From positions 1 to 64,000 of the forward strand of contig CAJNOJ010000068.1 of assembly GCA_905250025.1 (NCBI GenBank): a stretch of 64,000 nt of DNA, written 5' to 3'. A program made the position numbers and the translations under genes. Position 1 is the first letter of the stretch, and every line of letters starts with the position of its first letter. This document shows, piece by piece, positions 1 to 64,000 of this stretch. This DNA comes from Adineta ricciae (taxonomy: Eukaryota > Rotifera > Eurotatoria > Adinetida > Adinetidae). The notes below the pieces were generated by a model that was not told the origin of the DNA, did not search any database, and saw only the letters and a list, made by a program, of their open reading frames with translations.

Positions 1-1799
1 CACAAAAGGGAACCAATGAAAATGATAGTTCAGAAAAAAGTGATTGAAACATAGTGGCTTATCACACCAGCTACAGCAGATGAAAGGGGCTACATCGCAT
101 GAAAACGTGGCACATATCGTCGCGTCAAAGAAAAAACACACTCCAGCCACAGTTTCGAAGGACCCATGATGATTGTCTGTGTAGCCACTGGCGTACCAAG
201 CGTATCGAGTCATTGGACGAAAAACTTCGGACGAGAGTTGGTTATGCGTCAGAGATATGAGACGTATGATGTTATTTTGTTCACTCATGTTGACGTCAAG
301 CTCATCGACCAGCACGCGATCGTATAATCGACGAGGAATCCGTCGTTTTCTTTGGTATTTAAAGCCTTGTGCACCCGGGGATATGATCGTATAATCCCTT
401 TCCATCAGTCTGTTCACCCCAACAGTCCGAGATGAGTGGAAGCTTCTGATGTTTTCCAGTGATGACAGGAGCACATGATCGCGCCAGTACTCAACCATAG
501 ATGTTGTGAGCTTTCCAGAACTACTGCAGGTGATCACCACATTCGACGCATTGAAAAGATGCAAGCGGATATTCTCGCTCGTGTGTCCTTTGGGCTCTTT
601 CAAGGAGAGGTAAAGCGGCGAAAGAAGATGACCGTCGAGTGTGATTGTTAGCTTTACAGTATAACTACGAGTGGTGGCATTTATAGAGCGTACAGATCCG
701 ACTGTAACTTTCTCTCCTTCGTGGCTTAATATTCGACTAGAGTGTAATTCGAGCTGGATTCCACTTTGATTTATGTTAATAATTTCGCTGGTTTCATATT
801 GGGGCAAAAGTTTGCGAACATCAGCTACGAACTGATTGGCCGAAGTTCTAATCATCTCTTTATCTTTTGTGTGGCGCTTCGTCATAATCTACAGGGAACA
901 AATAACTTCAGTAAATTTGATTTCAAAAAATTGTGTAGAAACTAATGGTTCTCAAAGACTGACAAGTCTGAAGCTTGTAGAAGTCTGTTTTTTCATGTTC
1001 GTCTGGTTTTAGAAGAGAAAGCTTCCTACCACAAATTCATAAAAAATTATCGTACATCTCTCACCTTTGTTATTTTGCGCGAGATAGTGTTGTGTTTGTG
1101 TTTAAAAGTGTATAGCCAATGATTTGATGCGACAAAATTGTGTAAAGATTCATCCATAACCTTTTTAAGACCCCACCGACGGATATCAATATCGTGCACT
1201 AGTAGAGCTTTCTCTCGAGCTTGTTCGAACATATCGAATACATGATCATCAATTTTCTAGAGCTTTTGTTTCTTCGTTGCATGTTTCTCAAGATAATGGC
1301 GAAAGCGAGCGAGATAGTTTTGGTAGGGAATACGTCGGAAGTGATTTTTCACTGTCTCCCACCGTCTCTTTTGTTTTCCAGTTTGTGGATTGATTTCGTC
1401 GTAGAAATTGACTGCCCGGGTCATGTAATCAAACGAAAATTGTTTGCACAATACTTTCTCATCATCTTCATCTTTGTAATCGACGTCATTGATCAATTCG
1501 TCATCGTCTAACTCATGATCGAGAGTTGTTTCGACTTCGAAGGTGTGGGAGTGACTACTAGCAATCGATTCTAGTACACCACACAGTAGATTAGCTACTT
1601 CATATTCGCGATTTCTGATAGTAATGGGGACGGTCGTATTATTCAACACTATAGAAGTCAATAAATTTGATACTCGATCAGCGAAAATCTTCACGACATT
1701 TGCTGGGCTGATCCTTTTGAAAGAGCCGTGAGAATCACTAATATCGAATGCAGAGTAAAACGACCGCGTGGCAAGAATTCTACGTGAAAGCGAGAACAA
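1..1799 (-). pseudogene. DDE transposase with CENP-B-type HTH, broken, runs off left edge
   Basis: A decayed DNA-transposon transposase. The first exon starts near 1799 and gives an acidic N-terminal region, then an HTH-like segment (HDIDIRRWGLKK ... SNHWLYTFKHKHN ... SRKITK) typical of CENP-B/Tc5-type DNA-binding domains. An in-frame TAG at 1257-1259 splits this exon; the frame resumes immediately (MFEQAREK, 1232). A typical intron lies at about 1064-900 (donor GTGAGA, acceptor CCTGTAG). The second exon reads on from 899 with the DDE-type core, but a frameshift near 430-480 is needed to reach the conserved SDCWGEQTDG block, and another stop follows at about 365. The C-terminal part (YDRVLVDELDVN, then a cysteine-rich CCSWCDKPLCFNHFF finger) is again in a different frame and reaches position 1. 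The family is a recognised bdelloid/arthropod type from recollection; the breaks are seen directly. Stop plus frameshifts make it inactive. Confidence 0.75.
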
Positions 1800-1857
1800 G
1801 AGGAGAAAGTAAACAGAGAAACGAACACAAAGAATGCGAGCATGGTATGTTTATCAG

Positions 1858-2088
1858 TCAACCATGTTCGCACATTAGTGAGCAGAACGAAAGGATAATC
1901 GATAGTGTGTCATTTGCGTTCTTCAAGCTTTTTCGCTGATATATCATGATACCAGGTATGAAATGAAGAGTTCTGAGTGTTTTATAATCAGATGAACAGT
2001 TAATAGAAGTGCTACCGATAATATTTGATCTAACTCTGAAGCCAGGACAAGTCGCACGAGTAGTGCGCAAAGCTTTTAAAAAATTCAC
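1858..2088 (-). other. short ORF upstream of the transposase, unrecognised
   Basis: A 76-codon minus-strand ORF directly upstream of the transposase remnant. It shows no recognised motif. It could be 5' sequence of the same transposon or chance; there is no independent support for it being a gene. Confidence 0.15.
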
Positions 2089-2089
2089 C

Positions 2090-4862
2090 TGAATGCTCTA
2101 CTGTTTTTCAAAAACTCAAGATTTTCATTTCGATCCCTTTTCGTATAGATCTTGAGAATTCGATATCTTGGGAAAGAAGGCACGAGCGCACGAATTCTCT
2201 TTGGGTTTTTCATGCTTCATACAGGTCTACTAAACGCCAAAAGACGGGACTTAAAGGGTTTGAACACCTGGAGAAGTTCCCTCGTCAGAGCTCTAAGCGC
2301 TTTTCGACAAACGGTATATACGAAAAATGTCTTGCGAGTTTGGTTTCTGACCACTAAAAACTCGGAAGAGAAGCCTTACAAGTGTAATTGAAAGTCAGTC
2401 TGATTTACATCTTGATATAGGCTGAATTTCATGTTAAAATTCGAAAATTTCATGATGCTGAAAAGATAGCAGTCTAAGAAAACAAATTTTCTGGAGGCAT
2501 TGAATTGATGCAGAATCAACGATCGTTTAAACTGGCGCCTAAACTGACAGAAAATCGTCGTTATTTATTCAACAATCTAATATAATATCAATTTGCGTTT
2601 TCGTTGTGATTTTTACTGCTAGGTATTAAAGACCTACTCATTAATCATATCATGGCAATCTATGGATGTTCTCATTATTCGTTGGAGTAGAAAGTACTCA
2701 ATTCTCTTGTCCTGTAAAAGGGGAAAATGCTTATATTTAGAAAGAAATTTCGTCGAGACTGACACGAAAATTAATTAGTCTTAAGTTCGAGACATTTAGT
2801 TTCTCATAAAAAGTATTTCGAACAGATTCTTCAAATTGTCATGGTTCCTAAAAACCATGATGAGACAATGCTTTTTGCTTGGATGATGACAGCACAAATA
2901 AGACAAATCAGTAGTGCATATATCGTAGTAAATATGGAAATACGTACATTCTGCGTCACATGTAACATATAAACCGAACAATTATTTAAAAACATTTAAT
3001 TGGAAACTATGAACAACATGAGCATTCATCAATTGAACGGCAGTATTCTGTTAACCATAATCCATACAGTTCTATGACAAGATTCTGATATATATCGAAA
3101 TTTAGCTACTAATCCACGCCTTGTCATCCGATATAGATACTTCTGCTCTCATTCACTCTTACTCTGTACACCACGGTGTCATGGGAAACTATTTAAGATT
3201 TTTGCACAGATTAAGGTCTTTTAAGGCTTCATTCGCTGACTAATAAATCATCAAAAGGTTCTAGACAGTTGAAAAGAACTTTACGCTAAAACATCTTATC
3301 TATGGGATCCACGGTTAAATTGAAGAGGTTCAAATGGCGCAAATAAGATTTGCACTGCATCTTGCTTCTTTCTAAATACTTGCCGCCGATTCAAAAGCGT
3401 TGTATGTATATACAATTATTATGGTGAACCTCAACGGAGGAAACAGTGATATTCCGATGCTTCGGTACTCCGCTCGTACCCCGACACACTTCCACAAAAC
3501 TCTGCCAATACCCTGTCGAAAAGTAAAGTTTAAGTGGAGTATCATTAGAGTACGGTTGGTGTATCACCGGAGTCGGAGCTTAACCATTTGAGTTTCACAG
3601 TAGCTTTTTTGTTATACATGTTGTATAACTGAATACTATTCTATGCTTTCCAAGAACGTATACGTAATTCCTCTGAAAAGATTTGTCAAGAATGTTCTAG
3701 AACATACTCGAGCTGTGCGTGGGTATAAATATCATTATATTAAGTACTATAGGAAATTAAAAAAATAACGAAATAGCTTCTCACCCACAACAATTCCAAT
3801 AAAGTTAATCATGATGATCTATGAGCATATGCATAAGAATTGTTCATATCTTACACTGTATACTTAGAATAAGCTAGTTTGATGAATTACTTCGATTCAT
3901 CTTAGCGAAAAATAGTTTGGGACCTAAATGGTTAATTGGGTACTTTTGATGAATCCAATTAGTGCCCACACTAGAAAGGTTATACTGTATATATCACATT
4001 TACTTGGATTTTTCCATTCATGTTGTTCGTACAGGTTTTATATTTTCTTTTTTATATCTGCCATCCTGTCATATGTATCATATCTAATGGACTCTATTGG
4101 TATCCACCGGTAGACATTTCCTCGTGATATCTGATCTATTACTGTATATATAGCACGTGTTTTTATAAATAAACTGAAGTCCAATATACATTCACATTCG
4201 ATTATCATCAAATTCAAAATCTAGAATGAGTGATGTACAGGGCAAGTTCTCTTCGTATGATAGCATATGATTTACTAGACTCTTTCTCTTCATTACAATT
4301 TTATAGATATTCTAAAAAATCTTGCTAACTGTTGAAGAAATCGCACACTATCCTGTTTTATGTTGATAAAAAATAGCAGAGCTGAGTACAACCTACCGAG
4401 AGATCCGAACTACGCCGCTACTAGATAAACATTTGGAATGAGCTGTTCTATAAAAGACTACAGCTACTCATAGAAAAATTAAGTTAAAGTTCAGAATAAA
4501 ACTAGGCGATGACTGAAACTTAAAATGTGCTGAAAGTGGTATCGAAATCGAGAATTTTTATGGTGTAATATGACACCCTTTTTGCAGTTTTCAATACCCG
4601 TTGTTACCGGTCCTTACCCTATTTTACCACCCTCAAGTCTATCTTATCTGTTTGTAAGGGCAATACAGAGATCTGACTCACTTCTTTAATTTGTCGTTTT
4701 CTGGAATCATATCGGACGAAAAAGTTAGCAACTGAGCTACGGACAAATATACCACCTTCCTTTTCTTATCCCTATCCTTTCAGAACTCAAAATTATGGGA
4801 ATAGAAAAATTTCAATGAAAAGTGTTGTAATATGTGGAGAAGCTTCATCATTTGCTAAATTC
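2090..4862. other. no gene recognised
   Basis: About 2.8 kb of AT-rich DNA without a convincing reading frame. A plus ORF at 2152-2391 ends in EEKPYKCN, which looks like a C2H2 linker, but no Cys-Cys-His-His unit precedes it. The rest is frequent stops on all frames and simple AT-rich sequence. Confidence 0.5.
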
Positions 4863-7800
4863 TCACGTACATGTTTGTCTTTCATATTCAGATGTGATAT
4901 TTGCATTGGTTATGAAATCGTTTTCGTCTTCGGCGTCCATTCGTGTTTGCTCTTGTATTTTAAACATTCTTTGGTATTTTCCATCTTCTTTTGCCATCAA
5001 AGTATGATGTGTGCCATCTTCAATGACTGTTCCGTTGTCTAACACATAAATATGGTCTACGTTTTGAATGGTTCTCAAACGATGAGCAATAGCAATAGTG
5101 GTACGATCTATAAACGGATGATGCAGTGACCTAGTTCGAAAGACAATGAAAGAAGAAACCAGGATTACTTTTTGATGCGCGATCCAGTGCTACTTGAATA
5201 GTTTTTTCATTGGCATTGTCTAAAGCGCTTGTTGCCTCATCTAATAACAGGATTCTAGGCTGCTTCACAAGTGCACGAGCTAAGGCGATACGTTGCTTTT
5301 CACCTCCGCTAAGACGAGTACCGCGCTCGCCAACGAATGTATCATATTTCTAGATTATAGACAAATAGTATGACATATGTATGCGTCATCTCAATATCAG
5401 TTTTCTTAAATACAAACATCAGGTAGTTTCATGATAAAATCGTGTGCGTTAGCTTCTCTGGCAGCTGCTTCAATCTCTTGATGTGTTGCATTCAGTTTAC
5501 CCAAACGAATATTTTCATAAATACTCATATTGAATAAAACCTGCGCAAGCAGAATACGAAATTGGAGGTCAAATCAAAGAAAAAGAAAAAAAATCATACA
5601 GGTTCTTGGCTAACAACGCTAATACTTTGTCGAAGCTGGTTTATACTGTAATCTGTAATAGGTCTGCCGGCAATAGTTATGTTACCCGATGAAGGTTCAT
5701 AAAAACGAAGAAGAAGGGATATACATGTACTTTTCCCTATAAAGATCTCATATTTGCAAAAACAAATTTATTTACACACAGAGAGACTTACCGCTACCAC
5801 TTGAACCAACGAGAGCAGTTGTTTGATTAGCACGAAAGGTCACATCAACCTCTTTCAAAACTGGTGCATCTTTCCGAGAAGGATAAACCAAACTAACATG
5901 ATCAAACTGTATGTCGCCGGTACGAATCGTAATTGATTCATTATTTACATTTTCCACCCTCAACAAATCATTTTCATTGACATCGGGATCTTGCTCCTAA
6001 TGTAATGAGACGATATTAATACTATTGTGTTTATGAGGCCTTTGTTGCAGCGACGTTACCTCTTCAATCAGTTGGAATACAGTCGCTGCTGCGCCTCGAC
6101 CTTCTGAAAATGATTGAAGTAAAGGGGCAATGGATCCCATAAACTGAATGCTTTGAGAAAATAATGTAACAATCTACAGACAAATAAAACTTTTAGTAGC
6201 GAACGTCTGTCCCTGGATTCGTATATACAGTGACTTACAATAAGAATATGATTGATACTAGTGGCATGAAGGCTATCAAATGACATAAGAACTGAGCCAA
6301 AAACGAAACCGACAGCATAAACCAAGTAGTTTATAAAAGAGATCCAACCCATGAACGCACCGAACACAGCGCCTTTTCGAATTGCACTTCGCTGTGTTGA
6401 ATCAAGTTCCTTATCGTACCTAAGAAACAATCGGAACGATAGTTCAGTCAAATTGAAAATCTTTTCATCCGCATATAAAAATCCTTGATCTGACTGAAAG
6501 CCTGAATTTTCCTCCTCAAAGTGCTTTAGTAGCATATCAGATGACGATAGCTTTTCGATTAGACATAGTACTTATACAGTATTTACGATCTATCACAATG
6601 AGGTATCTGTAAAATATTTGAAGCAACGATAATCAATGGTCTTCAGCTAACCTATTAACACTAACGCATATATATGCTACATATACTTGATTATTTTTTA
6701 TTTAGAACATGTTGTGCATCTGCCATTATGACAGATCTTTACTGATAAAGGACTGGTGTGACTGTTAGAAAACCATTTTCATCTGATTTACTAGGAACAC
6801 TTGGATATAAAGAACACTCAGCACGTCCAGCTTTATTGAACATTTCTAGATGTACTCGCATAAAAATTGAGTACTTTGATGATATGGATGGCATTTTAAC
6901 TTTAGCTTCACTTTAAAAAGTGGTTAAAACTTAAAGCATTACTTTAACTTAAAGATTTGAAGAAAAGTAAAATCATCTTAGACTTCGACTTAAAAAACAA
7001 TTTTAAGTATTTAAAATATGTTCTATGTTTAGTTTAAAATGAAAGCGAAATACTTTTAAAATAAAGTTAAAGCGCCAGCCTTGTTTGAAGATAACGAATC
7101 AGTTCACGATTGTGCATAAATTCTGATAGCAGTATAATGCAGAACTGTTATTTTAGTTGCTCAAAAAGGAGTGTTTTACTGCGTGGCACCATATTTAGCA
7201 ACATTGAATTAGGTGAAAACGATTTGTTGTTCGTTTTTAAAATAGCAATCATATGTCTGTTAAAAATGCATATGCCTAGCTCGTTGCAGGCCACCTAACA
7301 ATCTACAGTCTCTGGTAATTATAGACATCGGACATATTTTTTTGAAGGTATGCTTGCAGTTGCATACTATGTAATCATTGGACACTATCTCGTATACAGT
7401 ATGCATGTTAAAACTTCGCGCGTGTACATTAATAAGGTTGATAGCAATCCAACCTTTTTACACATATAAATTCAGTATTACATACAGATAATTTTCCAAT
7501 TATATATGTTTTATTTAACCTTCGACTCTAAATTTATAATCTTGGCAAAAAAAATTTAACGACTCCAATCATTCTGACGTAATTATTAGATAACTACAGC
7601 TTCATTCATCTGACAACAATCGTTACCTATGTGAACAAAGAGAACAAACTACATATCTAACAGCTTTTATGGTTAAAGTGATGACTGATTAATCTGTCGT
7701 TTAACTAAAATTCTTGTGAGTAAATCGTTTGCTATGTCCTTAGAATAGCTGTTTTACTAAATTTATGATATATTTTTATTAACAAATAGCGTTCAAACCT

Positions 7801-10800
7801 GGACAAAAGTTCAGCTTTTATGAATGCTTAAAAAAGTTCTCCTACGGTACCTCCGTCTCTATAACTTCCGTTTTCTACATTGATGTGACTGCTGGATTTT
7901 CCACTTCGTGCGTTATCATTGATACTATATGAATACTATCGAGGATACCCGCTGGCAAATAAGAAATGTCGATGTCGAACATCTCACGTGTTGAAAAGCT
8001 GCAACAGATAGAAAATCAATATGATCCAAATTTCTACGCTTGCAGTCCATATTTTTCCCGCCATCTCATACCATACACCCTTCGCATTCATCCTCAAGAT
8101 TTATCTTAATCTTTTGTAACTCTGTAATGCTATTGGTGAGTTTCATAGGTTGCTTGTAGCATGCACAGAGCTATCAGAAACGTAGAGAACATGTGAACTA
8201 TTGCCTATGAGCGCTCAGGGGGCCTTCGGTTGCTTTCGCTACTAACCCGCTGCAATTTTTGAAATCCTGCAATCCTATTGGTCAGTTTCATAGATTGCCT
8301 GTAGCAAATGCCTGGTTCATTTTGTTTCGGAAAAAAGTAGCTGTCAGTCTTCCCCCAGACTCATGGAAGTGTCGTGGAAATTTTCGCGCCGATAGCTATA
8401 CAGAGACTGAATGTATAGCGAACAAACAAATAAAAAGACAGACAAACTTTCTTCTTTATATATATATATAGATACAGAAGATCTCTAGATTTCATTTTTC
8501 TCAACCTAAACATTTCAGCAGAACAGAAAACCAAAGCCATTAAGAAAACATTGGTACTATTTGATCGTTAATTGCGGTAATCAGGAAAAGTCGAGCTCCG
8601 ATGTGTCGTAGTCAAAGGTGATATCTTCGAATATCTCAAAGAAAATACGCGTGCACAAATATAAACTAGGTGACACTATTTAGTATACTCTATTAATAAA
8701 CGATATTGCATAAAATCATTTGTCAGATAGGATTCCAGAATGTATTATCTGCTAGAATAAAGCCAAAATAGCTCTTTTTGTCTCTGCAGTGTTATAGAGC
8801 GCTACGCTAATTTTCGCCTTCAAGTTCATAAGAGACACTGTGTAAATGAGAAAGACACATTGTCAAGCTCATCGAAAAGATTTTGTCCGTCCAAATGGCT
8901 TTGAAGTGCGCCGGCATATTCAAGAAAATGCTTTTCGAAATCTACAACATCTGAAAAAATATATACGCGAACTAGACATGCGCCAAAATTCGGAGCTTTG
9001 GCGGTTTTGGCTGATCTTTTGTTTTCATCTTCACCAAAACTAACAACATCGATAGTTCTATTTCCATACGATTAGGGCGCGAAGGTTTCTGTAAAAACTG
9101 GACCATTAAGCACTATTAAAGCTCCCTGAAAAGCATTATTGCAGCTGACTTCTGAAAGTCGTCGTTTTTTGTGAAAAAAATCGTCCTGATCAATGATTAG
9201 CTAATTTTTAATCGGGATCAAAGACCAAAAGTAATAAAACAGTGTATTGATTTCGGGCTCAGTTTAAGAGTCGTAATACTATAAAGAAATAATGATAGTG
9301 GACGAGAATTTTCGTAAAAGGTTGCGCATGATATTGATAGTGTCGTGTATCATTAAGTGCCATTAGTTTTGGTTTGGATGCATACCTAATGCGAACACAT
9401 GCTCCAAACCATCGTCTGCAAAACTTTTTAAAGTTTTCTACAGCAAAAAGGTTTCGTTAAAGAAACGAAATCTTATTGCTGTCGCGTTAAACTATAGCAA
9501 AGAATCCTGAGGCTCCCTATACTTTAACCAAACTTTTTTTTTTATTAAGATGAGGAAGTAGATTCTGAAAGCCATTTTTTTCAACATGTTGCAATATCTC
9601 GAAGCTATTTGTGATTCTCAAAAGGCACTAAATTTTTAACTTCGCTCTGCTGAATGACGTCTGTCTTTTTCTACAAAATGCAGTATCCAAGAGTTTCTCA
9701 TATAAATCCATGTGTATCGATCTTGATTAGAATAAATTCTGCTTTTGGTGGATATGACAGTTATATTTCACACTGGCTATAAATGTGAATTCACAGGAGC
9801 ATACGTCAACGACAAACTGCCCTTTGTGTTATAGTTGTCGCAAAAAGTCGTGATCACAATTGTTCTCAAATATGGGCTATTATCTACAGTAAACAAAAGA
9901 TAAATATTGTTTTTATTTCTTGTAGAAACAATGTTCACCGCTGATTTTAGACGGTAAGATATGTCACATGTACATATCATCAAAATTGATTAGGAAACGG
10001 ATCAAGACATATTCACATATACATGTAATTACCTTTTTTGTTCAAAGCGACTACCATTGAGTGAATGAACGGTTCGCACTGAGCTAAATACTTCCTGAAC
10101 TATGTGTCCAGCTTTGGCATATGTTGTTAATTCATTGTCTGTCTCTTTTGCTGTGAGCTATAATGGTTGTCTTTGCCAGTTCGCTCATTCAAATGAAAAT
10201 GCTCTTACTTGTGAAAAAAACATCGAAGCACCAATAATAACAGGTGAAATGCACAAAAGAATTAATGAGAGCTGCCAGTTGATGATGAAAGAGATTACCA
10301 CACTGCCAATCGCGGATAATATGACATCAACACATAATAAGAGCTCGATACCGATACCCAGTTCAATCTTTGGTATATTACTACCAAACAATTTAATAGG
10401 AAACTATTTCTGTTATCAAGAAAAATAATTTTCACTTACTCGAATAATTTAGCAGTGAGCTCATCAGCTGAATTGGCATCCAAGTATGTCATACTCTAAA
10501 CGACACCATCGAAGTATATTGATATTTTATAGTTAATACGACAAATGTTTTTCAAGAAATATCTGTACTCTCTCAGGGCTTTTATATTTTTTGTAATTTT
10601 CTAGGTGTTATATTCTCGCGGTGTTTTTTTACTAAAACGTGATCAATGCCGAATTTTTTAGCAGATATATACTCCCATAGCGATGACGCAATTGCTATAT
10701 ATAATCAAGCGCATGTTATTACGGAATAGTATCATCACTCTGTATTGTATACACACATACTAGATCGCAATATACAGTTAACAAGTAAATTATCTTCTGA

Positions 10801-12974
10801 AATCCTAATAGGACAATATTTCATGTTCATTCAATGAAGTATTTGGTATATTGGAATGCGTACTCGAAATTATGATTATAAATATAAGACCATCTTCTCT
10901 GATAGCACGACGTTTGAGATTCATAATGAAATCGGATAGCACAATAGTGTGTCGACTTTTTCATCNTAAAAAATAATTGTTCATCATGGCATGAGGAAAT
11001 GGGATGTACTGTATTACCATTCAAGTAGCAACATGTGAGAGATATTTAAAGCACATCTTTGCAGTCATGAGTACGTTTCTGAGAAGAAGAAATAAATGGC
11101 ATCCTTTAAGTTCTATACGAAACAACACATTGTTCGCAATTTAATCTAGCAATATGAGCTAGATTGTACGTGTCTTTTTTATTTCTCATTTCTCTTTCGT
11201 CTTTAGTTTAACAGGATCTCTTATTTATGTATGATGAGTACGACTCAGATATTGTACAGTATATGGTTGCCCTTATACTATCTCGATCCGTATAATTCAA
11301 TTAGTTAGAACAGTCGAATGTAATAGAATGAATTAGTAATTTCTATTCTATAAATATAAAGCATCTGTGATGCAAAATCTTTCAAATAACATTTGAAATA
11401 AATCTGTTTAGATTATGCGTAAAAAGAGATACTGGTTTAAACTAAAATGAAATATTATACTTAGGACGTACTAAAAGTAGCGAGAGCAGCTCCATAAGTT
11501 CTCATAAAAAAATCTTGAAAAATCTCCGTTCTCCATATTCTGATAGAGAAACAACGCTCTGTTTTCTATAATATCTGATTATACTTCTGCTAAAGCTATA
11601 CTGGCAAAACACCGATAAGATCCGTTTCTATCGCGTATCTAATGGCTGCATAGAGGTTTGTTTGGGAAAATGTCAGTAAATATTTTTAAGGATAACCTTT
11701 AATAATAATAAGATGGAGAGCTGTGACTTTCCTCATTGAAAAAGAAATATGAAAGTGCGTCAATTTGCGTTTTAAAAAAGTTTGCCATTTGATTACTATA
11801 AGCTTTCCCATTCATTTTTCTAAGAAAAACCCTCTCTCGCAAGATGACAGTAGTGCAGTTTCGATAGTCAAGTGTACGTGCAAACCACTCATCGAAGTGA
11901 TGCAAACTGTAAAAGGTGAGGTGAGCAATACGTATTCTAGAGGAAACTTGAATAAGTGTTTTTAAGAATTTTTTTAAGAAATGCTCTTTTCTGTGCTGTT
12001 TTCGGTCTTCTGATAGACAATATTTTCTCAGCAGTAAAAAAATCGAATGTAAACACCTCGAAAAGCAACATTGTGGCAATTTCTAACACATGGTTTAAGT
12101 CATCTTTATTTCTTGTTCTCAATAATGAAAACCGCAACTCTTTGTCTTATTATTATTATAAGTTTTTCAGAAAATACGCATGAGAATTCTTGTAACAGTG
12201 GTTCGTGGGAGGAAAACAGATCTTATCGAGCTAATGTCGCTTCTTTTCACATGTTTTAAGTATGTATTGACCAACACTGCTCTTTATTCAGATGAATTTT
12301 CAGTTGAACGATTTTAACAGATCAATGTTCCTTCAATAGTATACTCTTATTAACACATAATACTCATTTAGAAAAAAAATCTATTTGACTTACGCGTTGT
12401 ATGAGTGATCGAAATAGTGAAACACTTATGCGTGATACTTGTCTCCTTACTGACAGTGACCATGCCAGAACTTCCAGCAAACAGCATGCCCATGAGATAA
12501 GACCAACAACTATATGAATGGGCAGATAGAAGGATTTCATGTACATATTGTTTCGATTCAATGGTCTAGTTTGAAAACATACTTAATAGTTGACGAATAT
12601 TCTGTTTAACTTGTTCTTCAAATTCAGGAGTTATAGGAGCTATTGTTGACAGTGTTCCATTTTGACGGCATAAGCTACAGTATGCATATAGAAGGCTAAA
12701 TATAAACACCGCTGTGAACCATAACTCACTTATGAAATTGACGACCATTCATTTGATTGACGTTAACACCCAACGGGCATTCGCCCTGCTTGACGAGAGT
12801 AGTCATAAAACCTACTTCTTGAGACTGGCAACTAACAGCAAATGATCGGACTGCAAAATCTGCCATTAGATTTCCAAAGAAAATTTGGCTGGCAATAACA
12901 GAAGAGGCATGTACTAACACGAGACATCCACTCAACAACATAAGCAGATAATCAAGACCATCACCGAAACCATA
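4863..12974 (-). CDS. ABCB-type (P-glycoprotein-like) half transporter, 13 exons, 5' end not found
   Basis: ATP-driven exporter of the ABCB/MDR type in the plasma membrane or an internal membrane. Exons (minus, 5' to 3'): 12974-12730, 12674-12583, 12509-12394, 10495-10440, 10380-10209, 10157-10033, 6419-6239, 6173-6060, 5996-5792, 5736-5600, 5540-5418, 5349-5169, 5107-4863. Splice phases agree throughout and the sum is 1992 nt. Membrane segments come first, with a long first extracellular loop, then the intracellular-loop signature [13 protein letters not shown]. The nucleotide-binding domain is complete: Walker [11 protein letters not shown]-loop VVSQEP, signature LSGGEKQRI, Walker [15 protein letters not shown]-loop IAHRL. 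Only one membrane domain and one NBD are present; sequence resembles the first half of full-length ABCB1-type proteins. No start codon or first exon was found upstream of 12974. Two introns are very large (6420-10032 and 10496-12393) while the others are about 45-75 nt. Confidence 0.85.
8136..8312. repeat. direct repeat pair, about 36 bp
   Basis: Two similar copies, at about 8136-8170 and 8278-8312, sharing a core like GTTTCATAG(G/A)TTGC(T/C)TGTAGCA and lying about 142 bp apart inside the large ABC-transporter intron. Probably remains of a transposon or a local duplication. Confidence 0.5.
8846..9010 (+). pseudogene. decayed C2H2 zinc-finger fragment
   Basis: The frame reads [19 protein letters not shown] followed by a second unit around [14 protein letters not shown]. 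Spacing matches two C2H2 fingers, with F and L core positions kept, but zinc-ligand cysteines are replaced (C to H at the first finger, C to N and C to H at the second) and the linker is altered. A relic inside the ABC intron, on the opposite strand to the host gene. Could be chance similarity. Confidence 0.35.
10496..12393. other. 1.9-kb intron of the ABC transporter
   Basis: Bounded by donor GTAAGT (12393) and acceptor TTTAG/AG near 10496. Contains a single N at 10966 and no convincing gene. A weak inverted similarity links 11699-11735 to about 12115-12165 (both with an ATT/AAT run beside a CTCTnnnTCTTATTATT-like core), which may be a degenerate MITE. Confidence 0.45.
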
Positions 12975-14055
12975 CTAGAATCAATTTGGCTAAGTTTATT
13001 AAGCAATAAGGAGTAGGATAGAGGGCGGATGATAAAAAGAGAAATTGGCCCGTTGTCCTAATTTATAGTTCTCTTATCAAATAGTTCGTTTCAGTTCCAT
13101 GAATTAGTTTCCGGTCGGTATTGGTCGTTTTGTCATATTCTCAACGGATATATCTAACTCGAAAAGTGAATATGACTAGGTAATTATGTGCATAGAATGA
13201 GCAGTGCTTCTTTGCACAAGTGGACTAGCTAAGGGTGAGGAGAAGAAAATTGCTTCCTTGCCCCTAAAAGAAAATGGCTAGATCCATCCATGCCCTTTGA
13301 TTTATTTTTGGGTGTTTCCATGGGAAAGCACCAGGTCCATTCGGCGACCACCTCCGATTTCGACGAAACTTTCTGGATTTGCAGAGCTTTTCAAGCTGAG
13401 CATTTTGATATAAAACTTTTTTCGATTTGACCTTTCTTTCGAGGAGATATAGATCAAATACTAAGAGCACCATTTTTGATTTTTTGAAATTTCTTGAAAA
13501 ATGAAAAGCTGACGTTTTACCGAAAAACTCGCGATATTTCATCATAGCTTCCTCGAATTTCAAAGCCAATGGCATATTCGGAATCCTCAAGAGAAACTGC
13601 ATCAGAATACGTGAAAATGTTTATTTTTCTCGTAGACTTTTTATCTTCTACCGCGTCCGCAATATTGACTTCCGAGCCCTCAAATCCCGAACTTTGTGGA
13701 GAAAAATCTTATCTAAAACCGGAATGAACGGAAGGTTTCAAATAGGCAGTTCGATAGAGAAAAACGAGCTCTACAAAATGTGCTATTTTGTTTCCTGGCC
13801 ACATTCGATTTAGAGTACGAAAAGCACTAAGAACATGCTAAAATCGTCTTTTGCATGGTTTTCCGCACGTTTTTTCAAAAAATGTTTGCTGTTTCACTTA
13901 CGGCATCGAAAGAAATCTGAAGAATCTTGTAGAACTTTTTAAGGTGAACATTTTGGTGATAAAATATTTAACATTTGCACACTTTTTCATAACAAAAAGC
14001 AAGAATAATGCTGATACACGTGTATTGTTCTCAATATTATCATCGAAAAAGTGTN
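12975..14055. other. non-coding stretch between ABC gene and LTR element
   Basis: No convincing gene. ORFs at 13264-13602 (minus) and the part of the plus frame before 14055 (13851-14055) show no recognisable domains and probably belong to a non-coding repeat. The N at 14055 marks a contig join, and the gag N-terminus and any 5' LTR expected here were not identified. Confidence 0.45.
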
Positions 14056-14801
14056 TGAAACCAGCGTTAGTCGAACGATTCACAACTACCGATTCATCAT
14101 CCAAAGTGTTTGAACAGCTCAAAGAACGGAAACAGAAACCCGAAGAAACGGTCACTTCATACTATGACACCATCATCAAATTATGCCACAAGTACGACCC
14201 GACGCTGTCCCAAAGGATGATCATATCATGGTTGGAAAACGGATTATATGAAACCTTGAAGATTCCAGTCAAACGTCAGATGAAATCATTAGCGGAAACG
14301 GCACGCACAGCACAGACATTCTTGAAGATTGCAAAAGCCGAACAAGAATTACAGCATGAAAGTGTCTCCACATTCGAAACAACGACATACACTCCTTATT
14401 TTACTGACACAGTGTCAGCCACATTACCAAAACCAGGACTGGCTTCGTCGAGCACAACACAATCTCTTCCATCATCCGAAGCAAATGCAGCACAAGAAGA
14501 GCCCGATGGTCGACGACGATACGGATACACAGGCGCACGACAACATGCTTCCGTTCGAACACAAGATACATTAACACAACAACGTTCATCAGCATGGAAG
14601 AAGCATGGGGCATCCGACACACAAACCCGGAATAATTTCACGACTCAAGCATCATATGGTAGTTACACACGAAGTACATGTCGCATATGCGGCCGGGGTA
14701 ATCACCGACACGCCGACTGCTATTATAAAAAACCATCCGGATGTTACAAATGCGGGCAATCTGATCATCGACTACGTGATTGCCCGGCGGTTTTCTGCTA
14801 A
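14056..14801 (+). CDS. gag polyprotein fragment with two CCHC zinc knuckles
   Basis: Nucleocapsid/capsid part of the LTR element. A helical capsid-like segment (FEQLKERKQKPEETVTSYYD onward, with repeated hydrophobic positions) is followed by a Ser/Thr/Gln-rich linker and two CCHC knuckles near 14680-14795 (CRICGRGNHRHADC and CYKCGQSDHRLRDC), which bind RNA during packaging. The frame is open further 5' to 13851, but sequence before the N at 14055 does not look like gag. The pol frame starts inside its 3' end (14780), an overlap of about 22 nt, as expected for frameshift expression. Confidence 0.75.
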
Positions 14802-16062
14802 CTGGAACCCATGATGGTGGTGATTCCAGTAACGTAACACAAAATCCATCAACCATCAATTCAACACTAATACAATCATCAACTCCCATCTTTATCAATG
14901 TCCAAGTCAACAACAGAAAACAACACGCTATCATCGACACGGGATCAGCCGTTACCATCATTAGCCAACAGTTATTGAAGAAAATTTACCACAAGAACTT
15001 AATCCTCACGAAAAAATCCCATCGGTCCGCAAACTGTACATCGATCAACATCATTGGTGAAATCAAGCTCGAAGTTAGGATTCAAGGACACAAGACCACC
15101 ATCTTTGCCGACGTCGCTACGAACTTAATAACCGACCTGCTGCTCGGGAACGACTGGATCACAAATAACAATGTCATCATCGATTCACCGCAACGATGCA
15201 TACACATAACCGATCACCATCGTCGAATCAAAGCCACCGCGTTCTTTCTCAAACCGCACGATCTTCAAACACCAGTACTACTCACCGAAGATATCACACT
15301 TCCACCGTATTCGGAAGTTTACATCGATATAAACATCCCGTCACCAAGGAACGTTGCAGATGAAATCATCTTCGAACCCAATCCACACTTCTATTCAAAG
15401 CAGATATTCCCGATCAACGCGTTACTCACAGTCGAAAATCAACGAAGCAAGATAATGATAATTAATGCCAGTGATTAGCGACGGACCTTATCACGAAATA
15501 CCAAATTGGGATACGCATCCAGCAAATCTGACACAATCAATCATCTCGTCTTAACTATACCCGCAAGTCACCAGGAACATGCACAGGCGGCGACACTTTC
15601 GAATGTAAATGAGAGGAATGCTCCATTATCGAAGCGGTCCTGCTATCTACTGTCGAACAAGAAGAGGAAGGTCCCGAATACGGACTTTGCCTGTCGAAAC
15701 AGACAATCGAACGTGCATGAACAACATCAATGTTATGTCTGTCAACAACAGTTCCTATCACGGAACGGCCTACAACAACATCTACGTGATCAATGCTATC
15801 CACAAGACATTCGCGAGAAGATCGAAAAATTAACGATGCACATTAAAAATCAAAGTCAACAAGAAAAGCTCCAACGTATTCTATGGAAGTACGGGAAATT
15901 ATACGACCTCCGACAACCTTCGATTATCAAAAGATTGGCTAGACATGCAATCGAAACGGGTTCACATCCACCTGTCTATGCACCGCCATATCGCGTATCA
16001 TACAAGGATGAACAAATTCAGAAAGAAGAAATTGATAAACTACTACAACAAGGAATAATTCA
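14780..16062 (+). pseudogene. pol N-terminal part: aspartic protease, linker, start of RT
   Basis: The frame begins inside gag and contains a retropepsin-like active site (AIIDTGSAVTIIS, about 14929-14967) and the downstream flap and hydrophobic LLLGNDW block. A TAG at 15476-15478 interrupts the frame; reading continues in the same frame from there. The following linker holds a zinc-finger-like unit (CYVCQQQFLSRNGLQQH, near 15733-15783), then the block before reverse transcriptase (IETGSHPPVYAPPYRVS) and the first RT residues (EIDKLLQQGII). It stops abruptly at the N at 16063, so the polymerase core is absent here. Confidence 0.7.
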
Positions 16063-16063
16063 N

Positions 16064-17097
16064 ACGATACACCGGCGAACGGAGCACACTTCGGTCGAAA
16101 CAAAACCACTCACAAGATCCAACAGCGATATTTTTGGCCAAACATGCATCTCGACATACGAAATCACATTAAGTCTTGCATACCTTGCCTACAGAACAAC
16201 CATCATCGACAAAAACCTCCAGGGTTTTTGAAGCCGATCAAACCACCTGAAGGAGTATGGCAATTGCTGACTATGGATTTTCACGGGCCCATCACACCGT
16301 CTACACAACGAGGAAACAAATACATCATCGCATTGACAGATGTATTATCCAAGTTCGTCATCACCAAAGCAGTACGTGATTGCACTGCAGCAACGGCCGC
16401 ACGATTTATCACCGAAGAAGCAATACTCAAATATGGCACTCCAAAATGTGTTTTGACGGACAACGGAACACACTTCACATCGGCAATGATGAAGGAATTA
16501 TTCAAAAAGATGGGTGTTACACAGCTATATTCCACACCATATCACCCAATGACAAACGGTCAAATTGAGCGATATAACGCTACCATGGATTCAAAGATAG
16601 CAGCACTATCAAACGTCAACAGGACCAATTGGGATGAACAATTGCCGTTCGTTACGTTCAACTACAATACCAGCATCCATACAACAACAGGACACATACC
16701 CTTCGAGCTGATGTATGGCCGAACACCTGTGTTACCATTTGATCAACATGAATCCATCGTCAGTATCGCCGAAGATCCCGACCACGGCAACAAACTCAAA
16801 CGATACTTAGCATCATTAACGAACGACGCCCGGGACAACATTCAACAACAACAGCAGAAATACAAACACCGGTATGACCAGTACCGCATGAATCCGAAGT
16901 ACACCATCAACGATCTGGTGTTAGTCAAAGTGTCCAACTTCCGAAATAAATTCGACATTCGGTACGAAGGACCTTTTCGCGTCGTGCAACAGCTTGACGA
17001 AAAGACATTTATAGTCCAACACGTGAAAAAACACACGTTGACACGACAAGTTACAACCGACGTTCTCCGACCATTGTGCGAACGCAAGAACATGTAA
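16064..17097 (+). CDS. integrase of the LTR element
   Basis: Starts directly after the N with the zinc-binding HHCC module (AHFGRNKTTH ... CIPC), then the rve catalytic core with D (MDFHGP, near 16275), D (LTDNGTHF, near 16454) and E (GQIERYN, near 16558), the D,D-35-E pattern. A GPY/F-like C-terminal module follows (YEGPFRVVQQ). The frame is intact to the TAA at about 17095. It inserts retroelement cDNA into host DNA. The original pol would have been continuous with the upstream part. Confidence 0.85.
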
Positions 17098-17100
17098 CTA

Positions 17101-17537
17101 TCTCTAGTCAAAATATGATTTCTTTTTTTCCATTATCTCCTTCTCTTTTTTCTTTAAGTGGTCACTGACACGGTCGGTGCACACACTCACTTTCCCTTCC
17201 TTATCGTCATTTCTATTTCTTTTCTCCGTACATATGGTTACAGTTATACGATACGTGTTTTTTTCTCTAAAACTATTTGTAATCACGATCTATCAGTATA
17301 AGAATATAAACGTCCAATGGGAATCGTTCCGCTCTGCTCTATATCTTCTCTTAGAATATCCTTCTCATCACACATAATTTTTTTCGTTCTGTCACACACC
17401 ATCTCAAGGGTCTCTTGACGTGAGAATCTGCGAACGATTGGTCAGCAGATTACAATGAATCATTCACTGGATCAAGTTTTGGGAAAATAAGGAGATCAAC
17501 ATAAATAAACAACGGAAAATGAACCTCAATCGGGTTC
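17101..17537. other. spacer between integrase and ORF3
   Basis: Pyrimidine-rich non-coding DNA, probably untranslated sequence between pol and ORF3 of the LTR element. No LTR boundary or primer-binding site was recognised. Confidence 0.4.
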
Positions 17538-18333
17538 ATGTACGATACGCGACGTTTCGAGAGGAGTCTTAACAGATTCCTGCGTAGGTATACATCTGTC
17601 TATTCTAGATCATCTGGTTCGTCAACTGATCAATCGATTTCGCTGGATATTATCGAACATCATCGTCAACTCATCGTCGATTTCGCTGGATATTATCGAA
17701 CATCATCGTCAACTCATCGTCAATCGACTTCGCTGGATATTACCAAATATCATCGTCAACTGGTCGAACAATTATACAATGACAACAAGGAACTCGTGTG
17801 GATCGTCAACCAGTCATTCGCCTCGATACATCTCACCATTACAAAGATTAGATCGGAGAACCCGATCGTGGCAATCCAAGCGAGCAGCCGAGGATGATCG
17901 ACTCGAACGCTTACACAAGGAAGGGAAATGTCACATCTTCGATCCACTTTCGCAGTACCAATGTTATTTCGTGAACAGATGTACATCGTGTGAAGTTCTT
18001 CACGAATTGATTGAACGTTCACAGCAAACAACGGTATTTACGATCGACACAGAAGATCAAACACGACCTTCCCAATCATCTCTACCTGCTCTGATTCAGG
18101 TTGAGTTTGTTTACAAGGATCGGCCGTCAATTTTGATTTTGGTCGAAACATTGTTCCTACCTCAACAACACGAAGAGAAATTTCAGAAGATCAAACAAAT
18201 ATTCAAGCATATTTTCGCAAGAAACAACCAAATTCTCCTGTGGGGAGGAATCAAGGATGAGCTGGCGAAGTTTTACCGGTTCGAATTATTCAATCGAAGC
18301 GACATCGATCAAGTGAACGAACGGAATATCCAA
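17538..18333 (+). pseudogene. ORF3, DEDDy-type 3'-5' exonuclease-like, cut by a gap
   Basis: Two overlapping plus frames. The first (17538-17897) has an Arg-rich start and three tandem copies of a 42-48-bp unit. The second (from 17779) carries the exonuclease-like part: an ARG-rich linker, a Cys pair (NRCTSCEV), and VFTIDTEDQ, which fits the first D-x-E motif of DEDD nucleases, followed by hydrophobic strands and LLWGGIKDELAKF. A frameshift between frames, or an unseen splice, is needed. The sequence ends in an 8-N gap (18334-18341), so later catalytic D and Y residues are not visible. Bdelloid LTR elements and Athena Penelope-like elements are known to carry such an ORF3; membership is inferred from position and motif. 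Confidence 0.6.
17638..17765 (+). repeat. three tandem copies of a 42-48-bp unit inside ORF3
   Basis: Units beginning TTCGCTGGATATTA at about 17638, 17680 and 17728 share TCATCGTCAACT. They lie in the coding start of ORF3 and vary its length in this copy. Confidence 0.7.
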
Positions 18334-18341
18334 NNNNNNNN

Positions 18342-19182
18342 AAGTTTTTCGTATTTATCCAAGCATGTCTCTGTGGATACATCTACTGAAATGTCTTGTA
18401 TGTTTTCGTGGACACATGAAATGATTATTTTAATTGAATTCCTTTACATCGTCATTTCAAACTCACACCCACACACCCTCACCCACACCCTCACCCTCAC
18501 ACCCCACATACTCACCCACACCCACACCCTCACCCTCACACCCCACATCCTCACCCACACCCACACCCTCACCCTCACCCTCAAGATGGTAAAATTTTAG
18601 CGCGAATAAACTTGTTAAAGTTTTACTACGCCTTTTACAGTATTCTCCATGAAAATACGCGCTTTTACACGTTTTTTACAAGAATAAAACGCGTAGAGAC
18701 GAGTCATTATTTTTGTCACTTCCCACGAGAAACGATCCATTTGTCAGGGTGTGGGCAGTTGTAGGCAAGGGAGAAAAAACGATTTCTTCCGATTCTTAGA
18801 ATCAGAAAGAATCTGCTGCTTGCATCTTGAGGATTTGTGTATAAGTGAGCTTAATAATTATGCTATTTAATCCTCACTCTCACCCTTGCATATTGCCATT
18901 ATTATTCGTTTCTACGTGGTTTGTTTACTCAACTTTGTTAAATGTTGTTTGTTTTATTTTATTGATAGAGTGTTGCATGGGATTTTTCTCTCTTCATCAA
19001 ACTCAAATTACGTAGAAAAAAGAAACGAAACGAAACGAAACAGAACAAAATTCATTAAACCAGCATTTTTCATGTTCTTCATATAGTGAAAGATTTTGTT
19101 TTACTATAAACATATCGCATATTTACCATAACACTTATTTGACGACATCAAACGAAATCCAAGAACGAAAATACAAATAGAA
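18342..19182. other. non-coding stretch with telomere-like tract
   Basis: After the 8-N gap there is no gene. It holds the C-rich tract at 18474-18590, an inverted pair CCTCAAGATG (about 18579-18588) and CATCTTGAGG (about 18827-18836), and a short GAAAC run near 19024-19042 before the TRPA-like gene. Confidence 0.5.
18474..18590 (-). repeat. degenerate C-rich tract, TGTGGG-like on minus strand
   Basis: A run built from CCCACA, CACCCT and CACCC units. On the minus strand it contains TGTGGG and AGGGTG units. Bdelloid telomeric repeats are recalled as TGTGGG-type, so this could be an interstitial telomeric tract; it could also be an ordinary microsatellite. It sits just after the broken end of the DEDDy-like ORF. 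Confidence 0.5.
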
Positions 19183-22100
19183 ATGCATTCAAATATCGTA
19201 TTTTCACAAAATGATAACACGATTGATTCAAAGAATCAATTTGAAGAACCAATCGAAAAGACGGCACATCACAATATTATAGTGGAACTGAAACAGGCAA
19301 GAGATTAGTTACTTGTCGTTTCATTCGGATATTCAAGAAGAAACTATTCATTTTTAGATCGCTTGTTCTCCATGTCCAGACGTCGATCCTCAAATAATCA
19401 GCATGTTCAATAAGATACAAAATGGTTATAGTAGAAAACAATTTCGAAACATGGTAAAGAGTCAAATAGGGCATCACTACACTAGTGAGGAAGAGATCGA
19501 GGAAATTGTGGACAAACTAGAAGCATCTCGTGGTTTTAACCAAACGCAGATAAAGGAACGGCTAAATAAAATTCAAAAAGAACATGGCTACAACAAATCA
19601 CAGATGACGAAAATGTTAGAGAAACTCAATGAATCGGATCAGTACGCGATTTTACACTATGGAGTTCTTTTCAATAATGTCCCTTTCTGCCGATGTCTCA
19701 TTGAGATCTACAATTGCAGTAAGATTCTTAAATTTTTTTTTCTACTAAAAGCATAATTATAATTGAATATTATAATTCACAACGAAAAAATCGCTATTCC
19801 CTTCTGTTCCTACTATATTTTCCTCACAGTAGCTCTGCTGACTTGTTGCTAAAAGTTTTGTTTTCTCAAGATGTTAATCTATTTGGTTGGGATGGTGAGA
19901 CACCGTTGCATATTGCTGCTCGCTTAACGGAAATTAATAGGCCGTTACAGACTGTAAGCTATAGTTACTAATATATTCTTTGTTACCGTTAAATGCAATG
20001 AAATTCTTTTTTCTGCTCAGGAGCAGTCATCGATCTTGTTATATCTATTGAACTCGACGAAAGTCAAAATTAACATCGACATACAAGATAGTCAAGGTCG
20101 AACGCCTCTGCATTTCGCAGTCATGTACAACTGTTTTGAAAGTGCCAAATGTCTCATGAAATATGGGGCAAAACTTGACGTAAGTTGCTCTGCATCAGGT
20201 CTTTTCCTATCTAATAATGCTAACAGAAAGCTTAAGCGTCAATATTGACCCAATCTGTCTAGAACATAACATCTGCTTTTAGGTTCCTGACATTCGAGGA
20301 GCCATTCCACTTCACTACGCGTGTCGCTTTCATCAGGATGAGAAGATAATTGAGATGATCCAGCTGCTCAGTCGTGATGAATCTTTATTAGACTACAAAA
20401 CGCGTGATAACAAGCGACCTATTGATGTGGCGGCTGAGCATGGTAATCTTAAAGTTATCCAACATCTCTTGAAATTTAGACAATTAGAAGTTTACAATAA
20501 GAAAGCAGCTGTTATTGATCTAGTGCAAGCAGCTGCCCGCCATCATCAAAACGAAGTCTTATCCTTTCTAAAAAACCAATATCAACATATGCTCAATAGT
20601 TATATCAATACACTTCATTTTGCCTGTCGACAATTACATGGTGATAAAATGATTTCGCATTTGATTAATCGGGAAAGTATAATGTACCAAGACCAACAAA
20701 GTGGCTTTAGTCCATTGATGATAGCTATCCAACATCGACAATTGAAATGTGTTAAAGAACTACTTGCCCATGAAGATTTCACATCAGACGCATTTGAATT
20801 GATTAGTTTCACATCTTTATCCAACGTATTACATATTTGTGCAAAAATCAATCAAGATGAAATCACCTCAGCGATATTTAATTGTCCATATATGTCTGTT
20901 TTTTTAGCAGTTGCTGCCGATGTGCATGGCGATACACCCTTACACGTTTGTGCTCAAGTAGGCAATACACACATGACTCGCCTCTTGCTACATTATATGG
21001 CTCAAAAGAATATTTCGCCCGTAGTACCTATTTCACATCATCCTACATATCGCTCGATGACCAATCTAGATTCCAATGGTCGACCACCAGAAAAGCCTTC
21101 TAATCAAAAGACACGGCAAATCATTTCCCAAACATCACCATTGAATAATCACGTTTGGGCGATGCTGACTAAAAAGAATAATAGCAAACTAATACCACTA
21201 CATGAAGCGATTCATCATGGCCATTTAGATGTTATCAAGGAAATGCTCCAATTTGTTCATGTATCTATGATTAATCAATACGATGATCAGCGGCGCACAA
21301 GCTTGCATATGGCAGCGGAAAAAGGTGAGAAAGAAACGATCACTTTAGTTCAGTAATAGTCTAAAACTGGCAAACAGGAAGGTTGTAACTGCTGAGGAAA
21401 TGTCCACAGAACTCTAAGAATTCATTATTGGATTTACAATTAGTCTTCTATTTCTTCTCTATTCCATCATTTGCAACCGTTTTCGCGTCCACACATTTAT
21501 TGTCCTTGAAATGGTATATTCAAGCAATAGTCGTTACTGCTTTTTTTTACAGGTCATTTAGATATTGTAGAACTTCTTCTCAACCATGGTGCTGATGCAC
21601 ATGCGTGTGATATAAATGATTGCACCCCGTTGCATGATGCCGCACGTTGTAGTATGCAGGAGAATGATAACAAAGAGCGACCGCAATGTATCGAAAGTCT
21701 CGTCAAACATGGTCATGTCAATGTCAACTCCATGAATATTCGGCTAGAGTCACCATTACATATCGCTTGTGAATATGGTTCTAGTGAGCTTTTTACATGT
21801 TTACTTGAACTTGGCGCCAATCTATTCGACACAAATATCGATGGTTATAATTGTCTTGAATTGGCTGTGATAAAAGGGAACGAAGAGGTTGTTCGCTTTT
21901 TAATTCAACACGAGGATGCTCTAGAACTAATGCGCAATGCACAAATTCGAGAAGAAAAACGAAGTTGGAGTTGCTTTTCCACTTGTCATAAGATAGCAGA
22001 TACACCTATGCGGAAACTTATCCGTGAAATGCCCAACATGGCTTTGCTCATGCTCGAAAAATGTTCATTCAAAGTGGGCAACAAAGAAACGAAAGTCTTC

Positions 22101-23880
22101 AATCAGATCTACATTTATGAATTTCTAGACGATCAATATACTGTTAAGGATTGGGAAGAAGGTAAATCATTGATGTTCTTACTTATTTTATGAGCAGTAG
22201 ATCGTTTTTCTCTCGCTCTTGATTAGAAAATAATCGGAAATCTTATGTTTCTTTCAAGGTAATTTTGGAGTGAAGAAGAATATTGACAAGCAAAGTAAAT
22301 TGTACACTTCGAAAACGATCGATCTCGTCACAAATCATCCACTATTTCTAATGGCTTCCTGTGAAGCTACTGATCTTATGGCACATCCACTCAGTACTTA
22401 TCTTGTACAGCAAAAGTATAACAAATTCGGCATTTATCTCTACTGTTTCTTCATCCTTTTCTATATTATCTACCTCGCCATTTTCACTACAGTCGCATTA
22501 CGCACAGACCATCCACAAGCGTACTACGATCTTGCAAATATAAACAGTTTTGACAATAGTTTATGCTATAATGTTTCTCAAGTACTTCTGTCAGGATCAG
22601 TAGGCTTAGGTGGTAGGAAGGAAACTGCTGACTATGTCCTGAAATATATTCTGTACGTTCTAATCTGGTGTCATGTGTTCAAAGATTTATGCATGATTAT
22701 TGAAATTAGTCAAGTTTATGTCATGAAAACTTTTGGCCATTGGCTGGAAATCGCTGCTGTTGTGTTGGCCTTCGTTTTTGTCTATGACCAAAAATACCAA
22801 ACGAATTTGACCTTTCGTTGTCCTCTTCAGTGGGAAATTGGAGCATTTGCCTTACTTCTCAGCTGGTTAGCTCTATTGCAGTACGTTCGATTTCTGCCGA
22901 TCGTCGGTCTTTACGTTGCCATGCTTACGGTTATTCTGAGAAAATTTATGAAGTTTTTGATTATACTTGTTATATTGATTAGCGGGTTTGCATTGAGTTT
23001 TCATATGGTCTTTCAAAACTTCAAACCATTCAAAAATACAGGTCTTTCTTACTTTAAGGCAGGTCTGTTTGAATAATCTTCTTTTATTTCTATTAATTGT
23101 TTATCTTTCTGAATTACTATGTAGCAATGATGGTATCGGGAGAACTCGATTTTGACGATTTCATGTACAACGATGATACAGAAGCCTATTATAAGGTGGC
23201 CTACGTCATTTATATTCTTTTCGGTGTTGTCATGACAATTTTTGTCACTAATCTTCTTATTGGTAAGAAACATTGCTTTTTAAGAGAAGAGAACGACAAA
23301 GAGAAAGACCTCAAATAGTTTTCAGATAGCATGAAAATCAAATATTTCTGACATATGTTTTTCACAATCGTCGGATACTTTTCATCTTTACTTGTCCTTG
23401 TTTCTGTGGTGTTTCATTTTGCACATGTGGCATCATCAGCCACTTGTAACTCTCTAAGCAATCTTTGACGGATGAACTAATTGAGGAATGGTATTTGTTT
23501 TTCTTATAGGACTGGCCGTTGGTGAGATTCCACCTCTGATGAAACAGGCCGAAGATCATGTCAATTTGATATTTTTTCAACTTGTCGCGGAGTGTGAAAT
23601 TTTTCGATACCAATTAGCTTGGGTATTGTGTCGTAGTGATATGAATGATGCTATCGCTTACAGTTATCAAGATTTGAAGAGAATACCTTGGTATAAACGA
23701 TTAAAACGCTGGATACTGACACGCTGTGGAACTTCGGTCAATGATGATGATCAATCAGAGTCTACTATGAATGAAATGCTAGAACAACATACTTTATTAC
23801 TTCAAGACCTCAAGAAAAAGATGTTAGTCTTGGTTGAACAAAGCAAACCCTCAACTGCGAACAGACAACTTCAACACTGA
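19183..23880 (+). CDS. TRPA-like cation channel with ankyrin repeats, 9 exons
   Basis: A 1231-residue TRP channel of the TRPA type, probably a plasma-membrane chemosensory or thermosensory Ca2+-permeable channel. Exons 19183-19296, 19358-19718, 19856-19953, 20021-20179, 20283-21324, 21553-22161, 22259-23062, 23125-23262, 23510-23880 join in frame; the sum is 3696 nt. The first intron would use a GC donor (CAG|GCAAG). The N-terminus has two short repeat-like helical units (GYSRKQFRNM, GYNKSQMTKM), then ankyrin repeats with the TPLH-type turn (GETPLHIAAR, RTPLHFAV, GDTPLHVCAQ, ESPLHIACEYG and others). Six membrane segments follow, with a pore loop between S5 (FLIILVILISGFALSF) and S6 (YILFGVVMTIFVTNLLIG). 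The S6 end continues LAVGEI, a TRPA-like feature, and a coiled C-terminus ends at TGA 23880. No frameshift seen. The start at 19183 is the first ATG with an open 38-codon exon; the next ATG, at 19403, is the alternative. Confidence 0.85.
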
Positions 23881-24658
23881 TCTACTAACTAACATTAGTG
23901 ATCTTCTGTATAAACTTTATTATAAAAAATATCTTTAAATTTCCACATTTTTCTCCTAACTAGTTATGTCAACTTTCTCAGCCGTACTCTAAAAACTGAG
24001 TTTTTAATTTTTGTCGTCTGTTGCGATTATTTCCGTCATTATTTGATGGTTTCAAGCGAGAAATGTCTCAAAAGATACACATATTTTCTCTATATAATAT
24101 AGATGTGAACATGGATGGATATATTTCTAATCTTTCATTCTCAGAAGAAAGTAATTTATTCCTTAATCATTTTAAAATAAAGATACCGACATCACTTGCT
24201 ATTATTTCGAAGATGATAAATCATTATCGTGATAATTAACATATTTTTATCTAAAAATCTTCTCATCTATATATTTTATATTTTTATTTCAAGATTAATT
24301 ATCATCAGAGTATATCATTTTTCTTTGGTACGCAATGCTCTTTGCATAGTATTCATGAGATTTAAAAAGAACGACTCATATGCTGTTACTCTAATATAAT
24401 GGATAATGAATTAATTCTCTTTCATTTACGTAGATTAAATACGATAATTATTTTTTTTATACGCTGATTTATTGATGAATAAACAAACAAATAATAATGT
24501 TTCTTTTTTTCTTTTGTATAAAGAAAGGTAATTATTGAGCAGTAGTTACAGGTTTTCGTGAAGTAGCTGTTTGATTGTATTTTATGTTATACATAGCTAT
24601 TGGTTTTGGAGTAACTACAGAATGTTTTTCCAAAAATACAAAGCATTTTTACACTTTT
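23881..24658. other. no gene recognised
   Basis: AT-rich intergenic DNA after the TRPA-like gene. A 72-codon plus ORF (24021-24239) has no recognised motif and is probably chance. Confidence 0.5.
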
Positions 24659-25012
24659 TTAAAAATCAGGTAATGAGAAAACAGTTGCAAATGGTGTAAA
24701 TAAAATAATCCAATAAAGAAAAAATAAACTATCGTTATAATAACTTGATCGTATAGTGCTTGGTACTAAACCACTAACATATAAAGTATACATTATTATA
24801 ACTGGTAAATCTAATATAATATAAATTATTGATATTGGTATTAATTGACTTGCCATTTTTTTATAATTTCTCCATTGAATTCTTTGTTGAATACGATAAC
24901 ATGTATAAATAACACGAATGATTAATGTTATACTAAATATAGAAATAATAATTGCTGGTAATATTCTATGAATAATTCCATCCAATAAAGCTAACCATTG
25001 AATATAAATAAA
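24659..25012 (-). pseudogene. rhodopsin-family GPCR 3' fragment
   Basis: The frame gives three hydrophobic helices with a basic loop between the first two (YRIQQRIQWRNYKK), the pattern of TM5, intracellular loop 3, TM6 and TM7 of a class A receptor as found in the large bdelloid GPCR families. An ILFTP motif stands in the TM7 position where NPxxY-type motifs usually lie. Upstream residues MRVSLDER come from the transposon end at 25013-25053, so TM1-TM4 are missing. No N-terminal half was found further right. Confidence 0.55.
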
Positions 25013-25053
25013 ATAACGCTCGTCGAGGGAGACTCGCATTACCCTCGACTGAT
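25013..25053 (-). mobile_element. transposon 3'-type hairpin end (copy E)
   Basis: On the minus strand the sequence reads CAGTCGAGGG, loop, CCCTCGAC, then GAGCGTTATT. The 8-bp stem GTCGAGGG/CCCTCGAC is perfect (25022-25029 with 25042-25049). The same layout ends the Helitron region at 46463-46505. It marks the insertion boundary in the GPCR fragment. Confidence 0.6.
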
Positions 25054-25457
25054 TGGGTTATACTTCAGATAAAACTTGTGCTTCCAAATGATGTCTCGAG
25101 AACGGTCCTCGTCAATTTCAACCTTTTTCAAAACTAACCAAACAACTGTCATCGTTCTTGTTATTTGTGTAATGTCCATTATTTATGATCATTTTTCGCA
25201 CATGAAACAGCAGTCTGCCATGAATAGCNATTCTCCTACTATCACAAATACAAGTTACATTACATTCTGAGAATGAATCTTTCAGTTTCGATGTATGATA
25301 CATTTCCTTGCACATTTGGAGTTATGAAAAACTTTTACCTAATCTTTGTTCTACTCATAATGAAATTCTCTTATGGGCCGTTGACCTCAGGGTTCAACGT
25401 ACGTTTAACATCGACCCTATCTCACATGTCCTCACCCTCTCAACCAACATCCAGCCT

Positions 25458-25630
25458 CAACCATCCTTCGAAACCATGTTTTATGAGGTTTTGAGCGTTT
25501 TTGGAAAAAATGTTTTTTTGACCTTTGACCTGCGACCTGCGACAGACACACACACACAAACACACAAACGAATTTCCGTTTTTTGACCACGTTTTTTTCG
25601 ACATGACCCTCCTTTCAGTCGAGGGAATAA
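25458..25630 (+). mobile_element. transposon subterminal region, plus orientation
   Basis: Shares an ordered set of blocks with the minus-strand copy at 33400-33560: CATGTTTTATG, GAGCGTTTTTGGAAAAAATG, GACCTTTGACC, a (CA)n run and CATGACCCTCCTTTCAGTCG. It ends in CAGTCGAGGG like the hairpin termini. Together with the E end at 25013 it outlines a short non-autonomous element of about 0.6 kb containing the N at 25229. Confidence 0.55.
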
Positions 25631-25639
25631 ACCCGGACA

Positions 25640-26856
25640 ATCGAAAATCTCGATTTTAACGGGTAAAGATGAACAACAGCGCACTCTCTTGTTTTGGTCA
25701 AGTTCAGCCGTTATTGCATTACTTTCAAAATAATCTTTAGTGCAACAGAGAGTCCATCGATCATTTGAAGTGACGCCGACTGCTGAATGATGAGACATTT
25801 GAAACAAGACTCTAAGAATATTCTAAGCTTGTTCCTTGATAATAAAAGACGATTTTATGATCATACGTACTGAAACACTTTTTTTCCAAAGATTGAAATG
25901 AATGTATTCTTGACGAGAACATTTTATACGGGGGAGAGAGGCAATATTTGTGTAACATATTTTATGTTGGAAAATTCCTTGCTATCTGTATGTTTTAAAC
26001 AAACATAGTTTCGGGAAAAACATGCACAGTGTTCTATGTAAATCGATGACGCATTTCCTGTAAGAAAAAGGAACAAACTGGTAGCGATACTTTTCCAACT
26101 TTTCTGAATTGTTCACTTATTTGTTTTACCAGACGGTTGAGTTCAACAGCGTAAGACATCTCTAAGCAGGATTCGATTTTTTTCTTGAGTCGATTCGTTT
26201 CAGGGTGGGTCCAACGGAACTAACAGTGGTTCGAAGTACAACTTAATCAGCTCTATCGAATCCAAAAATAAAATTTACAAAAAAATCACTCTTTCGCCCC
26301 AAAAAGTCATTCAAAGAACACCCTCAAACAACTTCAAACTCGTAGAAGAACGCAGGCCGATTCGCGTTAGTACCACCTACCTCGATTCCAGTCATAAAAA
26401 CTTTTACCCATCCTCACCCACACCCTCACCCTCAAGATTACAAACATTGATTTTGATGAATTCTCTATTTAATAAATACTTAGTTCTAATGATTGCGAAT
26501 GAATGCGAATGCTGCCTCGTATTCGTACAAATATTGATGACACAATCGAACGTTTCGCTGTACTGCTATCCGATAACTACAAAGAGAATATATGCGAGTA
26601 TTTAATATGCTATACGCTGAGACATAAAATACCTTCAAGCACGATTCATTTCAGTGCAGGTTTGGTTTCTGGAAGAACTTGACGATAGCTTAACCGGTTT
26701 AAATCATAAAATTATTCACAGCTGACGGTCACCTGGTTCTTATATGACATGACACTGTACATTCCGACAATTGTAAAAAGAAATTCATCACATCGTCTCC
26801 ACTATATATGAACTATTTATTCAGAAACGAAAAGACAAAAATTATGGAGAAAAGTT
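25640..26856. other. no gene recognised
   Basis: Intergenic AT-rich DNA. The only notable piece is a short C-rich run at about 26408-26438 (CACCCTCACCCTCAAGAT), matching the end of the tract at 18576-18587. Confidence 0.5.
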
Positions 26857-29800
26857 TCAACAAGTTCTCATAATAATATCAATATTTCCAAAGCCATTAT
26901 TTGTTGCAACAATATCCGTGAAATTATCTTTATTTATATCACCAATGGTAAGTGAATATGGAAATGAACGATAACCAGTATTAAATATGAATTCATTTTT
27001 AAAATTTCCATCACCGTATCCCAAGAAAATATTTATGTTACCTGAACCATAATTGGCCACAGCAATATCCAAATGTGTATCTTTATTGAAATCCAAAACA
27101 ACAACTGAATTCGGTTGAGAACGAATACCAGTAAAATATGTGATTTGATCTGCAAATGTTCTATTTTCATTTGCAAAAAATATTCCAACATTATCTGTAC
27201 CAGAATTTGCAACAATTATATCCAGTCTTTGATCATGGTTAAGATCAGCAACAGTAACTGAGCACGGACGAGAACTATCGCCAGTGGAATAGATTCGTTT
27301 ATCAAGAAATGTTCCATAACCTGATCCAAACAGAATCATAATATTATTCATTACATTATTCGCAATCACAACATCTAAATGAGAATCATAATTGAAATCT
27401 CCAACAGCAATCGACGTAGCTTGTGAAGATGATCCGATTGAGTACGATGGTGCACTTAGATAATCTTCGAGAGCATATCCAAAGAATACTCCAACACTAT
27501 CAGTACCCGCATTGGCAACAGTAACATCTAACCGACCGTCTTTATCCAAATCAGCAACAGCGATGGACCATGGTTGAGAATAATCTCCACTTGTATAAGT
27601 TATTTGATTGAAAAATGTACCATTAACACATGCAAGAAAAATTCCAAAGTTTCCATAACCATAGTTCGTAACAGCTATGTCGAGTTGATTATCATTATTA
27701 AAATCAGCAACAGCAATTCCATATGGAGCAGAATCTTTTCCTGTTGACAAATCTGTTTGATTCAGAAAAGTACCATTGGCACTACCGAAGAATATTCGGA
27801 TATTATCTGTGCCACCATTAGCAATAGCTACATCGACTATGGAATCTTTATTAAAATCAGCAATAACAAGTGAATTAGGAGCTGCATTAGTGCCAAGCGA
27901 TAAAATATCGATATGGACGAAAGTTCCATCTCCAAATCCTTGAAAAATATACAAGTTCGCAGTTCCATAATTAGCGACAATAATATCGAGAAATTTATCT
28001 CGATTAAGATCAGCAGCGCCGATTGCTGATGGGGCAGACTCTCCGCCCGTTGAATAATTTCTTCCATAAGAAAATGAGCCATTACCATATCCGTGTAGAA
28101 TACTTATTTGATTAAAATCTACAAGACTAACAGCCATATCTAAATGATTATCATTGTTAAAGTCACCAATAGTAACTCCATTCGGTCCTGAATTATAACC
28201 AGTTGAACGCGTAATTTGATTACTAAATGTCCCATCACCAAACGAAAGGAACACACCGACATTATCACCCCAATAATTACAAACAATCACATCGCGATAA
28301 CTATCATTATTTAGATCAGATATCATCAATCCTCCTGGGTTGGATTTATTTCCTGTTGAATATGTTATTGAATCAAAAAAACTGCCATTTCCTTGTCCAA
28401 GAAAAATACTAATACTACTGCTATCTGTATTAGCAACAACAAAATCCATGTGATCATCTTTATTGAAATCAGCAATGGCTACTGACTGTGGCGCGGAACC
28501 CATTCCGGTAGAATATGTGATTTGTTTTCGAAATGCACCGATATCGGATTTTAACAATGTTAAAACATCATTTGTACCAGAATTAACAGCTGCAATATCA
28601 AGTTTCTTATCATTGTTAAAATCACCAATCGCTAATGCTTGTGGTGATGAGCCAATTCCAGTCGAATAGGTTTTCGAATATATGAAATTATCGTTTGTAT
28701 ATCCATAATAGATCAGAACGTTTCCAAGAGCGGAATTTGCAATCGCAACATCCAACGTTCCATCATTGTCAAGATCATTCACAAGAAGCGACGTTGGATA
28801 GGATAAACTACCAGTTGAAAATGTAGTTTGTGAGGAAAATGTTGAGTTGAGATTTCCTAAAAGAAGATCAACATTACTCAATCCGTAATTCATCATGACA
28901 ATATCTAAATAAGTATCGTTATTGAAATCACCAAGTGCAACAGCTCGTGTTTGAGATGATGCTCCAGTTGAATATGTTTTTTCTCGTATTCCATTCATAT
29001 AATAATATCCAAAGAAAATACCTATTGTATCCGTACCAGAATTGGCAACGACAATATCAATGAGATCGTCATCATTGAAATAACCGGATGCCATTGATAT
29101 TGGACATGAGTTGTTACCTGTTGAATAAGTTTGTTCAAGAGAGAATGTTCCATGCGTATTGCCTGTAAAGAGCACAATATTGTCAGTATCACAATTGCTA
29201 ACAATAATATCTAAGTAATTGTCGTTGTTCCAATCGACAATGATACAAAATCGTGGCCGTGAAGCACTGCCAGTCGAATAAGTCGCCACATTTCCAAGTG
29301 TTCCATCGCTCGATCCGAATAAGATCCGAACATCCCGACCATAGTAAGTAGTAAGAACTGCATCTAAATACGAATCATTATTGAGATCATGAAGAGCCAA
29401 ACTATTCGGTTCCAGACCATCACCAATCGAATAAACAATTTGATCAGAATATGAACTATTGCAATCACCATAAAACAAATTCAAACTCGATGAATATTGA
29501 CAAACAACAGCAATATCCAAACAATCGTCATTATTCATATCTCGAATGACGATTACTTGTGGACCAGAACTATCGCCAGTTGAATAAATCATTTGTTGTG
29601 AAAAAGTACCATTACTTTGACCATAAAAAATACCAATATTATCCACTAAATAATTGGCAACGACAATGTCCATGTAAGTATCGTTATTCAAATCGTTAAC
29701 AGCGATATAATATGGTCCCGATTTGGTTCCTGTGGAATAAGTCATTTGATTTCGAAACGTTCCATTTCCATTATTGAAAAATATTCCAACGTTATTTGTT

Positions 29801-32521
29801 TGATAATTTGCAACAATAATATCTAATCGCTTATCGGAATTGCAATCTTCAATACACACAAAATACGGTGCAGAACCGGATCCTGTCGAAAAACTGATTG
29901 GATTTGAAAAAGTTCCATTCTCATATCCGAAGAAAATATCAATAGCATTACTATAATAATTTGCAACAACGATATCCATATAAGTATCATTATTCAAATC
30001 ATTAACAGCAACCGATTGAGGAATAGATCTACCTCTTGTTGAATACGTTGTTTCATACTTAAAACTTCCATTTGTCGATCCCATAAAAATACCAACATTA
30101 CTCGAATCATAATTGACTACAGCAATATCTACGAGACCATCTTTATTAAAATCATTATTCATAAGAACAAACGGTCCTGAGTTACTTCCAGTAGAATAAA
30201 TTTCAGGAATCGTAAAATTATTTCCACCATTATATCCAAAAAATATGAGAATATTATCTGATTGGTAATTAGCAACGATTATATCGACTTGTTTATCGTT
30301 ATTAACATCACTAACAGATATATCATATGGTTGAGAATTCCTTCCAGTGGAATATTTACTTGTTGAGAGAAAAGTTCCGTCCTTATATCCAAAGAAGAGA
30401 ACTAATTGATTATTGTAAGTATCAACAACTCCAATATCAATTAAACCATCTCCATTAAAGTCATCACAAGCAAACGATGATGGAGTAGAGTTATTTCCAA
30501 TTGAATATATTGTTTGATCAGTAAAAGTCGCATTACCATAACCAAGAAAAATGCCAATATTTCGAGTTCCATAATTAGCAACTAGAATATCCAATATCTG
30601 ATCATTATTAACATCAGTGACAATGACATGACGTGGTTGAGAATTATTTCCAGTTGCATATGTTCTTTGATTTGAAAAATTTCCATTACCATAGTTAATG
30701 AAAATACCAATCGTATTTTTACCAGAATTAGTCACGACAATATCGGATTGGGAATCATTATTCAAATCTCCAATGGCCACAGTCCAAGGATTAGAACTTG
30801 ATCCGGTTGAGAAACTTCTTCGATTTGAAAATGTTCCATCTGCATTACCAAATAACAAAGCGATATTATTGACATAATAATTTGCAACAACAATATCTAA
30901 TTTTGAATCATTATTAAAATCACCATAAGCAATTCCTCTTGGTCCAGAGCCAGTACCAGTGGAAAAAGTTCTTTGACTTGTAAACTTTTCACCATCATAT
31001 CCAAGAAAAACGCCTATATCACTAGTCCAATAATTACCAACAATCAAATCTAAATAGTTGTCATTGTTAAAATCAGCGCTAATTATCGAATATGGTTGAG
31101 AATTCGCACCGACTGTTTTGTACGAGTGTTGGTTTCGATAAGCATATTTTGCGTGTGTCAGAACAATATCGAGATAATTGTAATCATAATTAACAATTGC
31201 AATATCTAATCGAGTATCATTATTAAAATCACTTGTGATTAATATATGTGGATTACAATTGCTATTCGTGTAAAATATTATTTGATCAGAAAATGAACCA
31301 GTTCCATCTCCGTAAAAAATACCGACATTTGGAATTTCGTAATTTCCGACAATGATGTCAAGGTGATTGTCATTATTGAAATCACCAGTCGCAATCGATA
31401 ATGGCGAAGAACTGTTTCCAGTTGAATATAAAGTTGCTTTTGTGAAACTTTGATTACCAACACCTAAATAAATACCAATTTGGTTTGTACCGGAATGAGT
31501 GACACCAATATCCATATGTTCATCATGATTGAAATCATCAATAACAATTGAATATGGATGTGATTTCAATCCAGTATACAAACTCGTTTGATTTGTAAAT
31601 TTTCCATCGCCAAATCCGTAAAAAATACCGATATTATCAATTCCGAAATTCGATACAACAATATCAAGATTTCCATCGTTGTTAAGATCCTTAATCTTCA
31701 ATGAAAATAAATCAGAATCAAAACCAGTGGAATAAATAGTTTGCTTTTGAAAATTTCCTTGTCCATCTCCTAAATGTATTCCAATAGTATTCGTTCCATA
31801 ATTAACTGTAACTAAGTCGACGAATGAATCATTATTCAAGTCACCATTGTCGATCCATCGTGGACGAGATGATCCGAGAGGAAATATTTTATGAAATGTC
31901 AATGAACCATTTCCTTTGCCGAGGAAAATTCCAATATTATTTGTACCGAAATTTGCGACAGCAACATCGAATTGTTGATCATGATTGAAATCAGCAATTG
32001 TTAGTGAATACGGATGAGAATGAGTTCCAGTTGAATATACGATTTGATTGGAAAATGTCTGAATATTCTCGCGAAGAAAAACTCCAATCTGATTCGAATC
32101 AGAGTTTGAAATAACAACATCATTTAGACCATCATCATTTAAATCAGCAATTGCAATTCCATTTGGATGAGAATCATAATTTATTAAATTCTCAGCTTCA
32201 AATTTCACAGCATATCGACACATTTTATCTTTAATAGAAGACTTTGATCATATCTAATACAAAAGAAGACTTACTTGGAGGTTTGGGTGATTTGAAATAA
32301 ACAACGAGAACAGCAATTATTATGACTAAACTTATCAATATTCCAATTCCAATTACTCGTTTGATTGTTGAAATTCTGAATGAAAGAAATTTGTTATCGA
32401 ATAAAACAAATACGACATACTCATTTTCTGAAACTGCTGTTACATCACTGTCGTTATCTTTCGAATGTTTTCGATCTGAGGAATTTATGAACGAAATCGA
32501 CGCGTTTCTCGACTGACTCAT
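26857..32521 (-). CDS. type II membrane protein with 35 FG-GAP/VCBS repeats
   Basis: A 1872-residue protein in two exons (32521-32275 and 32228-26857) with a 46-nt intron; phases agree. The first 60 residues are polar and Ser/Asp-rich, then one membrane helix (IGILISLVIIIAVLVVYF) with basic residues on the N-terminal side, so the large part should face outside. It is followed by 35 units of about 51 residues. Each has the pattern STG-x-x-S-x-P, then D-F/L-N-N-D-x-x-x-D-I/V (a DxNxD-type Ca2+-binding loop as in FG-GAP/VCBS repeats), a VAN-Y/F-G-T-x-N-I-G-I-F strand and a G-x-G-x-F strand. Such repeats build beta-propellers in integrins and bacterial adhesins; at seven blades each, 35 would make five propellers. 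No signal peptide besides the anchor. Function unknown; adhesion or surface recognition is inferred. Stop TAA/TGA at 26857. Confidence 0.85.
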
Positions 32522-32636
32522 TCTAATTTATAATAAAGTTCGAATATTCATATTTAATGTTTAATAAAATGTATAATTATCTTTGTTAAACCATCCGCAT
32601 CCATACTGACGCAAGTCAATAGCAATGAATACGATG

Positions 32637-32984
32637 TTAATTATCTTCGTAATTACAGTATAAGCAAGTGACAATCGTCGTTTTGTTTTGATCATTGAGT
32701 GGTACAATTTGCGATATATCGATATTTACCATGCATGACTGACCTGAATTATTTTTATATATTGTATAGTTATACGCAGTTTTCTCTTGTGCTGTACGAA
32801 AAGAGTGAATAAGTAAAATTGCGAATATTTTCTTTAAATATTTACAAATCGATTTAATCGAATGATTTCTTCCAGTTAAATACCAATCCACGGTGAACAG
32901 ATTTTCTATTTGTATTTTCAATGTTTTTCGAATGAATAATACATATGCATAAATAAAACGGAGGAAATGTCTTGTACAGAACAT
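32637..32984 (-). other. 115-codon ORF, unrecognised
   Basis: No known domain. It has a hydrophobic start (FLRFIYAYVLFIR) and a Cys/Asn-rich end. It lies upstream of the FG-GAP gene on the same strand. No homology recognised and no splice support, so it may be chance. Confidence 0.2.
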
Positions 32985-33061
32985 CTCGTTGATGCAGAAC
33001 AGAATGAATAATATTCTCAGTAATAGCAGCTTGAAAAACTCTTTTTCATGTCAATTAGATA

Positions 33062-33112
33062 TAAGTAACGCTTATCCTTTGGATTCGCTGACCCTTTTCT
33101 GAAAGAAAAATA
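33062..33112 (-). mobile_element. transposon 3'-type hairpin end (copy D)
   Basis: On the minus strand: CTTTCAGAAAAGGGTCAGCG, then AATCCAAAGGATAAGCGTTACTTAT. It is nearly identical to the plus-strand copy at 49345-49392 (copy C), including the small ATCC/GGAT hairpin and the AGCGTTACTT end. Confidence 0.6.
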
Positions 33113-33803
33113 CATCATTCTTAGTATGACAAAATTTATCTAGCTTTAATCGGACGTTTGATTTTAAAAATGGGCTTGAGATAGAAGTGTAATCAATCAA
33201 GATAATAATACAATATGCAAAATGAGCAAAATTTCTATCAGAAGTTATTCAAAAAATATTCGCTCGTATTTTTTAAAATCAGTATAAATACAACCAGCAC
33301 GTAACCAACCGAAATAAGTTTTATACANNNNNNNNNNNNNNNNNNNNNNNNNNNNNNNNNNNNNNNNNNNNNNNNNNNNNNNNNNNNNNNNNNNNNNNNT
33401 TCCCTCGACTGAAAGGAGGGTCATGCGAAAAAAAATAGTTTGTCTGTCTGTCTGTGTCAGGGTCAAGGGTCAAAGGTCAAAAAAACATTTTTTCGAAAAT
33501 GCTCAAAACTGCATAAAACATCGTTTGCGAGGATTAATATAGACGATGATGGTTGAGAGCTGTGTGTGGGAGAGGTGCGGTCGAATTGGGTATAACACAC
33601 TGAGAGAGCTAGCGTTTTCATTTCCCCTCAACGGGGAGAAAAGTCATACAAACAAAATAGTCTGTATGTATTGGGCTGGCAAGGACGTTTTCTCGGTTTT
33701 TTTAAAAAAATTTTAAAGAATGCTCGAGAATGTTCTTCAAGTTTCTATATGAGGGATATATAGGTAGAGTGACTAGCTATCGAACCATATAGCTGCTATT
33801 GAT
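33113..33803. other. non-coding, 72-N gap and transposon end
   Basis: Contains the gap 33328-33399 and, from 33400, the minus-strand copy of the subterminal transposon region (also seen at 25458-25630 on plus). The gap begins exactly at the hairpin stem (TTCCCTCGACTG), so assembly probably failed at the palindrome. Confidence 0.6.
33400..33560 (-). mobile_element. transposon subterminal region, minus orientation
   Basis: Minus-strand blocks match those at 25458-25630: GATGTTTTATGCAGTTTTGAG, TTTTTTTGACCTTTGACC, a CAGACAGACAGACA run and CATGACCCTCCTTTCAGTCG, ending in GTCGAGGGAA at the 72-N gap. Same family, opposite orientation. Confidence 0.55.
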
Positions 33804-34130
33804 ATGGATGCCGATCGTGAAACAGAAGTGAACATTTCTCGAAGAGAGGTTCGAGTACTTTTACTACATGAATTCTTGCTGGGCCATAAAGCAACAGAAG
33901 CAACGAACAACATATGTAAGACGATGGGCCAAGCAATGATCTCTTCACGTACGGCACAGCCTTGGTTCAATCAGTTCGACAATTACGGAGGATTCACCTC
34001 GCTCCGGAAGAACACCCGAAATTGACTTAGGCATATTGAAAGAACTCATTTTAGGCGATCCTCGGCTGATGACACGATGTGTAACAGAGCCGCTCGGATG
34101 CTCCCATACTACGGTTCAAACGCGTCTGAA
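33804..34130 (+). pseudogene. mariner transposase N-terminal fragment
   Basis: The first frame (33804-34010) reads REVRVLLLHEFLLGHKATEA, then SRTAQPWFNQF, the first half of the mariner paired HTH domain. A frameshift near 33990-34005 moves to a second frame with SGRTPEIDLGILKELILGD and CSHTTVQTRLK, the second HTH. The catalytic DDD region is absent; the remaining sequence is unrelated. A truncated, dead copy. Confidence 0.75.
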
Positions 34131-36032
34131 ACTAGTTGTATGTTTGAAAAAAGAAAATACAATAAAATTTTGTAGAAAAACAACAAAACTTTCTTGCCAA
34201 TCTAGGGATGGCAATTTACGTTTGACTTTACTTCATAAAGGGCTTAAAGTTTAAATTCTTTAACTTAACTTTAATTTTGAAAGTAAAGTTAAAATGTCAC
34301 CCCTATGCCAACCCAATATGTGTGTTTGCATTAGCGCCAACGGTTTCAGATTAAATATCACTTAACACAAATGTGTATTGTCTCATCATCACATCGTGTC
34401 ACATAACGATTCGGACGTTGAGTGTCACAATATCGACCAATCAGAAATGGAGGATGATGATAGTAATGGTTTTCGTCAATCCTACGCATTTGTTTGATGT
34501 TAGAAAACTATCTTGTGCTGGTTACTTTACTATAAATTCAGTATGATATTGTTGCATACTCAAGCTGCGTCTTGTCGTTTGCCTTCTAATCATATGTTAC
34601 ACATGATGAATAAGACGCCATGGCGCCTATTCTACGTAGGAAAGAATTATAGTTGAGAAGGAGTAAAAAATCGTTGTTTTATAAGGCGTGCTATTGTCCC
34701 AGCGAGTCATGTGTAAGTGACAATCAACGGAAGAACACTCTTCCGAAAGAATATTCACTGCTGTTGATTATCTTCTTACTAAAGAAGCAGCGTCCTGGCG
34801 TCCTAAACACTCATGTATAGATTATAATCAGCAGTAGGACGCTAGGACGCTGCTACATTAGAAAGATATTTATTGCTGCTAATTATCTTCTTTCTTACTA
34901 TAGAAGCAGCGTCCTAGCGTCCTGGCGTCCTAAACACTCATGTATAGATTATAATCAGCAGTAGGACGCCAGGACGCTGGTACATTAAGAAAGTTTTAAT
35001 CGATATTGTGCAAATAATACTTTTACATGACGAGAAAAATCTGTATGCTACGGAAACTTCAGAATAATGGAACGCAACCGCTGTTTGTATTTTATTAGAG
35101 GTCGTTTACTTTTCTTTTTTAAAGAATTTTTTTTCTTGAAATATAGGATTATTTCACCGAAATTAGCAACAGAATAATTTCACGATTTTCGGATAAAAAG
35201 AGCATTCCTATCTGTGCGAAAAAATCATTCGATCTCACATCATTTCGCTTATTGGTGCTTTTTTTTCTTTCTGTTCTGCCATCCATTCACTTTTTCGTGT
35301 TCCGTTCATCAGGTCATGATAGACGTCCGTCTCGCATGCTATAATCGGTCTTTTAATGTGTTGCTAATGTTGTCGGCTATGCTTCGTATGCTTTTTCTTT
35401 GATTCAGTTCGATTAGATGTAACCTTTTTTGGGTGTTGATGATTAAACAACAAATTAATGGGTCGATAAAGATCTTTTCGAAAAAGTTTATGAAATCTAT
35501 TCATATGTTTCTGAAAAGTGATTATTTGTTCGATAAAGCTATTCAGAACGGTGCTGAAGATTGGTTTCTGATGCTTCTTGAAGAAGAAACAAAACAGATA
35601 GAGGAAACCTTTCAATTTTTCTGAGCGTTGTTGATGCAGTTCTTATAATAAATAACTTCAAATTGATCGACATTACATGAGCCATCTATATTTATTCAGC
35701 ACTTCGATAACATACGTTATTCGAAAAAAATGACTGTATTCGATTTTGAAGGAAAACGATTGCTTCAGATGATTAAAACATGGACTAACTGAATATTCGT
35801 CATAAAAAGAAAAATGAAAACAGCACGTGAAATAACAGAGTTTGTCAGTATTGTAACGACAGACATATCGGTAATCATGAACTATTTTTCACTTCGATGT
35901 TCTCTTCTGTATCTGTTCTCTTTCTTTCAATGAGCACATCCACCGCCAGATCAAGAGAGAAAGAGAACAGGAAGGAGATTGATGGATGATAACAATGAAT
36001 ACAAGTGATGAGTAGGTATCAACATAAACGCA
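34131..36032. other. no gene recognised, contains hairpin repeats
   Basis: AT-rich non-coding DNA with the tandem hairpin units at 34786-34980. A 63-codon plus ORF (35433-35624) shows no known motif. Confidence 0.5.
34786..34980. repeat. two tandem units, each a long hairpin
   Basis: Unit 1: AGCAGCGTCCTGGCGTCCTA (34786-34805), a 29-nt loop, TAGGACGCTAGGACGCTGCT (34835-34854); 19 of 20 positions pair. Unit 2: left arm at 34905-34932 with an extra GCGTCCTA-type step, right arm 34962-34980. The loop sequence (AACACTCATGTATAGATTAT) is the same in both, and the units are about 120 bp apart. Looks like a foldback repeat that duplicated. Confidence 0.8.
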
Positions 36033-36890
36033 TACCCATGTCGATAGGTTCGCTGTAAGTACGCGTACGTCGCACTGGTACGGTCCAGTACGTCTGCGGT
36101 ATGCGTACCGTACGCGCACCGTCAGTGACTCAGGTACCGCACGCGTACCAATGGGAACTCCCCAATATGGAGGTGTGTAATTGAATGATGGTGACACATA
36201 TGTATATATAGAGCTGCAGAATCGTCAGTTTGAACGAAATTTTGATTTGAGAAAAGAACTGTTTTTATCGTTATTTCGAGCCTAAATAGTATTTTTACAT
36301 AAATTTTAATAATTTGATGATAAAAAGTTTTCATTTTTTCAGATGGTCTATGTAGCGATTTTTTTCTCTTTTTTTTTTAGAAAAATTGCAACGATGTTTT
36401 GGTAGATTGATTAAAAAATAGTTTGCTTGTTGAGAAGTACTTCACAAAGTAAAGTAATCTTGTAATTTATCTTTTTCTTTGTATTTCATGTAAATTTTCT
36501 GTACTCCTTTGTTACACTTTTATGTCCTTTCCTATCGGTTCTCTTTTTTATCTGGTCATCTTTTTATCCGTTCATTTTTTTGTGATATGATCGCAATTTT
36601 TAAGAAATAAAATTAGTAAATGTAAAAAGATTTCGAAAAAAGTATCAAAAAGCTTTTCAGTCAGAGATAAGCCTAGGTCTAGATCGTTGATATGATTCAC
36701 TTTGAGAAATTGACCAACGAGAAAATTACCAAAGTGCATTAATGCACTTCGCGGTACGCGTACGTCCTGCTGGAGGTACGCTCTCGGAATGCGTACGGTC
36801 CGTTTGGTATGCGAACGCCGCGTGACAGCGGTACGCGTACCGAAGAGGTGTACCGTACGCGTACTGATAGCGAACCTATCGACATGGGTA
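36033..36890. mobile_element. MITE-like element with TA flanks and 20-bp terminal inverted repeats
   Basis: TIRs CCCATGTCGATAGGTTCGCT (36035-36054) and its exact complement (36869-36888), each flanked by TA, as for Tc1/mariner-type insertions. Just inside both ends lie clusters of GTACGCGTAC-type palindromes (36058-36150 and about 36750-36870), which look like transposase-binding sites. No transposase ORF inside, so non-autonomous. Length about 858 bp including the TA pairs. Confidence 0.7.
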
Positions 36891-37331
36891 CACTGCGAGT
36901 AGATAATGGCTTATGTCTAAGAAGTAGAAGATCACAAAGAAATTGACTAGGCTTGATTAAGCATTGACAGATCAGAAACACACATCGATTTTGATCATGA
37001 GGTGCTTATCGTCACACTTAAAAGAACTTGATGAAAACTATTGTCTAGACAAGAGAGAAACAAATAACAATCTTCTTCATCACAGACTATAAATAGTCAT
37101 GAGGTTACTNTACACTGCGAGTAGATAATGGCTTATGTCTAAGAAGTAGAAGATCACAAAGAAATTGACTAGGCTTGATTAAGCATTGACAGATCAGAAA
37201 CACACATCGATTTTGATCATGAGGTGCTTATCGTCACACTTAAAAGAACTTGATGAAAACTATTGTCTAGACAAGAGAGAAACAAATAACAATCTTCTTC
37301 ATCACAGACTATAAATAGTCATGAGGTTACT
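36889..37331. repeat. 221-bp exact duplication around a single N (assembly artefact)
   Basis: 36889-37109 and 37111-37331 appear identical, both starting TACACTGCGAGTAGATAATG and ending GAGGTTACT, separated only by an N at 37110. The same 221-bp length recurs at 45989-46431. The pattern fits two contig ends overlapped by a fixed length and joined without merging. Confidence 0.8.
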
Positions 37332-37717
37332 CGATTCATTCATTCGACTTGCTCACTAGCTACTGATAATATTAGTGGCATATCCATACGGCAAAATTTC
37401 CTACAACGTCTACTGTAGCTGCGCCATTTAATCATAACCTCTTCAACGAATATCAATTCATACCATTTCAAAGAAAAAAAAGTAGGTCATATCCGATTTT
37501 ATGTTTTTATACGGTGAAACGAAAATGTTTCATCGAAAGACCAATTTCTTTTCTGAAAAATAGGGAACCATTAAGTTAAGCTTGTGAACAGAAGGAAAGA
37601 ATTTATCTTACACTTGATTCAGTTTCTATTCCGAAATCAAATTCAACGATATAAATGTAATCGATCGAACTTTTTCTGAAACTATAATATTTTCTAGATT
37701 ATAATATAAAACGAAAT
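37332..37717. other. Helitron 5' region, no gene
   Basis: Non-coding sequence upstream of the Helitron start codon, expected to hold its promoter and 5' end. No TC-type 5' terminus or TATA box could be fixed with confidence. Confidence 0.35.
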
Positions 37718-40700
37718 ATGAACAAACAATGCATTTTCTGCACCGTGCTTTGTGCAAATGATTGTTGCTCACAATGTAATCAAATGAGCCGTGGTTTGAA
37801 ATTTGAACGTCTACTCCAGCGTCTGGAAAGATGTTCCGAAAGTATCATGTACCATGATGAAATCAACTCTGTTGTCCAACAAATCAAACAGGTAAATTTA
37901 TTTGAGTAATTGATTAACTAAACAAGATAAAAATATTCTAGATGGATCTGATGACAAGACCGTTTCAGTTTTATCCTACTTATGTTTTTGATGAAACAAA
38001 GCATGTAGTGGATGAGATTGCTAGCGAATATCTTAAAAAAGCGACTGATGATATGCATCATCTTCTTCCTGTTAGTGTCCCTGGGGATGGAAACTGCTTA
38101 TACCATTCTGTTGTTCTTCTGATGAACAATCCACTGGTGACGACTACTGAATTACGAGGTATAAATTGTTTTATTTTATATGAAACGAATTTCATTTTGA
38201 AAATTTTTTTTAGTGCGAACAATTGTTGAACTTATAACAAATGAAAATCATTATCAAAACATATATTCACAATATCTAGGACCTACCGATATTGCTATTA
38301 AAGATATTTGCAAAAACTATATGTATTCTGAATTATACACAATAGCTGCACTATGTAATGTACTGAAATGTAACATACGTAGTGTCTATCCAAAAATTGA
38401 TTTTCAACATTATATGGCAATGTGGGATAACGTCTTTAGACCTATTCCACCTGTTGTTGGGAACTGTAACATTGCAATTTTATGGTCTAATGCTTTGAAT
38501 GAAAAAGATTCTCGAGAAGCTCGCAATGGCACATGGAGACCAAACCATTTGGTTCCGCTTCTGTCGCCACTTATTATCAATGAGCATGATAACGCCAATC
38601 AATCGTCGTCAATTATTGTCGTAAGCCAATTATCTGTTTATCTATACAATTAAGAACATTGTCGAAACTCTCTTTAGACTCCTGAAAAGAAAACGGTTAA
38701 GAACTGTGTTGTTACTCAAATAAGAGTACCTGAATTTCAATCTTCTCCTAGTAGACGCCTACGAAGCGAAGAAAATAATGGAAATGATACCATCCAATCA
38801 CAATCAGATATTTCAAGTTCAATACAAAAGGAACAGAACGGTAAAGAAGAACGACGTCAACTTCAACTTCGAAAGAAAAGAGAGAGAAGTCGAATCAGCC
38901 GAATGAATGAGACAGAAGAACAGCGGCAATGCCGTCTTCAGAAAGACAGAGAACGAAGCCGGTCCAATCGAAAAAGTGAATCAGGAGAACAACGTCAAAG
39001 TCGTCTTAAAAAAGATTGGAAACGAGTGCAATCCAGTCGAAGAAATGAAACTGAAGAGCAATGTCGCATTCGACTTGAACAACAGAAAAATCGAAGTCAA
39101 TTAAATAGAACGAATAGGAGACTGGAAAAACAAAAGCACGGAAACGATGGCACTGAACAAATCGCTGCTCATTCACTTTGGCCTGAACCAATTCCTCGTG
39201 AACTGAAAGACACTCGTTTACAACAATTTCTAGAACAAATGTCCATGTCAAAATTGGCTGAAGCTACTTGTGCTGTTTGTAATATTCGTACTTCAGCGAA
39301 AGATGCGAAGAAAATACCAGTCTCAAAAATACCTAATATCGATTTACTCAAAGTTTCTGAAGAATTCAAAAAATTAACAAAAAGTTCTACCCAAAATATT
39401 TCTGTTTTGACAGCTGATGATAATCATCAACAGGCGACATCGCATATTAAAAGTATGTATAAAAAAACTCATTAAAAATTTATTCAAATCGCTTTTTTTA
39501 GATCACTCAAACTTTGATTCTTCATCTTTTTATTACGACAATGATGTTTTCTTATACAAAAATGGCTTATTTAAGACAAATCGAGTACAGATGTGTGTTC
39601 TTTGCCACAAATGCCATACCTCTCTTTCTAAAGAGCATATACCCAAATTTTCACCTGCTAATAACATGTGGTTAGGCGATATTCCTGCTGAATTACAAGG
39701 ATTGACGATTCCAGAAGAAAAATTAATTTCACTTTATCGTCACAATAGCTGTATAATTAAACTTCAATCACCTTTTCATTCGGCTACAACAGCTCAAGCA
39801 GCATTGAAAGGAAATTGTATTACTTTCCTCCAGAATGTACCGAATATTGTCAATAGCTTGCCACTGAAACTTGCCGATCTATGTGAAACGCTAAAAGTCA
39901 TCTTTATTGGAGCTCGTCCGCCTGATCGTCTTCATCTTCGAAGAGTTCTAACAGTTCGGAAGAAGAAAATTACTCAAGCGCTACAATGGCTGAAAAAAAA
40001 TAATGCGCTCTACCAAAATGTCCATATAAATCTCGAAAACATCGCTCAGTTACCAGAAGACGATGTCCCAGAATGCATCATGTCTACCTTGGAACAAAAG
40101 ATAGGTGATGAAGAATCACAATCTGAAAGAACTGGATATGTCCCAGATCCATTGTTGACCCCACAAGAAAATACTACTTCTAATGTTATACCTATTAGTA
40201 ACAGGTAAGAACATATGTAATAACCCAACTAACTCACATACTTCCTCTATTTTAGTGGCGTTCTCGATGTCAATGGCTCATCAGTATCATCAGATGAGAT
40301 CAATAATTACCTTTTACATAAGATAAAGCATACTGGAAATGATAATGAAATAGGTGCTGACAATGTTTACTTAATTCCACATTCATCGAAACCAGCCAAC
40401 GAATATTTCAATCCAAGATTATTAACTGGTTTATATCCAACTTTATTTTGCTATGGACGAGGAGCACCTGAAGATCAATCCCGTCCAGTTGAAATCAAAT
40501 TCAGAGAACATATACGCTATCTTTTGTCGTATAATGATCGTCGTTTTGAAACAAATCATAGCTTCCTATTTGTCGTCTTCAATTTATTGCAAAGACGTGA
40601 TGCGTGTCTTCACGCTCAGTTAATAGCCACAAGACCATATTTTCAAACATCTGCTAATGAAATTCAATCAATCAAAAGTAAAGATATTGAAATAGCTCTT

Positions 40701-43700
40701 GATAATAATTCCAAAAGAACATATACTACGGAATCAAATAGTGCTGCATTGAATAAACTATTACAACATATCAAAACTGTTGGTGGTCGAGTTATGGGGT
40801 CAGCATATTCAAGAACAGCATTACGCACTCGAATCCATGCACTTATTTTCAACCAAGGTCTTCCTAGTATATTTCTTACAATAAATCCAGCTGATATTCA
40901 TAGTCCAGTAGCATTATATTTTGCTGGTGTACCACTTAATCTTGACAAAATTCAACACGAACAATTGATGGATACCTATAGAAGAGCTGAAATTATAGCA
41001 TCCCATCCAGTTGCTACCGCCAAATATTTTCATACATTAATTACCAATATCTTAGATACTATGATCATGGGTGGTGTTATCGGACCAATAAAAGCTTATT
41101 TTGGCACTGTCGAAAACCAAGGTCGAGGTTCACTCCATCTACATCTTCTCATTTGGCTTGATCATGATTTGAAGCCAGCTGACATGAAAGAAAAAATTCA
41201 AGATGCTACTTTTCGCAACAAGTTAATAGCATATTTAGAAGATATTATCAAAGAAGATTTAGACGAATTCAAAGATATACAAGCTATCGAATCTTCAAAT
41301 GGTATGAGAAAATGTTTTTGTTTTATTTGACCATTCATATTTTTTTATTACAGGGTCGGAACCATTGAACACACCGAATAAGTTATCTCAAAGCAACATC
41401 TATACTAGTTTACGTACCATTGATTTGACAGGTTTAACAGAGAACGCAAACGAATCAGCTAATTTATCACGTCCATTTTCTCTGTCGATTCCTTACAAAT
41501 CTCCATCGATTCCGTTCGGATCACCATCAATTCCCTATAGATCTCCAATATCAAGTCCATTGGCACACACACCAACACAGGATCGACCTACATTCGGTAT
41601 GTTGCGATGATATTCAATAAGTGTAAAATATGTATTTATATATTTTAGATGTGGATGCACCATCGAATCGATTAAAATTACTTCCTGCCTGCTTACCTAC
41701 TCCAAATCCTTCATCACCAAATTTCCTACCACGGTTTCGTGCTGATGTCGTTCAACTTGTTGAATCGGACAATACTCACAGACATACTGCTACATGTTAC
41801 AAATATTACAATGCGAGCCGAGGTGACAAGAAAGATTGTCGTTTAAATATGCCACGAAAACAGGTAGCAGTATCGACAATCGATCCTGAAACTGGTCATA
41901 TTTCAATGAGACGATCAGATCCATGGATTAACAATTTCAATGAATATATCATATCAGCTTGTCGTTCTAATATGGACATTAAATTTATTTGGACTGGTAG
42001 TGATGCTAAAGCGTTAGTTTATTACATTACCGATTATGTGACAAAGATGAGTCTATCTTTTCATGATACATTCTCTCTTGTTCAAAAAAGTATTACATCA
42101 CTACAAAATCCAAACAACCAAATAAATTGCGACAATGCAATTGAAAAATCACGCAAACTCGTCCTACGTTGTTATAATGCACTTGCATCACAGCAAGAAT
42201 TGTCTGGTGTTCAAGTTGCTTCTTATCTTATGAATTGGGATGACCATTATACAACACATAAATTTCAAGGTCTCTACCTAATCCAAACTGAGCGATATTT
42301 ACAAGCGGAATTAAATGAAATGCGTGAAAAACAAAATCTGCGGCTAACATCACACGGTAAATCTAAATATTTTCTACTATACATCCATTTTTAATTGGTT
42401 GTCATACAGCGGCCATCTTTTTTCGTCTGTACACAGAGGGGAAAAAGAGGAGACGATGAAGATAGAGAAAAAAGGCGAAAAGAAGGAGAAAAGACGATCC
42501 AATGAAGAAGAGAAGAAAAGAGAAAGAGAAATAATTTAGCACAAGCTGAACATCAGACAGATTGACCTGTGTAAACTAATTAGCCAATGTATTTGTTCGA
42601 AAGGAAACAGAAACGACGAAAAAGGAAGGATAGCGCTCAATACATGAACAATCCGTGAACAATCAAAGAAAAAGGAACCAAATAGCCTGATGACTCATCA
42701 CATAAAGAGTGGTATGATGAAGGAAGAAGTGTGAACATTGCTCTTGTATAGTTTAATGAAATCAGATCAGTTCAAGTTTAATATTTTCGTGGATAAATCT
42801 TTAGCATCAAACCGAATTAGTCAGACCTAGTTACTTGTCGATGGATGAACTGATGAAATAGTTTGTTTATGATGATTAATTTTTTTTCGTTACGCGTAGA
42901 TGAAATTGATGACGAAGACATGTATGATAAGGATGAAACGAACAACGATGAAAACAATGAAGAAAACTTTCAAATTCAATCGACTGAAGACAAAAATAAC
43001 TTTATACTCGTTAATACACGCATTGATTATCAGCATCGCCCAGACAATATTTTCAACACATGTTTATACGATTTCGTCAGCACATTTTATAAGAAGAAAA
43101 TCAGTGAAATCGATTTAAAATATTTATCGAAATCTTCTACGACAGAAAAACGACAAGACAACAAAAAGGGTCGACCAGCAAATGAACGATTTTCTTTACA
43201 AAAAGAGCATCCTCAAGCAACAACTCATATACTGATGAAATACAGCGAAGTCCATGTACCTGTTCTCTATGGTCCACAGATTCCTCGCAAAGATCGCGAT
43301 GAAACTCGAGAACGATACAGTCGAGCAGTTCTCACACTTTTTGTACCATGGCGCAATGTGGCTGATCTTTGTGATGTCGATCAAACATGGGAAGAGGCCT
43401 TGGAATCACGACAAGAGCTTATTTCTGTTCGTTCGTGGAAGATTATAGAGAATATTCAGCTTTTACATGAGTGTAAAAAGGATCGTGATGAACACTTACT
43501 TCAAATTATTGCTAAAGCACAAGTCGACAATGACTCAGTTGATCCTGTACTTCTACCATCCAATCAAGATGACCATAATGAATACGAGATAGATGATATC
43601 GATGATCTAATTCAATTGATAGGCAACGTGGATGAATTCACAACTGCTGCCATTAATGCCACGAAAAAATCTACAGAAAATGTGTATATTCGAGAAACTG

Positions 43701-45834
43701 TTGAAGCTGTCGAAAAAGTTGGACGCTTCAATCATAGAAATCGTAAGTGCTAATTGTTTTATGACTTATACTATTCAGAAAAAATTGTTCTAGAACAAGA
43801 TCAACACATATCAAATACGCGTCTTGGCCGACAAATTGTACCTTTTGTTTCTGCAACGACTAATCTCATTAAACTTAATTCGAAATGGCAAGATCAGCTG
43901 AAGATTGAAAAAGAACGAATTAGACGCAGTTTAATTTCGGGCAAAGATAACAGCGACGATGGTATTTTGGATTTTAACGATGCAACCGATGCTGTTGTAA
44001 CAGTTGTAAATCCATATCAAAATCAAAACAGCTTCGAAAAATATTTAGCGATTCCTCCAGTACTCGTCGTTAAAAACAATTTCTCAACTCAAAGTCGCAT
44101 CGTTGATGAATTTACACTGAACAAAGAACAGAGAGCTGCATTCTTGATAATTACAAGGCATCTTGATGGTGACAGTCGATGCCGCACAGGTATACATTGC
44201 ACGAAACAAGTCATCATTGATTACATTAAATGACGTATTCTAGGTGACAACAACGGTCAGCTCATAATGTGTGTGCCTGGATGTGGCGGGACAGGCAAAT
44301 CACAGTTGATTCGAGCTCTGACAAAATATTTTCTTTTGACAAAAAGAATGCACATGATGCGAAAACTTGCACCTACTGGAATTGCAGCAGCTGAGATTGA
44401 TGGCATGACAATTCATTCCTTCTTAGGCGAACAACGTAATTCAGGAAAGCCACGTACAATTAAACCAGGCGATTCCAAATTGGAAAAAGAATGGAGACCT
44501 GTTGAATATCTATTAATTGATGAGATGAGTATGGTTGGCTTAACTTTATTGGGAAAACTTAATCGAATTATTTGCTCTGCAAAACATGTCGATCCTCAGG
44601 TTCCATTTGGTGGTGTGAACGTTATCTTCTTTGGCGATTATTTACAATACCGACCAGTCTATGACTCACCATTACATACCGACTTTTCATTACCATCGAA
44701 AAAGAAACCAGGGAAAATACCATCTGAAAAGGAAGTTCAACAGCGTGTTGCACGTTCTCTGATTCTTCAAATCAATTGTGTGGTGAAACTTACACAACAA
44801 ATGCGAACAGAAGATTTACGATATCTTCAATTACTTGATCGTCTTCGCCATGGACAGTGCACTTACGATGACTATGAGCTTTTGCAAACACGAGTTGTTG
44901 GACAACCATCAATCGAATCTCTACACGATTCTCCTTGGAACAAAGTAAATTCATTCTTTTAAATGTGAATAAAGTTTCTTTTTTTCCTTTTTAGGCTTCC
45001 ATTCTTGTGTTCCGAAATGAAGTTCGTACACAAATAAACAATAAAGCAGCAGTTCATAATGCAACACAAATGGGTCATCCACCTATGGTTTGTGTTGCTC
45101 AGGATACTTGTAAAGGCAAACCAATTGAAGACCCGATATTGCTTAAAAAATTATTAGAATTATCTGATAGCAAAACAGAGCATTTACCTGGCTTACTACC
45201 TTTTGTTCCAGGCATGCCTGTTATTTTGACACAAAATATTGCTACTGAACTTGGTCTTATCAATGGTATCAATGGAATCTTTCGACAGCTAGTATACCAT
45301 GAAGAATCGATATCAACAGAAACTTTATCTGAAATCTTCCCAAACAATACAAAATATATTCGTCGACCAATATATGCTTTGATCGAGATGACCAAATCGA
45401 AAATCGAATGCAAACTTCAAGATCTTGGACCGAAACTTATTCCAATCCCATTAGTGGAACAAACATTTCGTGTCGATATTGCCGATATTCTTCCGAAAGA
45501 CAAGAAACCAAAATCAAATCAAAAGGCAGTTCTATCGATCAAACGGTCTGCATTACCACTTGTGCCTGCTTATTGCATGACAACACATAAAAGTCAAGGT
45601 CAAACTTTGAATAAAGTGGTTGTTGACTTAAAGTTGCCAAATGAAACTGATGACATCGCAGCAATATACGTACCATTATCTCGTGTAAAACGTCTAGTCG
45701 ATCTAGCAATTTTACGACCATTTGACTACAAAGTTTTACTTATGAAACCAAATAAGTCTCAAATCGCCGAAATAGAACGACTTGATCAACTATATACAAA
45801 CACCCAAAGCCGTTTCTCAGAATGGTTTGAATAA
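37718..45834 (+). CDS. Helitron/Helentron-type Rep-helicase with OTU domain, 12 exons
   Basis: Rolling-circle transposon protein of 2350 residues, apparently intact. Exons: 37718-37891, 37942-38158, 38214-38620, 38678-39452, 39502-40204, 40256-41301, 41354-41596, 41649-42356, 42900-43742, 43794-44189, 44244-44944, 44995-45834; phases agree and the sum is 7053 nt. Order of parts: Cys-rich start; OTU cysteine-protease fold (PGDGNCLYHSV at about 38079, later PNHLVPL with the likely catalytic His); Arg/Glu repeats (ETEEQR-x-x-RL); a CxxCHxC region (CVLCHKCH); Helitron-like N domain; HUH Rep nuclease (GSLHLHLLIWL at about 41128) with Tyr motif YYITDYVTK (about 42019); Pif1-type helicase with Walker A GCGGTGKS (about 44281), Walker B LLIDEMSM, motif FFGDYLQYRPV, and late motifs THKSQGQTL and VPLSRVKRLVDLAIL. 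OTU with Rep-helicase is typical of Helentron/Helitron2-type elements. Intron 8 is 543 bp against about 47-61 bp for the rest. Confidence 0.88.
42411..42838. other. probable insertion inside Helitron intron 8
   Basis: The intron 42357-42899 is about ten times longer than its neighbours. The extra sequence is purine-rich (GAAAAAGAGGAGACG, GAGAAAAGACG) and ends with CCTAGTTACTTGT, similar to the TTACTTGT ends of the hairpin family. Boundaries are approximate. Confidence 0.4.
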
Positions 45835-46462
45835 ATTTTCTTCATCACAGCATAATTCCCATTATTGCTGCGTAATTTTACTGTACATAATTCGTTTTCT
45901 TATAGGCTCTCTTGTAGTTTATGTATTCGTGAATGTGTTTGAATCGGATATTCTTTGAACTAGATTTCTTTTTCTCTGTTGGCTATGCTATGCACGCGAT
46001 GTCAGATACATAGCAATTACTTTTTACTTTGACGATATGTAAAGCAAGTTTTTACTGTTATGTACTTATTTGTGAAAGTTTTGTGAATAAACCTTCTCAG
46101 CTGTAGCTTAAATCAGTACATTCTTTGAAATTGGTATGAAAGTGACTTCGACATAGAATGATGAGTCACAGACAAAAACAATGCATTCAAATTATTTTTA
46201 ATGATCTCGNTATGCACGCGATGTCAGATACATAGCAATTACTTTTTACTTTGACGATATGTAAAGCAAGTTTTTACTGTTATGTACTTATTTGTGAAAG
46301 TTTTGTGAATAAACCTTCTCAGCTGTAGCTTAAATCAGTACATTCTTTGAAATTGGTATGAAAGTGACTTCGACATAGAATGATGAGTCACAGACAAAAA
46401 CAATGCATTCAAATTATTTTTAATGATCTCGTTAACAGAGAGCGTAATTCAATATGACTGTT
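45835..46462. other. Helitron 3' untranslated region with duplicated segment
   Basis: Non-coding DNA between the Helitron stop and its candidate 3' hairpin. It contains the artefactual 221-bp duplication (45989-46209, N, 46211-46431). The real spacer is therefore about 400 bp. Confidence 0.6.
45989..46431. repeat. 221-bp exact duplication around a single N (assembly artefact)
   Basis: 45989-46209 and 46211-46431 appear identical, starting TATGCACGCGATGTCAG and ending AATGATCTCG, with only an N at 46210 between. Same length as the pair at 36889-37331, which argues for a fixed assembly overlap rather than biology. Confidence 0.8.
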
Positions 46463-46505
46463 CAGTCGAGGGTCAAGCGAGTCTGCCTCGACGAGCGTTA
46501 CTTGT
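46463..46505 (+). mobile_element. candidate Helitron 3' hairpin end (copy A)
   Basis: GTCGAGG (46465-46471), 14-nt loop, CCTCGAC (46486-46492), a perfect 7-bp stem, followed by GAGCGTTACTTGT. It lies 630 bp after the Rep-helicase stop, on the same strand, as expected for a rolling-circle terminator. The final bases are CTTG rather than the classical CTRR, so it may be a Helentron-type end. Confidence 0.6.
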
Positions 46506-47835
46506 ATATAATCAAACTGACCGTCAGATATTGGAAGATGATCGATAATAGAACATAGTTCAAAGTGATTGATCAATTATTTAGAACAATGATAAACATA
46601 AAATCACCATATATGATGTGTTCGACACAAAGGTCTAAGCCATATTTAACGAAGTAACCAATATCCGCTAAGAAATGTTTCAGGATTAATCCTTTCGCAG
46701 ATGTCATCTTCAACATTGTTATTTTCGCTCATTACATAACTCTCTCTCTCTCTCTCATAATAAATCAATTGAAGAAAGAAACAATCATTTGGCCATATTT
46801 GAATAAGAGGAGACATTTCCCAAATGAATTCTAATTCTAAAGTTCGATATGCGTGAATTGAATTTGGTGCATGGCTATCCCTTCATAGTAGACTAATTGT
46901 GAGGTGTGCCAAAGCAGCTAAGAACCAGAGACCAGCGGTATGCGGTACGACAGGGCTGTAATGCACTCCTGCGTCTCCATTAGAAGAGGTCTTCTAATAA
47001 TGATTTTTGAAGACATCTATTAGTTTTTTCATTCGCGTTATATGCTACAGCGAATTTAGCAAAACTAACTCTGTCTCAATCTCTTAGCCGCATCTGTTTC
47101 AATTTCTTTTCATTTTGTTGAGAATGAACTACGCTCAATTGGACCCTAGAAAGTCACATAAAGACGTTTAAGAACCGTCGTCATTATTCCCTTTTCTGAA
47201 AGAAAGGGTTATAGCGCCATGAAACTGGTCGTTGAAATGCAAGAAGTTTGCTTGTTCGCATAATCCAATCAAATTGCAGCATTCAATAAATGAATGAAAA
47301 CTTAATCATGGTGATTAGCAAATGACTGATGAAAGGTTTTCGGGGTCGAGGATCTCGAATCCGAGGTTAGTTTCTCGAAACTCCAATTAGCTAATTACTA
47401 ATAAAGTAATGAATTTTTTTTTGTTGTCGAGTAAGGGTTCACCGAAGAGTAATCGAGGTCGAGGATCTCGAATCCGGTGTTAGGTTTTTCATGAACACTT
47501 TCTGACCCATTTTTTGCGACAAAGGATCAATTTTTTAGACGATAATGTTTGAAGCGGCAATATACAGAACAAAATGTAATAGCTGACTGACGTCCGATCG
47601 CTGGATCTCCATAGTCATCAGCATATTACTGAGATCACACACTTTTATAAACAGCTATACTATACAAATATCATCTGATGCTAGTCATTCAAAATAATGT
47701 TTCGCTTGTCAGGTGTTGTCTTCGAGAGTCACAGTAGCACAAAGAGGGTGACTTTTAAAGAGGGAATAGAAGAGAATGAATGGAGTACTTTCAAAAGTGG
47801 CTCTAGACTAAATGGAAGAGTGAAAATGTACATGT
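46506..47835. other. no gene recognised
   Basis: AT-rich non-coding DNA containing a (TC)n run near 46741-46755, a direct repeat pair at 47344-47363 and 47457-47476, and a GAAAGAAAGGGTTATAGCGCC piece near 47199-47219 that resembles part of the hairpin-end family. Confidence 0.5.
47344..47476 (+). repeat. 20-bp direct repeat pair
   Basis: GGTCGAGGATCTCGAATCCG occurs at 47344-47363 and 47457-47476, 113 bp apart. It contains a CGAGGATCTCG palindrome and resembles a pol III B box (GGnTCGAATCC), but no tRNA fold was found. Confidence 0.7.
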
Positions 47836-47850
47836 AACGGCTAGCCACGG

Positions 47851-48084
47851 GTGGCCGACGGGAGGGAGACCGATGAGCGACTAGTCGTCGATTTGCAGAA
47901 CAATATTTTTAAGAACAAACATTGTGATTTTTATAGAGCTTTAAGATTTCTTGGACAGAAATTAATCGTTGCTCTACACGAACATAGGTGGCAGCCATTT
48001 AAGGTTCCTCGTGGTGGAGAGAAGATTGAAACCTTTTCCAGAGAATCATATAGCTACGTAAAGCTTCTTAGTTTTAGATTATGA
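47851..48084 (+). other. 77-codon ORF between motif copies 1 and 2, unrecognised
   Basis: Begins inside motif copy 1 and reads a protein-like stretch (FYRALRFLGQKLIVALHEHR). No family recognised. A second open stretch (48267-48476, with KRYTVGHEVVKNLGNFAKDG) lies between copies 2 and 3. Both could be remnants of coding sequence or chance. Confidence 0.25.
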
Positions 48085-48666
48085 ATTGATTTTCCGAAAT
48101 GTGCTCATTTTCGGAACGCGTCTTCGTCTAAGTGAAGTTAAGATAGTAAAGTGAGTACGCATGGAAACAGCTAGCCGTGAATGGCCGACCGAAGGGAGGC
48201 CGACGAACGACTAGTTGTTTCTTTTGAAAATTAGTTGAAAAGTGAGATTTATAAGACTGTCGCAAAGTGGCCATAATTTTTCTAAGGTATATATATCAAA
48301 TCTTTTCGAGCTTCAAGAAAAAACTATGTAGATCATCGGCTTATTCAACTAAGAATGGTAATAAAAGATATACTGTAGGTCATGAAGTTGTGAAAAATTT
48401 AGGCAACTTTGCTAAAGACGGACTCAGCAAGAACGAGATACTTTTTAATATGAAAATATCCTTAAGCACCTATTAGGTACCAACGGCTAGCGGTGAGTGG
48501 TTGACCGGAGAGAGGCCGACAAACGACTAGGCGTTATAATTTCAGAAGATTCCAGGAAGGGAAATTGGTCCAAGTAAAACATTTTGACAAATTATCAAAT
48601 GATCAGATCGTTCAACTGAAATAACTTTTTTCTCTCTTTGGACAAATAGTAGCGCTCTAATACTAT

Positions 48667-48710
48667 CCTTCCAGTAGAGGGTTTAGCGGCCACTAGGCCG
48701 TGTTACTTGT
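48667..48710 (+). mobile_element. candidate transposon 3' hairpin end (copy B)
   Basis: CCTTCCAGTAGAGGGTTTAG, a CGGCC-ACTA-GGCCG hairpin (48687-48700), then TGTTACTTGT. Same layout and TTACTTGT end as copy A, diverged in the stem but still paired. It lies inside the 52-nt motif array. Confidence 0.55.
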
Positions 48711-49344
48711 TATGTAAAGTTTAAATATCTCGAGTGAGAAACTGATCAGTTATGAGCGGGTCAACTATTCGGTATGAAAATGGGAAACTAATCGTATATG
48801 TGCCAACGGCTAGCCGTGAGTGACCGACCGGAGGGAGGCCGACGAACGACTTGGCGTTTAAATTCCGGATTAATCTTAAAGTATACACTTGGGATAGCCT
48901 TATCAGGCTTCAACGATTTTTGAAAAGGATTTGGCAAATGTATATTTCTCAATGAAAATATTGGAGAAGGCATCATTTTGTTAAAAGCAGAGAAAAGAGT
49001 CAATTTTTTGCTAAAAGAGACAGGCTAATGTGTAAAGTTTTCATGCGAGTAATGTGAAAATAGAACAACAGATGAAAAGGTGAATGGCTGGTCGTGAGTG
49101 GTCGACCGGAGGGAGGTTGAGGAGCGACTAGTCATTGAGGGATGGAGTTTTCAGTCAACACAGTTAGTTCTCGAGAATTACTCACTGACAAATGGCTAAT
49201 CGGTTCGGTTCCTGGAAAAGAACAATCTCTGTCTTCTATTCACTCAAGTGTGTGACATAGTGCCATGGTTCAGTTGAGGACTATTAGCAACCGCAGCGCC
49301 TAAGTTGTCTTTCAAAGTGTTTGAATGTGGCCAGCACTGGGACA

Positions 49345-49392
49345 ATTCTTTCAGAAAAGGGTCAGCGAATCCAAAGGATGAGCGCTACTTGT
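49345..49392 (+). mobile_element. candidate transposon 3' hairpin end (copy C)
   Basis: ATTCTTTCAGAAAAGGGTCA, GCGAATCCAAAGGATGAGCGC, TACTTGT. Nearly identical to copy D (33062-33112, minus). ATCC/GGAT and GCG/CGC pairs form the small hairpin. Confidence 0.6.
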
Positions 49393-49582
49393 CATATATT
49401 AACAACCAATTGATGTCAACAATGGCTGTAGGAGAACGACTTTTATCACTTGGTTTTTGTTTTTTCTCATGAATATTATTATTAAGTGAAAAGTGCAATC
49501 GTTAAACGATTCAAAACTTCTTAGAACTTAATGAAACTTAACACGTTATTCTCGAAAATCAAGATTATGAAAACTCATGCAA

Positions 49583-49834
49583 TTATTTGCTAATAATCAT
49601 TTGGTTTATGTAGATGAAGCTTGTGACAGATTTGAGTTTTTCTAAATACGATTCACCTGAGAAAGGTGTGCCACCTGTCTTTTGTTGTGTGTCAGATAGA
49701 TCTTGACGAGCTCTATCCAAAAAGATAATTACATTTTGTAACAACGTCACACAATTGTTCACGGTCTCCGAAATTTGCTCTTTCTTTATAGGAACAATTT
49801 CATAAAAATTATATTTCCCTAGAATATTTGCCAT
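49583..49834 (-). CDS. 83-residue protein fragment of unknown family
   Basis: An open frame in the left arm of the inverted duplication. It is helical and amphipathic, with VNNCVTLLQNVIIFLDRARQ followed by DLSDTQQ. No recognised domain. The homologue in the right arm contains stops. A short intron-like joint upstream (GTGAGTTCTAG near 49843) and a further FNRARRD-type block at 49870-49900 suggest it is an internal piece of a longer gene. Not clearly functional. Confidence 0.3.
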   Translation of the reverse strand: MANILGKYNFYEIVPIKKEQISETVNNCVTLLQNVIIFLDRARQDLSDTQQKTGGTPFSGESYLEKLKSVTSFIYINQMIISK

Positions 49835-50965
49835 ATCACTCTAGAACTCACTAAAAGCTATATGTCGCCGTGCATCTCGACGTGCTCTATTGAATGGTTT
49901 ATGCCATTAACTCTCAAAAATAATACTTTCAATAAAAAATCACCTAAAAACGTCGAAAATCACCATTTCAGCACGTATTTCGCCAATAGATTCGTTTTGC
50001 AATGTGTGCCACAGCAGAAACCAATTTCATTTGATTCAGTATGAAAAAGCGCATCAGATAATGTATCATTCAATAGATAGATTTGATTTTAGGCAACGGG
50101 CCTAGGAAGTTTTTGAAAGCCGTTCATACACATTTCAACATCACTTACTCTACCTGTAACTAATATCTAAAGATAAATTCGATATGAACGTCACACTCTC
50201 ATCAAATCTGAAACAAATCTATTATGTTCAGTCACATTTTTTGCTAATCATGATTAATAAATAGTACGAAAATATACTGGATTTTATCATAAAGGTATTT
50301 AAAATAATAAGTGTTAAATCTTACTTCGATTGTATATTGACATTCTAATTGACAAGTTTAGTTTCACATACATATTAATACTCATATGTTATTCAGTACG
50401 CTTTCTTTATCGCTCTAGAAGAGGAGATGTTTTATTCATATTCATAATCTCTTTTGAATCATAGCCGCTGAGAAAAACAACAGGTACATTGGATTATATA
50501 CTATTTGATGCATGTTTTTACACTAAGTCGAATGAAATCGTTTGTAGATGTGGCACACGTTGCAAAATGAATATGCATAGGAAATGTGTGCTAAAATAAT
50601 GATTTTTGACGTTTTTACACGATTTTCGTTGGGATTATTGTTCACACGACACAATGGTATACATCAACCGATAGAGCACGTCGAGATGTATCGAAACATA
50701 TGATTTTTCGTAAGTTATAGAGTGAGGGAACGAATATTTTCAAAAAATGTAATTTTATGAAATTGCCCGCATGGAGAAAACACATGTTTAGATGACTGTA
50801 GACAATTGTGTGCGGTTATTATAAAATGTAATCATTCCGTTCGATAGAGCGCATCGAGATCTATCTGACGCACAACAAAGGACAAGTTGCACAGCTGTTC
50901 AGATGAATAGTACTAAGAAAAACTCGGATCCGTAGCCAACGTCATCTACATGGCGGAAACTGATT
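49597..50965. repeat. large inverted duplication (foldback) of a gene fragment
   Basis: Left arm about 49597-50040, right arm about 50540-50965, loop about 500 bp. Inverted matches run in order: CACACAACAAAAGAC-type block (49680 against 50880), ATAGAGC(T/G)C-TCGAGATCTATCTGAC (49695 against 50850), ACAATTGTGTG (49755 against 50805), AATAGAGCACGTCGAGATG (49870 against 50670), GTGGCACAC-TTGCAAAA (50005 against 50555). The left arm on minus codes an 83-residue ORF (49583-49834) and the right arm has a degraded homologue on plus (DRAHRDLSDAQQ against DRARQDLSDTQQ). Confidence 0.75.
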
Positions 50966-51024
50966 TAAATATGCATAATAGTAACAATATTTCGTACCGA
51001 AATAAAGCTTAGAACTCAGCTTCT

Positions 51025-51840
51025 TCAGATGAAGAAGCCAATGCTGAAAAAAATCTTTTTATCTTGTTCATGACGCTGAGCAACAGGTAGGTCGAATTTC
51101 ACAAGTTTTGGAAAGTGACCATTGTGAACGAAAGCAACAGACGACTTTTTGATTAACAAAGATTTCATCATCGAACAGCATACATTTGGCGACATAATTG
51201 AAAGAAATGTATAACATTTGAAGCGAAACAAATTCAATTTCGGGTACGTAAATAATATTCTTTGAATTACACGTTCGTCCTCAACACAAACACGAAGTTG
51301 ACGAAGACTTTCCACAAAAGCATTCGTTGATGTTGAAAAATTAAATTCTTGCTCATTTTCGATCGAACATGTTTTTAAATAACGATATGTGTTCGTAAAG
51401 ATAGATTCGATGAGTTCTGTAGTGTAGCTTAGTAAGCGCAAATGTTCCACTAGCAGATGTTACCTAGGATTATCAAATGCATTCAGTTTATCAAATGATA
51501 TCATTGTCCACCACTGGATGCAAAATCTACAAAGATGTAAAGAATGGATATTGTGTGAATTTAAGTGCCGAAATTGATAAAGATGGAATTTTGTTTTATA
51601 GTCAAAGTTAATAGTTAGCAATGTAAATGAATTAAAGAAGCTTAAGGCGGATTCCAGATGCATTTTGTGAGTATTTTTCGCTTAGGTTGACTGTTGAGTA
51701 TCATATTCATATGAAGATTTGAATGTGTCATTGATGAACAAAGTACGTCAGGTTTGAAATATCTAACTATATCAAGCAAAATCTTCATAGATGAATCTTG
51801 CAATCAATGCATATGTCTTCTATGCGTGTGTCGTTTTTCG
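51025..51840 (-). pseudogene. F-box/LRR-like protein remnant
   Basis: The minus strand from 51840 begins with a stretch resembling an F-box in one frame (ILLDIVRYFKPDVLCSSM), shifts frame before MHLESALSFF at 51663, and has an in-frame TAA at about 51457-51459 between FDNPR and HLLVEHLRLL. The last part (51450-51025) has leucine-rich spacing (ESLRQLRVCV ... LFTYPKLNLFRFKCYTF). The layout fits the abundant bdelloid F-box/leucine-rich proteins. Frame breaks show it is dead. Confidence 0.45.
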
Positions 51841-52431
51841 ACAGAAGAATGAACTATATTTCATTATGACGATATCTATGATAGCACAAAACGATTGATT
51901 TGTGTTTATTGTTGTTCGTGTTATTGTGAAAAGAGGTACAACTACTATGCAAAGCGTTCGACTCATAAACACATTGGCAAACAATTAGCTGCACAAGAAA
52001 AAAATCTGGGGTGTTGTTGACTATCCTTCGAATTCATGAAACTACCATCGAGTTAGATATTCATTTTAATAGTCAAAAAATCTTATCGACGATTCCATTC
52101 CGAGAATTGTCAGTCATATACAGCGCTTTGTTATGTGAGCAAAGTATGAAATCAACTAAGACTGATGGATGTTTTATTTCCTTTGTGCTGTCAACGATTG
52201 TTTTCTTTATTTTCGTGCTACCATGTGAATTTTAGAAACTAGCAAAGGTTGAATATCCGGTTGCGTTTCTGCTGGGCTATCAAAGACATTCGGGCACTCA
52301 TGAATTATGAGATATAATTGATATTTTTACATCTGGTACCATTTTCTTTCGGTTGAATCGATAAAAAATAAAAATTGTCGTGTAATTTTCTGTTAACTTT
52401 CAATGAATCCAGTTGAATATAAAGTCGAGTA
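51841..52431. other. no gene recognised
   Basis: Intergenic AT-rich DNA between the F-box remnant and the GH10 gene. A 74-codon ORF (52011-52235) with a hydrophobic end is probably chance. Confidence 0.5.
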
Positions 52432-53907
52432 ATGCTTTTCAGAAACATAAAATCGTGTTTCACAATGATTCGAGTAGAAACGATTTTTGTATGGGTGTGT
52501 TTGCTGGTTAGTGTACCCATTTGGGGACATAATCCAATTAGTTTACGAGCTTCTGCAGCACTTCGCGGCATTCAAGTTGGAACTGCAGTCGTAGTTGATT
52601 ACATACGAGAAAAAGCTGATTTCAACGATTACGCTAGCAAAATTCAGAGAGATGCTACAATAATCGTCACAGAGAATGATTTCAAACTGAAGCGTATCTG
52701 GTTAGGTGACGGCAAATACGATTGGAATAATACTGATTTTCTTGTGGGTTCAACAGCTAATTCTACAGGCTGGGCTCAACAGAATCTGATGGCTGTACGA
52801 GGACATACTTTAAATCAGGAGTCTTCAATAACATCAGAGAAAGCCAGATTACTGTTGACTGATTACATTCATACTTTAGTTAGTCGTTATCGCGGCAAAA
52901 TACTTGTATGGGATGTTGTCAATGAAGCACTCAACTCTACGGATACTTCCAACCCGTTGAACTTACGCGACAGCTTTTGGCTAAGAAAACTTGGCCCAGA
53001 TTACCTTAAAATAGCTTTTTTAACCGCGCGCGCAGCTGATCCGAATGCAAAACTTTACTACAATGACTTTGGCATCGAAAGCACTGGACTGAAGACTACG
53101 AGAACTATCGATCTAATCAAGTGGGTAAGATCACAAGGAGCTACCGTTCATGGTGTTGGTATGCAATGGCATATCGATTCGTCGAGATCAGTTACACCTG
53201 GCGATGGACATTATCAAAGTGCTCAACAGTTTATTGACAATCAACTATACATATCAGTTACATAATTGGATATATCGATTCCAACTGATGGTGGATATCT
53301 GATAGATCGGTCAGATCTTTACAAACAAGCTGCTCTCTATCGAGCTGTTTTGAACTACGCCATTCATTTCTATCCCGAATGCAAAGCGTTTCTCACATGG
53401 GGTTTCACAGATCGTTACAGTTGGCTTCCCGATTATCATAAATATAAGAAAGGTGCTGGTTTACCATTGGATTGGATGTATCGGCCGAAACCCGCCTATT
53501 TAGAAATACAAGAACTGATGACTCGTGTTGTTATTGATGGAGTCTACCGGCTTTCACCTCAATTACAACCAGATAAATGTCTCGGTGCCGGTATGAGTAA
53601 CAATGTTCAACTTTATGGTGGCAGCTGTGGTGATAGCAATAAAAGATGGAATATAACTTGGCTCGGCGATGGAAGTTATCGGTTTTCACTACTGAGTAAT
53701 CCAAATCTTGTTCTTGCTAGTCATAATGTATCAACATCTCGTGGATATCTTCAAACGAATTATATCAGTCAACGATGGGCGTTTTCTGCTAAAGGTAATA
53801 GTACATTTCGTATCGTACTTTATACTGCATGGTGGAAAGTCATGACTTTGGACGATACATCGGACGTCAGTGTTGTGAGTTATGCGAGCGGTAAATTTCA
53901 ACATTGA
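52432..53907 (+). pseudogene. GH10 xylanase-like gene with stop at the catalytic nucleophile
   Basis: Secreted endo-1,4-beta-xylanase family (GH10), intronless, about 490 codons. A signal peptide follows either ATG (52432 or better 52465: IFVWVCLLVSVPIWG). The catalytic acid/base is present (WDVVNEAL, Glu codon 52924-52926). At the nucleophile, GH10 proteins read T-E-L-D; here it reads T-stop-L-D, with TAA at 53263-53265 where a GAA codon is one G-to-T change away. The frame then continues unbroken (LDISIPTDGG ... AFLTWGFTDRYSW) to 53907. The usual tract after RGHTL (WHxxxPxW) is also missing, so there is a second lesion. The C-terminal 110 residues (PDKCLGAG, RWNITWLGDGSYRF) look like a ricin-type beta-trefoil/CBM13-like domain. 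Probably acquired horizontally in the lineage; now inactive unless the stop is a sequencing error. Confidence 0.8.
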
Positions 53908-54279
53908 ATCTTAACTAAAGTTTAAGTAATTCATTCTCATCAATGATCATCATGTCTATTTACTCAAATCAAAATAAATAAGAAAGCAGATGAGTATCGG
54001 TGATCAATCCTAATACTGGTAATTAGTGACGTGTTGAATAACGTCATTGTTTTACCATTCAGATGAATGCAATAACGCGTGCATCATCTCCTAGGCTCGA
54101 ACGTGATTAATCTAATCATAGTCTCTGTTCGATATTCATGTACGTAAATTCTTTTCTAAATTGAGTAGGTATGTTACATTTATTGTTTCTATGTAGCTAA
54201 TATATATATGTACAAAAAATGATAGCAAAAGTATATCGGAAAATTTCGCGTCTAAATCCGTCAATTGAAGATAGATTCA
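53908..54279. other. no gene recognised
   Basis: Intergenic spacer between two converging genes. AATAAA-like sequences near 53974 may serve polyadenylation of the GH10 gene. Confidence 0.4.
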
Positions 54280-55192
54280 TTATTTAGTTGCAGTTTCAGT
54301 AGGTGCGTCAGCATTAGCAATAATTATATCCCCATGTTCTAGAATAAAGAGAAACTCGTTTATTATCGTTTTATCTACAGAAATGTGAAGTACTACTATC
54401 CACAATAGATTCATTCTTACCGATTTTTTCGCTTCTATGCGCTTGATCTTTGTCATGTTCATGAGCGTTCGATTTGCGACGAACAGCATGCGTATCATGA
54501 GTGATCGACTTCCGACGTGTCGGACTATGATTCGCCGGTTTTGCATGCGTATCTTGAGTGATAGATTTTCGACGTGTTGGACTGTGATTCGCCGTTGCAC
54601 CATGTGTATCATGTGTAATGGATTTTCGCCGTGTTGGATTATTATTAGCTGGAGCATCTTTATGTGTCTGATTTGTAATAGAATTACGGCGTGTCGGACT
54701 ATGATTCGCAGGCTTTCCATGCGTATCTTGAGTGATAGATTTTCGACGTGTTGGACTGTGATTCGCAGTTGTACCATGTGTATCATGTGTAATCGATTTT
54801 CGACGGGTCGGACTATGGTGAACAGGTTTTGCTTGTGTGTCAGAATGATCGGGAGCATTGTGATGAGTTTGATTGGTGAATGAGGATTTACGGCGCGTTG
54901 GACTGTGATGAACGGTCTTACCATGTTTATGATCAGTATGTTCTTGAGATTTTGGGTGAGGATGATGGTCAGATATGTTTGTAGTTTCGAGAGATTTTGT
55001 TATTTCCTGCACAGTCGTATTCGTATCTGCAGCGGACATATCTACAACATTATCTTGATCTGTATTGGGAAACATCGTAGGGTCTCTCTGGCTTTCCGTT
55101 GCTCCATGTGTTCGATCGTATTCATCGGAGTAATTCGATTCTTGATGTACTGCATCACTAGCTTCGTTTAATTGAACTTCTTCAGAAGACAT
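54280..55192 (-). CDS. repeat protein with RRKS phospho-site repeats, 2 exons
   Basis: A 276-residue, highly polar protein. Exon 1 55192-54421, intron 54420-54339 (GTAAGA to TTCTAG, 82 nt), exon 2 54338-54280, giving a C-terminus EHGDIIIANADAPTETATK. The first 90 residues are acidic, then come seven units of about 19-20 residues with the core NHSPTRRKSITHDTHG and a partial eighth (VRRKSN). RRxS is the consensus for PKA and related basophilic kinases, and SPTRR also fits proline-directed kinases. No fold predicted, no Cys, no membrane segment; probably disordered, His-rich. Function unknown; a phospho-regulated scaffold or a stress-related disordered protein are inferences. A TATA-like run lies 48 nt upstream of the ATG. 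Confidence 0.75.
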
Positions 55193-55239
55193 TGTACCGA
55201 TTTTAAATCAGTTTAGATCAAATGCTACACGCAGTCACG

Positions 55240-55249
55240 TATATATATA
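55240..55249 (-). promoter_or_regulatory. TATA-like element
   Basis: TATATATA about 48-57 nt upstream of the ATG at 55192 on the minus strand, in otherwise mixed sequence. Position suits a core promoter, but the evidence is the motif only. Confidence 0.35.
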
Positions 55250-55909
55250 GGGTATAGGAGAGAAAGAACGCAATTATGACATGGCAAGGACGCGAAAGAA
55301 TTTTTCTTGTTGTTGTTTTACGTCGTAACGATGAATTGCGCGAGTTGATTTTGTTTTAAAGCTCGCACAAAGGAGAGGAAAAGAAACTTGAAGCACAATT
55401 TTTCTTTATTCCAGTTCGTTTGTAAATACAATGTATCACGGCCTCTCTCGTTCATACAGAAAGAAACAGCATTTAGTTAATTTGAAAGTTTGCTTTTTCT
55501 ACGTTAAATTTCAACATCGGGAACGATTCTTTTCTATAGTTGTCGACTGTTTTCATTGCCGATTGAAACAATCTCTTTAACAGCATTTTACGCAGAGAAA
55601 AAAATATTATACGATTGTTAATCAGTTTTGTTTTGTCAAAGCAGAAAAGAGGGTGTGAATATGTGTTCTTTCTCATTTTTTCTCGAAACGACAACTAATC
55701 GTTCTGCATGCGTTTGCAATCAAGAGAAAAGAATTCGCCTTGAATCTCGATATACTTTGTTTCTGACAACAAAATACGATTATAGTACATTATTGTTCGA
55801 ATACAAGTCAAAATGCTGAGTTCTTGTCAATCGAAAGTATTCTTTTCAAGAATAAGCATCCAAAATACGAAAAATATTCATAAGTTTTCATCTTCGTGAA
55901 AATTACTAT
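55250..55909. other. no gene recognised
   Basis: Intergenic DNA between two minus-strand genes. Small ORFs at 55473-55694 (minus) and 55628-55819 (plus) overlap each other on opposite strands and have no recognised motif. Confidence 0.5.
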
Positions 55910-56632
55910 CTACTGTTGCTTACAGTTCGCAGCTTCGACATTTCGAGGATGACGAGTGGAAGTGTTTGATGATTCGATAGTATCAGCAATGGTGTTTGCT
56001 TCTTCTGTTTGATTGGATACTACTTGGTGAAATTCTGGTTTCACAATTGGGACGTGTGCCTTCGATGACATTCGTATATTAGGTCGGATACGGGTATTTG
56101 CAAAAGACGTAACATGATCCATTTTAATAAGATTGATTGGCATTTGTCGATCTTCGACAATACTAACTTTTGTTATCGATTGCAACTTTGTTTTCAAATC
56201 ATTCAATGTTTTCTTCCATTTGTCGAGCTCTGATTCGGAAAAATCATCTCGATTGTGAGCAGAAGCAAGAGCTGTACCCAGTTCTGTGCACTCGTTTTTT
56301 ATACGGTCGTGACTATCGCGACACCATCGATGAAAATCACCACGAACCTTTTCAGCTGCTTGTTTAATTTTGTCTAGCGATCTTTTTTCCCATGCATCAA
56401 TTTTTTCCAATACGGATCGATCAAATGTTAATTGATTGGATTGCTCTTGAATGCAATTGTATTCCTGCATAGCATTTTCTAACTCAGTACCAAGCTCTTG
56501 TCGATGTTCGCCGACGTGTCGTGCACAAAACATCTGCTGACATCCATCACAAGTGAACAATCCTCCACTAGTTTTCACGTCGTTACATTTGGCACATTGT
56601 TTTTTTCTTGTCTCAACACTCGCGCTAGCCAT
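55910..56632 (-). CDS. B-box-like zinc-finger and coiled-coil protein
   Basis: Intronless coding exon of 240 residues. The N-terminus has a zinc-binding cluster, CAKCNDVK ... FTCDGCQQMFCARHVGEH, with the Cys-x2-Cys ... Cys-x2-Cys ... Cys-x2-His ... His spacing of B-box-like fingers. Residues about 45-160 are predicted coiled coil (TFDRSVLEKIDAWEKRSLDK onward; ELDKWKKTLNDLKTKLQSI). The rest is polar and low-complexity. No RING or effector domain. Such short finger-plus-coil proteins form a large family in bdelloids (from recollection); a protein-binding role is inferred. An acceptor-like TTAG at about 56650 suggests a 5' UTR intron. Confidence 0.7.
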   Translation of the reverse strand: MASASVETRKKQCAKCNDVKTSGGLFTCDGCQQMFCARHVGEHRQELGTELENAMQEYNCIQEQSNQLTFDRSVLEKIDAWEKRSLDKIKQAAEKVRGDFHRWCRDSHDRIKNECTELGTALASAHNRDDFSESELDKWKKTLNDLKTKLQSITKVSIVEDRQMPINLIKMDHVTSFANTRIRPNIRMSSKAHVPIVKPEFHQVVSNQTEEANTIADTIESSNTSTRHPRNVEAANCKQQ

Positions 56633-56639
56633 AGATCCG

Positions 56640-58097
56640 TCAATCGTCTAATAAAAGAAATTAGCAGATAGCAGTGGCGTCGTTTTACACCACAGATTGA
56701 GAAAAAACAACTAAACTGGTGTACGGGTAAATAGTCGTCCATGTGGCGTTGAAAGTGAATCATCGAAAAAGTCTTTCTTCCTATCAACAAGTGTCTGTTG
56801 AGAAGATTGCGTATATTTGCTCTTATGATGGAAAATAAACGATGGAAGAAGTATTTTTGTAGATTTCATATCGGATAGAAAAATCTCGAAGAAAGTTGAG
56901 TAATTAATTTTCGGATTACACGCCAACTATGATTAAAGTTTTGATAAATTAATTGTGAATCAAGAAGCATATCGAACGTAATAGTCAATAGAATCGGGAT
57001 GAACGAACTCAATATATACTCACTGTTTCTTCATTTATATAGAACGCTCCCGAGCATCATAATTTTGTTCGATCGATCTGTTGCCGACATGGATAAATAA
57101 TATTCAGTACGGTGTATCAAATGAGAAGAGAGATGGGTATTAAAACGATGGGCACACAATACGTATAATGATTATTGATTAAATGTTTTTTTTTGTAAAG
57201 CAAAGGATATCGTTGAACCGAGAAGGAAATAATTGCTGAAAATCCAGAAGAAGCAGAGAGACTTCCACGAAGGAATTAGATTGTCGTTATGAGAAAACTG
57301 CAGAGAAGGAAACTTAAACGATTATTGAATCAAGGGAAGTTTTTTACTTAAGATTATGTCGTTTTCCATGTAATCTATGTAATTGAGTGAAATAGTAAAA
57401 TAAGATCAGACTGCGCGTAGTCGACGGGATTGCACAAGTAGTGAAGAAGACGAATTTGAACATTCGAGTAAATGAAGTATGAGTTTGTGTGAGAACGATA
57501 TTTTCAGAGCAAAATGCCGTGTTAATGTCAACTGTCATTCTCTTCCTTCTCATGGTATAATAAGAAGAATTTAGAATGCTGTCTTTGTCTACCAAGCTTG
57601 ATCTCCGAAGAAGAAAACAACAGGAAGAGCTGGTCTTGTGATTATGAATGTTGAATGATAGAAATGCTAAATAAAAATGAATGAATATGGGAATTTGAAT
57701 AGTGCGGTATTCAACATCTATTCTTGTCACATAAATTGCGAGAATTCTCTGTAACAAACTAACACCAGTGACCTCTTACGAATCTTGAGGTTAGTTCATA
57801 TACGATTTAGCTGACTTTGCAAACGAGTTCTCGTAGGAATAACTCGAAGTACTACATACTATTCATCTATTTCATTGAATACATTTCCCACTCGTTTCTT
57901 TTGTCCACAAATTTCAGTGAACTTCGTAGAGAGTCGATTAAATGGAATTGGCGCATTAAAAGAACGTACAGCGATAAAGCAATGACGAATATGTGACGTC
58001 ATTGAGAAAACATTTCATGATACTCGAAGAGTATTGCACAACGATATATTATTTAGCTTACTGTCGATAAAGTCAGTCAACGACATTACTACTATCT
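56640..58097. other. no gene recognised
   Basis: About 1.5 kb of AT-rich intergenic DNA. Minus ORFs at 56711-56926 and 57344-57757 have no known motif and no splice support. Confidence 0.5.
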
Positions 58098-58940
58098 ATG
58101 AGTGCTCCCGATTTGCCGCCTGAAGTTTGGTCAAAAATTATTCTACTTGCGAAACCGACTTACAAACAGCTGATACAATTATCGACTGTTTCACAGAAGT
58201 TTCGTCGTTTGATCTTGAACAAATGGTTTCTCAAGAAGTGTTTCACTAAATATCCAATGCTAACTAAAGATCTTCTGTTACACATCGATTTTACAAACGT
58301 TATTGAAACTGATCAGAATCCCTTAATGAATTCCATTGGTGACATGTGTGGTTATCATGACTCTGTTGTGAAACATAACGACGGCATAACGATTGAAACA
58401 GATGAACTATTTAATCGTATTTTAACGTTTCAAACCGCCAAGCCAATCTGGTTAATAAATGCGTTCAACCTTCAGAAATGCTCACTCAAAACATTCTCTA
58501 TATCATTATGGTTTTTTTATTCTACAGACGGGATAATTGTTTTTCATTTTCAAAGAGCTTATAGTTGGTGGTGGTGCATTCAAATAACCATGGACATCGA
58601 AAAGCAAATGAAAATTAGAGTCATCTTGCCTAGTAAGATATGGGATATCGATGGTGGCCAACGAGATGAACACGTTTGGCATCACGTGGCCATTACTCAT
58701 GGCGAAACTTCACTTCACATTTATATAGACGGTCAGTTAATCAAAAAAATCGATCTACAATATGGGGAGCCCATACGTGTTCATAATCTTCGAATAGGAT
58801 GTCATTTTTCCAGTGGCAGTGGCTTAGCGGATATCGCTGTGTGGGGAAGAAGATTGTTGCCAGAAATCAAGTCGATTTATCAACAGAAAACATCGATTAA
58901 GCAGGCGGATCTAATTCAAGGATTGTTAAATGGGCTGTGA
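58098..58940 (+). CDS. F-box and LamG-like jelly-roll protein
   Basis: Single-exon, 280 residues, intact. Residues about 5-50 fit an F-box (LPPEVWSKIILLAKPTYKQL, then LSTVSQKFRRLILNKWF), which would link to SKP1 in an SCF ubiquitin ligase. Residues about 85-265 form a concanavalin/LamG-type domain, with the typical WHHVAITHGETSLHIYIDGQ strand pair and a late GLADIAVWGRRLLPEI. The usual role would be substrate selection for ubiquitination, with LamG as the recognition module; that is inferred. No frame break; starts at the first ATG of the open frame. Confidence 0.75.
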   Translation: MSAPDLPPEVWSKIILLAKPTYKQLIQLSTVSQKFRRLILNKWFLKKCFTKYPMLTKDLLLHIDFTNVIETDQNPLMNSIGDMCGYHDSVVKHNDGITIETDELFNRILTFQTAKPIWLINAFNLQKCSLKTFSISLWFFYSTDGIIVFHFQRAYSWWWCIQITMDIEKQMKIRVILPSKIWDIDGGQRDEHVWHHVAITHGETSLHIYIDGQLIKKIDLQYGEPIRVHNLRIGCHFSSGSGLADIAVWGRRLLPEIKSIYQQKTSIKQADLIQGLLNGL

Positions 58941-58998
58941 GGGTTGGTGCATAAGTCATTAGTTTCACTCGAGCATTGAACTTTTGAACTACCATCTT

Positions 58999-59010
58999 CA
59001 CCCTCAAGAT
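58999..59010 (+). repeat. CACCCTCAAGAT motif copy
   Basis: TTCACCCTCAAGAT; the same core occurs at the end of the C-rich tracts at 18576-18587 and 26427-26438. Possibly the conserved edge of an old repeat. Confidence 0.4.
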
Positions 59011-59174
59011 AGCTTCTCGTTCGTCTGCTTTAGCTTCATTAGGCCCTTTTTATGAGACCATATATCCTTTGCTTGCTTCTCATTTCTATGTCAATGGGAG
59101 TGGGGAAATCGTTCCCGCATGGCACTGCGTATCGGACGGCAATAGTGGGAAAGTTCGTTCTTCTCACGGATAGT

Positions 59175-59182
59175 TATATAAA
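59175..59182 (+). promoter_or_regulatory. TATA-box-like element
   Basis: TATATAAA 65-72 nt upstream of the ATG at 59247, suitably placed for a core promoter of the secreted gene downstream. Confidence 0.4.
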
Positions 59183-59246
59183 CCAATAAAGAAATGTATC
59201 AAGATAAACAAAAAGAAAATAGAGAAATAATTGTTTCGACGTGTGA

Positions 59247-60079
59247 ATGATGAGCAGCACCAACGTCTATCCAATTTTGATCATTGTTTTGTTTACAAGG
59301 TCTATAACAGCTATTCATTGGAATGGAAATTGGGCATTCGCTTGTGATTTTTATAAAAATGATTTAACGGATGCGCGAATTCCTGGTGAGCAGTGCGGTG
59401 GAAGATGTGCTGCAACATCTGGTTGTACTCATTTTACATCGACAACTTATAATGGTGGAACTTGTTGGATGAAACATGGACATGCTACAAAAGAAAATGC
59501 GTTCTCAACTGGTGATCGTAGTGTGGTTTGTGGTGTTGTGGAACAAATATCAACAGATAGAACAATGTATGGTGTTCATACAACACGGCATGGTGCAACT
59601 GAACATGGAGCGTGTGCACTACCGACATCAAATTATGCTGTTGTCAATCCAGTTGCACTTGGAAATATTGAATCATTGAAAGATCTCAAATTTCGACCGC
59701 AATTATGTGGTCATGTGCTGAATGTAGACTGTGGCCATGGATCATTAGATATTATCGTCACGAATTCAAATTTAGGAGGTGGCCTTGATTTGTATGGCTC
59801 TACTTGGGATAAACTTACAAACCATAAACCGCCTGGAATAACTTCATGCAAAGTGAGATTAACTGATCGAAATGCATTCAACTTTCACGGTCCGCGTTGT
59901 TAAAGCAACAATCAACGGTCGAGCTGGAGTGCATCATGGAGACAATCCTTATTATGCATTTACTCCTGGTCCAATATTACGAGAATAAGGAAGTTATATT
60001 TACTTTCGAAGATGGAGGTATTCATTCAGTTTTTTTGAGAGATTGTGTAAAACAACGCAGTCAACAAACCTGGCGTTAA
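59247..60079 (+). pseudogene. secreted apple/PAN plus double-psi-barrel (expansin-like) protein, frameshifted
   Basis: The main frame (59247-59903) has a signal peptide (ILIIVLFTRSITA), a Cys-rich apple/PAN-like unit (CDFYKNDL ... EQCGGRCAATSGCTHFT ... GGTCWMKHG ... VVCG), then a barrel like the double-psi domain of expansins (GACALPTSNYAVVNPVALG ... LCGHVLNVDCGHGSLDIIV ... GGGLDL). It ends at a premature TAA. The C-terminus continues in other frames: VVKATINGRAGVHHGDNPYYAF (59892-59985), then FTFEDGGIHSVFLRDC (59988-60079). At least two frameshifts are therefore present. The family would loosen or bind plant or fungal cell-wall polysaccharide. Seen: the frames and motifs; inferred: one original gene. 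Confidence 0.65.
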
Positions 60080-61580
60080 AAAACAGAAACTGTGCTGGAA
60101 AATTTAATCGCTTTCTTTTGTATCGATTGTTTTCAATTCGTGTTTTTTTCGGTAGATTATCAATAAATCTTCGAAATAAAATATTTACATATACAATTTT
60201 AGATTTCTTATGCAGGTTTTCACCGTCGGATGACTAAATTTGTAATTAAGACTGAAATTCATTGCAGTTACATTATCTATACTAGAACTTCGCGATCGAT
60301 GGGATGAGGGTTTTTTTCGTTTATCCCATGGATTGTAATATTAGTATTTCAAAGCACCCGGATGGGGTGGCATGACACCATCTATCTCTTCCCATAGAAC
60401 GGTTTTTTAAAATTCTTTCCATCTGACTATGAGAAACGCGAGCGTTTTCTCGTGTAAACAATACTGTTGTCATCTAGTTATTCTTTCTCCCACATCTAAT
60501 CGTTAGATTTTTATCATCTCCCAGGCACATATGATATCATAGATTCTTTAATAATATTTCTGAGTAGGTTTAGGTGAGGAGAGGGCTATAGTGCCCAAAA
60601 AGTTTTCAATTAGATAATGTCTGTCATTCGACGTCGGATGCTTTTATTTTCGAGATAAGAGAATCAAAAAGAATATGAAACGTACTATACTCTGATTGAG
60701 TATATCAACCGAAAAATCTGCTACTCTTTGAATTCACAAGTCATCCTCATCGTATTTGGTTTTCAATTCAACGTGGCCGCAGCGACGCATTGCGCCTTTT
60801 CATTGGGATTGAATTCTTTTAACTGTTGAATAGCTATAACAAAATGATTTTTCGATTAAACATGTAGCAAACTGTGACATTCACACAAGCATACTTTCAG
60901 GATCAGGGCGTGACCTTCGCCGCAATGTGGCCGTGTAAGAATAGGAACAGTAGGCTTCAAATAGATAGCAATCACACAGATGGGATTTATTTGCACAAAG
61001 CCAATAACGCCCAATTTCAACAATAGCTAGTTCTTCCTGGAAATGGTTTCTTTTGACTTAAAAACAAAGTCACAGGACGTCGGCTAGATTTGCATAGAAG
61101 CAAGGTATACACATAGGCAGAGAATGGTGATATATCGTAATGATGAATACAAAGTCCGTGAGGCACTCTTTTGTTTGAAAAACAATATTTTCATGAGTGT
61201 GAATTGTTTTTTTTGTGTGATTATAATAGATAAACAGTTGTCCTTTGCTGCTGTGGTGTAAATGAGAATGAGAAAAATCTATTCCGATCAGTTCGATACA
61301 ACTCACTGGGAAAATGTCATCGCAGTCTCCAGTCAGTCAGTATTCGAAGTCATCGCTTGACACACAGCTTACTTTTATCATTTTATATATCGCACAACGC
61401 ACTCTAGCCAAGAAAATATAATATAACTATATTCAGAATTAAAGTTATAGTACGACACAATGTACGAAAACCCAATGAGTGAAAATACTTAGATGATTAC
61501 TTCTAGAAAAAGGAAAACTTAATCAGTCGATATGCTCGTTTAAAATGCAACATGTACCAAAAAACAATTTTCTTGATATT
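60080..61580. other. no gene recognised
   Basis: 1.5 kb of AT-rich intergenic DNA. A minus ORF at 61070-61306 has no recognisable motif. Confidence 0.5.
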
Positions 61581-62706
61581 TCATGTATAGTTGTATCCCT
61601 GGAAAGATACATATTCGATCTCGAATCGTTGAGGAAATTGATCTTCATCAATGTCATCCCCAGCTCTACAATGAAAAACGCAGAGTGAAAGCAATAATTG
61701 TTTCAGACGATAATACGCGTTGGAATTTTATCCTTAGTCATTGTACTTACACATCTCCACCAACACCTAGATATATTTCCAGATGGAATTCCTGGTCAAA
61801 TGGCCTGAAAACAGAATCAGAGGAAAAAACGATTTTCAACAAACTAGTAATACTGATCGATATCTGACAACTTACCAAAACTTCCAATCTCTATTATGTT
61901 TCTCAAATGCTAAGATTGATGTATCGTTCTCATCTGTATCGTTCAATCGAACGAACATTTCTATTCGATCGGGTGTCCATTCCACTAAACACAAATACAA
62001 TTCAGAATACTACTCTATGAGCTGAGAAAACTGAAGACAATGCTCTCTTACGTGAATAGGTTTTGAAATGATCCATTCCGTCGGGAATTTTGACTTCATC
62101 AATAAGAATGCTATTGCACAGTGGATTATTCTTTTTGGTGCAAAGTGACGATCTAACGATCCCCGGAGTGCGTCCCAAGTGTGACATTACGTTTATTTCG
62201 CCGTTCTCTGGCCACATCGCATTGCCATAAGTACGTTTGACGGGAAGCTAAAACGAAACAGATCAGGAGATCGCATTTGACTACTTATTTTGTGTGTCGA
62301 ATACAAACCAAAAGAAATGAAGACCATGTTCCCTTGGCAGGAGGTAATCTGGCGCGGATCTGAAGTTATGCAGAAGAACAGGAAAATCTTTGTTGAAAAG
62401 CTATAACGGTTCATACCTCAAGCCGGCCATACCGGAATGTTTTTCTACTCCTTAATCGAGCGGATGTAAATCGATAGCCTTTGTATTGTTGTTTTCGCGC
62501 TTCGATGACCAAACGACCATTCTCACATCTGGCGTTGTCATCAACACTTCCTGTATGGTACTGCTTTTGATGAGTACCCCATCCATTTTCTCCAGTGCCT
62601 TCAAGAAACTCCCATTTGGTTAGATCGATTTTATCACTTTGAAAGTTATCGTAGAATATAAGTGCACCATTGCTCATTTGAGTGCTTTGCACTGCTTCTG
62701 ATTCTC
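61581..62706 (-). other. GH16-like domain with lost catalytic residues
   Basis: Six exons, 785 nt, to the stop. GH16 enzymes carry E-x-D-x-x-E in the active-site strand; here the equivalent strand (near 62195-62175) reads GEINVMSHLG, so the first Glu stays, Asp is Asn and the second Glu is Ser. Flanking fold markers are normal. It resembles glucan-binding proteins of the GNBP/beta-GRP kind, which keep the fold but not hydrolysis. A binding rather than cutting role is inferred. Confidence 0.75.
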
Positions 62707-64000
62707 CTACAAAATCGAAGAGAAAAATCGAAACCACGAAGATCAACATGTTAACAGTTACCTACCCTCTTCCATTTCCCGCATAACGTCCGAGAATATT
62801 TTTTCAAACGGTTGAAAAAGTTGCGGATTTCGAAGTTCACCCACGCTGAAGGCTAATTGTAAGTATTTCAGCTGATCGTTTGAAGCAGTTTTCTTTGGGC
62901 GTTTCGTTGTAGTTTGATGTTCATTACCTGTGGAAAGAAAAAGAGAACAGAGCAAGTATGAACAAACTTTATTACGAAAGATAAAAGTACTCACTTAACT
63001 CGAATGGAACCAGACTTTTAAGATCCTTCTGTGTAGCTTTTATAATGATCAACTTGTCGAACCTTTAAAAAGTAACACGCCATAGAGCTCGAGTAATATA
63101 GAAGTCTACTGATCATGTTCAATCATACTTCATGATTCCATTACGATCGACTGTATTCGCGTTTATTGGGTAAAGTATACTTCGGTCGAAGTGACCAATT
63201 CCTTTTTGATATTCCGCTTCATGTATTTCCAAGGGACAAGGGTGGATATAACAATTGCCATTTACTTCAACCGTTGTTAACGTAACACAGATGAAGTAGG
63301 GTCTATTGGCATTGAAATATTTTTCTGATATCTAGACACGAATGAACAGAGTATATCTAAATGCCAATAGGAAGCATGAGCAAGCGTATTTACTCTGATA
63401 GCTGGACAATCGTATATTTCTCCATTTAATTCGTTGTGTACTCCATGAATGAAACGCACAGTTCTGCCTTTGGACTCAGATTTGGTACATGACTGTTGCG
63501 TCGATGACGGTTGAGCAAAAATTTCAATGCTTGGCATTGTCACAAAGTCTTGAGAGAAAGACAAAAGTTGAGTGAGATGAGACAGATCGATTTTAATATA
63601 GAAAAAAAGAGGAAAAAAATGAAACTAGACATACCGAAACCATTGAACGGATATGAACGCTTTTGAGATGATTCCATCTGATGTATGTCGTCGCTCAATT
63701 GTTCTGGATCCAGTTCTGGGAGATTATCAAAGATAGCTGCTAACAAGACAAGGTTGATTCAGCTAAGTTTAGTACAATTTATAGATGGAAAGCAATCTTA
63801 CTCAGTTCATTTAAGTTGCCTCGACTTACTTCCATCGATGCATCTGAAGACGCAGTTTCGAGGCGTTCTTCCCCGTAACCTATGAAACAGAGAAAATTAC
63901 TTTCTTTGACTAAAAATCATTTCAACAGCTTAGTTATATCGTACCAAACTCAAAATTCATCAGTGTTCGGATTAATTCGTTAGTAATATTATACGATGAA
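61581..64000 (-). CDS. Rel-homology-like region joined in frame to catalytically dead GH16-like domain; partial at right edge
   Basis: Exons (minus, 5' to 3'): from beyond 64000 to 63945, 63879-63802, 63739-63635, 63548-63394, 63331-63129, 63062-62995, 62927-62766, 62706-62417, 62359-62309, 62247-62052, 61984-61876, 61804-61751, 61665-61581. All joints agree in phase and all introns are 57-86 nt. After an acidic, helical lead (DNLPELDPEQLSDDIHQ), the middle exons resemble a Rel/NF-kB DNA-binding domain (PSIEIFAQPSS, YDCPAIR, FICVTLTTVEVNG, YIHPCPLEI, SILYPINANT). From 62706 the sequence is a GH16 beta-sandwich: LIFYDNFQSDKIDLTKWEF, YGRLEVRARLP-type edge, WPENGEINVMSHLG, LEWTPDRIEMFV, WPFDQEFHLEIYLGVGGD, FEIEYVSFQ, stop at 61581. 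Alternatively the Rel-like gene ends at a TAA (about 62759) and GH16 starts at ATG 62749 with a signal-peptide-like intron translation. The Rel assignment is moderate, GH16 is firm. Confidence 0.6.

Follow-up and report, generated by a model that had tools for sequence, protein, structure and literature searches.

A multicopy gene family of Adineta ricciae that very probably joins an NF-kB-type RHD-N to a GH16 domain with a degenerate active site in one reading frame

The window (the whole 64,000-base stretch of DNA analysed here) comprises the first 64,000 bases of the 437,712-base contig C68, in a genome of 130 Mb. Near its end, on the minus strand, lies a gene for which a splice model of 523 codons was built, the predicted protein consisting, in a single frame, of an N-terminal tail, an N-terminal Rel homology domain (RHD-N) and a glycoside hydrolase-like GH16 domain, in that order. 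The features of the model are as follows:

61581..63960, minus strand: RHD-GH16 fusion gene, 13 coding exons with the stop codon included; phase-consistent splice model, 523 aa
63635..63960, minus strand: N-terminal tail (exons 63960-63945, 63879-63802 and 63739-63635); frame and splice sites hold in C68 and C325
62766..63548, minus strand: RHD-N (exons 63548-63394, 63331-63129, 63062-62995 and 62927-62766), assigned by hhalign and unfused relatives
62707..62765, minus strand: junction intron, phase 1 and 59 nt long; its length is 58-62 nt in five other copies, and C894 and C502c lack it
61581..62706, minus strand: GH16 (laminarinase/beta-GRP-like) domain; PF00722 9.4e-12, PDB 3iln 3.4e-53
62706-62417, 62359-62309, 62247-62052, 61984-61876, 61804-61751 and 61665-61581, minus strand: GH16 exons
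62052..62247, minus strand: exon with the degenerate GH16 active site GEINVMSH, located by alignment to 3iln

All 12 introns are of the GT-AG type and 57-86 nt long, and their phases are consistent over the 523 codons, in agreement with the length range and the 12 matching joints given in an earlier note on this DNA. The start codon (63960) and the exons 63960-63945 and 63879-63802 add to the 5' end of the gene and are backed by the copy on C325, which has the same start, splice sites and frame. Another 5' frame was rejected, as it contains a stop in C325. The N-terminal tail was modelled in C68 and C325 only, and the stop codon was read in C68 only. By eye, no signal-peptide-like stretch was seen at the N-termini of C68, C325, C894, C502c, C502a and C114.

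Three further reading frames, all on the plus strand, were noted in the neighbourhood. A single-exon frame at 58101-58937 combines an F-box (PF00646, 2.0e-4) with a concanavalin A-like lectin/glucanase domain (Laminin_G_3, PF13385, 9.8e-8), so that, within a few kilobases of the fusion gene, an intracellular module is once more paired with a jelly roll that binds glycans. The 218-aa frame at 59247-59903 has a hydrophobic start and a weak PAN match (1.7e-4, 22 bits, below the cut-off of 27), and at about 66850-69760 of C68 there is a long, apparently intronless frame that by eye looks repeat-containing.

In a DNA search of the same genome, C325 was found to hold a copy that is 93% identical across the 2420 bases searched, and C894, C502, C114 and C246 to hold more distant ones. 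These contigs were listed again in protein searches with the N part, and together with others in the search with GH16. In spliced models both halves were present at nine loci (C68, C325, C894, C502a, C502b, C502c, C114, C246a and C246b), three of which sit on C502. Seven of the nine were open through the modelled region, from RHD-N to the last GH16 residues, while the contig of C114 ends within GH16 and the N part of C502b is disrupted. A tenth place, C894:305-3, holds the N part only and is cut by the contig start; this place and C502b were excluded from the eight-copy profile (A1), the joint profile (A8), the saved models, the dN/dS pairs and the comparisons of the junction and of the Arg35 position. 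C68 and C325 were collinear at 91-94% on both flanks of the gene in the stretches compared, and therefore look like homologous chromosome segments and not like independent duplicates.

The GH16 half was recognised directly, as the earlier note had called it. The window protein matched PF00722 in Pfam (9.4e-12, 45.2 bits, cut-off 22), and the best of 34 PDB sequences under 0.001 was 3iln, a laminarinase of Rhodothermus marinus, at 3.4e-53 over 240 residues. The GH16 catalytic motif is E-[ILV]-D-x(1,2)-E; the window protein has GEINVMSH against GEIDIAEH in 3iln, so that the motif is absent from it, with D replaced by N and the second E by S. Of the eight other copies, seven have N and C502a has S in place of D, and all eight have S in place of the second E; C246a and C246b (GQINFVSH) also have Q for the first E. 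The GH16 domain of the fusion thus has a degenerate active site, and as an enzyme domain is probably inactive, judging from these residues. Among the matches listed there were eight other contigs with GH16 matches, none with an N-part match listed. At a GH16-like locus on one of these eight (C393:68017-69003), which shares three intron positions with the GH16 of the fusion, the site is also degenerate (GNIDLMLH), and a frame further upstream contains a hydrophobic stretch, as yet unjoined to the GH16 exons by any model. A separate GH16 homologue search in genome_contigs matched its pattern at 13 stretches, none of which was confirmed.

The identity of the N part was less direct. The earlier note had proposed a profile search of the conceptual protein for both domains; single-sequence scans confirmed GH16, but with no single N-part sequence did Pfam or PDB give an RHD match (in Pfam the eight members did no better than DUF4176, 0.0017, in one member only), and the Rel assignment was upheld by profile-profile comparison and by unfused relatives instead. 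In hhalign, the A1 profile aligned to eight RHD sequences over 163 collinear columns with a probability of 89% and an E-value of 2.3e-6, a value for that one comparison with hand-entered sequences. The score was 44.3, against a maximum of 22.5 in 300 column shuffles, 9.7 for the reversed profile and 17.8 for the GH16 halves. The best of 30 rotations reached 42.7, a weak control because rotated profiles retain most of the domain. With NFAT alone as partner, the probability was 1%.

Two unfused places, C211:85784 onward and C201:6640 onward, which are near-identical to each other, were found by similarity to C246b (E 0.003 and 0.002) and, once spliced, aligned over nearly the whole N part of the fusions. 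Spliced C211 scored just under the cut-off of 27 on PF00554 (6.4e-6, 26.7 bits), a score that is independent because similarity to a fusion copy was the ground on which C211 and C201 were chosen; that of C23:233556-232744 (1.1e-5, 26.0 bits, also under the cut-off) is a selected one, because C23 was picked for its RHD match. Own-genome searches with p65 and Pfam RHD_dimer, and with Pfam RHD at 0.001, gave nothing, a silence that is uninformative unless backed by a positive control; at E up to 10, Pfam RHD gave two sub-threshold places, C23 and C21, and C21 was rejected, having no convincing RHD. The fusion profile matched C211, C201 and C23 at 99.8% (1.9e-30), and single blastp comparisons gave 1e-25 for C246b and C211, 2e-14 for the window copy and C211, and 7e-14 for C23 and C502c. 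With the joint profile A8, c-Rel (1gji) was the only match under 1 among 177,635 PDB sequences (4.1e-4 for the whole sequence, 0.012 for the best stretch). The RHD intron phases of the fusions (0, 2, 1) recur in C23 in one of two placements, the phase assigned to the first RHD intron of C23 varying with the query (0 or 2); that assigned in C211 was 1.

Behind the RHD-N of C211, on the same strand and within 2 kb, there is an ankyrin-repeat frame (Ank_3, 7.3e-7), as yet not part of one joined gene model. The middle stretch resembles the RHD dimerisation domain by score (25.8, where 200 shuffles reached at most 19.3), with an hhalign probability of only 31%; C211 gave no Pfam RHD_dimer match, and C211 alone found no RHD in PDB. 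The region C211:77283-89414, of which 85601-87600 was read, apparently holds a p100/Relish-type NF-kB gene with RHD-N, the dimerisation-like stretch and ankyrin repeats, and there may be more copies close by, to judge from weak matches at about 77.3-78.0 kb and 89.3 kb (E 0.04 to 1.1).

Compared with this arrangement, the Rel region of the fusions is reduced. The RHD-N ends with its last conserved strands (QLAFSV...IFSDVM), GH16 starts about 20-30 residues on, and the fusion models contain neither a dimerisation (IPT) domain nor ankyrin repeats between or after the two. Since a dimerisation-like stretch and ankyrin repeats follow RHD-N in the unfused relative, GH16 occupies their place in the fusion. 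The Rel recognition loop has the sequence RFRYxCE (residue numbers follow p65), which was found in none of the eight fusions: the position of Arg35 is C, Y or F in all eight and R in C211, C201 and C23, and C68 and C325 also lack the equivalents of Arg33 and Tyr36. What stands of the earlier Rel call is therefore the N-terminal DNA-binding subdomain, but with the dimerisation domain absent and the recognition loop degraded, 'NF-kB-like' denotes ancestry and not a demonstrated transcription factor. The fusion could in principle still be a DNA-binding transcription factor in which GH16 replaces the dimerisation domain and responds to a glycan ligand: the RHD-N region is under some constraint, and an NLS-like run, KRPKK, is present in C68 and C325. 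That run is however absent from the other six A1 sequences and, given the loss of the arginine in all eight fusions, of the Arg33 and Tyr36 equivalents in C68 and C325 and of the dimerisation domain, we regard a DNA-binding factor as unlikely.

The dN/dS values, reported as ratios without a significance test, were below 1 in both halves in all eight pairs computed. Between subfamilies (four pairs, some with saturated dS) they were 0.26-0.41 for RHD and 0.10-0.42 for GH16 (C68/C894: 0.26 and 0.10, respectively, dS saturated), and in the four close pairs 0.18-0.59 and 0.17-0.58, while the linker of about 25 codons gave 0.22-0.98 in the seven pairs where it was defined. Between C894 and C502a, dS was 0.97 for RHD but 0.16 for GH16, which suggests that the GH16 halves have undergone gene conversion while the RHD halves stay apart. 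This sign of conversion, the disrupted N part of C502b and a dN/dS near 0.6 in both halves of the close pair C894/C502c could all be expected of a decaying, non-functional family kept by duplication and gene conversion. Such decay is very unlikely in view of the seven copies that are open over the modelled region and of the lower between-subfamily ratios.

Whether the two halves form one gene was addressed at the junction. The 59-nt intron (62765-62707, GTAGGT...TTTTGTAG) and the in-frame join of its exons (GAG G|GA GAA), both described in the earlier note, are present in the sequence, as are the TAA near 62759 and the ATG at 62749 on which that note had based an alternative, operon-like pair of genes. 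C502a (60 nt), C114 (62), C246a (58) and C246b (61) share the position and phase of the junction intron, after placement by hand on better GT-AG sites than those of the splice program, which had placed these four introns differently (70-74 nt). In C325, where the junction measures 58 and not 59 nt, the frame of the ATG runs into a stop and no ATG is present in the GH16 frame. The junction intron is missing from C894 and C502c, where a single exon (3403-2958 and 48825-48380, respectively) covers the last part of RHD-N and continues into GH16.

Reading from ATG 62749 in the window copy gives an uninterrupted frame that begins with a hydrophobic stretch and leads into GH16, so that retention of the intron in this copy alone would yield a plausible secreted GH16. 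A single fused gene whose window copy additionally makes a secreted GH16, through intron retention or an internal transcript start, would account for this feature, which is confined to C68 and is not kept even in the 93% identical copy on C325; we consider such an isoform highly improbable. Two separate genes, perhaps an operon with trans-splicing, in which a Rel-like protein ends near 62759 and a secreted GH16 begins at ATG 62749, initially seemed a fair reading because of this same open frame and its hydrophobic start. Among the six intron-bearing copies, however, only that of the window has an ATG in the GH16 frame: in C325 the ATG frame stops, and in C502a, C114, C246a and C246b the GH16 frame, followed back to its last stop, contains no ATG. 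With C894 and C502c crossing the junction in one continuous exon, the two-gene reading fits one of the eight junctions compared and is scarcely credible; C502b, left out of this count, likewise has no ATG in the frame continuing into GH16. A single RHD-GH16 polypeptide is thus the reading that fits the compared copies and is supported by them, as the earlier note had proposed, its operon-like pair working in the window copy only. That the N part is another beta-sandwich domain with a chance likeness to Rel would suit the lack of single-sequence RHD matches and the rotations that still reach 42.7, but is no more believable beside a shuffle maximum of 22.5 against 44.3, the 99.8% match of the profile to the relatives with PF00554 scores, and c-Rel as best PDB profile match.

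Taken together, the comparison of copies makes it very likely that the window gene belongs to a multicopy family in which an NF-kB-type RHD-N is joined in one frame to a laminarinase-like GH16 domain with a degenerate active site, GH16 standing in place of the dimerisation and ankyrin parts. As to function, the fusion protein probably stays inside the cell, because no signal peptide was seen by eye. Its GH16 jelly roll probably no longer cuts and may still bind beta-glucan or another glycan, and because the protein is probably intracellular, the probably inactive jelly roll would be a lectin candidate. Binding of kB DNA in the classical manner is improbable for the Rel part, which has lost the DNA-contact arginine and the dimerisation domain and more likely serves the Rel pathway as a decoy or as a module for protein interaction. 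Glycan recognition in the cell (for example, of a fungal wall) would in this way be coupled to Rel signalling by the fusion, a mechanism that as a whole we put forward tentatively, as possible and short of probable. A sensor and effector in one protein, that is, an intracellular glucan or glycan receptor with its own Rel domain as signalling output and at least seven open copies, is a more doubtful extension; if true, recognition and the NF-kB step, elsewhere split by an extracellular and membrane cascade, would be merged in a single polypeptide.

Both halves belong to animal antifungal immunity, where they act at opposite ends of the pathway. In a lineage where they were joined, with loss of the dimerisation and ankyrin parts and with several copies maintained under constraint, the rewiring of Rel signalling could be tested directly, which would be of particular interest in a host group without Toll-like receptors (TLRs). 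One study reports that TLRs were not found in Adineta vaga, nor in the surveyed rotifer transcriptomes except for one species (PMC8609888). Horizontally acquired glucanase-like genes were upregulated in two Adineta species under attack by a fungal pathogen, according to a second, in which the expression of metazoan genes was not closely explored (PMC11258130). This literature makes an intracellular glycan-Rel setting plausible for a bdelloid. Of two sequence features expected of bdelloids, a spliced-leader sequence had no match, and the TGTGGG repeat carried no information, its reversed control being the same repeat. In the open-licence PMC literature no paper pointed to an RHD-GH16 fusion by its title or the start of its abstract.

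NF-kB p100/p105 and Relish consist of RHD-N, a dimerisation domain and ankyrin repeats. The fusion shares RHD-N with them, linked through unfused C211, in which ankyrin repeats and a dimerisation-like stretch are found on one strand with it, and differs from them in carrying GH16 instead of the dimerisation domain and ankyrin repeats and in its degraded recognition loop. The beta-1,3-glucan recognition proteins (beta-GRPs, GNBPs) of invertebrates are secreted and have an inactive GH16, some with an N-terminal CBM39; the fusion resembles them in the degenerate active site of its GH16, but shows no signal peptide by eye at the N-termini read and is joined to a Rel domain rather than acting upstream of one. 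The laminarinase 3iln, the best PDB sequence match of the GH16 half, differs from it at the active site (GEIDIAEH against GEINVMSH). The C393 locus is like the fusion in three intron positions of GH16 and in a degenerate site, and unlike it has no N-part match listed.
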